A stretch of 47,442 bases of DNA from Rhodospirillales bacterium (GTDB taxonomy: Bacteria > Pseudomonadota > Alphaproteobacteria > BOG-932 > Roseiterribacteraceae): contig JAQGIF010000003.1 of assembly GCA_028291345.1 (NCBI GenBank), positions 1 to 47,442 of the forward strand, read 5' to 3'. A program made the translations under genes and the position numbers. The stretch's first letter is position 1; the number at the start of each line of letters is the position of its first letter. A model generated the notes under the pieces. It did not search any database. It had not been told where the DNA came from and was given only the letters and a program-made list of their open reading frames with translations. Shown in pieces: positions 1 to 47,442 of this stretch.

Positions 1-160
1 GGTTATCGCTTTCATGTGAAGACCTAAAAGCGCCGAGCCCAGAAGGTTCCCAACCCTCGCACCACGGTTACCAACAGGCGCGCAGGGATCGCACGAGTGC
101 CTTCTTTAACTTAGGGGTCGCCCCCCATTTCGGGCGAAGCGATTCGCGTGGCGGCTATTC

Positions 161-800
161 ATGGATCTCAAACTTATCGGACCCTCGGCGCTGATCACCG
201 GAAGTACATCGGGCATCGGCAGCGCCGTTGCCCGAGCGCTTGCACGGGAAGGCGCGACGGTGATCGTCCATGGCCGCTCCGAAGCGCGCGCCAGGGCGGT
301 GACGTCGACGATCGCCGAAGCCGGCGGCCTGGCGCATTACGCGCCTGGCGATCTGAACCGGGAGGCGGATGCTCGGGCGGCAATCGCGCAGGCGCTGAAT
401 GCCCTAGACCAGATCGATATTGGTAAATAATGTGGGCGATCCGGTCGAAGGCAAGGGCTCGTTCTTCGACGCGACCCTTTCCGAATGGGCCACCTCCTTC
501 AACAGCAACGCCCTTGTGGCAATCGGGATGGTGCAAGGGCTGTTCCCCGCCATGGAGGCGCGTGGCTGGGGGCACGTCGTCCAGGTATCGTTGCGCATCA
601 GCATTTCACCACGCCAACATGCCGTCCTACGGCGCGGCCAGGCTGGCGATGAACAACTTCACGCTCGGCCTGTCCAAGGAGCTCGCCCTTTCCCGCGTGA
701 CATCGAACGCCGTGATGCCGGGGCTGACTTGCACACACCAACTCGACCACTTCTTTCCCGATATCGCGCCCCTTGGTGACAGAGCTGGACGCTCCCTCGT
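161..800 (+). pseudogene. Frameshifted short-chain dehydrogenase/reductase (SDR) remnant
   Basis: The first frame has the SDR Rossmann start, with the glycine motif TGSTSGIG about 14 residues in and NAD(P)-binding arginines near HGRSEAR. It stops at 428–430. The sequence continues one frame over from about 420 with the next SDR motif (LVNNVG), and shifts again near 600 into a third frame carrying MPSYGAAR and SNAVMPGL. Two frameshifts therefore break the gene. The catalytic YxxxK lysine also reads as arginine (YGAAR), and the C-terminus is lost where similarity passes into the opposing recombinase fragment near 790–810. No ribosome binding site is evident before the ATG. The K-to-R change and the lost end favour real decay over sequencing error. 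The substrate cannot be inferred. Confidence 0.7.
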
Positions 801-1100
801 GACGCCGCGCACTGCGAGGAAGCGCACGAAGCGCTTCATCATGAACCTTGCATAGGTTTCACGGGATTGTATCCATCCCATGGCCGCGACGAGTTCGGTG
901 GCTCGTGTTTCGTCGAGATCACATGGAGCCATCCCGGCAGCATGCATTGCCTTGGCAACATCATTTATGCAGCTCAGGTAGATTTTGACGGTGCTCTCTG
1001 CATGGTCGTGCTCGACCATCTCATCGACAAAGACGACGAGATGGTCTCCGAACATGCCGAAGGCGCAGCTGTAAAAGTAGCGATGCCGATTGATCCTCAT
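795..1100 (-). pseudogene. Truncated tyrosine recombinase (N-terminal core-binding domain only)
   Basis: About 100 residues resemble the SAM-like core-binding domain of tyrosine recombinases (for example TVKIYLSCINDV and RFMMKRFVRFLAVRGV). The catalytic domain with its R-H-R-Y residues is absent. The open frame continues about 56 residues past the junction, but that part is antisense to the dehydrogenase remnant and looks like chance coding. The ATG has a good AAGGAG site upstream, so the 5' end of the original gene seems intact. This probably marks the broken edge of an integrated element or integron-like unit. It cannot be an active recombinase. Confidence 0.55.
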
Positions 1101-1108
1101 CGTGTTCT

Positions 1109-1125
1109 CCTTGTTTCAAACAAGG
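1109..1125. promoter_or_regulatory. Perfect 17-bp palindrome over the recombinase ribosome binding site
   Basis: CCTTGTTTCAAACAAGG has 8-base arms around one central base. It begins 8 bases upstream of the truncated recombinase ATG (1100), and its edge contains part of the Shine-Dalgarno sequence read on the minus strand. It could be an operator or a recombination core site. Only the symmetry and position are seen. Confidence 0.35.
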
Positions 1126-1219
1126 AAAGACGGCGATCAATCTGAGTGTAGTAGCGCAAGGTGTATGTCAGTCCACGGAGGACGCGACGGTCTTCCGCTT
1201 CGCGGGACGAACCTGCCTT

Positions 1220-1870
1220 TCAATTTCGGGCTTGGCTCTTGGCCGCGTCTGCTGCTTCGAAGTGCGCCAATTGATCCCGGTGGGCCTTCTGGAAGGCCGG
1301 GCGGCTGCAAGCACGCGCTACATAAGCTTTGAGAGCACCGTAGTTCTCCAGCTCGCCCAGCTCGTTTGGTATGCGAAGCGCATCGGACATCACGATATCC
1401 GCGATTGTGAAGCGCGAAGCCAGCCACTCCCGCTCCTTCAAGACCGCCTCCAACCGGTCGAAACGCTGCTTCATCCAGCCAGCAAGAGGATTTTCCGTTG
1501 GTCCGGACATGTTGATGAACCACCAGGGCACGGTGACCATCTCGACCGAGTTTAGCGCGGCGACAAGCCATTGAAGCGTATCAGCTTTCCCTTGGGGCTC
1601 GCGGGGCATCAGTGCTTCGCTCTTCTCCGCCAAGTGCAGGAGGCAAGCACCGCTCTCGAAAACGTGAATATCGCCGTCGTCGAGGAAGGGAACCTGCGCA
1701 AATGGCTGTCTGGCGAGGTGATCTGATCCCCGATCGTCGAACGGGACGGATGCAACGGCATAGTCGATGCCTGCCTCCTCGAGGGCCCAACGAAGCCTGA
1801 GATCACGCACGTAACCGCGCGGACCATTCGGCACCCAGTCGTAGGTCCAGATCGTCACTCGCTCAGGCAT
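1220..1870 (-). CDS. Glutathione S-transferase family protein
   Basis: A cytosolic GST-like protein of 216 residues, the usual family length. The N-terminal thioredoxin-like half carries the cis-proline segment (FAQVPFLDDG, near residue 57) followed by the glutathione-contacting ESGACLLHLAE. The helical C-terminal half has the N-capping-type motif FTIADIVMSDALR near 150. No standard Ser or Cys catalytic residue is certain at the N-terminus; the strand begins ERVTIWTYDWVPNGPRG, an unusual active-site loop, so the reaction is unknown. A GAGGAG site lies 9 bases before the ATG. The gene stands alone, between the decayed recombinase edge and parC, with 292 bp lacking recognisable genes before parC. 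Confidence 0.85.
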   Translation of the reverse strand: MPERVTIWTYDWVPNGPRGYVRDLRLRWALEEAGIDYAVASVPFDDRGSDHLARQPFAQVPFLDDGDIHVFESGACLLHLAEKSEALMPREPQGKADTLQWLVAALNSVEMVTVPWWFINMSGPTENPLAGWMKQRFDRLEAVLKEREWLASRFTIADIVMSDALRIPNELGELENYGALKAYVARACSRPAFQKAHRDQLAHFEAADAAKSQARN

Positions 1871-2162
1871 CCCGGTATCTCCTCAACAATCTGAGCCGAA
1901 ATAGCACGTCGCGCTCAAGATCGACACCGCGAAGAATGGGCTCATTCAAGCCATTTGCAGTCACTGCTGCCGATGGCGCATGAGGTTTATCCGTAGTCTT
2001 CTTCGAATCCCTCTGATTATGCCGATACCTGTGAGCCGTAGGCGACCGCTTCCGGCTCTCCAGAACAGATGCCGGCATAATCCTGATGACGGCATTATGG
2101 GCGATTTCATGACCGGGAAGGTCGAGCGGATCGATGGTGGGTCGACGACAATCTGATATCGC

Positions 2163-4382
2163 TTATCCGAAGCGATTATTCTTCGGAAAGCCGTTCGGTG
2201 CCATCCTGCCGGCGCCGGCGCGGGCGCCGAGCCAGGGGCGGAGGTCGGATTCGGTGCGGGTGCGTTCGCCCTGGCGCCAGCTCAAGCCATCCGCCAGCTT
2301 GATGATCTTCACGTCGACGACGGCGCCATCCTTGTGCTTTTGCAGGATCACGCCGCGGCCGCGCGCCATCTCCGGCACCTCGGACAGCGGGAAGACGAGC
2401 AGCTTACGGTTGTCACCCACCACCACGACGTGATCGCCATCGGCAGGCTTACAGGCGATGGCCTCGACCGAGGCCGGCATGTTCAGCACCTGCTTGCCGG
2501 AACGGGTGCGGGCGATGATATCGTCCTCGGTCACCAGGAAGCCGCGTGAATCGCCGGCGACGACCAGCAGCTTGGCGCCAGGCTGGTGGCGTATCACGGT
2601 CAGCGGTTCGGCATCGTTGCCGAGATCAACCATCAGGCGCAGCGGCTCGCCGAAGCCCCTGCCCCGCGGCAGCTTGTCGACCTCCACAGTGAAGGCCTTG
2701 CCGTCGGTGGCGAAGATCAGCAGCAGGTCGGTCGTATCGGCCCTGACGACGAAGCGTCCCTTGTCGCCTTCCTTGAATTTGACCGCATCGAGATCGATAT
2801 CGTGGCCGCCGACCGCGCGAGCCCACCCTTTTTCCGATACCAGGACGGTCACCGGCTCGCGCTCGATATGGGCGTTGCGCGGCAGTTCCGCGACGATGGG
2901 CGCGATATCGAGTGTCGTGCGGCGGGCCCCCAGCTTGGTCATCTGGCCGAACTTCTTCTTCATCTCCTCGATCTCACGGCCGACCGCAGCCCAGCGCTTG
3001 GCATCGCTGCCCAGCAGCGCGACGAGCGACTTGCGCTCATTCGCGAGCTTGTCGCGCTCGGTCTTGATCTGGATTTCCTCAAGGCGGCGCAAGGCGCGCA
3101 GCCGCATATTGAGGATCGCCTCGACCTGCAAATCGGTAAGGCCCCAACGTTCCATCATGATCGGCTTGGGCTCATCCTCCTCGCGAATGATGCGGATCAC
3201 CTCATCGATATTCAGATAGGCGATCAGATAGCCTTCGAGCACCTCGAGCCGGCGGTCGATCTCAGCCAGACGGAAGCGTGAGCGGCGCTCCAGCACTTCG
3301 TGGCGATGATCGAGGAAGGCGCGCAACGCCTCCTTCAGGCTCATCACGCGCGGCACCAGCCCGCCATCCAGCACGTTCATGTTGAACGGGATTCGGTTCT
3401 CGAGGTCGGTCGCCTTGAAAAGGTGCTCCATCAGCATCTGGGCGTCGACATTGCGGGTCTTCGGCACCAGGACAAGGCGTATCGTATCTGACGATTCATC
3501 TCGGACATCGTCGAGCAGCGGCAGCTTCTTATCGTTCAGCAGTTCGGCAATCCGCTCGATCAGGCGCGATTTCTGCACCTGATAGGGAATCTCGGTGACG
3601 ATGATGTTATAGGCGCCCTGCTGGCCCTTCTCGATCTCCCACCGCGCCCGGACACGGAAGCCGCCGCGGCCGGTGCGATAGGCCTCAAGGATCGACTCCG
3701 CCGGCTCGATCATGACGCCGCCGGTCGGGAAATCAGGGCCCGGGACCAGCTTGACGATTTCCTCGACCTCGGCGGCCGGATTCTCGATCAGCAGCAACAG
3801 GGCATCGGCCAACTCCCCCGCATTGTGCGGGGGTATCGCAGTCGCCATGCCGACGGCGATGCCAGTCGAGCCGTTGGCCAGAAGATTGGGGAAGGCTGAG
3901 GGCAGGACGATCGGTTCGTTTTCCTGGCCGTCATAGGTCGGCCGGAAATCGACCGCATCTTCGTCGATCGCCTGCAGCATCGCCTCGGCGACCGCCGTCA
4001 GCCGCGCCTCGGTGTAACGCATCGCAGCCGCGCCATCGCCGTCGATATTGCCGAAATTCCCCTGGCCGTCGACCAACGGATAGCGGCTGGAGAAATCCTG
4101 CGCCAGGCGCACCATCGTGTCATAGACGGCGGTGTCACCATGCGGATGATACTTGCCGATGACGCTGCCCACAACCTGCGCCGATTTGCGCGGCGGTGTG
4201 TTGGAGGCAAGGTTCAGCTCCCGCATCGCGAAGAGCACGCGGCGGTGAACCGGCTTCAGCCCGTCGCGGACATCCGGCAACGAGCGAGACATAATGGTGG
4301 AGAGGGCATAGGCGAGATATTTCTCACCCAGAATGTCGGCCATCTGCTGGTCGACGATATCGCCCCGAGTCGCGTCTGTCAT
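2163..4382 (-). CDS. parC: DNA topoisomerase IV subunit A
   Basis: The breakage–reunion subunit of the enzyme that decatenates daughter chromosomes; it acts with ParE, which is not in this window. The 739 residues begin with the type IIA topoisomerase A signature ([19 protein letters not shown], residues 35–53). The catalytic tyrosine is Y123 in [12 protein letters not shown]. The quinolone-contact segment reads [10 protein letters not shown], with Thr84 and Asp88 at the positions equivalent to E. coli ParC Ser80 and Glu84. The C-terminal half is the beta-pinwheel DNA-wrapping domain, with GyrA-box-like blades and the ParC-like ending [17 protein letters not shown]. ParC is preferred over GyrA because of the length, the ending and the neighbouring recO/era cluster. 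Confidence 0.95.
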
Positions 4383-4442
4383 GATGGCGCAATAGCAGAT
4401 TCGCCCGCGCGACGGCGAGAGTGTTTGACTACGGTGATAGTC

Positions 4443-4602
4443 TTAATCGGGACGTTGTGCACCGTGGCGAACACGCAAGACGGTCACCAGTTCACCGTCA
4501 ACGCGATAGCGGATGACATAAGGCCGCGACCAAAGCGCGCTCCTCTGCCTCATCGTCGGGCAGATCGAAGATCGGCACGGGTTGGCCTACTTGAGGTCCC
4601 AC
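4443..4602 (-). pseudogene. Remnant of a RelE/ParE-type toxin–antitoxin module
   Basis: One frame ends in 30 residues that match the C-terminal strands of ParE/RelE toxins (RPYVIRYRVDGELVTVLRVRHGAQ, here split by description: strand RPYVIRYRV followed by TVLRVRHGAQRPD) with a TAA at 4443–4445. A second frame, from a GTG at 4602, reads PVPIFDLPDDEAEERAL, which is typical of the start of small partner antitoxins. The two frames overlap within about 160 bases, as if an internal deletion had joined the beginning of the antitoxin to the end of the toxin. The toxin assignment is fairly clear. The antitoxin assignment is inference. Confidence 0.4.
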
Positions 4603-4665
4603 TAGCGATATATTGCAATCGGCGGGCTATTTGCCCACCTTCTCGTATCCTCTCCCGGCCCCTTG

Positions 4666-5403
4666 TCAGATTGCCGAAGTCGAAACCAGACGGCGATAGC
4701 TATCGACGAAGCGGGTGCGCGCCGCCGGGAGCGGGCTGTGGGTTGCGGCGAAGGCGACGCGTTCCAGGAAATGTCCGGTCAGCAGCAGGCCGTCAAGAAC
4801 TTCCGCCGGCTCGGCTGTACCGCGCCCGATCAGGAAGCCGGGAAGTTTGAGCAGGCGGTCGCGCCAGGGCTCGGACGCCGATTCGGAAATCGCGCGGCCG
4901 GTGCGGGGGCTGACATAGGTCAGCATGTCGTTGACCCCGGTCGCAGCGCAGCGCTCCAGGTCGAGGCCAAAACCCAGCAGGCGCAGCAGGCCGACCTCCC
5001 AGGCGACATAGGCCGCGTCCCAGGCCGGGCCGGGCAGCGTGTCGATCAGCGCCGAAGTGGCTTCATAGAGACCGGGATGCGGCTCGCGTTCGGGTGCGGA
5101 AACAGCCACCAAGCTGCAGGCCGATTGTAGCGCGAGCAAGCGTAGCGGCTCATCCATCAATGCCGCCGAGCCGTTCGATTCCGCTTCGATCGTGTAGCTG
5201 CCAAGGTGCTCCGGCAGCCGCGCCCGCCAGCGCGCGATGACACGATTGCCGGGCTGGATACCGCCGCCCTTGCGACCCCGCGCCGCCTGCACGAGGCCGG
5301 CATGGGCGCCGTAATTGGCGGTCAGCAAGGTTGCGACAACGCTCGACTCACCATGCGGCCGTGAAGCCAGAACAATCGCCGATTCGCACCATTCAACGGA
5401 CAT
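4666..5403 (-). CDS. recO: DNA repair protein RecO
   Basis: The RecFOR mediator that loads RecA onto SSB-coated single-stranded DNA. At 245 residues it is the usual length. The N-terminal OB fold contains the family pattern SAIVLASRPHGESSVVATLLT (first half SAIVLASRPHGE) and GLVQAARGRKG; the helical C-terminal part contains the conserved WEVGLLRLLGFGLDLERC stretch. The alphaproteobacterial RecO C-terminus SYRRLVSTSA is present. It lies 20 bases after era in the era–recO order common in proteobacteria and is probably cotranscribed with it. Confidence 0.92.
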   Translation of the reverse strand: MSVEWCESAIVLASRPHGESSVVATLLTANYGAHAGLVQAARGRKGGGIQPGNRVIARWRARLPEHLGSYTIEAESNGSAALMDEPLRLLALQSACSLVAVSAPEREPHPGLYEATSALIDTLPGPAWDAAYVAWEVGLLRLLGFGLDLERCAATGVNDMLTYVSPRTGRAISESASEPWRDRLLKLPGFLIGRGTAEPAEVLDGLLLTGHFLERVAFAATHSPLPAARTRFVDSYRRLVSTSAI

Positions 5404-5422
5404 GGAAACAGCTAAGCGCCTC

Positions 5423-6358
5423 CTAGGCCTTCCAATCCAGCCCGATGTCGCGGAAATGGCCGGAATCGTTGGCCCAGTCTTCGCGGACTTTAACGTGCAG
5501 CAACAGGTGAACCGGCTGGTCGAGCACCTTGATCAGCTCCCGTCGGGCGGCTTCGCCGATGGCTTTGATCTGGGCGCCGCCCTTACCGATGACAATGGCT
5601 TTCTGGTTGGGGCGTTCGACCAGGATCACCTGGTGGATGAGCAGGCTGCCATCCTCCTTCTCTTCCCATTTTTCATGCTCGACCGTGCTGGCATAGGGCA
5701 GCTCCTGTTCGAGCTGCAGGTAGAGCTGCTCACGGGTGATTTCGGTGGCCAGTAAACGCGTCGGCAGGTCTGAGAGCTGGTCGTCGGGATAATGCCACGG
5801 GCCGGCGGGGACGCGCTGGGCGAATGTCTCGCGCAGATGCTCCACGCCGTCGCCGGTCTTGGCTGACACCATGTAGGTGTCGGTAAAGGGAAAAGCGGCG
5901 TTGAGTTCGGCGGCCAGGGTCAGCAGGCGGGTCCGCTCGGTCGCGTCTATCTTGTTCAGGATCAGGATGGCGGGGCTTTTGGTGTCGACCAGCTTGGCGA
6001 TTATCGCCTTCGTATCCTTGCTGATCCGGTCCAGGCTGGCATCGACAAGCAAGGCGACGATATCGGCGTCCCCCGCCCCGCTCCACGCCGCCTTGACCAT
6101 CGCGCGGTCAAGCCGTCGGCGCGGCGCGAAGATACCGGGCGTGTCGACATAGATCAGTTGGCTTTGGCCCTCGATGGCGATGCCCAGAACCCTCATCCGC
6201 GTGGTCTGCGGCTTTGGGCTAACGATCGCGACCTTGGCTCCGACCAGCGCATTCAGCAAGGTCGACTTCCCGGCATTGGGCGCGCCGATCAGCGCAACGA
6301 AGCCGCAGCGCGTATCCGGCCCTCCAGGTCCGCCCACGGCGATCCCGCCGATCATCAT
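5423..6358 (-). CDS. era: GTPase Era
   Basis: An essential small-ribosomal-subunit assembly GTPase of 311 residues. The G domain has G1 GAPNAGKST, the switch I threonines in PQTTR, G3 DTPG and G4 NKID, followed by a G5-like VSAKTG. The C-terminal KH domain has the RNA-binding loop VIGKGGAQIKAIG near 260–272, which in Era binds the 3' end of 16S rRNA. The ATG at 6358 overlaps the rnc stop as ATGA, so translation is probably coupled. A second in-frame ATG directly follows the first. The N-terminus carries a 17-residue glycine-rich extension before the G domain, as in other alphaproteobacteria. Confidence 0.96.
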   Translation of the reverse strand: MMIGGIAVGGPGGPDTRCGFVALIGAPNAGKSTLLNALVGAKVAIVSPKPQTTRMRVLGIAIEGQSQLIYVDTPGIFAPRRRLDRAMVKAAWSGAGDADIVALLVDASLDRISKDTKAIIAKLVDTKSPAILILNKIDATERTRLLTLAAELNAAFPFTDTYMVSAKTGDGVEHLRETFAQRVPAGPWHYPDDQLSDLPTRLLATEITREQLYLQLEQELPYASTVEHEKWEEKEDGSLLIHQVILVERPNQKAIVIGKGGAQIKAIGEAARRELIKVLDQPVHLLLHVKVREDWANDSGHFRDIGLDWKA

Positions 6359-7065
6359 GACGTCCCCACCTGCAAGACGCCGAGCTGCTGCAGCAGGGCG
6401 AGCGCCGCCGCCTTTTCCGCGATACGCTTCGATGAGCCTTTGGCCACTATCGGCTCCAATCCTTGAACGTTCACTTGAACCTCGAATACCGGATCATGCG
6501 CCTTGCCGGACGAATGCGTAACTGTATAGACGGGCAGCGGCAGGCCCCGCCCCTGCGCCCATTCCTGTAGCGCCGTCTTGGGCTCCACCGGCATAGTCGA
6601 AAGCGCGCCGATCTGTCTGGCCCAGCCCTTGGCGATGAAGCTGCGCGCAACCTCAAGCCCGCCATCAAGATAGAGCGCGGCGATCACAGCCTCGCAGGCA
6701 TCGGCCAGCAGCTTCGGATGATTGCGCGCGCCGGCGGCGGCATCGGCGGACGATAGCACAAGATAGGAACCTAGCCCGACTTCGCCGGCGACTTCGGCCA
6801 GCGCCTCGCGCCGTACCAGCGCGGTCAGCCGCGGACCCAGCCCACCTTCGGTCGCTTCGGAAAAACGCTCGACCAGAAGCTCTGCGATGACAAGACCCAA
6901 GACCCTGTCGCCCAGAAATTCCAGCCGTTCATTGTCGATCGCGCCGGCGCGCCCATGTCCGGCGCCGGCATGGGTCGTCGCCTGAATGAGGAGATCCGGA
7001 TCGCGGAACCGGTGGCCGAGCGCCTGTTCGAGCCCGGCGAGCGCCGCGGGCTCGGCAGGTTTCAA
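6355..7065 (-). CDS. rnc: Ribonuclease III
   Basis: Endoribonuclease that cleaves double-stranded RNA in rRNA precursors and some mRNAs. The family signature NERLEFLGDRVLG and the second catalytic cluster DACEAVIAALYLDGG are present. They are followed by a C-terminal dsRNA-binding domain from PKTALQEWAQGRGLPLP to KGSSKRIAEKAAALALLQ. The start is uncertain. An open GTG at 7125 would add 20 residues lying wholly inside lepB. The TTG at 7065, which overlaps the lepB TGA as TTGA, gives 236 residues and begins 9 residues before the conserved LEQALGHRF, matching the usual family length. That start is used here. Era follows with an ATGA overlap. Confidence 0.93.
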   Translation of the reverse strand: MKPAEPAALAGLEQALGHRFRDPDLLIQATTHAGAGHGRAGAIDNERLEFLGDRVLGLVIAELLVERFSEATEGGLGPRLTALVRREALAEVAGEVGLGSYLVLSSADAAAGARNHPKLLADACEAVIAALYLDGGLEVARSFIAKGWARQIGALSTMPVEPKTALQEWAQGRGLPLPVYTVTHSSGKAHDPVFEVQVNVQGLEPIVAKGSSKRIAEKAAALALLQQLGVLQVGTS

Positions 7066-7841
7066 TGGATCGGTCCGAAGAAACGGCTGAAGCGCAGGAT
7101 CCAGGGCCAGCGCCAGACTTCCCACAGATGCGCGCCCGGCTCGAGCGAGATGAAGCGCCGGTCGGCGCGTCCGACCAAATTTTCGACCGGCACATAGCCC
7201 AGATCCAGCCGGCTGTCGCTGGAATTGTCGCGATTGTCGCCCATCGCGAAGAAATGATCGGCCGGCACTTCGAAGACCTTGGTATCGTCCTGCGGCAACG
7301 CGTCCTCGGGCTGGCTGGTGAAATTGCCGAGAATGTCGTGCTTCACGCCGTTGGGCATGGTTTCGATATAATGATAACGCAAGTCGTTATCGGGGCGATT
7401 ATAGCCCTCGCTCCATTCGTGTTCGAGATAATCGCCGACCCGCTCGCGCGTGGACGCTTCGCCGTTGATGGTCAGTATGCCGTGAACGACCTGAATCTTG
7501 TCACCCGGCAGGCCGACGATCCGCTTGATGTAATCGTCGCCCGTATGCGGGTTGACGAACACCGCGACGTCGCCGCGCTTGGGCAGACTGCCGAAAATAC
7601 GCCCATGCAGAAAACTCGGCGCAAAGGGCAAAGAATGCGGGCCATAGCCATAGGAGAATTTCGACACGAATACATAATCGCCGGTCAGTAATGTCGGGGT
7701 CATCGAGCCGGACGGAATATTGAACGGCTCGAAGGCCAGCGTACGGATGACGAGTGCGATCAAAAGCGCGTAGACGACGGTTTTGATCACCTCGCCGATG
7801 CTTTCTTCCTTGCGGGCCGGTGCTGCCACAGTCTTGCTCAT
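7062..7841 (-). CDS. lepB: Signal peptidase I
   Basis: Inner-membrane protease that removes signal peptides from secreted proteins. One N-terminal membrane segment (VVYALLIALVIRTLAF) leads into box B IPSGSMTPTL, with nucleophile Ser46 counted from the ATG chosen here, and box D DDYIKRIVGLPGD, with general base Lys106. Box E is GDNRDNSSDSR. The ATG at 7841 is preferred because a GGATGG element lies upstream; a GTG 24 bases earlier is open in frame. It sits between acpS and rnc, the usual lepB–rnc–era arrangement. Its stop overlaps the likely TTG start of rnc. Confidence 0.95.
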   Translation of the reverse strand: MSKTVAAPARKEESIGEVIKTVVYALLIALVIRTLAFEPFNIPSGSMTPTLLTGDYVFVSKFSYGYGPHSLPFAPSFLHGRIFGSLPKRGDVAVFVNPHTGDDYIKRIVGLPGDKIQVVHGILTINGEASTRERVGDYLEHEWSEGYNRPDNDLRYHYIETMPNGVKHDILGNFTSQPEDALPQDDTKVFEVPADHFFAMGDNRDNSSDSRLDLGYVPVENLVGRADRRFISLEPGAHLWEVWRWPWILRFSRFFGPIH

Positions 7842-7871
7842 TCTATATCCATCCAAATTGCCCACATCGCA

Positions 7872-8294
7872 TTAAAGCGCGGAAGATAATGCGGCCCGCG
7901 GCACCGCCGATATGATCACCAAGGCCTGCGCGAGCGGCGGCTCGTCGGTTATCGTCAAATCGATTCTCGCGGTCATGCCGGCGGGCGTCAGCGATGCGAG
8001 ACGCGCCAAGGCACCGCCGGTCAATATCAGCGTCGGCCGGCCGCCCGGCAAATTCACGACACCCATGTCGCGCCAGAACACGCCGGCCCGAAGCCCGGTG
8101 CCGAGCGCTTTAGCACATGCCTCCTTGGCGGCAAACCGTTTGGCATAGGTCGCGGCAAGCGTGAGCGGCCGGCGCTCGGCCTTGGCGCGCTCGGCGTCGG
8201 TGAAGCAACGATCGAGGAAGCGGTCGCCGAACCGGTCCAATGTCCGAGCGATCCGGTCGATATCGATGAGGTCGCTGCCCAGCCCCAATATCAC
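7872..8294 (-). CDS. acpS: Holo-[acyl-carrier-protein] synthase
   Basis: Transfers 4'-phosphopantetheine from CoA to acyl carrier protein. The 140-residue protein has the two Mg-binding residues of the family: Asp8 in [12 protein letters not shown] and Glu58 in [13 protein letters not shown]. The end of the fold is [18 protein letters not shown]. The start is GTG and overlaps the pdxJ stop as GTGA, which indicates translational coupling to pdxJ, the conserved pdxJ–acpS pair. LepB begins 30 bases downstream. Confidence 0.94.
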
Positions 8295-9043
8295 GATGAC
8301 TGACCGCTACGTCCTGCGGCGATTAGTGCCCGCATCTCCTGAATGGCGGCGACCAGTCCAACAAATAGAGCCTCGCCGACCAGGAAATGCCCGATATTGA
8401 GTTCGGCTACCTGCGGCAACGCCGCGACCGAGCCGACATTGTCGAAGGTCAGCCCATGGCCGGCATGAACCTCCAAGCCGATCTCGTCGGCCAGCTTCGC
8501 CGCCTCAGTCAGCCGCCTCAGCTCGTCCGCCCGGGCGGGGCCGACCGCCGCCTCGCCGTAAGCGCCGGTATGAAGCTCGACCACATGCGCAGCGACCTGG
8601 TGGGCGGCACGCACCTGATCCGCGTCGGGGCCGATGAACAGCGACACCCGCATGCCGGCCGCCGCCAGTTTCGGCACGATGCGCGACAGCCGCGCAAAGT
8701 CGCCGACGACATCAAGTCCCCCTTCGGTCGTGCGTTCGGCGCGGCGCTCGGGCACAAGGCAGATCGCGTGGGGCGACAAGTGGCAAGCGATTTCGGTCAT
8801 TTCGTCGGTCGCCGCCATCTCGAGGTTAAGCGGCAACCGGGTTGCGGCCATGATTCGCGGCAGATCCAGGTCGCCGATATGGCGGCGATCCTCCCGCAGA
8901 TGCACGGTAATCCCATCGGCACCGGCTTGCGCCGCGGCGAGCGCGGCGCGCACCGGGTCGGGATGCGAGCCGCCTCTGGCGTTCCGCAAGGTCGCCACAT
9001 GGTCGAGATTCACCCCTAGCCGGGGAATGGCAGGGATCGTCAT
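8291..9043 (-). CDS. pdxJ: Pyridoxine 5'-phosphate synthase
   Basis: Last ring-forming step of the DXP-dependent vitamin B6 pathway: condenses 3-amino-2-oxopropyl phosphate with deoxyxylulose 5-phosphate. The 250-residue TIM barrel shows the whole family pattern: [17 protein letters not shown] at the N-terminus, the catalytic histidine in [13 protein letters not shown], the glutamate in LNLEMAAT, and the second histidine in [13 protein letters not shown]. The ending [16 protein letters not shown] binds phosphate in the family. It lies 33 bases after rsh and overlaps acpS by 4 bases. Confidence 0.96.
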
Positions 9044-9076
9044 GGCGTAGCGGGTGTCATAGCTGAGTGGAGTCCA

Positions 9077-11287
9077 TCAGTGGCTGCGGGCGCGGTCGAC
9101 CTGATTAATCACTGGCGTCGCGCGCAGCACCGCGATGATGTTGGTCAGGTGCTTCAGATCGTGCACCTGAATATCGATCAGCAGGTCCCAGAAATCGATC
9201 GAGCGGCTAGTGATCCTCAGATTGATGATATTGCCGCCATTACGGCCGATCACCGTCGATAGTGTTCCCAGGCTGCCCGGCTCGTTGGCGATGGTGACGA
9301 ACAGCCGCCCGACATGCTCGGTCGCATCGGCATCATCGCCCCAGGATATGTCGAGCCAGCGCTCCGGCGTTTCCGAGAAGCTTTCCAGCGTTTCGCAATC
9401 GATCGTATGGACGGTGACGCCCTTGCCGGTGGTGACGATGCCGACGATGCGGTCGCCCGGCAGCGGATGACAGCAGCGGGCGAAATGGACGGCGAGGCCC
9501 GGTATGAGACCGCGGATCGGCAGGGGCCGTTCCTTCCCCTTGGCCCGCGCTTTCGGCGGAAACGGCAGAACCTTGGTCTCGATGGCCTCGTCCAACGTCG
9601 CGGGCATGTGCTTTTCCGGGGGGAAAAGCGCAACGGCGATTTCACGCGTGGTCCGGTTGCCGGCCCCGATCTCAGCGTAAAGGTCGTCGAGCGTCTCCGC
9701 ATGGACGGTTTCCAGCGCTGCGTGCAGCATTTTCTCGCTGAACTCGTGCCCGTCCTGGCGGAAGGTCTTCTGCAGCATCGCCTTGCCGAGGGTCACATAT
9801 TCCTGGCGCTGCTGATTGCGGATATAGCGGCGGATGCGCGCCCGAGCCTTGCCGGTGACGACGAACCGCTCCCAGGCCGGCGACGGCGTCTGGTTCTTCG
9901 ACCGGATAATATCGACCTGGTCGCCATTGCTGAGCTTGCTGTTCAGCGGAACGATGCGGCCGTTCACCTTGGCGCCGACACAATGATCGCCCACTTCGGA
10001 ATGGACCGCATAGGCGAAATCCACCGGTGTCGCGCCGCGCGGCAGGGCGATCAGGTCGCCCTTGGGCGTGAAGCAGAAAACCTGGTCCTGAAACAGCTCC
10101 AGCTTTGTATGCTCGAGGAACTCTTCCGGCTTCTGCGCCTGATCGACGATTTCGAGTAGTTCGCGCAGCCAGCGATATTGCTTGCCGTCGGAACGGGTAT
10201 TGGATTTGTAGGCCCAGTGCGCCGCGACACCGAGTTCGGCCTCCTCATGCATCTCGCGAGTACGAATCTGGATCTCGATACGCTGGCGTTCGGGCCCGAT
10301 CGCGGCGGTATGGAGGCTGCGATAGCCGTTGGGCTTGGGTGTCGAGATATAGTCCTTGAAGCGCCCTGGCACGGTCGGATAGCGGCCATGGATCACGCCT
10401 AAGACCTGGTAGCATTCGGCGATGTTGTCGACGACGATCCGGAAGGCCATGATGTCAGACAGCTGCTCGAAGGCGACGTTCTTGACCTGCATCTTGCGCC
10501 AGATCGAATAGGGCGACTTTTCGCGGCCCGACACCGAAGCGGCGATATTCTCTTCCGCCATGTCCCGCTCGAGCGCGGCTACGATGCGGCCGGGAAGATC
10601 CCCCCCTTCCTGCCGCAGGAACGACAGGCGCGACATAATGCCGTCACGCGCATCGGGATAAAGCTCGGCGAAAGCCATATCCTCCAGTTCGTCCTTGATG
10701 CCGTGTATGCCGATGCGTTCTGCCAGCGGGGCGTAGATTTCGAGCGTTTCGCGCGCGATGCGGCGGCGCTTCATTTTGTCGCCGATATAATGCAGCGTCC
10801 GCATATTATGCAGACGGTCGGCCAACTTCACCAGCAGGACCCTGATATCCTCGGACATGGCCAGCAGCAGCTTGCGGAAATTCTCCGCCTGCTTGGTCTG
10901 ATCGTTCGGGCCGCCAGGATCGACATTCTGCAATTCGATCCGCGACAGCTTGGTCACGCCGTCGACCAGCCGGGCAATTTCCTTGCCGAACAGGCGCTCA
11001 ACGTCAGCCAGGGTCGCCGCCGTGTCCTCGATCGTGTCATGCAACAGCGCCGTGACGATGGACGCGCTGTCGAGCTTCATCTCCGTCAGGATACCGGCGA
11101 CTTCGAGCGGGTGAGAGAAATAGGAATCGCCGGATGCGCGCAACTGGCTGCCATGCATCTTCAGCGAATAGACATAGGCGCGATTCAGCGCGTCTTCGTC
11201 CGCACTGGGATCATAGGCCTTAACCCGCTCGACTAGTTCGTACTGGCGGATTATCGGACGCTTCGATGGTTCTGCGGCCGCGCTCAT
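9077..11287 (-). CDS. rsh: Bifunctional (p)ppGpp synthetase/hydrolase (Rsh)
   Basis: Controls the stringent-response alarmone. In order: an HD hydrolase domain (SHPLEVAGIL with His59, then LLHDTIEDT with His83–Asp84); the synthetase domain with RFKDYISTPKPNGYRSLHT and the EIQIRT catalytic glutamate; a TGS domain (FCFTPKGDLIALPRGATPVDFAY); and a C-terminal ACT domain (EPGSLGTLSTVIGRNGGNIINL). The RFKD motif is the version found in bifunctional SpoT/Rsh enzymes rather than the EXDD of synthetase-only RelA. The intact HD residues agree with hydrolase activity. At 736 residues it is full length. It follows rpoZ, the same pairing as spoT–rpoZ in E. coli. Confidence 0.95.
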   Translation of the reverse strand: MSAAAEPSKRPIIRQYELVERVKAYDPSADEDALNRAYVYSLKMHGSQLRASGDSYFSHPLEVAGILTEMKLDSASIVTALLHDTIEDTAATLADVERLFGKEIARLVDGVTKLSRIELQNVDPGGPNDQTKQAENFRKLLLAMSEDIRVLLVKLADRLHNMRTLHYIGDKMKRRRIARETLEIYAPLAERIGIHGIKDELEDMAFAELYPDARDGIMSRLSFLRQEGGDLPGRIVAALERDMAEENIAASVSGREKSPYSIWRKMQVKNVAFEQLSDIMAFRIVVDNIAECYQVLGVIHGRYPTVPGRFKDYISTPKPNGYRSLHTAAIGPERQRIEIQIRTREMHEEAELGVAAHWAYKSNTRSDGKQYRWLRELLEIVDQAQKPEEFLEHTKLELFQDQVFCFTPKGDLIALPRGATPVDFAYAVHSEVGDHCVGAKVNGRIVPLNSKLSNGDQVDIIRSKNQTPSPAWERFVVTGKARARIRRYIRNQQRQEYVTLGKAMLQKTFRQDGHEFSEKMLHAALETVHAETLDDLYAEIGAGNRTTREIAVALFPPEKHMPATLDEAIETKVLPFPPKARAKGKERPLPIRGLIPGLAVHFARCCHPLPGDRIVGIVTTGKGVTVHTIDCETLESFSETPERWLDISWGDDADATEHVGRLFVTIANEPGSLGTLSTVIGRNGGNIINLRITSRSIDFWDLLIDIQVHDLKHLTNIIAVLRATPVINQVDRARSH

Positions 11288-11384
11288 TCAGCCCAACTAG
11301 TCAGGTAGGCCATGGAGGTCAGGTTGGCCACGGTCTAAACTAACCGCGCAAGCGCCGGTGGCGTTCGGCGCTCCCTGGACAAAT

Positions 11385-11846
11385 TTACTCGTCTTCAGCC
11401 GAGAAATCGTCGGCCGGCTCCATCCCGTGCCCCGGGATTGATTCTTCATCGTCGTCTAAGGCGGAGTCGAGATTGGCGTCGTCGCCCATGGCGAGTTCGT
11501 CCTCGTCGCCGTGATCGATCATGCCTTCCTCGGCCAGGGTCTGCAGTTCGCCATCCGGGCGAATCCAGCCCTGCTCGCCTTCCATGAGGTCGATGATCTC
11601 ATCCTCATGTTCATCGGTTGGGATGACCTTCTGATGGCCGCGGACCAGCGATTCCTTCAGCTCGTCGAGAACCACCGTCTCTTCCGCGATTTCGCGGAGC
11701 GCGACGACTGGGTTCTTGTCGTTGTCCCGATCGATGGTCAAAGTCATTCCGCCGCCGATCTCTCGCGCGCGCTGCGACGCCATCATGACCAGTTCGAAAC
11801 GATTGGGAATCTTGATAACGCAATCTTCGGCAGTAACGCGCGCCAT
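11385..11846 (-). CDS. rpoZ: RNA polymerase omega subunit
   Basis: Small subunit that helps assemble and stabilise beta-prime and can bind ppGpp. The conserved N-terminal fold is clear ([20 protein letters not shown], then [11 protein letters not shown], then [12 protein letters not shown]). The protein is 153 residues, well beyond the 91 of E. coli. The extra C-terminal 70 residues are strongly acidic, rich in Asp and Glu, and low in complexity, as often seen in alphaproteobacterial omega. The rsh gene follows after 97 bp containing an AGCGCC/GGCGCT stem with no T-tract. The upstream 217 bp toward the methyltransferase gene hold no recognised gene. Confidence 0.92.
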
Positions 11847-12063
11847 AATCCTAATGCCCCAGCGATGTTAGCTTGATCAATACATGTAAATCGGCGGCAC
11901 TCCCAGCGCAAGGGCCGCAGGGCGGAGGTAGCGAATCTGTTTGGAATTTCGAGCGGCACGACGAGTGGACGTTCGATTGCTCTCGGCAAGTGAATCTCAC
12001 ACACCGAACCTTGCGCCCTGAGCAAATAATGTGAAGATCTGTTACTACCCCAAAATCGCCCGC

Positions 12064-12630
12064 TTAGAATCCAAAAAACCCCTGAGCCGGTCGCAGTGGC
12101 TCCACATTAACGCCTTCCAATTCGAGCATGCGGATCTTAGCCACCGAGCCGCCTGGCGCCGAAAAACCCCCAACTTTGCCGCCAGCCGCCAAAACCCTGT
12201 GGCAAGGGATGATCAGCGCCACCGGATTCTTGGCCATGGCTTGACCGACGTCGCGGGCGGTCTCTGGCCCGGCGCCGAGTTCCTTCGCCAAAGTGCCATA
12301 GGTGGTTGTGCAGCCCCATCGGACCTGCCGCGCCGCGCCATAGATCCGCTTGAAGAACGTGTCCTGGTCAGCGAGGTCGAGCTTGAACCCTGAAAAATCC
12401 GTCTCCTCGCCCTCGAAATACCGCTTTACGGCGGCGACTGCTTCCACCACCTCGGGCGTGGGCGCGCCGGGTGCGACTCCGGGCGTCCGGCGCAGCAGAA
12501 TTCGTTTGGCCTGTTCAGCGCTTCTTGTCGGCAACTGGAAGCGCGTGATGCCGACGTCGTTCCAGGCGATGCCGCAGAAGCCGCTTGCGGTTTCGAAAAT
12601 GAGATAATGATGCACTGTCTGGCCCATCAC
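12064..12630 (-). CDS. ogt: Methylated-DNA–protein-cysteine S-methyltransferase
   Basis: Suicide repair protein that takes the alkyl group from O6-alkylguanine. The acceptor cysteine is Cys143 in ALIIPCHRVLAAGG. The helix-turn-helix region includes YGTLAKELG and the arginine-finger region lies near TARDVGQAMAKNP; the C-terminal segment is GGFSAPGGSVAKIRMLELEG. At 188 residues it is a stand-alone Ogt type without an Ada regulatory domain. Two ATG codons are adjacent at the start. It is transcribed towards rpoZ. The symbol ogt is by family resemblance. Confidence 0.9.
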   Translation of the reverse strand: MMGQTVHHYLIFETASGFCGIAWNDVGITRFQLPTRSAEQAKRILLRRTPGVAPGAPTPEVVEAVAAVKRYFEGEETDFSGFKLDLADQDTFFKRIYGAARQVRWGCTTTYGTLAKELGAGPETARDVGQAMAKNPVALIIPCHRVLAAGGKVGGFSAPGGSVAKIRMLELEGVNVEPLRPAQGFFGF

Positions 12631-13107
12631 ATGGTTGTCGCATTTCGATCGAACATGGAAATCGTGGGGCTAAAACGAGAATTCAACCCGATCCCTGCGT
12701 CAAGTCTGGCTACAGAAAGACTGTCCGATTCGGAATCAGCAAGTCGACGAGCCTCGGTGATGGGTTGAAAGCTAATGCTCGCCGGAACGTCCGTTTCGAG
12801 CGGCGAACAGCCCGCCAAAGTCCGTCGCGGCTCAGAAAACCGTCGAGCTGATTTCAAACTGGCCTACTGCCAGGCGGTGGATTAAAATTTTTCTCCCGAT
12901 GGATGGCTTCGGGCATACATCCTATGACAAGCGAGGGCCGAAGGCGAAGAAGTCGCTGAACAAAGCGACCTCCGCCAAATTTGCGAATTCGGCACTGGTT
13001 GATGAGGTCGGGCGCTTTACATCAAAGCTCATATTGTCCCATCGGCGCATTTAGCGCCGGAACTATAATTTTAGTCGGGGTGTTCCCCACCATATTTGAG
13101 AGACATC
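12631..13107. other. Intergenic region with one possible 51-residue ORF
   Basis: A 477-bp stretch between the divergent methyltransferase and NYN genes. The only frame of note is a lysine-rich 51-codon plus-strand ORF at 12899–13054 (it opens MDGFGHTSYDKRGPKAKK). It has no convincing ribosome binding site and I recognise no family. An AT-rich stretch (AACTATAATTTTAG near 13060) and the short inverted repeat GGGGTGTTCCCC just upstream of the NYN gene may be promoter or operator elements. Confidence 0.3.
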
Positions 13108-13806
13108 ATGTTTAATGAAAATTCGACAAAGCCAGACGATCCCGATGCCGATGCGCCGGCACGGAATGGCGATAACGGCATATTCTATAAGGAAGATCGG
13201 CTCGCCATCTTCATCGACGGCGCGAATCTTTACGGCGCGGCGCGGTCGCTCGGTTTCGAGATCGATTACAAGAAGCTGCTCAAATGGGGCGCATCCAAGG
13301 GCCGGCTGGTCCGTGCCTTCTATTATACCGCGCTGATCGAAGACCAGGAGTATTCGCCGATCCGGCCGCTGGTCGATTGGCTGGATTATAACGGCTACAC
13401 GATGGTCACCAAGCCGACCAAGGAATTCACCGATGCGTCGGGCCGCCGCAAGATCAAAGGCAATATGGATATCGAATTGGCCGTCGACGTGATGGAGATG
13501 GCCGATCATGTGAATCATATATTGCTGTTCTCGGGCGACGGCGACTTTCGCAGGCTTGTTGAATCGGTCCAGCGCAAGGGCGTGCGGATCACCGTAGTCT
13601 CGACCGTAAGGTCCCAGCCGCCGATGGTCGCCGACGAGCTGCGCCGGCAGGCCGATCACTTCCTCGAGCTCCAGACGCTCGCGCCCTTTATCGCGCGGAA
13701 GCATCAGCAGCGCCCCTACCCTGCAGAAACGGATGAGGATGAGGAAGAGGGCCCGGGCGCCCTGCCCGCTCATGTGACCCGGCCGCGGGGCGTGGTCGAG
13801 AATTAG
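13108..13806 (+). CDS. NYN domain (LabA/DUF88-like) protein, putative RNase
   Basis: A 232-residue protein with a PIN-like NYN fold. The acidic metal-site residues of the family are visible: Asp37 in IFIDGANLYG, Asp121 in GNMDIELAVDVMEMA, and Asp144/Asp146 in FSGDGDFRRL. NYN proteins are predicted or shown to be metal-dependent ribonucleases; the substrate here is unknown. The first 28 residues are hydrophilic and probably disordered, and the C-terminus has an acidic patch (ETDEDEEEG). The ATG at 13108 is chosen because GAGAG lies about 6 bases upstream; a TTG at 13096 is also in frame. It is convergent with the DUF885 gene, 20 bases away. Confidence 0.85.
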   Translation: MFNENSTKPDDPDADAPARNGDNGIFYKEDRLAIFIDGANLYGAARSLGFEIDYKKLLKWGASKGRLVRAFYYTALIEDQEYSPIRPLVDWLDYNGYTMVTKPTKEFTDASGRRKIKGNMDIELAVDVMEMADHVNHILLFSGDGDFRRLVESVQRKGVRITVVSTVRSQPPMVADELRRQADHFLELQTLAPFIARKHQQRPYPAETDEDEEEGPGALPAHVTRPRGVVEN

Positions 13807-13826
13807 GCCGCCGGAAATCCGACGAC

Positions 13827-15656
13827 CTACTTCGCCCGCTCCACATACTGATCGATGACCTGGTCCAAGACTGCGAGGGGCAGCGCGCCGGACAGCAGGC
13901 CGGCATGGTGGAAGGCCCTGAGGTCGAATTTCGGCCCGAGCGCCTGCCGCGCCCGGTCACGCGCTTTGAGCCAGGTCAGCTTGCCCAGCATGTAGCTGCA
14001 GGCTTGGCCTGGCCAGACGCAGTAGCGTTCGATCTCGGTGACCGCCGCGGTCTCTTTCTCGCCCAGCGTGTCGACGTAATAGGCGACGGTCTTCTCGCGG
14101 CTCCAGCCCTTGGCGTGCATCCCCGAATCGACGACCAGCCGCACCGCGCGGAACAACGCAGCCTGCAACTGACCAATGCGCCCGAGCGGATCGCTGTCAT
14201 ACATCCCCATCTCTATCGCCAGCTGCTCGGCATAAAGCGCCCAGCCTTCGCCATAACCGGAAAAGAATAGTATTTTTCGGATCAGCGGCAGGCCTGTCGT
14301 TTCATTCGACAGGCTGATCTGCAAGTGGTGGCCGGGGATCGACTCGTGATAAGTCAAGGTCGACAGGCCCCAGCTCGGAAGTTCCGCCGTGTCGCGCAGG
14401 TTGATGTAATAGGCGCCGGGCCGCGCGCCATCCAACGAGCCCGGCTGATAATAGCCGCCGGGCGCGCCGGCCTCGATATTCTTCGGTACGCGCCTGATCT
14501 CGACTTTGGATTTGGGCAAAATGTCGAAATATCCAGGAAGTTTGGCCAGAACGACCGCGACTTTGGCGTTCAGGTCCGCGATCATTTTCACCTTCGCCGC
14601 GTCGGTGTTTTCATAGAGATATTTCGGGTCCGAGGCCATGATCGACAGCCGCGTGCCGACGCTCTTGTCGTTGAGGCCCTGGGCTTTCAGCAACGGGTCG
14701 AGCTCGGCCGAAAGGCTCTCGACCAAGTCGAGTCCGGCCTGGTGGATCTCGTCCGGCGACAGGCCCGAGGTCGTGTATTTCTTGAGCGACACGCGGTAAT
14801 AGTCACTGCCCTTGGGCAGACGGGCCACGCCGGCGTCGTGACCTGCCATCGGGCGCAGTTCCTTGAGATAAGCCGCCTGCCGTGCCAGCGCCGGCAGGAC
14901 CTTGCCAGTATAGATCGCCGCGGCCTTGGCTTCGTAATCGCCCGATAGGCCTTTCTCTCTGGCGCGACGGCCAATCGACTTCACGATCGTCGCCTTGTCG
15001 GCCGGCGTATCGAGAAAGGCATTCATCTGGACGAGCGTCTTGTCGATGACGAAATCCGGCGGCACGACGCCATTCTCGACGTCATGACGCACCTGTTCCA
15101 ACTCCTGGTCCATCATTGTCGCGAAGGCATTCAGCCGCGCCATATAGGACTCTGCATCCGCCGCGCTCTCGATGGCATGTTCGGTGTCCAAGAAATCGGG
15201 GATGCTCTGATAGGAACCGGTCAACTGGCTGAGGATATAGGGCGCGCCCGAGCCGCCGCCGCCATAGTTGAAGCCGCGGTCGCCCTCATCCTCGACCGCG
15301 AGCGTGAACATCACCGTATCGTAATTGGCGGCGTCGAGACCGCTCAGCGCGGCGCGGTCTATCGCCTTCAGCCGTTCGATGCGGCGTGCATTGTCGATCT
15401 TCTCTTTCGCGGTGGCCGCCAGCGAGACATCGCTCAGCCGCGATTTCAGCTCCGCTAGTTCGTCTTTATCGAGCCCCAGGCTGGTGGCGGTTTCCGGCGA
15501 ACGCTGGAGCTGTTCCTGAACGAATGTGTCGAACAGGGCGTTCATCGCCTTCGCTTCCACCGCCGACGAAGGTTTTGCCGGCTCTCCAAACGCAGCGACA
15601 ACCGGGAGGAGCGCGGCGGCAGATCCATTCAGCAGTAGATCACGACGATTAAGCAT
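13827..15656 (-). CDS. DUF885 family exported protein, putative metallopeptidase
   Basis: 609 residues from the ATG at 15656. The N-terminus (NRRDLLLNGSAAALLPVVAAFG) is a twin-arginine-like signal peptide, so the protein is probably periplasmic. The DUF885 hallmark is TYHESIPGHHLQ at about residues 435–446, an HE…H pattern consistent with zinc binding, followed by the GYGEGWALYAEQL element that usually supplies the third ligand. Family members are regarded as probable peptidases or carboxypeptidases, but the substrate is unknown. An upstream in-frame ATG would bury the signal peptide and run into the divergent gene, so it was rejected. Confidence 0.88.
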   Translation of the reverse strand: MLNRRDLLLNGSAAALLPVVAAFGEPAKPSSAVEAKAMNALFDTFVQEQLQRSPETATSLGLDKDELAELKSRLSDVSLAATAKEKIDNARRIERLKAIDRAALSGLDAANYDTVMFTLAVEDEGDRGFNYGGGGSGAPYILSQLTGSYQSIPDFLDTEHAIESAADAESYMARLNAFATMMDQELEQVRHDVENGVVPPDFVIDKTLVQMNAFLDTPADKATIVKSIGRRAREKGLSGDYEAKAAAIYTGKVLPALARQAAYLKELRPMAGHDAGVARLPKGSDYYRVSLKKYTTSGLSPDEIHQAGLDLVESLSAELDPLLKAQGLNDKSVGTRLSIMASDPKYLYENTDAAKVKMIADLNAKVAVVLAKLPGYFDILPKSKVEIRRVPKNIEAGAPGGYYQPGSLDGARPGAYYINLRDTAELPSWGLSTLTYHESIPGHHLQISLSNETTGLPLIRKILFFSGYGEGWALYAEQLAIEMGMYDSDPLGRIGQLQAALFRAVRLVVDSGMHAKGWSREKTVAYYVDTLGEKETAAVTEIERYCVWPGQACSYMLGKLTWLKARDRARQALGPKFDLRAFHHAGLLSGALPLAVLDQVIDQYVERAK

Positions 15657-15750
15657 AGTGGTAAGGTCCTGTGGTAGAAGGAAATGGCGGATGCCAGTCG
15701 CGGCATCGTCTTGCTTGATCTGCGCCCATGCTGCGTTAGAGTCTCGCGAC

Positions 15751-16215
15751 ATGATCACAACAATCCTGATCCGTCATGGCCTGCTGGCCGTCGCACTGCT
15801 CGGCGCGATTACCCACCAGGCGTTCAGCACTTCGAAACGCGTGCCGGCAGCCCAACAAAACTTCGTCGATAAGTTCCGCGCCGTGGGCGCGGCATCCTAC
15901 ACCAATGCGATCGTTATATTGTTCATCGTCACCTGCATTGGGGGCGCCCTGCTCTACCCAACCTATCGGCTCGATGTCCGTCCCACCTTGGAGGATCTCG
16001 ACCTTCGGGCCGCCAATGGGGTGTTCGAGATCAAGGAACATCTCGCCGCGATCGGTCTGGGGCTGCTCCCCGCATATTGGTTCTTCTGGCGGCAGCCCCT
16101 GACGATCGAGGGCGTCGTGGCCCGGCGCTACCTGACCTGGATTTTGGCCTTCATCATCTGGTGGAATTTCCTGGTCGGTCATGTCCTCAACAATATCAGG
16201 GGCCTGTTTCAATGA
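15751..16215 (+). CDS. Small integral membrane protein, unknown function
   Basis: 154 residues with about four hydrophobic segments: LLAVALLGAITHQAF near 10–24, IVILFIVTCIGGALLYPTY near 54–72, IGLGLLPAYWFFW near 104–116, and YLTWILAFIIWWNFLVGHV near 128–146. The short acidic/aromatic segments between them give no enzyme signature. The ATG at 15751 is chosen because upstream codons lie inside the divergent DUF885 signal-peptide region. It overlaps the next gene as ATGA, so the two are probably made together and may form one membrane complex. I do not recognise the family. Confidence 0.7.
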   Translation: MITTILIRHGLLAVALLGAITHQAFSTSKRVPAAQQNFVDKFRAVGAASYTNAIVILFIVTCIGGALLYPTYRLDVRPTLEDLDLRAANGVFEIKEHLAAIGLGLLPAYWFFWRQPLTIEGVVARRYLTWILAFIIWWNFLVGHVLNNIRGLFQ

Positions 16216-16526
16216 GCGGGCACGGCAGATTTTCAATATTTTCGATTCTGTTCGGGATCGTCTACACGCTCGCTTTCTTCTTCAATACGGCGTTGTTCAA
16301 ATATTACCCGCTGGTCGGGCAGTTCCACATCGTCGACCAGCCAAAGCCGGCCGGTCCGCCGATCTCATGGTACGGCTGGCTTGCTACGTCATTGCTAATC
16401 AGCCTGCCGTTTGCACTGATCGTCCCGCGCAAATGGGCCGACCGGCTTTCACCGAGCTGGGCCGGGCTGATTCCGGCGGCGCTGATTTTCCTGGTTCTGG
16501 TCTATGAGAAGCGCTGGTTTCTTTGA
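16212..16526 (+). CDS. Small integral membrane protein, partner of the preceding gene
   Basis: 104 residues with three hydrophobic segments: FSILFGIVYTLAFFFNTALF at the N-terminus, GWLATSLLISLPFALIVP near 53–70, and LIPAALIFLVLVYEKRWFL at the C-terminus. The region between segments 1 and 2 carries YYPLVGQFHIVDQPKPAGPP. Translation is coupled to the upstream membrane gene through a 4-base ATGA overlap. No known domain is recognised. Confidence 0.68.
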   Translation: MSGHGRFSIFSILFGIVYTLAFFFNTALFKYYPLVGQFHIVDQPKPAGPPISWYGWLATSLLISLPFALIVPRKWADRLSPSWAGLIPAALIFLVLVYEKRWFL

Positions 16527-16557
16527 GCTTGACCGAAGCGACCGGCACGCCCATTTT

Positions 16558-16586
16558 TTGACTGAGACCGGCTCGCATTATATGAT
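16558..16586 (+). promoter_or_regulatory. Near-consensus sigma-70-type promoter
   Basis: TTGACT at 16558–16563 and TATGAT at 16581–16586 are separated by exactly 17 bases. A strong GGGAGGGG ribosome binding site (16598–16605) precedes the ATG at 16610. The 5' untranslated region would be very short, about 17 bases. The elements are seen; activity is inferred. Confidence 0.6.
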
Positions 16587-16609
16587 GCGGGCTTCAAGGG
16601 AGGGGTCGA

Positions 16610-17053
16610 ATGAAACGCCCATATGGTTTTGGATTGGTCTTGGGGGGAAGCGTTCTCGGACTGGGCTTGATGGTGTCAGGCCTGGCGATGGCGAATGGCG
16701 GAGAATTCTTCCTGCCGGCGCCCGAGCATGGGAAAGTGGATCTGGTCTATTTCGGCCATATTAAGGACACCGACGGCAATTATCTCGACGATGCCGAGAT
16801 GACGATCCATGTCGACGGCATCGGCATGACCTTCCCCTTCGACAATGACAGCCCTGGCCATTACCGCAGCCCCGACATTGGCGCGCAGATCAAGGATAAT
16901 GGCGAAGCCGTGGATCCGACCAAGATCACCATCAGCTGCACCAAAAAAGGCTATAAGCAGGTCAAGCCGGCGACCACCGCCGTGCCGCCGAAGGCCGAGG
17001 GCACCTATGAGATCGACTTCGTGATGGCGAAGGAAATAGCGTCCTCGCAGTGA
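16610..17053 (+). CDS. Secreted hypothetical protein
   Basis: 147 residues with a clear Sec-type signal peptide (basic MKRP, then GLVLGGSVLGLGLMVSGLAMA) and likely cleavage after AMA. The mature part is a small beta-rich domain: VDLVYFGHIKDTDGNYLDDAEMTI resembles the first strands of carboxypeptidase-regulatory/transthyretin-like folds, and IDFVMAK ends it. One cysteine (ITISCTKKG) is present in the mature part. The function is unknown. A strong promoter and ribosome binding site directly upstream suggest high expression. It is convergent with the orphan binding-protein gene, 6 bases away. Confidence 0.75.
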   Translation: MKRPYGFGLVLGGSVLGLGLMVSGLAMANGGEFFLPAPEHGKVDLVYFGHIKDTDGNYLDDAEMTIHVDGIGMTFPFDNDSPGHYRSPDIGAQIKDNGEAVDPTKITISCTKKGYKQVKPATTAVPPKAEGTYEIDFVMAKEIASSQ

Positions 17054-17059
17054 TACCGT

Positions 17060-18073
17060 TTACCGGACCGGCGGGGCATATATAAGTCCGCCGTCGGTCC
17101 AGAGCCGATTGAACCCCCGATCCAGCCCGATAGCACTGTCCGCGCCGACATTGCGTGCAAAGATTTCACCGTAATTCCCGACGCCGCGGATGATGTCTGC
17201 GGCCCAATGCTCGGTGAGGCCAAGCGCCTTGCCATTTCCTGGAATGACGCCGAGCAGATACTTCACATTCGGATCGGCTGAACTCATTTTTTCCTTTATA
17301 TTTTCGCCTGTTACTCCGAGTTCTTCAGCCTCCATGATGGCGAAAACACTCCAGCGTACGATCTGGAAAAACCGGTCATCGCCCTGGCGGACCAGCGGCG
17401 CCAGCGGCTCCTTTGATATCTGCTCCGGCAGTATGTCGTAGTCGCGCGGCTTTTCTGCATCCGCCCGGATCGCGCCGAGCATGGTTTTGTCGGCGCTGTA
17501 GGCATCGCAACGGCCGCCGAAGAACGTCTTTTTCCCCTCCGCCCGATCCGCGACGATAACGGCTTTGAAGTCGAAATTGTTGTTCTGTGAATAGCGCACG
17601 AGATTGCCAGCCCAACCTTCCCCCGGCTCGACGCAGATGCGCTTTCCTCTCAACTGTACCGCGCTAGCCACGCCGGACGCCTTCGGGACCATGAATCCCT
17701 GCCCGTCATAATAGACGATCGGCCCGAACATCAGCCCCAGCGCGGCCTCGCGGGTCAAGGTCCAGGTCAGCCGGCGGACGACAAGGTCGAGTTCGGGATT
17801 GCGGCGGAAGATATCGACGCCGGACGCAGTGACGAACTTGACCTTGTCTGGTGTTCCGAAGATCGCAGCGGCAACAATGCGGCAGATGTCGGTATCGAAG
17901 CCGCTATGCTGGCCATCCTTGGTCACGGCCGAAAAGCCGCCAACGTCGGGGAGGATGCCGCAATTAACGAAGCCTCGGCTTTGGATTCGCTCAAGCCTGC
18001 CGGCCTGGGCCGGGACTGCCACGAGGCAGATAGCGACTAAAGCCAGCAGGCAGGCCCGCCAGAGACGCCTCAC
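17060..18073 (-). CDS. Amino-acid-type ABC transporter substrate-binding protein (AapJ-like), orphan
   Basis: A 337-residue periplasmic binding protein with a signal peptide ending VAVPAQA. The pattern [18 protein letters not shown] followed by [17 protein letters not shown], and [21 protein letters not shown]-like spacing (here [15 protein letters not shown]), matches the general L-amino-acid binding protein AapJ/BztA group. The ending [14 protein letters not shown] is also typical. No permease or ATPase gene lies nearby, so it may serve a transporter encoded elsewhere or act as a sensor. The start is GTG and overlaps the smpB stop as GTGA, so its translation depends on ribosomes finishing smpB. 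Confidence 0.86.
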
Positions 18074-18543
18074 CGGTTCCGTAGCAGCCTGGCCTTATCG
18101 CGCTGCCAGTCGCGCGCCTTGTCGGCCTCGCGCTTGTCTTCCTTGCGCTTGCCCTTCGCCAATCCAAGTTGAACCTTTGCGATGCCACGCGGGTTGAAAT
18201 AGACCGCGAGCGGCACAATCGTGATGCCCTCGCGTTTAATCGATCCCATCAGCTTTGCCATTTCCCGCCAGTGAAGCAGCAGCTTGCGGGAGCGTTTGAC
18301 TTCGTGCTGCAATTACCGGTGGGCCTGGCGATATTCGGGAATATGCGCATTGACCAGGAACAGTTCGCCATTCATCTCGCGCGCGAACGCCTCGGCAATG
18401 CTGGCCTGCCCGGTGCGCAGTGACTTTACCTCGGTCCCGACCAGGACGATGCCCGCCTCGACTGTGCTTTCGATGAAATAGTCGTGCCGCGCCCGGCGGT
18501 TTTGCGCCGCGATCTTGCCCGGCAGAATCTCGGACTCCGCCAT
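18070..18543 (-). pseudogene. smpB: SmpB (tmRNA-binding protein) interrupted by an in-frame stop, possibly a two-piece gene
   Basis: SmpB delivers tmRNA to stalled ribosomes. The first part (76 residues, 18543–18313) holds the OB-fold start: [24 protein letters not shown], here recognisable by [15 protein letters not shown], and [15 protein letters not shown] at 18315–18313 then interrupts. The same frame resumes at once with TTG and runs 80 residues to the end, with [15 protein letters not shown], the [10 protein letters not shown] strand and the lysine-rich tail [17 protein letters not shown]. The usual family sequence across this loop is HRFNHE; here it reads HR-stop-LQHE, one codon longer, so it is not a simple point mutation. 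The break falls between a barrel strand and the following helix. Either the gene is broken, or the halves are made by reinitiation at TTG, or the sequence is wrong. It lies 6 bases after dapA. Confidence 0.85.
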
Positions 18544-18549
18544 GATGCG

Positions 18550-19425
18550 TTAGTCCAATATGCCGGCGAAGCGCATCGCGGCCCGGACGGTTGTGCGCGT
18601 CTCGGGCGACGCCTCGATCAGCGGCAGGCGCAGCTTGGGATCGCAAAAACCGAGCAGGCTCACCGCATATTTGACCGGCACCGGGTTGACCTCGACGAAC
18701 AAGGCGGCATTGAGCGGCGTCAGCAGGTCGCGCAGCCGCGCCATCTCCGTCAAGTTGCCGGCGCGCCATGCCGCCTGCAGCGCGGTGCATATTGCCGGCG
18801 CGACATTGGCCGTGACCGAGATGCAGCCATGCCCGCCCTGCGCCAAGAAGGCTGCGATGGTCGGGTCTTCGCCCGACAGCTGACAGAAATCCGGCCCAAT
18901 GGCATGGCGCGTCCTAGTCGGCCGCGTCAGGTCGGCGGTCGCGTCCTTCACGCCGACGATACGCGGCAGCTTCGCCAGCCGCGCCATCGTCTCGACGCTC
19001 ATATCGACAACACTGCGTCCGGGAATGTTATAAATGATGATCGCTATTCCGACCGAGTCGTGGATCGTCTTGTAATGTTGGTACAAGCCTTCCTGCGACG
19101 GCTTGTTGTAATAGGGCGTGACAATCAGGGCGGCATCGGCGCCGCAGACTTCCGCGGCTTTGGTCAGGCTAATGGCTTCGCTTGTCGAGTTCGACCCAGT
19201 GCCGGCGATAACGGGGACGCGTCCGGCTGTTGCCTCGACACACAGTCGGATGACACGTTCGTGCTCGGCATGGGACAAAGTCGCGGATTCGCCGGTCGAC
19301 CCGCTGGGCACCAAACCGTTGGAGCCCTGGGCGATCTGCCATTCGACGAAACGCTGAAAGGCGTCGTCGTCGATGGCGCCGCGCGTGAACGGCGTAATGA
19401 GAGCAGTAATGGATCCGGAAAACAT
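18550..19425 (-). CDS. dapA: 4-hydroxy-tetrahydrodipicolinate synthase
   Basis: First committed enzyme of the diaminopimelate/lysine pathway, condensing pyruvate with aspartate semialdehyde. The 291-residue TIM barrel shows the Schiff-base lysine Lys160 in IVGVKDAT, Tyr132 in IIIYNIPGR, and Thr44 in PSGSTGESATL. The ATG at 19425 is preferred because GGAGG lies 6 bases upstream; the frame stays open further but without family similarity. SmpB and the binding protein follow closely, so the three are probably cotranscribed. The start codon shares its CATG with a possible start of the divergent slt gene. Confidence 0.95.
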   Translation of the reverse strand: MFSGSITALITPFTRGAIDDDAFQRFVEWQIAQGSNGLVPSGSTGESATLSHAEHERVIRLCVEATAGRVPVIAGTGSNSTSEAISLTKAAEVCGADAALIVTPYYNKPSQEGLYQHYKTIHDSVGIAIIIYNIPGRSVVDMSVETMARLAKLPRIVGVKDATADLTRPTRTRHAIGPDFCQLSGEDPTIAAFLAQGGHGCISVTANVAPAICTALQAAWRAGNLTEMARLRDLLTPLNAALFVEVNPVPVKYAVSLLGFCDPKLRLPLIEASPETRTTVRAAMRFAGILD

Positions 19426-19492
19426 GAATAACCTCCGCAGGGCTTTCGCCCACCTTGTTTCGACCTTAGTCGGCAGCGCGCGGGCGGGCAAG

Positions 19493-21451
19493 GTGAGCCG
19501 ACGCAGCGCAGCGTTGATCGGGGGTGCGCTCCTGTTCTCCACCTCCACCTCCTCCGCCGCCGGCGCATTCACGACCGGCGAGACCGCCGCGGCCCGGTCT
19601 GCGATCGCCGATATCGACCACGGCAAATGGGAAGACGCCTACGCCGTGGCCGACCGTGCGCACTTTCCGCTTTTGACCAAGCTGGTCACCTGGCTGGACC
19701 TGACGCGTTCCGGCACCGTCAACGACTTTCCGCATCACAGCGCCTTCATCGATCAGAACCCGGACTGGCCGCAACAGACCCTGCTTAGGAAGCACGCGGA
19801 GGACGCCATCACCGATTCGACGCCGGCCAGCCAGATCGTCGCCTGGTTTCAACGCTTCGCACCGCAAGGCGCGAACGGCGCCGGACGCTATCTCGATGCG
19901 CTGAACGCCACCAACCGGCATGCACAGGCCGAGGCGACTGCGCGCCAGTTTCTGGTGGATGGCGCCATGACCAGCGGCCAAGTCGCCGAATTTGCCGGTC
20001 GTTTCCAGCCGATGCTTCGGCAGGTCGATTTCGAACTGCGCGCCGACCGGTTGGTATGGGCCGGTAACATGGAGGACGCTTCAGCCCTCGTCTCCTACCT
20101 TTCGCCCGGCTCACGCGACGTGCTGCAGGCGCGGATCGCTTTCGAAAGCCAATCGCCCTCCGCGATGTCGCTGTTTCAGCAGCTTTCGCATGACCAGCAG
20201 AACGATCTGGGCCTGCTCTATGACCGTATGCGCTGGCTACGCAAGCAGAACCGCGACAGCGAGGCGATCGCCTTGCTGGCCATCGCCCCGCCCACCCTGC
20301 CCCATGCCGAGCTATGGTGGAACGAGCGGGCCGTGCTGGCCCGCCGCGCTCTGGAAAGTGGCGACGCCAAGACCGCCTACGCACTGTCGCGCGATCACCG
20401 GCAGGCCAACGGCGCCGCCCTGGCCGACGGCGAATGGCTGTCGGGCTGGATAGCGCTGCGCTTCCTGAAGGACCCCAAGGCCGCGCTCGGCCATTTCAAG
20501 CTGATGCTGGAAACCGTAGCGACGCCGATCAGCGTCGCTCGCGCCGCCTATTGGGCGGGCCGTGCCGAGGAAGCACTGGGCGACAATGCCGCGGCCGACC
20601 GCGATTATGCCAAGGCATCGACCTATATCGGCACCTATTACGGCGAGCTCGCCCTGGCGAAGATCAATCCGTCCGGCCGCCTCACCCTGCCGCCGCAGCC
20701 GCAGATCGCCGGGCTGGATGCCCGCTCTTTCAGCAATCGCGAACTGGTCCAAGTCACCGAGCTGCTGGCGGCGATCGGCCTGGCCGAACGCGCCGACCCG
20801 TTCGTCCGTCGTATCGGCGAACTGGCACGGACTCCGGAGGATGCACTGCTGGCCATGAAGCTGGCGAAATCGAACAACTCGCTCGCCGCGGAGGTGCAGG
20901 TCTCGAAGAAGCTGATGCAGGGCGGCATGCCCGTCTTGGCCGATGGCTATCCGGTGATCGCCCCGCTGGGCCCAAAGGCGCCCGAGACCGCGCTGATCCA
21001 CGCGATCATCCGGCAGGAAAGCCTGTTCGACGCCGGGGCAGTCAGCCCGTCTGGCGCGCTGGGGCTAATGCAGCTGATGCCTGGCACCGCCAAAGGAGTC
21101 GCCGGCAAGCTGAAGATGAAGAAGTTCAACACCGCGACACTGACCGCCGACCCCAGGACCAATGTCGTCCTCGGCTCGAATTATCTGGCGGACCTGGTCG
21201 ACAGGTTTGACGGATCCTATGTCATGGCCATCGCCGGCTATAATGCCGGGCCTGGACGGGTCAGTGGCTGGCTTGGAGAAAATGGCGATCCCAGGCCCAA
21301 GCTTGAAGACACGATCGATTGGATCGAGAAGATCAGCGTTGGCGAAACGCGGAATTATGTGCAGCGCGTGATAGAAAACCTGCAGATCTACCGCGCGCGG
21401 CTGGCCGGCGGTTCGGCGCCCAACAATATCGCCAAAGACTTGATCAGATAG
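19493..21451 (+). CDS. slt: Soluble lytic murein transglycosylase (Slt70-like)
   Basis: Periplasmic enzyme that cleaves the MurNAc–GlcNAc bond of peptidoglycan to form anhydro-muropeptides. The long helical solenoid (about residues 30–480) is followed by a C-terminal lysozyme-like domain with the catalytic glutamate Glu509 in IIRQESLFDAGAVSP, then GALGLMQLMPGTAK, AGYNAGPGRV and ETRNYVQRV, all standard SLT motifs. The GTG at 19493 gives a compact signal peptide (SRRSAALIGGALLFS to AAGA) and leaves 67 bp for divergent promoters. An ATG at 19424 is open in frame but its codon overlaps that of dapA. Length from the GTG is 652 residues. Confidence 0.9.
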   Translation: MSRRSAALIGGALLFSTSTSSAAGAFTTGETAAARSAIADIDHGKWEDAYAVADRAHFPLLTKLVTWLDLTRSGTVNDFPHHSAFIDQNPDWPQQTLLRKHAEDAITDSTPASQIVAWFQRFAPQGANGAGRYLDALNATNRHAQAEATARQFLVDGAMTSGQVAEFAGRFQPMLRQVDFELRADRLVWAGNMEDASALVSYLSPGSRDVLQARIAFESQSPSAMSLFQQLSHDQQNDLGLLYDRMRWLRKQNRDSEAIALLAIAPPTLPHAELWWNERAVLARRALESGDAKTAYALSRDHRQANGAALADGEWLSGWIALRFLKDPKAALGHFKLMLETVATPISVARAAYWAGRAEEALGDNAAADRDYAKASTYIGTYYGELALAKINPSGRLTLPPQPQIAGLDARSFSNRELVQVTELLAAIGLAERADPFVRRIGELARTPEDALLAMKLAKSNNSLAAEVQVSKKLMQGGMPVLADGYPVIAPLGPKAPETALIHAIIRQESLFDAGAVSPSGALGLMQLMPGTAKGVAGKLKMKKFNTATLTADPRTNVVLGSNYLADLVDRFDGSYVMAIAGYNAGPGRVSGWLGENGDPRPKLEDTIDWIEKISVGETRNYVQRVIENLQIYRARLAGGSAPNNIAKDLIR

Positions 21452-21475
21452 ATAGACCGGACCCCGGCGCGCTAC

Positions 21476-22063
21476 TTAGGCGACCCAATGGCGCTTGGCG
21501 CCGGTGTCGATGTGAAGGAAGTTGTCTTCCGGGTAATAGCCGACACCGCCGAGATCGAGCGCAAGGGCGGTTTTCTTGAGCGCGGCAAGGTGGGTCCCGG
21601 GCAAGCGTATATCCATCGCCTTGCCCTGGATATGCATGCTGTGAACGGCGACGCCGGCCGATATTTCGTGCATCATCGCGTTGGTTTCCGGCGAGCGATA
21701 ACCGCAAACGATATTCAGCGACACATTGCTGCGGACCCGGCTATGCAGCATGTGCGCGACATCGATCAGATGCGGATCGATCGGATGGATCTTATTGTTG
21801 TGATGGTCCCGCATCAGCACGGAAATGGCGCGCAGCGCGCTTGGCACATAGGCGCCGTTATGGACATATTCGGCCTTGAGACGTTCGCCGGTATGGAGAT
21901 TCACGAAGGAAAGTTCGCGGTTGGGTTTCGTCGCAAGTGCTTTGGCGAAGGCGGGAATTGGAGTCGCCATCGCTGCGACAAGACATAAGCCTGCTCTTAA
22001 AGCCATACGGCGCGTCGGGATATCGACTGCGCTGGCGCCCTGCGCCGTCTCGTGAACCCTCAT
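21476..22063 (-). CDS. DUF882 / YcbK-like peptidoglycan-associated protein
   Basis: 195 residues, probably exported: PTRRMALRAGLCLVAAMATPIPAFA resembles a twin-arginine signal (core TRRMALRAG). The mature domain has the peptidase M15-like zinc pattern: CGYRSPETNAMM, then SMHIQGKAMDIRL (His and Asp ligands), then DNFLHIDTG (His ligand). It lies 149 bp after the L,D-transpeptidase gene, the same neighbourhood as ycbB–ycbK in E. coli, which supports a cell-wall role. The cleaved bond is not known. It is convergent with slt. Confidence 0.87.
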   Translation of the reverse strand: MRVHETAQGASAVDIPTRRMALRAGLCLVAAMATPIPAFAKALATKPNRELSFVNLHTGERLKAEYVHNGAYVPSALRAISVLMRDHHNNKIHPIDPHLIDVAHMLHSRVRSNVSLNIVCGYRSPETNAMMHEISAGVAVHSMHIQGKAMDIRLPGTHLAALKKTALALDLGGVGYYPEDNFLHIDTGAKRHWVA

Positions 22064-22212
22064 CCGGTCGACCCAACTTTATTTGATGTTGGGTGGAACC
22101 TTTCATGGGAAGTTCAAAAGATCAAGAATATTTTCGCAAGTTCCACAGTGATGCGTCGGAATTTATCAGCAGATACAACGGGTTATAAAGTAACTTCCGG
22201 TCGCGTGATCCA

Positions 22213-23862
22213 TTAGCCCGCGAACGCCGCGCGCTCTACCACCTTGTGAACGTTGGATAGTCGCACTTTGTGCAAGGCCTTCCATAGCCGCAGATCTCGG
22301 CCATAGCTGTCCTGGCCGATGACCAGATGCCCATCGCCGTCGAGCCATGTCGTGCGATAGACCAGCGACACCGGCACCGGCTTCGACAGAGCGATGTGAC
22401 GAGTCTGCCAGGTCTGCGCCATCGCGTCCAACCCGCCATCGGGCAGAGTCGCGGCCCGGTCGTCGAGCAGCAGAGCGGCGAGCGCGGCCGGGTTGCCCAG
22501 ACGGATACAGCCATGGCTATAGGCCCGCAGTGCATAGCGGAACTTCGCCGAATCGGGCGAATCATGCAAATAGATGTCCTGGTCATTCGGCATAATGAAT
22601 TTGTAGTGGCCGAGCGGATTGGTCGGGCCCGGCGGCTGAATCAGCCGCACATGCCCGTCCGACTCCGCGCGCGCGATCCCCTTGCTGGCGAGATAACCGT
22701 TATCCCCGTGGATCCGCGGCAGCATTTCCCTGATGACGTTGGGCGGCAGCGTCCAATTAGGGTTCAGGACCACGGTCGTGATGTGGCTGGCGATCATCGG
22801 GGTTGGGTTTTCGCGGCTGCCCACCACCACCGGCATCGTCAGGATTGGCGCGCCGTCCTGATACACATTCAGCGAATAGGATGCGAGATTGACCACAATC
22901 GCCCGCCCGGACGGCGGAATCGTGGACCACCTCAGCCGTTCGAGATTGACCGCGATCTGCTGAAACCTGGCCTCGGCCGACAGATCGAGGGCCGCGCGGG
23001 TGTCCTTCCCGATCACCCCGTCCGGCTTGATGCCGTGCTCGGCCTGGAACAGGGCGACCGCCTTGCTTAACACCGGCTCATAGAGATCTTCAGTGTCCTT
23101 GCGCATCGGCTTGGCTGGAGCCGCGACCCGGCCCTCGGCGGTTAGGCGCTGGCGCAGTGCCGGAACGGCGGGATCATGCGCGCCGGGATGCATCGAGCCG
23201 CCATCGGGCAGCGCGGACCAGCCGCCAGCGGCGACGGACCGGCGCGCCTGGGCCAGCATCGCTTTCAAGGCAAGATATTGCGGGCCGGAAGGGGCGAGCT
23301 GGGCCAGAACCGGCGGCAGTTCGGATGGGTCGAGCGAAGCCGACGCCGCTAGATATTCCGGCAATCCCAGGCTCTGGTTGTCGACATAGCGCTCATCGGT
23401 CTGATGTGAGTTCAGCCGGCCGCCGCCGACATCCGCCGCGTAATGGATCAGACCGTCGGTAAGCAGAAATTCGCGGTCGAGATGTTCGGCGTCGGTGGTC
23501 GCGTTCGCCAGGGCGGCGATTTCGCGGACATGGTAATCCGCCGGCTCGAGCCCTTCGACGTCGGCGGAGGCGAGAACTGCGAAAACAGCGGCCGCCCGCT
23601 CGCCCAAACCCGCGCCGTCCGCATCCCAGGCCAATGCGTAATGCCGGTAGCCGTAGAAGGCCTTCAGCGCTTCCTTGTCGACGACCTGCCCGCCAGCCAC
23701 CACGTCGTCGGGTGATATCAGCCGGAGCATGGCGAAGCTGCGGAGCACGGCAGGATTGGCCGTCGAATCCGGCGCGGCGATGGCGCCGGGGACCGAAAAC
23801 GCGGTCAATGCGACCGCGCATAAAACGGCCCTCACACTCCGCTGACAGACAGGCCACATCAT
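22213..23862 (-). CDS. L,D-transpeptidase, YcbB/LdtD type
   Basis: Forms 3–3 cross-links in peptidoglycan by a cysteine nucleophile. The 549 residues start with a signal peptide (VRAVLCAVALTAFSVPGAIA). A scaffold domain follows, then a peptidoglycan-binding-like segment (VALFQAEHGIKPDGVIGKDTRAAL in the middle, here recognised by GIKPDGVIGKDTRAAL), and the YkuD catalytic domain, with IMPNDQDIYLHDSP and the catalytic Cys452 in YSHGCIRLGNP. Length and domain order match YcbB rather than the short Ldt enzymes. It is transcribed with the DUF882 gene. Confidence 0.92.
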   Translation of the reverse strand: MMWPVCQRSVRAVLCAVALTAFSVPGAIAAPDSTANPAVLRSFAMLRLISPDDVVAGGQVVDKEALKAFYGYRHYALAWDADGAGLGERAAAVFAVLASADVEGLEPADYHVREIAALANATTDAEHLDREFLLTDGLIHYAADVGGGRLNSHQTDERYVDNQSLGLPEYLAASASLDPSELPPVLAQLAPSGPQYLALKAMLAQARRSVAAGGWSALPDGGSMHPGAHDPAVPALRQRLTAEGRVAAPAKPMRKDTEDLYEPVLSKAVALFQAEHGIKPDGVIGKDTRAALDLSAEARFQQIAVNLERLRWSTIPPSGRAIVVNLASYSLNVYQDGAPILTMPVVVGSRENPTPMIASHITTVVLNPNWTLPPNVIREMLPRIHGDNGYLASKGIARAESDGHVRLIQPPGPTNPLGHYKFIMPNDQDIYLHDSPDSAKFRYALRAYSHGCIRLGNPAALAALLLDDRAATLPDGGLDAMAQTWQTRHIALSKPVPVSLVYRTTWLDGDGHLVIGQDSYGRDLRLWKALHKVRLSNVHKVVERAAFAG

Positions 23863-23980
23863 TTCAACAATTCGATCCTGACGGAGACGATTGAATAGTA
23901 CCTTAGTCTAACCCGACACAGGCCAATCCGTTCATATCTTTAGGAATAATCTATGCCTGTTGCAGTTCTGCAACGCCGTC

Positions 23981-24793
23981 TCAGCGGCCGGTAAAGTTCG
24001 CCGATTTCTTCTCGACGAAACCCGCGACTCCAGCGGCAAAATCTTCCGTCAGGGCGCTGCTGGCGAAGGATTCGGTTTCGGCCGCCAGCTGCGCGTCGAA
24101 GCTGTTGCCGTCAGCGGCATTGAGCAGCTTTTTCGTTCGCGCATAGGCCAGTGCCGGCCCCTTAGCCATCCGCCCTGCCAGCTTGGCGATGGTCGCCTCA
24201 AGCTCCGCCAGCGGCACGACCCGATTGATCAGCCCCCAGCGCTCGGCCTCGGCCGCGCTGAACCGGTCGCCCAGTAGGGCGATCTCGGCCGCGCGCTTCT
24301 GGCCAACCATGCGCGGCAGATGGAAACTGGCGCCGCCGTCGGGCGTGGTGGCCAGATGGATATAGGCTAAGGTGAATTTCGCATTGTCGGCGGCGATCGC
24401 GAGATCGCAAGCCAGCATCAGGCTGAGCCCGAAGCCGGCGCAGCCGCCATGGACGCTGGCGATGATGGGCTTGGGAATATCGCGGATAGTGCGCGCCAGG
24501 TTCTGCGCCCGCTCGATCATCTCGACGATCACTGGCCGGAACTGGGCGCGGTCGGGGAACTCCGCGAGCTTGCGATGGAAATAACCGACATCGCCGCCGG
24601 CCATGAAAGCATCCCCCGCCCCGGTGATGACAATGACCCGGACGGCATCATCGGAGGAAGCCGCGTTTAGCGCATCCAGCAGCGCCTGCGCCAATGCGTT
24701 GTTGAGCGCGTTCAGCACGGCGGGACGATTGAGCGTCACAGTCGCAACGCCCTGAGCGACCGACATCAGAACCGGGGTTTCATCGGCTGCCAT
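23981..24793 (-). CDS. Enoyl-CoA hydratase/isomerase family protein
   Basis: A crotonase-fold protein of 270 residues. The N-terminal VATVTLNRPAVLNALNNALAQ, the first oxyanion-hole loop GDAFMAGGDVGYFH and the second near PIIASVHGGCAGFGLSLML are family hallmarks. The residue after the second oxyanion glycine and the absence of a clear pair of catalytic glutamates leave the exact reaction open (hydratase, isomerase or CoA hydrolase). The ATG at 24793 has GGGGAGCAG upstream; the frame stays open further upstream but lacks similarity. No partner beta-oxidation genes lie nearby. Confidence 0.9.
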   Translation of the reverse strand: MAADETPVLMSVAQGVATVTLNRPAVLNALNNALAQALLDALNAASSDDAVRVIVITGAGDAFMAGGDVGYFHRKLAEFPDRAQFRPVIVEMIERAQNLARTIRDIPKPIIASVHGGCAGFGLSLMLACDLAIAADNAKFTLAYIHLATTPDGGASFHLPRMVGQKRAAEIALLGDRFSAAEAERWGLINRVVPLAELEATIAKLAGRMAKGPALAYARTKKLLNAADGNSFDAQLAAETESFASSALTEDFAAGVAGFVEKKSANFTGR

Positions 24794-25506
24794 TGGAACT
24801 GCTCCCCATAAGTTTGTGAGTGGAGCGGTATCAGGCGAGACGCCAAATCGCAACGGGTCTGGGGAAAGGGGGGCAGGTTGAAATGAGATAAACTGGCGTT
24901 CTTGTCGCCAAGCAATTAAAGGCCAAAAGGGATTGGCGACGATCGAAAAAGGAGGAACCCTGCCATTCGTCAGCGAGGCTGGAATGTGCACACTTGCGCA
25001 GCAGGTTGGAGAAGCCTGCTACGATGCGAAGGATGGGACCGCCCGCCTTGTCGGCCAATCCGCCATGGCGAGGGAAGCCACGGAGACCACAACTTTCCGG
25101 CCTTACGTCTCAAATTGTGAGGACGCTTGAATATGTGCCCAGCGTTCCCGCAGTTGTCTTCGACAGCGCAGGGAAGCGCGATTGCAGCATCGTGCTTCCG
25201 AACGGCATGGAGATCGAAATGGACAGCGCTCGGTTCCTGAAGCTTGGTTGCTGCCTCGTTTCTATTTCCACGTCGTGACCACCTAGGACATTCTGCGCCA
25301 CAGCGCGTAGAAATCGGCAAAAATGGATTATCCAAGCCAAGTTGGCGGTTCATTCGTGCTAAAATGGCGTAACTACTGCCAAAATTTGATGTGTAGTCGG
25401 CAGTTATCAGTCAAATCGGTAGAGCTCCCCAGCTTTCCATAGTAAGCACTGAAGTGATGCCGCCATGAGCGGCATCACCAAACATACTCGACCTTTGGGG
25501 AGCATT
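24794..25506. other. 713-bp region without a confident gene
   Basis: No recognised protein is encoded here. A plus-strand frame ending at 25278 contains the protein-like segment DCSIVLPNGMEIEMDSARFL but lacks a good start and family. The right part (about 25300–25420) is AT-richer than its surroundings and probably carries the promoter of the hydrolase gene. It includes the spaced inverted repeat ACTGCC…GGCAGT (about 25374–25406). Confidence 0.4.
25454..25478. promoter_or_regulatory. Perfect 10-bp inverted repeat upstream of the hydrolase
   Basis: GTGATGCCGC and GCGGCATCAC flank a 5-base loop and end 28 bases before the ATG at 25507. In RNA this would be a stable stem without a following T-run, so it fits a leader structure or operator better than a terminator. 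It contains an alternative in-frame ATG at 25465. Confidence 0.4.
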
Positions 25507-26484
25507 ATGGACACCAAACATCTCGTCGATCCGGAGTTGCTGGCGGCGTTGGAGTTCATGCCGCCGTTCGATCTATCGGTCGAAATGCTGCCCCAGATGC
25601 GGGGCATGATGGTTGAGATGCTGCGGCAGCAGCGCGAGGCAGCGCCGCCCTCCGACATCATCGTCGAGGAACGCCATATACCGGGTCAGGCCGGCGCGCC
25701 TGACGTGCGGGTCGTAATCTATTCCCCGCCCGCCACGTACTCAACGTCCGACAGACCCGGACCGAAGCCAGGATATCTGCATATCCACGGCGGCGGTTAC
25801 GTCATGGGCTCACCCGAGATGTTCGATATGCAGAGTAAGGCGGTGGTACGCGAGATCGGCTGCGTCGTGGTGTCGGTTGATTACCGGCTGGCGCCCGAGA
25901 CGCCCCATCCTGGGCCGGTCGAGGATTGTTATGCCGCGCTGAAATGGTTCTATACGAACGCGGCGTCGCTTAGCGTGGACGCCAGCCGGATCGCCATCGG
26001 GGGCGAAAGCGCCGGCGGCGGCCTGACCGCGGCGCTGGGCCTGCTGGCACGCGACCGTGGCGAGGTGCCCATCGTCTTCCAGCTTTTGATCTATCCGATG
26101 CTCGACGACCGCACCGTTACGCGGAGCGACCCGCACCCGTTTGCCGGAGAGTTCATCTGGAACGCGCGGAGCAATCACTTCGGCTGGCATTCGCTACTGA
26201 GCCAGGAGCCCGGCTCGCCCGGCGTTTCGCCCTATGCAGCGGCAGCGCGGGCGGACGACCTCGCCGGCCTGCCCCCCACCTTCATCAGCGTGGGTGCGCT
26301 CGACATCTTTCTGGATGAGGATATCGATTACGGCCAGCGGCTGCTGCGGGCCGGCGTGCCGACCGAACTGCATGTCTATCCTGGGGCCTATCATGGCTTC
26401 GATCTGGCGTTCGATGCCGAAGTCACCAAGCAGTTTCGCCGTGACGCGGTCCAGGCGCTCAAACGTGCCCTCATACGCACCTGA
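25507..26484 (+). CDS. Alpha/beta hydrolase, hormone-sensitive lipase (HSL) family esterase
   Basis: 325 residues. The HSL oxyanion-hole motif HIHGGGYVMG (HGGG at 94–97), the nucleophile elbow GGESAGGG with Ser168, a probable acid Asp266 in VGALDIFLDED and His296 in GAYHGFD form the catalytic set. VVSVDYRLAPE between them is also family-typical. No signal peptide is seen, so it is likely a cytoplasmic carboxylesterase; the substrate is unknown. The ATG at 25507 follows TTTGGGGAGCATT, a strong ribosome binding site, and is preferred over the ATG at 25465. Downstream lies the degraded region 26570–27325. Confidence 0.9.
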   Translation: MDTKHLVDPELLAALEFMPPFDLSVEMLPQMRGMMVEMLRQQREAAPPSDIIVEERHIPGQAGAPDVRVVIYSPPATYSTSDRPGPKPGYLHIHGGGYVMGSPEMFDMQSKAVVREIGCVVVSVDYRLAPETPHPGPVEDCYAALKWFYTNAASLSVDASRIAIGGESAGGGLTAALGLLARDRGEVPIVFQLLIYPMLDDRTVTRSDPHPFAGEFIWNARSNHFGWHSLLSQEPGSPGVSPYAAAARADDLAGLPPTFISVGALDIFLDEDIDYGQRLLRAGVPTELHVYPGAYHGFDLAFDAEVTKQFRRDAVQALKRALIRT

Positions 26485-26569
26485 CGAAGATCGTCGACAT
26501 GGTTTGATGGGTCGTTCTCGCGCACCCGCAAGTTCTCGACCACGACCGGCGTTGGGGCGCAGCCGTTGC

Positions 26570-26785
26570 TACTTACCGTCGCCGAGAATGCGTAGAATTT
26601 GTTGTTGTCTTTGTACGGCGTCCCAACGTGGGAATAGCCGGACCCCTAATAGACCACGCCGTCTGAGATGACGGCGCCTGCGATGACGGACCCGCCAGAC
26701 GGGAATTTCCACAGGATTTTGCCGGTGGCAGCGTCGAGCGCGTACATGTTCGACCCAAAACAGACGAGTCCGCCCCGCGCCGCCG
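26570..26785 (-). pseudogene. C-terminal fragment of a PQQ beta-propeller dehydrogenase (polyvinyl-alcohol-dehydrogenase-like)
   Basis: The fragment reads as the last blades of a PQQ-type propeller: LVCFGSNMYALDAATGKILWKF, recognised by NMYALDAATGKILWKF, then GAVISDGVVY, then after a TAG, GSGYSHVG and NNKFYAFSA. The TAG stands where the family has tryptophan (DGVVYWGSGYS), so a TGG-to-TAG change is likely. The N-terminal bulk of the gene is missing and the fragment is fused in frame to a TRIC-channel remnant. It is not functional. Confidence 0.65.
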
Positions 26786-27325
26786 CCGCAACCGGCGGTA
26801 ATCCAACCTTCCGGGCGGCGATCATCATGACTCCGCTGGCGAAGGCCGCGGTGGCCTAGACATCGGCGCGCAGCACGATAGAGATGCGGGCCAGTAAGAT
26901 GTCGCGCAGATCCCTCCACCGATGCCGTCAAGGTGCCCTCCATGGCCGCAACGAACGGATCGATCCCGAAATCGAGCGCCTTCTCGGCGCCGGCAATCGC
27001 GAACCAAGACAAGGCCGCCGCGTCAAGACCGATGAAGAGAGGCTTAGAGATTTGCAGGAAATAGCGATGGAGGAAGAACGTCGCCGCCCGCCGGCGAAGG
27101 CGATGGCCGGATGGATAGCGCCAATCCTTGATCGCCTGCGGCAGGACCGCACCGATCAGCAGGTCGCGCACCACGCCGCCGGCCAGCGCGCTCGAGAAGG
27201 ACAGCACAATGGTCCGAAAACGTCTGGACCGGCCTCGGCCCCGCACTCGCCGCTTGGACAGCGAAAAGGAAGGTGCCGCCATCCATCGCATAGATGATGC
27301 CGGTCGATTTCACGCGCATCCGCAG
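26785..27325 (-). pseudogene. Degraded TRIC-family (UPF0126) membrane channel
   Basis: The core LSFSSALAGGVVRDLLIGAVLPQAIKDW, recognised by ALAGGVVRDLLIGAV, with AGAEKALDFGIDPFVAAMEGTLTA and MIAARKVGLPPVAA, is the two-repeat pattern of UPF0126/TRIC cation or glycine channels. The start (IIYAMDGGTFLFAV) lies in another frame, and a further shift falls near 26840, so at least two frameshifts break it. Its 3' end runs directly into a PQQ-propeller fragment. The order of the remnants suggests a deletion that joined two once separate genes. Confidence 0.65.
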
Positions 27326-27455
27326 GCTGGCTTTTTTCCACTAAAATATTGGGTCATCTCGTCTCATATCTGCGGGAACAGTTCTATCCGCCATGAACCC
27401 ATCGTATAAGCCGTTTGCACGATTCACAGGCAAGACGCATGGCCCTTCCCGCTCA

Positions 27456-28442
27456 ATGATATCCCGGCGTTCGCTCATCGCCGCTATTGCGCTTGGCAGC
27501 CCCGTCTTGCGCCTAGCGAAGGCGACGCCGGGCACATTCATGCCAGCGGTGACTTACGATATCGGCGGGAAATACGATAAATCCTTCAACGAAGCGGCAT
27601 GGCAAGGAGCGGAACGCTTCAAGGCCGATAGCGGCATCGCCTATCGCGAGTTCGAGATCACCAGTCCCGTTCAGCGCGAGCAGGCTCTGCGGGCACTGTG
27701 CCGGCGCGGCGTGTCGATCATCGTCGCCATCGGGTTCAATCAGTCCGAGGCGGTGACCACCGTCTGCCGCGAGTTCCCGGATGCAAAATTCACTATTGCC
27801 GACGCGATCGCCAAAGGCCCGAACGTGCAATCCGTCGTAATGCGCGAGGAGGAAGGCTCATATCTGGTCGGCATGCTGGCGGCGATGGCCTCGACCGGCG
27901 GCAGGATCGGCTTTATCGGGGGCATCGATATCCCGCTGATCCGCCGGTTCAAGGCCGGTTACCGCGCGGGCGCACTCAGCATAAATCCCGCGATCGAAAC
28001 GGTTGAGAATATGGTGGGCGACACGCCGACCGCCTGGTCGGATCCGACGCGCGGCGCCGAGCTGGCGCGGGCGCAATTCGGCCGTGGGGTCGACGTCGTC
28101 TTTGCCGCGGCCGGGGCCAGCGGGCTCGGCATCTACCAAGCCGCCAAGGATCTGGGCAAGCTGGCCATCGGCGTCGATTCGAACCAGAACGGGATTCACC
28201 CCGGCACCATGCTGACATCGATGGTGAAGCATGTGGACAAGGTGGTCTATGACAGTTTCAGCACCGCCCGTGCGGGCACCTGGCAGCCGGGCGTACAAAG
28301 CCTTGGCCTGGCGGAAGGCGGCGTGGATTGGGCGTTGGACGACAATAACCGTGCGCTGATCACCAGCGAGATGGAACAAAGCGTGCGCGCCGCGACGGCG
28401 GAGATCGTCGCCGGGCGCATCAGGGTGCCAGACGGGTCGTGA
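27456..28442 (+). CDS. BMP/PnrA-family substrate-binding protein of a nucleoside ABC importer
   Basis: 328 residues from the ATG at 27456, opening with a twin-arginine-like export signal (MISRRSLIAAIALGSP). The BMP family pattern follows: YDIGGKYDKSFNEAAWQGAERF, recognised by YDIGGKYDKSFNEAAW, then MREEEGSYLVGMLAA, GFIGGIDIPLIRRFKAGY and IGVDSNQNG. PnrA-type members bind purine nucleosides, and the match of the whole operon supports that here. Its product appears to be free in the periplasm rather than lipid-anchored, as no lipobox is seen. It overlaps the ATPase gene by 4 bases (GTGA). Confidence 0.9.
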   Translation: MISRRSLIAAIALGSPVLRLAKATPGTFMPAVTYDIGGKYDKSFNEAAWQGAERFKADSGIAYREFEITSPVQREQALRALCRRGVSIIVAIGFNQSEAVTTVCREFPDAKFTIADAIAKGPNVQSVVMREEEGSYLVGMLAAMASTGGRIGFIGGIDIPLIRRFKAGYRAGALSINPAIETVENMVGDTPTAWSDPTRGAELARAQFGRGVDVVFAAAGASGLGIYQAAKDLGKLAIGVDSNQNGIHPGTMLTSMVKHVDKVVYDSFSTARAGTWQPGVQSLGLAEGGVDWALDDNNRALITSEMEQSVRAATAEIVAGRIRVPDGS

Positions 28443-29983
28443 GTAGCCCGGCCGCCCTGGAGCTGATCGGAATCGAAAAATCCTTCGGATCGATTCACGC
28501 AAATCGCGGCATTTCAATCAAGTTCGCGGCTGGCAGCATTCACGGGCTGATCGGCGAGAACGGGGCCGGCAAATCGACCCTGATGAGCATCGTCTTCGGG
28601 ATGCAGCAGCCCGACGTCGGGGCGATCCGGATCGATGGACGAACGGTCGATTTCCCCACGCCCAAAGCTGCTATCACGGCGGGTATTGGCATGGTGCATC
28701 AGCATTTCATGCTGATCGACCGCTGCACCGTGCTGGAAAACCTGCTGCTCGGCACTGAGAATAATTTCGCGCTTGGTAAAGCACTGGCCTACGGGCGCAA
28801 GCGCATGGCCGAGCTGGCGCGTGAGTACGGCCTAGCCTTGCCGCCCGACACGCGGGTACGCGACCTTTCAATCGGCGAACGGCAAAGCGTTGAGATTTTA
28901 AAGGCGCTCTACCGTGATGCGCGGATCCTTATTCTGGACGAGCCGACCAGCGTCCTGAATGCCGAGCAGAAGGAGCGGCTGTTCGCCATTTTGCGCACAC
29001 TCCGCGATGCCGGAAAAACCGTAATCTTCGTCAGCCATAAGTTAAGCGAAATCATTGCTCTGACAGATCATGTTGCAGTTTTACGTCAAGGCAGGATGGT
29101 GGGCGAAACCGCCACTGCGGAAACCGACGAGGCGGCGCTTGCTACCATAATGATCGGCGGCCATGTCGATCTCGGCCGGATCGGCGGCGCGGCCGAACCC
29201 GGCGAGATATTGCTTGAGGCGAACGGAATTGCCGTTTGCAACCCGCAGGGCGAGCGCAAGATCGACAATCTCGATCTGACACTGCGTCGTGGCGAGATCG
29301 TCGCCATCGCCGGGCTAGCCGGCAGCGGCCAATCCGAACTGCTGCAAGCACTAGCCGGCATTCTGCCGATCGATCGCGGACGAATGTCCTGGCGCGGTCA
29401 GGCGATGGATTTGCGGAACTGGCGGGCGAAGTCCCTGCGAGCGCTCGGCATCGCCCACGTTCCCGACGAGCCCCGGCGTTTCGGCCTGGTGGCGGACTTC
29501 AGCGCCGCCGAATCCGCCATACTGGGCTATCACGATTGCAAACCGGCGGCGCGGCACGGCCTCTTGAACCCGCGTGCGATCCTTGCGGATTGTAACGCGG
29601 CGATGAACGATTTCGACGTCAGGCCGCGACGTCCCGATATCCGCACGGGGGCCATGTCCGGCGGTAACCAGCAAAAACTGCTGCTGGCGCGCGAGATGCG
29701 GCGCGACCCGGAACTGCTGCTGATCGGCGAACCCACCCAAGGCGTGGATATCGGCGCGGTAGCAGCGATCCAGGCACGCCTGGCCGACATGCGCGCGCGC
29801 GGCAAGGGCGTGCTGTTGGTCACCAGCGATCTCGATCAGATTCGGGCCCTGGCCGACCGCATATTGGTGATGAATTCCGGCGCGATCGTCGGCGAGCTTT
29901 CGCCCGACCAGGCCACAGACCGCGAGCTCGGCCTGATGATGGGTGGGGTCACCACGAAATCGCGGGCGCAAATCTCCGGATGA
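28439..29983 (+). CDS. Double-domain ATPase of the BMP-type nucleoside ABC importer
   Basis: 514 residues with two ABC domains in tandem, as in sugar/nucleoside ATPases of the YufO/NupA type. Domain 1 has an intact Walker A (GENGAGKST, residues 39–47), a signature-like LSIGERQ and Walker B ILILDEPTSVL. Domain 2 has a degenerate Walker A (GLAGSGQSELL, without the GKS/T lysine) but a good signature SGGNQQKLLLARE and LLIGEPTQGVD. This asymmetry is usual in the family. The start is GTG, overlapping the binding-protein stop; the stop overlaps the permease ATG. Confidence 0.93.
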   Translation: MSSPAALELIGIEKSFGSIHANRGISIKFAAGSIHGLIGENGAGKSTLMSIVFGMQQPDVGAIRIDGRTVDFPTPKAAITAGIGMVHQHFMLIDRCTVLENLLLGTENNFALGKALAYGRKRMAELAREYGLALPPDTRVRDLSIGERQSVEILKALYRDARILILDEPTSVLNAEQKERLFAILRTLRDAGKTVIFVSHKLSEIIALTDHVAVLRQGRMVGETATAETDEAALATIMIGGHVDLGRIGGAAEPGEILLEANGIAVCNPQGERKIDNLDLTLRRGEIVAIAGLAGSGQSELLQALAGILPIDRGRMSWRGQAMDLRNWRAKSLRALGIAHVPDEPRRFGLVADFSAAESAILGYHDCKPAARHGLLNPRAILADCNAAMNDFDVRPRRPDIRTGAMSGGNQQKLLLAREMRRDPELLLIGEPTQGVDIGAVAAIQARLADMRARGKGVLLVTSDLDQIRALADRILVMNSGAIVGELSPDQATDRELGLMMGGVTTKSRAQISG

Positions 29984-31071
29984 CCGCCGACACTGAGCCT
30001 TCGCGCGGCAAAGCCGTGGCGCGCGCGGTCCTGCAGCCGATATTCGACGTGCTGGCTGGGCTGATCGTCAGCGGGCTGATCCTCGCCGTGATCGGGGTCG
30101 ATCCCTTGGCGGCATCGAAGAGCCTGGTCCACGGCGCGTTCGGCTATCCCGAGGCGATCGGCTACACGCTCTATTACGCGACCACCTATATGTTCGCCGG
30201 ACTGTCTGTCTGGTTGGCGCTGCGCGCCGGGCTGTTCAATATCGGTGGCGAAGGGCAGATCTATCTCGGCGGATTGGGTGCGGGACTGGTATGCGTCGCG
30301 CTAGACGGTATGCCGGGAATCGTGGTCGTGCCCGTCGCCTGCCTGGCCGCGATTACCTTCGGGGCGGCCTGGGCCTTTATTCCCGCCTTTCTGCTGGCGA
30401 AGCGCGGCAGTTCGCTGGTCGTTACCACCATTATGTTCAATTTCCTTGCCGCCGCCGTGATGACTTGGCTACTGACCGCCGTCATGATCAAGCCGGGCCA
30501 GGCGGCGCCGGAAACCGCAGAATTTTCCGCGTCTTCCTGGATGCCGTCCTTCACAAGCCTTGCGTCTGCGCTCGGCATCTCCATCGCGAACTCCCCGGTA
30601 AATCTCAGCCTCATCCTCGCGCTGCTGGCGGTAGCGGGCGGGCAATTCCTGGTGGGACGCACGGTTGCGGGCTATCACCTGCGGGTCGTCGGCGGCAATC
30701 CGGACGCGGCAGCCTATGCCGGTATCGATGCCGGATGGGTCGCGATCTTTGCATTGTGCCTGGCGGGGGCCTGCGCTGGGCTGGCGGGCGTCAACGAGGT
30801 GATGGGTGTGCATCACAGGCTGATCCTCGATTTCCCGAATGGCGCGGGGTTCGTCGGGATCGCGGTCGGGCTGATGGCCGGCCGCAACGGCTGGGGCGTC
30901 ATTCCCGGTGCATTGCTGTTCGCCGCCTTGGCGCAGGGCAGCGTCGATTTGATGATCGATAATCCCCGGATTAACCCGGAACTGGTGGTGATGGTGCAGG
31001 GATTGGTGATCTTCTTCGCTGGGGCGCTGCGCGGGCAGCTAACACTGCCCAAACTGCGTGCCGCGCGATGA
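29980..31071 (+). CDS. Permease 1 of the nucleoside ABC importer
   Basis: A 363-residue polytopic membrane protein of the BPD_transp_2 family (YufP/NupP-like). About nine hydrophobic segments are visible from LAGLIVSGLILAVIGVDPL to LVVMVQGLVIFFAGAL. The conserved cytoplasmic loop LRVVGGNPDAAAYAGID couples to the ATPase in this family, and FNIGGEGQIYLGG near residue 86 is a further hallmark. It overlaps both neighbours by 4 bases (ATGA) and pairs with permease 2. Confidence 0.92.
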   Translation: MTADTEPSRGKAVARAVLQPIFDVLAGLIVSGLILAVIGVDPLAASKSLVHGAFGYPEAIGYTLYYATTYMFAGLSVWLALRAGLFNIGGEGQIYLGGLGAGLVCVALDGMPGIVVVPVACLAAITFGAAWAFIPAFLLAKRGSSLVVTTIMFNFLAAAVMTWLLTAVMIKPGQAAPETAEFSASSWMPSFTSLASALGISIANSPVNLSLILALLAVAGGQFLVGRTVAGYHLRVVGGNPDAAAYAGIDAGWVAIFALCLAGACAGLAGVNEVMGVHHRLILDFPNGAGFVGIAVGLMAGRNGWGVIPGALLFAALAQGSVDLMIDNPRINPELVVMVQGLVIFFAGALRGQLTLPKLRAAR

Positions 31072-32042
31072 TCGCGGGCATCGAAACCGAAATCCTGGTC
31101 ATTACCGCGTCGATATTGCGGCTGGCGACCCCACTGATACTGGCCGCAATCGGCGGGCTCTTCGCGGAGCGGGCCGGCGTCGCCGACCTGGGGCTGGAGG
31201 GCAAGATGCTGGCCGCGGCCTTCACCGCGGCGTCAATTTCGGCCGTTACCGGCAGCGCAATTACCGGGTTGGCGGCGGCGATAATCGTTGCGACCCTGCT
31301 GTCGATGCTGCATTTCATTGCGACGGTCTGGAAGCAGGGCGATCAGATCGTCTCTGGCATGGCCATCAATATTCTGGCGGCCGGCCTCGTTCCGACGCTG
31401 GCCTATGCGCTGTTCCCGCTGGGTGGACAGACGCCACCGCTGACCGACGACGGGCGGCTGCTCGATCTGAGTCTTCCGTTCTCGCACTGGGCGTCATCGA
31501 CCGGCTTTATCGGTCAATTTTATGCGAGCGTGCTGGGCGGCCAATCGATCTTGATCTATGTCGCCTTCCTGGCGGCGCCGGCCGCGACGGCCGTTCTCTA
31601 CCGCACCGGTTGGGGCCTGCGGCTGCGCGCCGCCGGGGAAAATCCGCAGGCTGTGGCATCGGCCGGCCTCGACGTCGTCAGGCTGCGGCTGCAGGGCCTG
31701 ATCATGAACGGCGTCTTCCTCGGGCTGGCTGGAGGCTATCTCTCGCTCGCCGCCAATGCCGGCTATTCACGTAATATGACGGCCGGAAAGGGCTATCTAG
31801 CGATTGCGGCACTGATCCTCGGCCGCTGGAAGCCTTGGCCGACCCTGGGCGCCTGCCTGCTGTTCGCCGCGGCGGACGCGTTGCAGGGGCGGTTGCAGGG
31901 CATCGTCTTCCCAGCTCTGGGTGTTATTCCTGTGCCCTGGATCACCGCCCTGCCCTATATCGTCACGGTCATCGTTCTGGCGATTGCGGGGCGCGGGCAG
32001 TCGATGCCGAAGGCCCTGGGCTTGCCTTATGTGAAGGCGTAA
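31068..32042 (+). CDS. Permease 2 of the nucleoside ABC importer
   Basis: A 324-residue polytopic membrane protein of the same family (YufQ/NupQ-like). The start TPLILAAIGGLFAERAGVADLGLEGKML, recognised by ERAGVADLGLEGKML, is the hallmark of the second permease. The coupling loop reads LRAAGENPQAVASAGLDVV. It completes a four-gene importer with no missing subunit. The 3' end faces the deoxyribosyltransferase gene across only 4 bases, so the two transcripts probably overlap. Confidence 0.92.
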   Translation: MIAGIETEILVITASILRLATPLILAAIGGLFAERAGVADLGLEGKMLAAAFTAASISAVTGSAITGLAAAIIVATLLSMLHFIATVWKQGDQIVSGMAINILAAGLVPTLAYALFPLGGQTPPLTDDGRLLDLSLPFSHWASSTGFIGQFYASVLGGQSILIYVAFLAAPAATAVLYRTGWGLRLRAAGENPQAVASAGLDVVRLRLQGLIMNGVFLGLAGGYLSLAANAGYSRNMTAGKGYLAIAALILGRWKPWPTLGACLLFAAADALQGRLQGIVFPALGVIPVPWITALPYIVTVIVLAIAGRGQSMPKALGLPYVKA

Positions 32043-32046
32043 TAGC

Positions 32047-32658
32047 TTAGGAAGCTTGCAACAACACCGCCGCAGCCTGCGTCACACACTCTTCGAAAGC
32101 GGCCAGATGGGTATAGCGGTCGCGCCGCTTCACCTTAGCCTGGACAATCGCGCCACCGCTGTCATGGACGGCGCCTTCGATCATCAGGTTTTCGGCGAGG
32201 CCGAATTGCTCCACGCCCATCTTATCGCTGTCTTCGAAGCCCATGGTCGGGTCGGCATCGGCCCGGGCCCTCAGGGGCTCAGCATCCCACTTGCCCACCC
32301 GGTCCAAGAAGGACAAGTGGCTGTTGCTGTAGCCGAACACCGGCCTGCCGAAACCGCGCATGAAACCGACCTCATAGGCCGTTCCCGTATCGACGCCGAC
32401 GCCGCGGAACGGAGTCAGGTTGGCTATCACTGCGTCGCAGCTCTTGATCAGACTTTCATTGGCCCGGAAGATCGCGTAGGCGCGCTCGGCAAGCTCCAGC
32501 CCGCCGAGATCAAGTTGGGCGTCGAGCGGGAATTTGCCCTCCAAACCATGGCGGGCGCAGACTTCCGCCTTGAGGACGCCTGCCTCCACCGCGTTGCGCA
32601 GAAAGACCTCCGGCCCCGCGAGATAGACCCTGGGGCGCGGCGGTGCTTTTTTCGGCAT
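32047..32658 (-). CDS. Nucleoside 2-deoxyribosyltransferase
   Basis: 203 residues. Enzymes of this family swap or remove the base of 2'-deoxynucleosides in salvage. The family pattern is clear: RVYLAGPEVFL at the N-terminus, CDAVIANLTPFRGVGVDTGTAYEVGFM, recognised by DTGTAYEVGFM with the catalytic-type glutamate, and the ending NLMIEGAV. It sits tail to tail with the nucleoside importer, so uptake and base exchange may be linked, although the strands differ. It follows the LLM oxidoreductase by 24 bases and could be read through from that operon. Confidence 0.88.
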   Translation of the reverse strand: MPKKAPPRPRVYLAGPEVFLRNAVEAGVLKAEVCARHGLEGKFPLDAQLDLGGLELAERAYAIFRANESLIKSCDAVIANLTPFRGVGVDTGTAYEVGFMRGFGRPVFGYSNSHLSFLDRVGKWDAEPLRARADADPTMGFEDSDKMGVEQFGLAENLMIEGAVHDSGGAIVQAKVKRRDRYTHLAAFEECVTQAAAVLLQAS

Positions 32659-32682
32659 TCGGTGATCTATCCTTAAGCGGCG

Positions 32683-33576
32683 TCAGAGACGCGCGACGAT
32701 TTCGTCTTGGAAGCGTTTTACATAGCGTTCGATGGCCGCCGGCTCGGTGCCACCCGCCTCATAGGCGGAGATGATCAACCGGGCCACTCCAAGCTGCGCG
32801 TAGGCTTTGCAGACGCCGAGATCGAGCGAACAGCCGAACCTATAGCTGCTGGGCGACACCGACAGCTCAATGGCGGCGGGGTCGCGTCCCGCCTCTTTCG
32901 CGGCGGTCTTCATCGTCTCGATGAGTGCGCCGAAATCATCCGGGGAGATGGCATGCGGAAAGAAACCGTCGCCGGTGCGGCCGGCCCGGCGGGCGGCCAC
33001 TTCCGTCGAGCCACCGATAATCAGCGGCACGAGGTTCGGATTGGCTGGCTTCGGATCGGAATGGACCCGGTGGAACTGATAATATTTGCCATCATAGCTG
33101 GCGATGTCGTCGCGCCATAGCGCGCGTACCGCGTCGATCCCCTCGTCCAGACGCTTACCGCGCTCGTTATACGGCACGCAGACGGCGGCGAACTCTTCCT
33201 TTTGCCAGCCGAGCCCGATGCCGAGCAGCACCCGGCCGTTCGACAGCGCATCCAAGGTCGCGACCCGCTTGGCGATGATGATGGGACTGTGCAGCGGCAG
33301 CAGGAGAACACCGGTGCCGAGCTTGAGCTTCTCGGTGCAGCCGGCGGCGAAGCCCAGCCATTCCAGCGGGTCCGGCATGATCGTGTCATTCGTGAACGGC
33401 GCGCGGCCATCCTCGGAATAGGAATAAAGCTGCTCGTAGTTCTCGGCGACGATCGGATGTTCGACGGTCCAGACGGATTCGACGCCCGCCGCCTCAATCG
33501 TCTGGAGGAACGGTTTGCACCAGCGCGCATTATCGATGAAGCCCTTGCTGAATAAGGGCAGTATCCCGATTTTCAT
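32683..33576 (-). CDS. LLM-class (luciferase-like) flavin/F420 oxidoreductase
   Basis: A 297-residue TIM-barrel protein of the bacterial luciferase-like group. Visible family segments are VESVWTVEHPIVAENY, LKLGTGVLLLPLHSPIIIAK and GRVLLGIGLGWQKEEF, then PLIIGGSTEVAARRAGRTGDGF. The last two segments are typical of TIGR03619-type proteins often annotated as F420-dependent, but the cofactor (FMN or F420) cannot be told from sequence alone. It is transcribed in line with the exported cluster (75 bases after the Yx(FWY)xxD gene) and may belong to that operon. Confidence 0.87.
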   Translation of the reverse strand: MKIGILPLFSKGFIDNARWCKPFLQTIEAAGVESVWTVEHPIVAENYEQLYSYSEDGRAPFTNDTIMPDPLEWLGFAAGCTEKLKLGTGVLLLPLHSPIIIAKRVATLDALSNGRVLLGIGLGWQKEEFAAVCVPYNERGKRLDEGIDAVRALWRDDIASYDGKYYQFHRVHSDPKPANPNLVPLIIGGSTEVAARRAGRTGDGFFPHAISPDDFGALIETMKTAAKEAGRDPAAIELSVSPSSYRFGCSLDLGVCKAYAQLGVARLIISAYEAGGTEPAAIERYVKRFQDEIVARL

Positions 33577-33651
33577 TTTTCCTCGCCTTAGGTTATGGCC
33601 GATCAGCGAGGCGGGAATGGGAGCAGAGCTGTACGCCCCGCCCCCATCACC

Positions 33652-34935
33652 TTAGGGCGAAGTCGTCCGCCAATAGAGTCCCATACCGTGCCGCGCGTCG
33701 GCGACTTTTTCTGCACCGTCATTGACGGCGAGAGTATAGGTGTCCTGCCCGACAGTGTCTCCGGGTTTCCGATCCCCGGTATAATTATACACGGCATAAC
33801 CTTGATAGGCCCATTGCTTGGTGCCGTCGGGACGATCCATCAGCATCCAATAGCCGGACGGCTGAGCGTCCTTGGCGGCAATCAGCGGTATCCAGGTTTT
33901 GGTGCAGTCGCCTTCGCAGCCGCTGAGCCCGATCGTCATGCCGACCATCGGATTGCCACGATCGCCGCCGCGCGCACTGTGTCCACCAGTGCCGTTGAAG
34001 CTGATTCGGTCACGAGCATAGAGCGTCTTGCCGTCGGCATTCGCCAACAGGCCGCCCTTACGCTCGTTCAGCAGTATCTTAACGCCGGGCGGCATGAAAT
34101 AACGCTCGACCATAGCAATCTGGAAGTTCTTGTCCGCGCCCTGGCCGTTGGCATCGCCCAAGTCCGAATCGCCGGAAAAGGTAAAGAGCGGATTGCCTTT
34201 ATAGGCCCATTGCTGAATGCCGTCGTCGCGATTGACGATCGTGAAATCACCCATCGGATTGGAAAGCTGCCCCGTCGTCACTGGACGCCATTGCATGCCG
34301 CACGGGCCGGAGGCGCACTGGACCTTGCCGCTTTTGACATCGCCGCCATAAAGGTAAAGCGGCATGCCATGGGCATTGACGATGACCTGACCCGCAGCTT
34401 CCGCCACTTCGCGCACTTCGATGCCATAGGGCAATGCCATGCCGTCGGTCGGCGACATGGTTGCCATGTGCCAGACGCCATCGGCATTGTCGCCCTTATT
34501 ATCGCCGATCACCTTATCTTTGGCGAAGGTGTAAAGCGGTTTGCCCTCGAACGCCCATTGCTTGGCGCCGTCATCGCGGGTGATCACCGACCATTCATCG
34601 ACGTTCTTGGCGTCAGCCGAAGCGGCCAACGGTGCCCAGGTCGTGGCGCATTCCGCCGCGCAGGTGGATTTGCCGGGCGTGTCCTTGTCATAGGTATAGG
34701 CAGTCTTGCCCTTGCCGTCGGCATAGACGATGACCTGTTCCTGCTGATCCGAACTTGCGCCCGGCACCATGGTCACAGTGCCGATCTTGACCTTCTGGAA
34801 GGTCACGCCCAGCGGCGTCGATAGCCGCGCATCCAGATGTGGCGCCATCGGCTTCGGCTGCTTGATGAAATAGACGCCGCCGGCAACGATCGCCACGGCG
34901 GCTACGCCCGCTATCAGAGCTGATTTGAGCCCCAT
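33652..34935 (-). CDS. Exported protein with three Yx(FWY)xxD-type repeats (COG4315-like)
   Basis: 427 residues. A single N-terminal hydrophobic segment (SALIAGVAAVAIVAGGVYFI) acts as a signal or anchor; no lipobox is seen. Three similar units follow, near residues 68–147, 183–267 and 296–400. Each has an ADGK-type strand with a TAYTYDKD-like motif, a close cysteine pair (CAAEC, CASGPC, CEGDC), a W-x-P segment and an RxDGxxQWAxxGxxxYxF…GD ending. Such repeats occur in secreted lipoproteins of unknown function. The paired cysteines probably form disulfides. It is the fifth gene of the cluster starting at 40483. Confidence 0.8.
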   Translation of the reverse strand: MGLKSALIAGVAAVAIVAGGVYFIKQPKPMAPHLDARLSTPLGVTFQKVKIGTVTMVPGASSDQQEQVIVYADGKGKTAYTYDKDTPGKSTCAAECATTWAPLAASADAKNVDEWSVITRDDGAKQWAFEGKPLYTFAKDKVIGDNKGDNADGVWHMATMSPTDGMALPYGIEVREVAEAAGQVIVNAHGMPLYLYGGDVKSGKVQCASGPCGMQWRPVTTGQLSNPMGDFTIVNRDDGIQQWAYKGNPLFTFSGDSDLGDANGQGADKNFQIAMVERYFMPPGVKILLNERKGGLLANADGKTLYARDRISFNGTGGHSARGGDRGNPMVGMTIGLSGCEGDCTKTWIPLIAAKDAQPSGYWMLMDRPDGTKQWAYQGYAVYNYTGDRKPGDTVGQDTYTLAVNDGAEKVADARHGMGLYWRTTSP

Positions 34936-34969
34936 TTCTTAACTCCTCCCGCTTATACCAGCGACTAGA

Positions 34970-36310
34970 TCAGGCCATCACTTCGCTGATGGTCTTCGAG
35001 GTCAGCATCGAGTCCGTGCCCCAGCTGTTGATCGGCACACCGACCGCCTGCTGGACCGTCAGCCCGACGCGGGTCGACGGATCGCCCTTCGCGGCGACAT
35101 GGATGCCGGTCTTCATCCGTCCACCGGCGCTGCCGGCGGTAATGAGCGGCATGTTGTCGAGACTGTGGACCTTGGCATAACCGGTATCGGTGTTGGCGAG
35201 CAGCAGCATGCGGTCGAGCAGAGTGCCCTGTCCTTCCTTGATGCCGTCCAACGCGGTCAGCATGTCGGCGAGGCCGTGACCGGCCTGGCTGGCGAACCAG
35301 GTGACGTTCGGCTGATAACCCAGCTGCGCATCAACCGTTTCCTCGTGGCTGAACACGTGATGGGTCATCGACGAGCCGGTCCGCCGCAGCGACGAGGTCG
35401 CGTCGCTGAAGGTCACGTTGATGACCCGCGTCTGGCCGCAGGCGAGCGCATGAGACAGCAGGCCAGCGAACAGCTTGTGGTTAGCGGTGACCTGGGTGAT
35501 TTCCGTTCCGGGAGTCACCTCTTCCAGCTTGGTCGGCACGCTGCAGGCTTCGAGCGGCGCGGGCTTCTGCAATTCGAGGTCGAGCTGCTGTTCGATCTGG
35601 CGCAAAGATGAGAAATATTCGTCCAGGCGCGCACGGTCGGAAGCGCCGAGAGTCTTCATCAAATCGTCGCGCTGGTCCTTGACCGCCGAGAGCACGCTCT
35701 GGCGCGCCATGACCTGCGGATCGGGCGTGAAGTCGGCGGCGTTCGGATCCTTGAACTCCGGCCCGAAGATACGGGTGTAGAGCGCAACGGGCGAGGTTTC
35801 GGCCGGGTTGAGGGCGGCGCCGGGGCGGCGGCTATAGGAATGGGCCGGGTTCCCGGTCGAGGTGACCTCGATCGAGCGGAAGCGCGTCTTGGTGCCGATC
35901 ACCTCGCTGACCAGCATATCGACGGTGGGCAGGATCACACGTTCCTCGCGCGGGGTCGTGCCGGTGAGAACCGCCCATTCGCCGGTGAAGTGGGTGATCA
36001 TCGGGCGGCCGTCGAGGATGACCTTCGTGCCGGAATAGACATTGACCTTGTCCTTGAACGGGGTCAGCGGTTCCAGCTCGGGACCGAACTGGGTGATCTT
36101 GCCCTCGCCCTTCGGTTCCCAGCGGCCCGGATTGAGGCCGAGGCCCCAGAACCAGGTGCCGAACGCCACTGGCAATGCCGCGCCGTTCGCGAAGGCGGTG
36201 CCGTTCGTGTCGAGGAAGCAATCCAGGAAAGGCACGCCGATCGTCACAGCGCTGCCGCCGAGCATGCCTTTGAGGATATTGCGGCGATTGACTTGCTTGA
36301 GAGGGATCAT
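34970..36310 (-). CDS. DUF1552 family protein, Tat-exported
   Basis: 446 residues. The N-terminus NRRNILKGMLGGSAVTIGVPFLD is a twin-arginine signal (core NRRNILKG), so the protein folds in the cytoplasm before export. DUF1552 spans the rest, with FGTWFWGLGLNPGRWEP near the start, THFTGEWAVLTGT, SIEVTSTGNPAHSYS and the ending HGLADMLTALDGIKEG…LLLANTDTGYAKVHSLDNMP, recognised by LLANTDTGYAKVHS. The family is common in Planctomycetes and myxobacteria, where it is coded with DUF1592 proteins; its activity is unknown. It starts 12 bases after the DUF1592 gene. Confidence 0.9.
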   Translation of the reverse strand: MIPLKQVNRRNILKGMLGGSAVTIGVPFLDCFLDTNGTAFANGAALPVAFGTWFWGLGLNPGRWEPKGEGKITQFGPELEPLTPFKDKVNVYSGTKVILDGRPMITHFTGEWAVLTGTTPREERVILPTVDMLVSEVIGTKTRFRSIEVTSTGNPAHSYSRRPGAALNPAETSPVALYTRIFGPEFKDPNAADFTPDPQVMARQSVLSAVKDQRDDLMKTLGASDRARLDEYFSSLRQIEQQLDLELQKPAPLEACSVPTKLEEVTPGTEITQVTANHKLFAGLLSHALACGQTRVINVTFSDATSSLRRTGSSMTHHVFSHEETVDAQLGYQPNVTWFASQAGHGLADMLTALDGIKEGQGTLLDRMLLLANTDTGYAKVHSLDNMPLITAGSAGGRMKTGIHVAAKGDPSTRVGLTVQQAVGVPINSWGTDSMLTSKTISEVMA

Positions 36311-36322
36311 TGCTGACGCTCC

Positions 36323-38062
36323 TTAATGTTCAGATGCGAGTTTGGAAGGAGATGGCGTATCGATCGCCCCCGTCTGCGGCGGAAGTGCACGGTAGAAAAC
36401 GTCGCTCGAGGCGATGTTGCGGAGCAGATCCGGGAATTTATAGCCGCTGGCCTCAAAGTTCTTCTGCAAGTCGCTCTTCATCCATTCAGATTCGGATTTG
36501 TTGGGCTTATGGCCAGCAGCGAATTCATAGAGGCGGTTGACAATGCAATTGCTGGTCGCCGGGTTGTCGTGCACGGCCTTACCGAGCCCGACGACGTCGT
36601 TGAACTTCAAACCGTCCAGCTCACCGCTAGCATCAATCGCGGCGCCGTTTTCCATGGAGCGATAACCACCGATCGTGTCGAAGTTCTCCAGCGCCAAGCC
36701 GACCGGATCCATCAGCTTGTGACAGCCGACGCAGGTCGCTTCGGTGGCGTGGGCCTTCAACCGCTGCCGCGCCGTCTTGAAGTTCGGATTGGTAGTGTCC
36801 TGGACCAGATTGAAATTTACATTCCCCGGCGGGTCGGGGACCTTCTGGCACAGCATGACCTCACGAAGCGCCTTGCCCCGCACGGTCGCCGAACTGCGGC
36901 CCGGCTGCGAATGCAGCCCGACGAAGCTGGCTTCGGTCAGGATTCCCGCCTGCGGAACGTCGGCAGGAAATTCGAACGGAACCCAAGGCGCGAGCACACC
37001 CTCGGGGAAGGTCGCCTGAACGCGGTAGATCGAGGCCAGCAACGGCGTGAGGAACGTTTTGTGGGTGGTGAACAGATCGCGGTAATCGCCCGTCTGCACC
37101 AGCAGATGATCAACGATCGTCCGAAGCGTCTGTTCTTGTGAGTCGCTCAGCACGTTGGACGTGAATTTCGGATAGAGCGTCGTGTCCTTGGCGAGCGTGT
37201 TGAAGCCGTCGAAGGCCAGCATGTCGCTGAAGAAGGCGCGAACGCCGGTTTCGACACGGGGTGACGCCAGCATCCGGTCGACCTGCTTCTTGAGGCCGCT
37301 GGAAGTATTGAGGTCTCCCTTCTCCGCCGCGGTCAGCAATTCGGGATCGGGCGCGGCATTCCACAGGAAGAAGCTAAGCCGCGACGCCTTGGAATAGGCT
37401 GTCAGGCGATACCAACCGGCATGATCCGGATCGGGCTCGACCGCTTCCTGACGAAAGAGGAATTGCGGTGCCTCAAGCAGGCCGGCAAGGCTCAGGCCCA
37501 GGCCGCTATAGAAATTCTTGACCTTCGTCGCCGATGCATTGGCCGCGGCAACCTGTGACGCCAACTCACGGTCGGTCAGTGGACGACGATAAAGCAGACG
37601 CCCAACCTTGCTGAGGAATTGCTTGGCGCAGGCATCGTCCGCGGCCGTGTCTGAAGCCGGCTTGCAGGGGACCAGCAGCGCGCGATGCTTTTCATCCACG
37701 ACCTGCGCCGCGATCGAGCGGGCCATATTGTCATATTGCTCGAGACCCGCCGCGGTCACGCTGACCTGACCGGCGCCGACGGCCAACAGACCGGCATCGC
37801 GTACGTCCGGCTCGAACCGGCCGCCGAGCGAAACGGTGGAGCCGAAGACGTCCGTGATGATCTGGCGGTATTGCTCCTGCGTCAGCCGGCGCATCGCGAC
37901 GGCCCCCGCCGCGGGCGCGCTGTCGGCACGTGCCGTATCGGCGATCCCGACGAGGCTGAGCGCGGCCATCGCACCGCCCAGTATCATGGCGCGGAGCGGT
38001 ATGCTCCGCCGATAGATCCCACTTCTGCTCGTCATTCCCTTGCCCTTATCGTTGTAGGTCAT
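36323..38062 (-). CDS. DUF1592-type multidomain exported protein with one c-type haem site
   Basis: 579 residues from the ATG at 38062; an ATG 27 bases later, behind AAGGGCAAGGGA, is an alternative. A signal peptide (AMILGGAMAALSLVGIADTARA) is followed by the DUF1587/1595/1592/1588/1585 series typical of planctomycetal proteins: RRLTQEQYRQIITDVFG, VGRLLYRRPLTDREL, SRLSFFLWNAAPD, GLHSQPGRSSATVRGKALRE, and CVGCHKLMDPVGLALENFD. CVGCH at 444–448 is a single c-type haem-binding motif in the position usual for DUF1588. The pairing with DUF1552 is the known genomic association. A redox role is inferred. Confidence 0.9.
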   Translation of the reverse strand: MTYNDKGKGMTSRSGIYRRSIPLRAMILGGAMAALSLVGIADTARADSAPAAGAVAMRRLTQEQYRQIITDVFGSTVSLGGRFEPDVRDAGLLAVGAGQVSVTAAGLEQYDNMARSIAAQVVDEKHRALLVPCKPASDTAADDACAKQFLSKVGRLLYRRPLTDRELASQVAAANASATKVKNFYSGLGLSLAGLLEAPQFLFRQEAVEPDPDHAGWYRLTAYSKASRLSFFLWNAAPDPELLTAAEKGDLNTSSGLKKQVDRMLASPRVETGVRAFFSDMLAFDGFNTLAKDTTLYPKFTSNVLSDSQEQTLRTIVDHLLVQTGDYRDLFTTHKTFLTPLLASIYRVQATFPEGVLAPWVPFEFPADVPQAGILTEASFVGLHSQPGRSSATVRGKALREVMLCQKVPDPPGNVNFNLVQDTTNPNFKTARQRLKAHATEATCVGCHKLMDPVGLALENFDTIGGYRSMENGAAIDASGELDGLKFNDVVGLGKAVHDNPATSNCIVNRLYEFAAGHKPNKSESEWMKSDLQKNFEASGYKFPDLLRNIASSDVFYRALPPQTGAIDTPSPSKLASEH

Positions 38063-38094
38063 TATTGCCCCGCCCGCTTCAAAATACCTGGGCT

Positions 38095-39258
38095 TCAATG
38101 TGCTTGCGCCAAGCGCTGAACCTTGCCGGCCAGCGCGGTCTTGTCGCCTTTGTCCGGATGAACCACGAAGGCCGGAACCGCCTCGATCCAATAGGAGGAG
38201 GAAATATACTGGTTCTGCCCCGTGCTGTCGGGATAGGCGTCGGCCATTTTCTTCATCGCGTAATAGATGCCCGGCGCATCGATCGACAGGTTGAGTTCAT
38301 TGACCGACCCGCCGAGCGCATAGCCGGTATAGACCGGTAGCCAGGGCTGATAGCCACCCAGAATGCCCTTGGCAGTGCCGTCCGGATTCAGAGTGAGCCG
38401 GATCCGCGTCTGCTTGAAGCGATATTCCGAGACGCCAAACGGGTCCTGGATCATGTAGAACTCGAACGGGTCGGTGGTGAGCGTCCCGTTCTTCATCGTC
38501 GCATGCGCAACATTCTGCATGCGCGGATCGTTGTCGGCCTGGAATGTCAGATCGGCTTGCGGCTCGCCCGCCGCATTGCGCATGATCGGGCCGGTCGAAC
38601 GATAGAAGCCGACCTTGACGTCGCCGTCCATGATCGAGCCATCGGCATTATGCTCGATTCCGGAGACCTCGATCACCCATGCGGGCATCTGGTCCCGGGT
38701 CATGTCCCACTGGATCGCCGGGAAGGTCGGGCGAGAACCGCCGCTCGCCCGCGCGGTGATGAAACAGCCAAGCGCGCGGTAGAGCTTGTCGTCTACACCC
38801 GTTTCCTTAGTCTGCGGATCGACGAAATCGTCTGGCCCGTTCTTGCCATCGAGATTGAAACCGTAAGCGACATGGCCCTTAGCCGTCTTGACATTCGGAT
38901 CGGGAATTGCGGTCGGGTGGGTGTAGATATTGACCGGCTTGCCATCGACCTTCCCGCGCATCACGACCGCGCCGTACATGTTGTTCGGAAAGTCCTTGTA
39001 TGCGGCTTCGATTTCCGCCGGGCTTTTTCCCATGTCGGTCAGCCACTTGCGCGCCATTACCTCTGACAATGGGTTGGTGCCTTCCGGGCAATCGTCGGCC
39101 TGCGATTCAGCGGCCATATAGAACCAGCTGACAACAAAGCCCCGCGTTTCCGCCATCGCGGCGCGCGCCGTGAGACCAGACGCCAGCAGGGCAACCGCGG
39201 CAACCGCCAGGCCGCGTTCCAAAAGATGGCGCGCCCGACCCGTTCCGTTTCCGATCAT
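38095..39258 (-). CDS. Exported protein of unknown family, paralogue A
   Basis: 387 residues from the ATG at 39258, chosen because GGGGAG lies 7 bases upstream; an ATG 15 bases earlier is also open. The signal peptide GLAVAAVALLASGLTARAAMA is followed by a mature start ETRGFVVSWFYMA. It is about half identical along its whole length to the next upstream gene, sharing VDxxLYRALGCF, IQWDMTRDQMPAWVI, GILGGYQPW and DAPGIYYAMKKMADAYPD. Two cysteines are conserved in both copies (DDCPEG and ALGCF), suggesting a disulfide. No haem or metal motif is seen. Function unknown. Confidence 0.82.
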   Translation of the reverse strand: MIGNGTGRARHLLERGLAVAAVALLASGLTARAAMAETRGFVVSWFYMAAESQADDCPEGTNPLSEVMARKWLTDMGKSPAEIEAAYKDFPNNMYGAVVMRGKVDGKPVNIYTHPTAIPDPNVKTAKGHVAYGFNLDGKNGPDDFVDPQTKETGVDDKLYRALGCFITARASGGSRPTFPAIQWDMTRDQMPAWVIEVSGIEHNADGSIMDGDVKVGFYRSTGPIMRNAAGEPQADLTFQADNDPRMQNVAHATMKNGTLTTDPFEFYMIQDPFGVSEYRFKQTRIRLTLNPDGTAKGILGGYQPWLPVYTGYALGGSVNELNLSIDAPGIYYAMKKMADAYPDSTGQNQYISSSYWIEAVPAFVVHPDKGDKTALAGKVQRLAQAH

Positions 39259-39286
39259 AGAATTGCTCCCCATATCGACTGCCTTT

Positions 39287-40483
39287 TCAATGCACGCGGA
39301 CCGCGTCGGGCGCGCTCTCCGCCGATGCTGTTTTGCTTGGTTCCTGCGGCTTCACCACGAATGCTGGAATGCCTTCGATGACGAAGGCGCACGAGATTGC
39401 CGTATTCTGGCCTGTTTTGTCGGGATAGGCATCCGCCATTTTCTTCAGTGCATAGTAAATCCCGGGCGCGTCGACCGACAGATTGACCTCGTTCGTCGAA
39501 CCCGGCAGGCCATAGCTCACATAGAGCGGCATCCAGGGCTGATAGCCGCCCAGTATCCCCGTTACTGTGCCGTCCCGCTTTATTGTCAGCCGCAGTTTCG
39601 CATCCATTATATGGTATTCCGGAACGGCAAATGGATCGTCGACCATATTGAAAACAAATCTCTCGCTCGTGAAGACGCCGTTATGGATCTTTCCATTCAC
39701 GGTGTTCTGCGAGCGCAGGTCCGAATCGACATTGAAGGTCATATCCGATTGCGGCTCGCCCGAGACGTTGCGGATGACGGGCCCGGTCGCACGATGAATA
39801 TCAACAGTGGCGTCGCCATCCTTGATCGATCCGTCCGCGTTCGCCTCGACGCCGTCGATCCTGATCACCCACGCCGGCATTTGGTCGCGCGTCATATCCC
39901 ATTGGATCGCCGGATAGCTCGGCCGTTCCGGCGGCATCGCCCGTTCGGTGTGGAAGCACCCGAGCGCGCGGTACAGCTGGTTATCTACCCCCGCTTCGTT
40001 GGTCTCGGGGTCCACGAAATCGTCCGCCTTGACCTTGCCATCTAGGTTAAAGCCATAGGCAAAGTGGCCCTTGACGGTGTGGACCATCGGATCCGGCTCG
40101 GACGCGGGATTCTGATAGATATTGACCTGCTGGCCATTGATGCGGCCGCGATTGACGATAAGCGGCCGAATGCCGGGATTGTTCGGAAAACCGACCATCA
40201 GAGCATCGACCTCATCGGGCGTTTTGCCGATATTCTTGAGGATGTTGCGAACCATGACATCGGCGTTCGGATTCAGGCCTGCGGGACAATCGCCATCCTG
40301 CGAATAGCTCGCCCGATGGAACCAACTGACAACGTAACCACGCGTCTCGCCGGCCGATGCGCTGCTCAGCGGCACGGCGAAGGACGCCAAAGCTGCGAGC
40401 CCCATGCAGCCCAGCGCCGCCTTCGACCGGAGCCGGCGCATAATCCGCGCCTGCCCGACCGATAACGATGTCTGTTTCAGCAT
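39287..40483 (-). CDS. Exported protein of unknown family, paralogue B
   Basis: 398 residues with a signal peptide ending SFAVPLSSASA. The mature start ETRGYVVSWFHRA mirrors paralogue A. Shared blocks include YAFGFNLDG-like FAYGFNLDGK, LYRALGCF, IQWDMTRDQMPAWVI, GILGGYQPW and DAPGIYYALKKMADAYPD. The conserved cysteine pair is GDCPAG and ALGCF; a third cysteine (ISCAFVIEG) is unique to this copy. GGGGAGG lies 8 bases before the ATG. It is the first gene of the leftward cluster, directly behind the palindrome-containing promoter. A tandem duplication has produced the pair. Confidence 0.82.
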   Translation of the reverse strand: MLKQTSLSVGQARIMRRLRSKAALGCMGLAALASFAVPLSSASAGETRGYVVSWFHRASYSQDGDCPAGLNPNADVMVRNILKNIGKTPDEVDALMVGFPNNPGIRPLIVNRGRINGQQVNIYQNPASEPDPMVHTVKGHFAYGFNLDGKVKADDFVDPETNEAGVDNQLYRALGCFHTERAMPPERPSYPAIQWDMTRDQMPAWVIRIDGVEANADGSIKDGDATVDIHRATGPVIRNVSGEPQSDMTFNVDSDLRSQNTVNGKIHNGVFTSERFVFNMVDDPFAVPEYHIMDAKLRLTIKRDGTVTGILGGYQPWMPLYVSYGLPGSTNEVNLSVDAPGIYYALKKMADAYPDKTGQNTAISCAFVIEGIPAFVVKPQEPSKTASAESAPDAVRVH

Positions 40484-40546
40484 GTTATGCGCCTCCCCAG
40501 CCCAAACCGCGACGACCGGCTTTCATGCCGCATCATTTATATGTTG

Positions 40547-40574
40547 AGTATGACACAACAATGTGTCGCGTCAA
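40547..40574 (-). promoter_or_regulatory. Promoter with an operator-like palindrome in its spacer
   Basis: On the minus strand, TTGACG (40574–40569) and CATACT (40552–40547) are 16 bases apart and head the exported cluster. The perfect inverted repeat GACACA-4-TGTGTC (40552–40567) fills the spacer. A protein bound there would block RNA polymerase, so a repressor operator is likely. The regulator is not identified; the TetR gene at 41565 is one candidate, but it has a different palindrome of its own. Confidence 0.5.
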
Positions 40575-40621
40575 AGACTCTCGTTAGCGAAATAAGAAGA
40601 GGACCGCGCTTCCGCCCCGGC

Positions 40622-41092
40622 TCAGCGCTTGACGGAAGCCGCTCTCAGCGCCGCCGAAACCGCCGTATCGAGTGCGACCAGGAAACGGGACCGGTCGGAT
40701 TTTGCGAAGGAAGACGGTCCGCCGGTCGCGACTCCGAGTTCCCGCAAATGCCGACCTATCTCGCGACCAGCCAGCGCGCTGCCGATATTGTCGGACGTCC
40801 AGAGCTTGCCGTTGTGCGCCAAAGCGCGGGCGTTTTTCGCCAGGCAGCGGGATGCCAAGGGGATGTCGGCAGTCACGCAGATATCGGACGATGTGATGTG
40901 CTCGGCGATCCAGTCGTCAGCAATATCGGCGCCCTCGCCCACCGTGATCATCTTGATCGCCGGGTTGGGGACCGGCCGAATCGGCCGGGAGCCGTTAGAA
41001 ACGACATAGACCGTCAAAGTGTATCGCGCCGCGACGCGATACACTTCCTCGCGAACCGGACAGGCGTCCGCGTCTATATAGATATCGGTCAC
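40622..41092 (-). CDS. YaiI/YqxD family protein (UPF0178, DUF188)
   Basis: 156 residues, the usual length. The N-terminal IYIDADACPVREEVYRVA and the middle ICVTADIPLASRCLAKNARALAHNG, recognised by TADIPLASRCLAKNA, are the family hallmarks of this PIN-like fold. Conserved aspartates in DADACP and TADIPLA suggest a metal-dependent nuclease, but no activity is established for the family. It is downstream of and codirectional with the small protein at 41115. Confidence 0.9.
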   Translation of the reverse strand: MTDIYIDADACPVREEVYRVAARYTLTVYVVSNGSRPIRPVPNPAIKMITVGEGADIADDWIAEHITSSDICVTADIPLASRCLAKNARALAHNGKLWTSDNIGSALAGREIGRHLRELGVATGGPSSFAKSDRSRFLVALDTAVSAALRAASVKR

Positions 41093-41114
41093 GTCCGATT
41101 GATGTCGATCGGGT

Positions 41115-41339
41115 CTACCGAATCGGCGACCGCTTCATCGATTTGATAGGGCCGCGCGACCGGCCAGACATCTCGGCGATCTTGCGGTCCTGGGCCTCGA
41201 TCAGCGCCTTGGCCGAGTTGTCGCCGTCGATTGGGTCGAGATCGGCGCTCGCCACGCGACGGTTCGAGGTCATTGCCCCATCCTGATAGATGACGTCGAA
41301 TGCGATGAATTCGCTTTCCGCAGGTTTCTTGCGAGCCAT
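41115..41339 (-). CDS. Small conserved hypothetical protein
   Basis: 74 residues from the ATG at 41339, with AGGAAG about 10 bases upstream. The strand-rich start ESEFIAFDVIYQDGAMTSNRRV and the basic end GRSRGPIKSMKRSPIR look like a real small protein of a type I associate with sphingomonads; no function is known. There is no signal peptide or membrane segment. The frame continues upstream only through sequence without similarity. It lies 22 bases before the YaiI gene. Confidence 0.6.
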   Translation of the reverse strand: MARKKPAESEFIAFDVIYQDGAMTSNRRVASADLDPIDGDNSAKALIEAQDRKIAEMSGRSRGPIKSMKRSPIR

Positions 41340-41525
41340 GGGTAGTTGCTTCCTGTTGGTCGGCGGTTCCAGACGAGCGGTCTTATATGGGTGGCCCTGC
41401 ATTGTCACGCCAGCCACGCTCCTGCGCCACAAATGCATGCCGATTGCGCATAGCTGGCATGGAGGAAATCTGGTGCAAACGGTCGCACCAATATTGCGTT
41501 GCAGCACACCGAGCCATACTTAGAT

Positions 41526-41539
41526 ACGAGACGTTTCGT
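41526..41539. promoter_or_regulatory. Imperfect palindrome, candidate TetR operator
   Basis: ACGAGACGTTTCGT pairs at 12 of 14 positions about its centre and is followed by further TTTCG repeats (to 41553). It lies 26 bases before the TetR start and resembles the short palindromes at which TetR regulators control their own pump operons. Autoregulation is inferred. Confidence 0.4.
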
Positions 41540-41564
41540 TTCGTTTAATTTCGTGAATGGTCCG

Positions 41565-42182
41565 ATGGTCCCCGTTTTAGTCGACCCAGCGCCTGCCACA
41601 CGTGGCGGTCGTCCGCGCAGCGAAGACTGCCGCCAGAAGGTCCTAGCCGCCGCCGATACTTTGTTCGCGCGCGAAGGGCTTGCGCGCATGTCGGTGGACG
41701 GCATCGCCCAGTCGGCCGGGGTCAGCAAGGCCACGATCTATCGCTGGTGGCCCAACAAGTCGGCCATTGTCATGGAAGCGTTGCTGGCCTCGACGGAGGC
41801 TGAGGTCTATGTCCCGGTCAGCCCGTTTCCCGAGGAAGACCTAATCGCCAAAATCAAGCGGACCGTCGCGCTGTTCCGCGGACCGCGCGGGCCGGTCGTC
41901 GCGTCGCTGATCGGCCAAGCGCAGTCAGACCCCGAAATTGCCGAGGCCTATCGTCACCGACTGCTGGGGCCGCGCCGGGCCGCGATGCGCGGCGCCATCC
42001 AGCGCGCGATCGAGGCAGGTCTCTACCGTGCCGATATCGATTTCGATCTGGCGATCGATATCCTCTATGGGCCACTTTATCAGCGCCTACTGCTCCGCCA
42101 TGCACCCTTGGACGAGGCGTTCGAACGTGACTATCCGCCGGTCGCGGTGGCCGCCCTGCGGGTCTATGCAGGGAGGCCATAG
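41565..42182 (+). CDS. TetR/AcrR family transcriptional regulator
   Basis: 205 residues. The N-terminal DNA-binding domain is standard: VLAAADTLFAREGLARMSVDGIAQSAGVSKATIYRWWPNKSAIV, recognised by GVSKATIYRWWPNKSAI. The C-terminal ligand-binding domain is helical and ends near LYQRLLLRHAPLDEAF, a TetR_C_11-like layout. It stands 3 bases before the RND gene on the same strand, so it is probably cotranscribed and controls the pump. The start is uncertain: ATG 41565 or GTG 41553, both without a clear ribosome binding site. Confidence 0.9.
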   Translation: MVPVLVDPAPATRGGRPRSEDCRQKVLAAADTLFAREGLARMSVDGIAQSAGVSKATIYRWWPNKSAIVMEALLASTEAEVYVPVSPFPEEDLIAKIKRTVALFRGPRGPVVASLIGQAQSDPEIAEAYRHRLLGPRRAAMRGAIQRAIEAGLYRADIDFDLAIDILYGPLYQRLLLRHAPLDEAFERDYPPVAVAALRVYAGRP

Positions 42183-42185
42183 GCC

Positions 42186-45100
42186 GTGGGTATCGTAAAA
42201 TTCGCGCTGCGCTTCCCGCACACATTCTATGTCGTCGCCGTCCTCATCCTGTTTCTGGGCATCAGCGCGATCGTCACGACCCCGACCGACATCTTCCCGC
42301 AGATCCGCATCCCGGTGGTCAGCGTCATCTGGCAATATACCGCCCTCAGCCCCGACGAGATGGAAGCACGCGTCGCGACCTATAGCGAGTATTCGATCAG
42401 CTCGACCGTCAACGGCATCAAGGACATGGAATCCCAGACCCTGTCCGGGATCGTCGTCCAGAAGATCTATTTCCAGCCAAACGTGAATCTGGAACTGGCG
42501 ATCTCGCAGATTGTCTCGGCGACTAACTCGATCCGCGCCTTGATGCCGCCCGGAATCAACCCGCCGGTCATTGTACAGTTCAACGCCTCCAGCGTGCCGA
42601 TCCTCCAGCTCAGCCTGAGTTCCGACCAGCTCAACGAGCAGCAGCTTTACGATTACGGCATCTACCAGGTGCGCCAACAGCTCGCACCGATCCCCGGCAT
42701 CACGCTGCCGACGCCCTACGGCGGCAAATATCGCCAGATCATGGTCGATCTCGACCCGAAGGCCTTGCTGGCCCAGGGCTTAACCCCGACCGACGTCACC
42801 AACGCCGTGAACGCGCAGAATCTGACCGTTCCCTCGGGGGATGCGAAGATCGGCGACAAGCAATATATCGTCAAGCTGAACGCCCAGCCGCAGACCGTGG
42901 CGGCCTTGAACGACATCCCCATTCGCCAGGTCAACGGCACGACCGTCTATCTGCGCGACGTCGCACATGTGCGCGACGCCTGGGCGGTTCAGCAGAATAT
43001 CGTGCGGACCGGCGGCAAGCGCTCGGTCCTGCTCACGATCATCAAAAACGGCGAAGCTTCGACGCTGGACGTAGTTAATCGGGTCAAGGCGGCACTGCCC
43101 GGCGTGCGCGCCGCGGCCCCGCCCGGCATGGAAATCAAGGAGCTGTTCGACCAGTCCGTCTTCGTCAGCGATTCGATCAACGCCGTGCTGCGCGAGGGCG
43201 CGATCGCCGCCGGCCTGACAGCGCTGATGATCCTGATGTTCCTGGGGTCCTGGCGCTCGACCGTGGTGGTCATGGTGTCGATCCCGCTGTCGATCCTGAC
43301 CTCCATCGCGATCCTGTCGGCGCTTGGCGAAACCATCAACACGATGACCTTAGGTGGCCTGGCGCTCGCGGTCGGCATACTGGTCGACGATTCGACCGTG
43401 ACGATAGAGAACACTCACCGGCTGCTCGATGACGGCCATCCGTTCGACCGCGGCGTGCTGGAAGGCGCAGCCGGGATCGCGGTGCCGACCCTGGTCTCCA
43501 CCCTCGCCATCTCCTGCGTGTTCATCTCGGTCGTCTTCCTGGACGGGGCGCCGCGCTATCTGTTCACCCCGCAGGGCATGGCAGTAGTGTTCGCGATGCT
43601 GGCGTCATACGGCCTGTCGCGGACCCTGACCCCAATCATTATCCGCACTTTACTGCGCCGCGAGCATGAGCAGAAGCACGACACCGGCCGCAAGGCAGGC
43701 TGGTTCGGCCGCTTCCATGAAGGATTCAATCACCGGTTCGAGCGGTTCCGGACGTTCTATGTCTGGCTGCTGGGGCGGTTGCTTACACGCCGTCTGATCG
43801 TGCCGGCTGTTGCCGGGTCGGTGATCGTCGTCGCGGCCGGTCTGGCGCCCTTCGTCGGGCGGGACTTCTTCCCCAGCGTCGACGCCGGCGTGATCCAGCT
43901 GCATGTCCGTGCGCCTGCCCGCACCCGCATTGAGGAAACCGAGAAGATATTCCAGGCGGTCGAAAACCAGATTCGCGACACCATCCCCGAGAATGAGCGC
44001 GACTTGATACTCGACAATATCGGCCTGCCCCAGCGGACGATCAATCTGGCCTTCACCGACGGCTCGGCCATCGGCGTCAATGACGGCGTGATCCAGGTCG
44101 CGCTGAAACCCGGCCATGCGCCGACTGCGGATTATGTAAAGCGGCTGCGCGAGGAGCTGCCCGCCGCCTTCCCGGATGTGCGTTTCTATTTCCAGCCCGC
44201 CGACATGGTGACGCAGATCCTGAATTTCGGCGTACCGACCCAGGTCGATGTCGAGGTCGTGGGGCACGACCGCGCCAAGAATCTGGAGCTTGCCCAGGAT
44301 TTGCAGCGGCGCATGTCCAACGTTCCCGGCGCAGTGGATGTCCATCTGCAGCAGGAGACCGACGCGCCGGAACTTTACTATTCCATCGACCGGACCCGCG
44401 CGCAGGAACTGGGCCAGACAGTGAGCGCGATCTCCAACAATCTGATGATCAGCCTGAGCTCGTCGGAGCAGGTCTTTCCGAATTTCTGGACCGACACGAA
44501 GGTCGGCATCCCCTATTACTTAGCAGTGCAGACGCCGGAATATCGCATTTCGTCGCTGAACGACTTGAACAATATCGCGCTGAGCTCGACCTCCGGCACC
44601 GGCGCGCCGGTTCCCGACACCCTGGGCAATGTCGCGCAGTTCGAGCGCAAAAGCATCCAGTCGGTCATCAATCATTCGAACGTGCAGCCGGTCTATGACA
44701 TCTACGCCAGCGTGCAGGACCGCGACCTGGGCGGAGTCGCCTCGGCTATCGATAAGATCGTCGCCCAAGAAACGCCGAAGCTTGCGCCCGGCAACCACAT
44801 CGTCGTGCGGGGCCAGATCGAAAGCATGAACTCCGCCTTCTCGCGCCTGACTCTCGGGCTGATCTTCGCGGCGGTGTTCGTCTATCTGCTGATGGTCGTC
44901 AATTTCCAAGATTTCCTGGATCCATTCGTGGTCATACTGGCGCTGCTGGGGGCGGCCTGCGGCATTATCGTGGCCCTGTTCATCACCGGTACGACGCTCA
45001 GCGTGCCATCGCTGATGGGGGCGATCATGTCGATCGGCGTCGCCTCGGCCAATTCGATCCTGCTGGTCACATTCGCCCGCGAACAGAGCCTTGAGGGCAA

Positions 45101-45392
45101 GAGCCCGATAGAGGCCGCCATCGCCGCCGGCGGCACGCGGCTGCGGCCCGTGCTGATGACCGCTGCGGCGATGATCGTCGGAATGCTGCCGATGGCGATC
45201 GGCGGCGCCGGCGAAGAACAGAATGCCGTCCTGGCCCGCGCCGTCATCGGCGGCCTGCTGTTCGGCACTTGCACGACCCTGCTGGTCGTACCCTATCTCT
45301 ATGCCCTGCTCCGCCGCACAGTCGGCGAGCATAAGCGCAATGAAATCGATTTCGGGGAATCCACCCCCAGCGAAAAAGGTCACCTAGCATGA
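42186..45392 (+). CDS. RND efflux pump, inner-membrane permease
   Basis: 1068 residues, full length for a homotrimeric proton-driven HAE/RND transporter. TM1 is near 13–31, with the periplasmic porter domain starting PTDIFPQIRIPVVSVIW. The proton-relay aspartates Asp401–Asp402 lie in VGILVDDSTVTIENT (TM4). A second, symmetric half follows, with LLMVVNFQDFLDPFVVILALLGAACGI and the TM10 stretch MSIGVASANSILLVTFAREQ. Start is GTG, with GGGAGG upstream inside the regulator gene's end. The substrate is unknown. The adaptor gene overlaps its stop as ATGA. Confidence 0.94.
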   Translation: MGIVKFALRFPHTFYVVAVLILFLGISAIVTTPTDIFPQIRIPVVSVIWQYTALSPDEMEARVATYSEYSISSTVNGIKDMESQTLSGIVVQKIYFQPNVNLELAISQIVSATNSIRALMPPGINPPVIVQFNASSVPILQLSLSSDQLNEQQLYDYGIYQVRQQLAPIPGITLPTPYGGKYRQIMVDLDPKALLAQGLTPTDVTNAVNAQNLTVPSGDAKIGDKQYIVKLNAQPQTVAALNDIPIRQVNGTTVYLRDVAHVRDAWAVQQNIVRTGGKRSVLLTIIKNGEASTLDVVNRVKAALPGVRAAAPPGMEIKELFDQSVFVSDSINAVLREGAIAAGLTALMILMFLGSWRSTVVVMVSIPLSILTSIAILSALGETINTMTLGGLALAVGILVDDSTVTIENTHRLLDDGHPFDRGVLEGAAGIAVPTLVSTLAISCVFISVVFLDGAPRYLFTPQGMAVVFAMLASYGLSRTLTPIIIRTLLRREHEQKHDTGRKAGWFGRFHEGFNHRFERFRTFYVWLLGRLLTRRLIVPAVAGSVIVVAAGLAPFVGRDFFPSVDAGVIQLHVRAPARTRIEETEKIFQAVENQIRDTIPENERDLILDNIGLPQRTINLAFTDGSAIGVNDGVIQVALKPGHAPTADYVKRLREELPAAFPDVRFYFQPADMVTQILNFGVPTQVDVEVVGHDRAKNLELAQDLQRRMSNVPGAVDVHLQQETDAPELYYSIDRTRAQELGQTVSAISNNLMISLSSSEQVFPNFWTDTKVGIPYYLAVQTPEYRISSLNDLNNIALSSTSGTGAPVPDTLGNVAQFERKSIQSVINHSNVQPVYDIYASVQDRDLGGVASAIDKIVAQETPKLAPGNHIVVRGQIESMNSAFSRLTLGLIFAAVFVYLLMVVNFQDFLDPFVVILALLGAACGIIVALFITGTTLSVPSLMGAIMSIGVASANSILLVTFAREQSLEGKSPIEAAIAAGGTRLRPVLMTAAAMIVGMLPMAIGGAGEEQNAVLARAVIGGLLFGTCTTLLVVPYLYALLRRTVGEHKRNEIDFGESTPSEKGHLA

Positions 45393-46684
45393 CACCCTAC
45401 GATCACAGCCCGTCGGCTATCGAGGCCTATGGGTTCGTCCCGCATGATCACGCGCTGACCGTGAATAGGAGCGACGTGCGTGACCGTGGCCGCACGCGCC
45501 TGGCGCGCCGGATCGGCTGGGGTACCGCCGTGACATTCGGCGTGCTTCTGGCGTTCGGCGCGGTTCAACACTTTACCAGCCACCATGCCGCCGTCGCGGC
45601 GATGGAGGCGCGGCAACAGGCGGTGCCCAAGGTGCGCGTCGAACCGGTGAAGGTGACCACCGCCCCGCGTGACCTGTCCCTTCCGGGTACAACGATGGCA
45701 TTCGAAAGTGCCACGATCTTTGCCCGGCAAAGCGGCTATGTCGGCGACCGACGAGTCGATATCGGCAGCAAGGTCAAAGCTGGCGATGTGCTGGCAGTCA
45801 TTACCGCCCCCGAAATCGACGACCAGTTGACCCAGGCCCGCGCCCAACTCATCCAGATGCAGGCCGCGCTGAAGCAGGCTCAGGCCAATCATGGCCTGGC
45901 GGCAGCAACCGACCGCCGGACCGTGGAATTGGTGTCACAGGGCTGGCAGTCCAAGCAGCAAGGCGATACCGACCGGGCAAACCTAGACGCCCAGGCCGCT
46001 TCTGTCGGCGTCGCGCAGGCGAACATCTCAGCCCAGCAGGCGCAGGTGGCCCGGCTTGAAAAAGAAAAAGCCTATGAGCAGGTCATCGCGCCATTCGATG
46101 GCGTGATCACCCAGCGCTCGATCGACACCGGCAGTCTGGTCACCGCCGACAGCACGAGCGGCAGTTCCATGTTCGCCATCGCGCGGACGAATGTCCTACG
46201 GGTGCAGATCAATGTACCGCAGGATGCGGTCCCGGGCCTCAAGGAAGGCGTCGTCGCCGACATCACCGTGCCGGAAATGCCCGGCCGCACCTTCACCGGC
46301 CATGTCGCGCGCACCGCCGAGGCGCTGCAGGCCGGCACCCGGACCCTTCTGGTTGAGGTCGATGTCGACAATGCTGACGGCGCGCTGGCCGCCGGCGTTT
46401 ATTGCACTGTGAAGTTCGAAGTGCCGCGTACCAATCCGGTGCTTGAGATTCCGGCCGAAGCGCTGATCTTCAACCGCGACGGCACCCAGGTCGCGGTCTA
46501 TCAGGACGGCAAGGCCAACATCCGTAAGGTCAGCCTGGCCGAGGACGACGGCGATCATGTCGATATCGCGACCGGCCTTCAGCCCAATGATCAAGTCATC
46601 GTCAGCCTGCCGGTTGACCTGACCGACGGCGCGCCGGTCGCGGTGCGGGATATGAAGGCGCAAACGGCGAAGGCGGGATCCTAA
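45389..46684 (+). CDS. RND periplasmic adaptor (membrane fusion protein)
   Basis: 431 residues. The N-terminus has about 45 hydrophilic residues, then one membrane anchor (WGTAVTFGVLLAFGAV). The adaptor fold follows: a lipoyl half-motif FARQSGYVGDRRVDIGSKVKAGDVLAVI, recognised by GSKVKAGDVLAVI, a coiled-coil hairpin of about 100 residues rich in A/Q (QARAQLIQMQAALKQAQAN), the second lipoyl half VIAPFDGVITQRSIDTG, and beta-barrel and membrane-proximal domains. It joins the pump to an outer-membrane channel that is not coded nearby. The order pump-then-adaptor is reversed from acrAB. Confidence 0.92.
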   Translation: MTPYDHSPSAIEAYGFVPHDHALTVNRSDVRDRGRTRLARRIGWGTAVTFGVLLAFGAVQHFTSHHAAVAAMEARQQAVPKVRVEPVKVTTAPRDLSLPGTTMAFESATIFARQSGYVGDRRVDIGSKVKAGDVLAVITAPEIDDQLTQARAQLIQMQAALKQAQANHGLAAATDRRTVELVSQGWQSKQQGDTDRANLDAQAASVGVAQANISAQQAQVARLEKEKAYEQVIAPFDGVITQRSIDTGSLVTADSTSGSSMFAIARTNVLRVQINVPQDAVPGLKEGVVADITVPEMPGRTFTGHVARTAEALQAGTRTLLVEVDVDNADGALAAGVYCTVKFEVPRTNPVLEIPAEALIFNRDGTQVAVYQDGKANIRKVSLAEDDGDHVDIATGLQPNDQVIVSLPVDLTDGAPVAVRDMKAQTAKAGS

Positions 46685-46751
46685 CGGGCAAACCCGCTCT
46701 GCAGATTGCTCAGCGTATCCCACCGTGATCAGATCGCCTTTGGGGCGGTCC

Positions 46752-46780
46752 AGGTCGGTGATCACCATGATCACCGACCT
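46752..46780. terminator. Perfect 13-bp hairpin between convergent genes
   Basis: AGGTCGGTGATCA and TGATCACCGACCT flank a 3-base loop (CCA) in the 193-bp gap between the adaptor and the convergent cyclophilin gene. No T-run follows on either side, so classical intrinsic termination is doubtful. A bidirectional stem that blocks or protects the 3' ends is the likeliest role. Confidence 0.4.
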
Positions 46781-46877
46781 CGATCGACAGAGCCATGATG
46801 CATTCGGCACAGGCCGGCGCGTCCCGGTCAGCCTCGCGCCATAGCCCGTGAAGCCGACCGGTCCGGGTCCGTGGAAA

Positions 46878-47327
46878 TCAGGCTTCCTTGACCTTGGCCG
46901 AGATGATCTTGTCCGGGTCCTTCACCGGCTCGCCGCGCTTGATCTTATCCACATTTGCCATGCCCGAGGTGACTTTGCCCCAGACGGTATATTGCCCGTC
47001 GAGGAACGAGGCATCGCCGAAGCAGATGAAAAACTGGCTGTCACCCGAATCCGGGCTACCTGCACGCGCCATCGAGACCGTACCGCGGCCGTGGGGTTCC
47101 TTGTTGAACTCGGCTTTCAGCTTCTTCCCCGACCCGCCCATGCCGGTGCCGGTCGGATCGCCGGTCTGCGCCATGAAACCTTCTATGACGCGGTGGAACA
47201 CGATCCCGTCATAGAAGCCCTGGCGCACCAGTTCGGTAATGCGGGCGACATGGCCCGGCGCCAGATCTGGCCGGGTTTCGATTTCCACCGGACCCTGGGT
47301 CGTTTCAAGAATAATCGTATCGGCCAT
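46878..47327 (-). CDS. ppiB: Peptidyl-prolyl cis-trans isomerase, cyclophilin type
   Basis: 149 residues, the size of cytoplasmic cyclophilin B, with no signal peptide. Core motifs are GFYDGIVFHRVIEGFMAQTGDPTGTG, recognised by FHRVIEGFMAQTGDPTG with the catalytic arginine, and DSGDSQFFICFGDASFLDGQYTVWGKV, recognised by SQFFICFGDASFLDGQ. It catalyses proline isomerisation during protein folding. A GGAGC site lies 6–8 bases before the ATG. The remaining 115 bases to the window edge encode nothing I can identify. Confidence 0.93.
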   Translation of the reverse strand: MADTIILETTQGPVEIETRPDLAPGHVARITELVRQGFYDGIVFHRVIEGFMAQTGDPTGTGMGGSGKKLKAEFNKEPHGRGTVSMARAGSPDSGDSQFFICFGDASFLDGQYTVWGKVTSGMANVDKIKRGEPVKDPDKIISAKVKEA

Positions 47328-47442
47328 CGGGCGGCTCCTTGCCGTCGTTGATTCGGGAGATTGAGCCCTGCAGAGCAGGACTCACTTGAAGCTGAGATAT
47401 ACCGGCAGACAGAAAAAGCCAACCGATTGCCCTGAAACAGGA

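Follow-up and report, generated by a model that had tools for sequence, protein, structure and literature searches.

The adjacency of genes for DUF1592 and DUF1552 proteins has been published before, without a function (PMC5615132). The long planctomycete-type (PSCyt3/PSD) proteins are the closest described relatives of the haem protein considered here. The other point of comparison is the saponin region of Sphingobium RC1, where the families GH3-GH106-hydrolase-rhamnosidase are reported for steroidal-saponin breakdown (PMC10653915). We analyzed a cluster of five genes in a stretch of 47,442 nucleotides from a Rhodospirillales bacterium (the window). What is new at this locus is a short DUF1592 variant with a partner protein, designated A; the pair of DUF1592 and DUF1552 was known before, and unexplained. 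The preliminary description of an undescribed system thus stands for the family of A and its paralogue B, but not for the DUF1592–DUF1552 neighbourhood, which PMC5615132 already contains. We give about even chances to the reading that the operon, one of seven related copies, encodes an exported haem redox module for the catabolism of bulky compounds.

The cluster occupies positions 33652–40483 on the minus strand. Genes were called by longest frames, without a gene finder, and the intergenic gaps of 13, 32, 12 and 34 bases bear out the earlier picture of five leftward genes with short gaps. In the direction of transcription, gene A (39287–40483; 398 aa, predicted to be exported) is followed by its paralogue, gene B (38095–39273; 392 aa). 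Next come three genes assigned with Pfam, all likewise on the minus strand: a short-type DUF1592/DUF1588 (PSD4/PSCyt3) protein (36323–38062; 579 aa from the ATG, with an alternative longer TTG frame reaching 38191), a DUF1552 protein (34970–36310; 446 aa) and a Lipoprotein_15 repeat protein (33652–34935; 427 aa). Export signals, judged by hydrophobicity (best 15-mer, threshold 1.6) and by eye, can be predicted for every product, as had been claimed: A, B and the DUF1592 product have Sec-like N termini, the DUF1552 product has a twin-arginine N terminus whose best 15-mer (1.53) falls just below the threshold, and the fifth product has an N-terminal hydrophobic anchor. A promoter-like site lies 5' of A at 40574–40547, one of 5 such sites found against 2.6 expected, and terminator-like sites numbered 6 against 6.1 expected. 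A luciferase-like gene lies 75 bases downstream of the cluster. Both the window and the bog_932 genome have TetR and RND efflux genes adjoining the module.

The cluster had been presented as one five-gene system, which does not hold in that form. The core consists of A, DUF1592 and DUF1552; A and B are products of a local duplication, with three tandem copies in bog_932, and the Lipoprotein_15 gene is accessory. Recurrence of the core exceeds chance: operons of these three genes are found at seven places in the window's genome and nine in bog_932, where the whole locus of the window is syntenic.

The DUF1592 product scores over the Pfam cut-offs for DUF1592, DUF1588, DUF1595, DUF1585 and DUF1587 (PF07631, PF07627, PF07637, PF07624 and PF07626). 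The long PSCyt3/PSD proteins have the same five domains in the same order, also with an adjoining DUF1552 gene. In contrast to the long forms, which span 810–2369 aa and contain two to four CxxCH motifs, the short type has frames of 541–640 aa and one motif per protein. An insert of ~200–290 residues between DUF1587 and DUF1595, seen in three of the four long forms scanned, is absent from the short type and also from one long form (L153). The short type has no N-terminal cytochrome-like match, a feature shared with the long form L148; because this extra domain is absent, we assign the protein to a short subtype and not to the long architecture. Its CVGCH haem-c binding motif, read from the sequence at 36719–36733 on the minus strand, lies in the DUF1588 part and is conserved in all 34 short homologues, in agreement with the single haem site first noted. 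Six cysteines are also invariant in these 34 proteins, 20 of which make up alignment A4. The multihaem cytochromes and porin of extracellular electron transfer systems are not found in the operon, whose five products contain one haem motif between them.

A is a near-constant partner of the short DUF1592 subtype. At the 42 short-DUF1592 loci, DUF1552 is always adjacent, and 38 of them have an A gene on the same strand no more than 2 kb away, a count partly biased as most loci of the second family surveyed were retrieved through A matches. Unbiased figures come from the window's own genus (18 of 19 loci) and from the genome tallies of the second family. In these, A was found in 17 of 105 genomes, PSCyt3 in 18 and both in 16; among 385 alphaproteobacterial genomes, the counts were six, seven and six. 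In the survey of A, including the 385 genomes, scoring was limited to the four best candidates of each genome. The tally covers all PSCyt3 places but one (a 201-aa frame, G564:C6), and the co-occurrence statistics ignore shared ancestry. A and B are therefore not found mostly apart from DUF1592/DUF1552 neighbours: PSCyt3 is present in 6/6 and 16/17 of the genomes with A. A few A genes do stand alone (L038 and L110–L112). The seven long-DUF1592 loci have DUF1552 but not A.

The same three partners occur in two different gene orders, and their protein distances co-vary at 0.78–0.91 across 38 loci. In a tree of 51 A sequences, five paralogous loci pair between two genomes (G000 and G001); the copies are therefore old and have been kept. 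The module extends to at least four alphaproteobacterial families and to plasmids of Sphingobium and Novosphingobium. It is not a general alphaproteobacterial trait, given its presence in only 7 of the 385 genomes. A defence role was dropped, as PADLOC returned no match. No occurrence of A or DUF1592 was confirmed when viral contigs were searched, and no DUF1552 was found in annotated phages.

A and B share 211 of 392 aligned residues and have no match in Pfam, NCBIfam, PADLOC or PDB sequences, which supports their assignment to an undescribed family and agrees with the first impression that they lie outside recognised ones. Two cysteines of B (C62 and C170) are kept in all 46 family members of at least 350 aa, these being the 46 of 48 A sequences above the length limit used for residue conservation. 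Alignment A1 comprises 22 of the 23 A proteins of the window's genus, with the fragment L050 omitted. An AlphaFold model of A built from five sequences (mean pLDDT 41) was too poor for use. We also considered whether A could be the region separating DUF1587 from DUF1595 in long proteins, encoded as a gene of its own; this idea was rejected (hhalign probability 0.1%, four sequences); the A profile also found no match in the long DUF1592 proteins or their neighbours.

The gene neighbours, scanned at chosen representative loci, offer clues to electron flow and substrate. The operon of Sphingobium TomMM7A (TomMM7A_29380 to 29340) has genes for cytochrome c' and cytochrome b561 directly after DUF1552, and a Pfam-confirmed cytochrome c' gene follows the module at five loci of the second family. 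Quinoprotein-like, molybdopterin/2Fe-2S and FAD oxidoreductases are encoded near several loci. A KshA_C Rieske oxygenase gene begins 28–29 bases after DUF1552 at locus L034 and its orthologue L042; seven KshA_C genes score over the cut-off in the genome, and only one lies at a module. KstD-like genes scored below the cut-off and were not specific, as the search gave matches in all 14 control genomes. TonB receptor genes, near only two of the seven own-genome modules, were discarded as a constant partner. In TomMM7A and S. herbicidovorans, the operon lies ~12 kb from a GH3-GH106-hydrolase-rhamnosidase cluster, whose glycosidases match those of the RC1 saponin region in family and order (PMC10653915). 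That study, which includes RNA-seq of RC1 with and without alpha-tomatine, names strains TomTYG65, TomTYG72, TomTYG74 and TomMM15, on whose plasmids the operon is also present; its abstract and the available main-text parts do not mention the module genes, nor does that main text mention a cytochrome or TonB. Unlike the Sphingobium region, the window's locus has no adjoining glycosidase, and no cytochrome c', b561 or KshA gene adjoins the module there.

We propose that the DUF1592 protein is exported by Sec or Tat and then carries one haem c. A would be its disulfide-bonded partner, binding the substrate or holding the unit together, and its divergence from copy to copy could reflect different substrates. 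Organic compounds that are bulky and permeate poorly might be oxidised by the unit in the extracytoplasmic space. The electrons would then pass to separate carriers (in Sphingobium, cytochrome c' and b561; elsewhere perhaps cupredoxin-type or other carriers), in place of the extra haem domain of long DUF1592 proteins. The redox role is suggested by the haem motif and the gene context; like the substrate and the fold of A, it is a prediction from sequence. Steroid- or triterpenoid-like compounds are our best current guess for the substrates. In a fuller version of this proposal, A, short DUF1592 and DUF1552 would together be a haem enzyme of a kind not yet described, which initiates the oxidation of steroids, triterpenoids or other bulky compounds like them outside the cytoplasm; A would be an interchangeable subunit that recognises the substrate, and electrons would leave by way of cytochrome c'/b561. 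We regard this version as possible but on balance doubtful. If it is true, the planctomycete-type DUF1592/DUF1552 pair would gain its first function. The compact form, the dedicated partner, the electron-carrier genes in the same row of genes and the location in the steroid-saponin region of cultured Sphingobium strains make the function testable by simple gene deletions.

The same Sphingobium glycoside hydrolases could also be read as pointing to carbohydrates, with the module as a compact version of the verrucomicrobial planctomycete-type cytochromes and a periplasmic oxidative counterpart of glycoside hydrolases. Published reports link the long forms to carbohydrates instead, describe some PSCyt genes with carbohydrate-binding modules and near sulfatases (PMC5615132), and list a Cellvibrio CBM2-DUF1592 protein in a table (PMC6004670). 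The short type, however, lacks the insert found in most of the long forms scanned, and no glycosidase was found among the scanned neighbours, a part of the total, at loci of the window's genus and the second family. We regard carbohydrate or glycoside oxidation as fairly unlikely.

In the haem redox module that we favor, DUF1552 would be the other half of the active unit, perhaps with a divergent alkaline-phosphatase-superfamily fold and its own His/acid site. The product matches PF07586 at 154.5 against a cut-off of 30. Its HVFSHE sequence (35342–35359, minus strand) corresponds to the HXXSHH motif with the last His replaced by Glu. All 42 DUF1552 proteins of short-type loci have Hxx[ST]H followed by E (32), D (8), T (1) or N (1), never by H, whereas the full HxxSHH occurs in three of nine comparison proteins. 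Since all nine score over the profile, the HXXSHH family evidently includes members without the full motif. Residues H107, H318, H322, H382 and D366 are conserved (34 of 36 sequences, those above the length limit; alignment A3 holds 23 of the 36). These residues, together with carboxylesterase genes near three scanned loci, would also suit a module in which DUF1552 itself does the catalysis, acting in the periplasm as an esterase, sulfatase or phosphatase-like hydrolase, with the DUF1592 haem and A confined to its assembly or regulation. Nearly all of the 50 Foldseek matches listed for its model are, by name, presumably alkaline-phosphatase-superfamily enzymes. But the AlphaFold model (seven sequences, mean pLDDT 42) was too poor for use, the best Foldseek E value was 0.05 with none reaching 0.001, a hint at most, and DUF1552 has no PDB relative by sequence. 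Moreover, the haem motif is kept as strictly as the DUF1552 residues, and we consider a hydrolase with accessory haem unlikely.

The efflux genes that neighbour the module in both the window and bog_932, and the RND pump that adjoins it in TomMM7A and S. herbicidovorans, would fit envelope defence against toxic amphiphiles such as bile salts, saponins or hopanoid-like compounds, which the module would detoxify or sense rather than feed on; TetR-like genes also recur near second-family loci. Feeding agrees better with the number of diverged copies, as many as nine in a genome, and with the acyl-CoA dehydrogenase, CoA ligase and KshA genes nearby, which makes such a defence very unlikely. A selfish or neutral lineage expansion without common function, with A carried along by linkage, would explain why one genus has seven to nine copies and why the distribution is patchy (7/385 genomes) but is highly improbable given the two gene orders with the same partners, the paralogue pairs kept between species and the conserved residues.

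The Lipoprotein_15 gene is found on the same strand within 2.5 kb at only 15 of the 42 short-DUF1592 loci and is therefore considered accessory. Compared with the SCO0930 family lipoprotein, with which it has Lipoprotein_15 repeats in common, its product lacks the lipobox cysteine and scores 157.8 bits against the NF040526 cut-off of 275. Conservation was assessed in 13 of 15 sequences, those above the length limit. The product, which we take to be COG4315-like, contains five Pfam repeat stretches and three Cys pairs, matching its initial portrayal as a COG4315-like protein with cysteine pairs.

The five leftward genes reported in the preliminary description are present at 33652–40483 of the window, which belongs to a draft genome of 5.63 Mb in 401 contigs. 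They encode A (39287–40483), its paralogue B (38095–39273), a DUF1592 protein, a DUF1552 protein and a Lipoprotein_15 repeat protein, separated in this order by 13, 32, 12 and 34 bases. In a Pfam scan of the window products, the last three were assigned to families and A and B had no match. The Lipoprotein_15 protein was the sole NCBIfam match among the five products, below the cut-off. A profile built from 22 rows of the A family found no PDB match at E values up to 10, and the Pfam matches of single members were sporadic (best E 0.039, in one or two of 22 members). A luciferase-like oxidoreductase gene (TIGR03619 of NCBIfam, over the cut-off; 32683–33576) starts 75 bases downstream of the last operon gene and may be co-transcribed with the operon.

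To relate A to its neighbors, genomes were searched for A and for the DUF1592 haem protein profile, PSCyt3. A search of 398 genomes of the phylum located A only in the window's genome and in G162, both of which carry PSCyt3; PSCyt3 without A was matched in eight further genomes, in five of these above the cut-off. Among 385 genomes of the class, A was found in six and PSCyt3 in seven, six being common to both (Fisher p 1.6e-12, ancestry ignored); in the remaining PSCyt3 genome, G754, the match is weak and sits at the end of a contig. In the family of G162 (105 genomes), the corresponding numbers were 17, 18 and 16 (p 8e-16, ancestry ignored); A without PSCyt3 was seen in G580, as a partial copy at the edge of a contig, and the two PSCyt3-only genomes, G513 and G576, carry long forms in frames of 811–1105 aa.

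We also collected 42 loci with a short DUF1592 gene: 19 from the window genus, 16 from the second family (that of G162), five from plasmids and two from further families. DUF1552 adjoins DUF1592 in all 42, and A lies on the same strand within 2 kb of DUF1592 in 38, in the order A-DUF1592-DUF1552 or DUF1592-DUF1552-A(-A). The four loci without a nearby A include L051 and L135, the latter with an A gene elsewhere on its plasmid; in L146, A comes after DUF1552 at a distance of about 2.4 kb from DUF1592, and L147, with no A within 2 kb, is truncated by the end of its contig. The protein distances of A, DUF1592 and DUF1552 co-vary (0.78, 0.91 and 0.87 in 38 loci, a level reached by none of 2000 permutations), less strongly within the seven loci of the window's genome alone (0.59, 0.56 and 0.75; 46, 63 and 6 of 2000 permutations as high).

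The DUF1592 proteins of these loci form a short subtype. One CxxCH haem motif and six invariant cysteines are present in 34 of 34 proteins, and DUF1587 and DUF1595 are spaced by about 22–24 residues in the three scanned. At seven loci with long DUF1592 proteins (810–2369 aa, two to four CxxCH), DUF1552 is adjacent in every case and no A was found. Three of the four long proteins scanned have a DUF1587–DUF1595 spacing of 197–288 residues, a stretch absent from L153, and an N-terminal cytochrome-like match is present in all four except L148, below Pfam cut-offs in two proteins. In all 42 short-type loci, the DUF1552 protein has Hxx[ST]H with E (32), D (8), T (1) or N (1) as the next residue; HxxSHH is present in three of nine comparison proteins. 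Two cysteines of A, invariant in 46 of 46 rows, likely form a disulfide. A search of open-access PMC literature returned no description of the A family or the short subtype, and no paper naming DUF1592 and DUF1552 together.

The module is multiplied in the window genus, with seven PSCyt3 genes in the window's genome, nine in bog_932 and three in a third genome, G002. DUF1552 adjoins DUF1592 in 19 of 19 loci, and A accompanies DUF1592 in 18, the exception being L051 of G002. Neither A nor PSCyt3 was matched in the remaining 93 of 96 relatives searched; G003, of the same family as the window, has no match to either. According to PMC11164329, the first member of the BOG-932 lineage to be cultivated is Roseiterribacter gracilis, whose genome of about 4.2 Mb is deposited under three accessions. 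Five loci pair between the window's genome and bog_932 in the A tree (L032/L043, L037/L044, L036/L040, L035/L041 and L034/L042), and the copies are therefore old and kept. The window locus itself is syntenic in bog_932 (75–94% protein identity), including the upstream DUF188, TetR and RND pump genes (40622–45392; 83–94%), the luciferase-like gene (86%) and a nucleoside deoxyribosyltransferase gene, with A and B replaced by three tandem A genes. B clusters with these three and a lone copy, L038; within this group, A branches off first. Lone A genes without neighboring DUF1592 or DUF1552 were seen at L038 (9184–10356), L110, L111 and L112, and in G560 nine matches to A, fragments among them, stand against one PSCyt3 gene.

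Neighbor families were scanned at representative loci. Cytochrome c′ genes stand beside the module in five second-family loci and in Sphingobium strain TomMM7A, and a 2Fe-2S and molybdopterin oxidoreductase pair lies near it in three loci. Quinoprotein-like neighbors carry a cupredoxin end in L040 and a cytochrome match in L107; that of L037 is nearest to an ‘empty quinoprotein’ group without reaching its cut-off. The scan also returned glyoxalase-like proteins, TonB receptors, carboxylesterases and TetR-like regulators. The window locus has none of the cytochrome c′, quinoprotein-like, KshA_C-type or other redox genes that neighbor other modules. What the sequences show is the composition of the module, its co-occurrence, the haem motif and the neighbors; a periplasmic or surface site, redox chemistry, a route of electron exit, a substrate class and a role of A are our inferences. 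That A, short DUF1592 and DUF1552 constitute a haem redox module for the catabolism of bulky compounds has, in our judgment, an even chance of being correct. The bolder reading, that the module is a steroid or triterpenoid enzyme, we consider rather improbable.

In L034 and its orthologue L042, the gene 28–29 bases after DUF1552 encodes a Rieske oxygenase with a KshA_C domain. The window's genome has seven KshA_C genes over the cut-off versus none in 14 control genomes. FAD enzymes near modules resemble 3-ketosteroid dehydrogenases, below the cut-off for that name. The genome has five nearly full-length KstD-like matches, none over the cut-off, and two with an internal stop; this search carries little weight because all 14 control genomes match and nothing exceeds the cut-off. 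KshA_C examples lie at C162:14141–14728 and C160:12246–15678, and one KshA_C gene on C160 adjoins a KstD-like gene. Such gene content suggests that this uncultured lineage may degrade steroids.

By tblastn against plasmids, DUF1592 relatives were found in 16 records, 12 of them from Sphingobium, and A in 13 (12 Sphingobium and Novosphingobium RL4); five regions were read in detail. In TomMM7A, the row is TonB receptor, divergent gene, A, DUF1592, DUF1552, cytochrome c′ and cytochrome b561. Genes for GH3, GH106, an alpha/beta hydrolase and a rhamnosidase lie about 12 kb away, with an RND pump between. On the operon's other flank, up to about 15 kb away, are a KshA_C Rieske gene, genes for acyl-CoA dehydrogenases and one for a CoA ligase. 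The arrangement in S. herbicidovorans is similar, and RND pumps stand near Sphingobium operons as they do upstream of the window operon. PMC10653915 describes saponin-degrading SpGH3-1, SpGH106-1 and SpGH78-1 from one region of Sphingobium RC1, and isolates including TomTYG65, TomTYG72, TomTYG74 and TomMM15. Judging by family order, the glycosidase cluster of TomMM7A and S. herbicidovorans would be the same as the RC1 saponin cluster. The A gene of S. herbicidovorans (L132:12566–13911) apparently spans two frames, and the match to the A profile is confined to the downstream frame; DUF1592 and DUF1552 of this operon are whole.

TonB receptor matches in the window's genome number at least 48, 46 of them over the cut-off, a list from which at least the receptor at L033 is missing. 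A receptor with a C-terminal OmpA domain lies near a paralogous operon (L032:7389–10229). DUF1552 genes without DUF1592 or A beside them were also seen on IMG/VR contigs (L114–L121, L122 and L123), at about 5.0–6.3 kb in L114, L116, L120 and L121. The viral-contig proteins are 39–43% identical to that of the window, with the motif HQSTHE; the relative in L123 is 27% identical and has HNLSHH. Some of these contigs, with ribonucleotide-reductase-like and dCMP-deaminase-like neighbors, resemble T4-type phages by eye.
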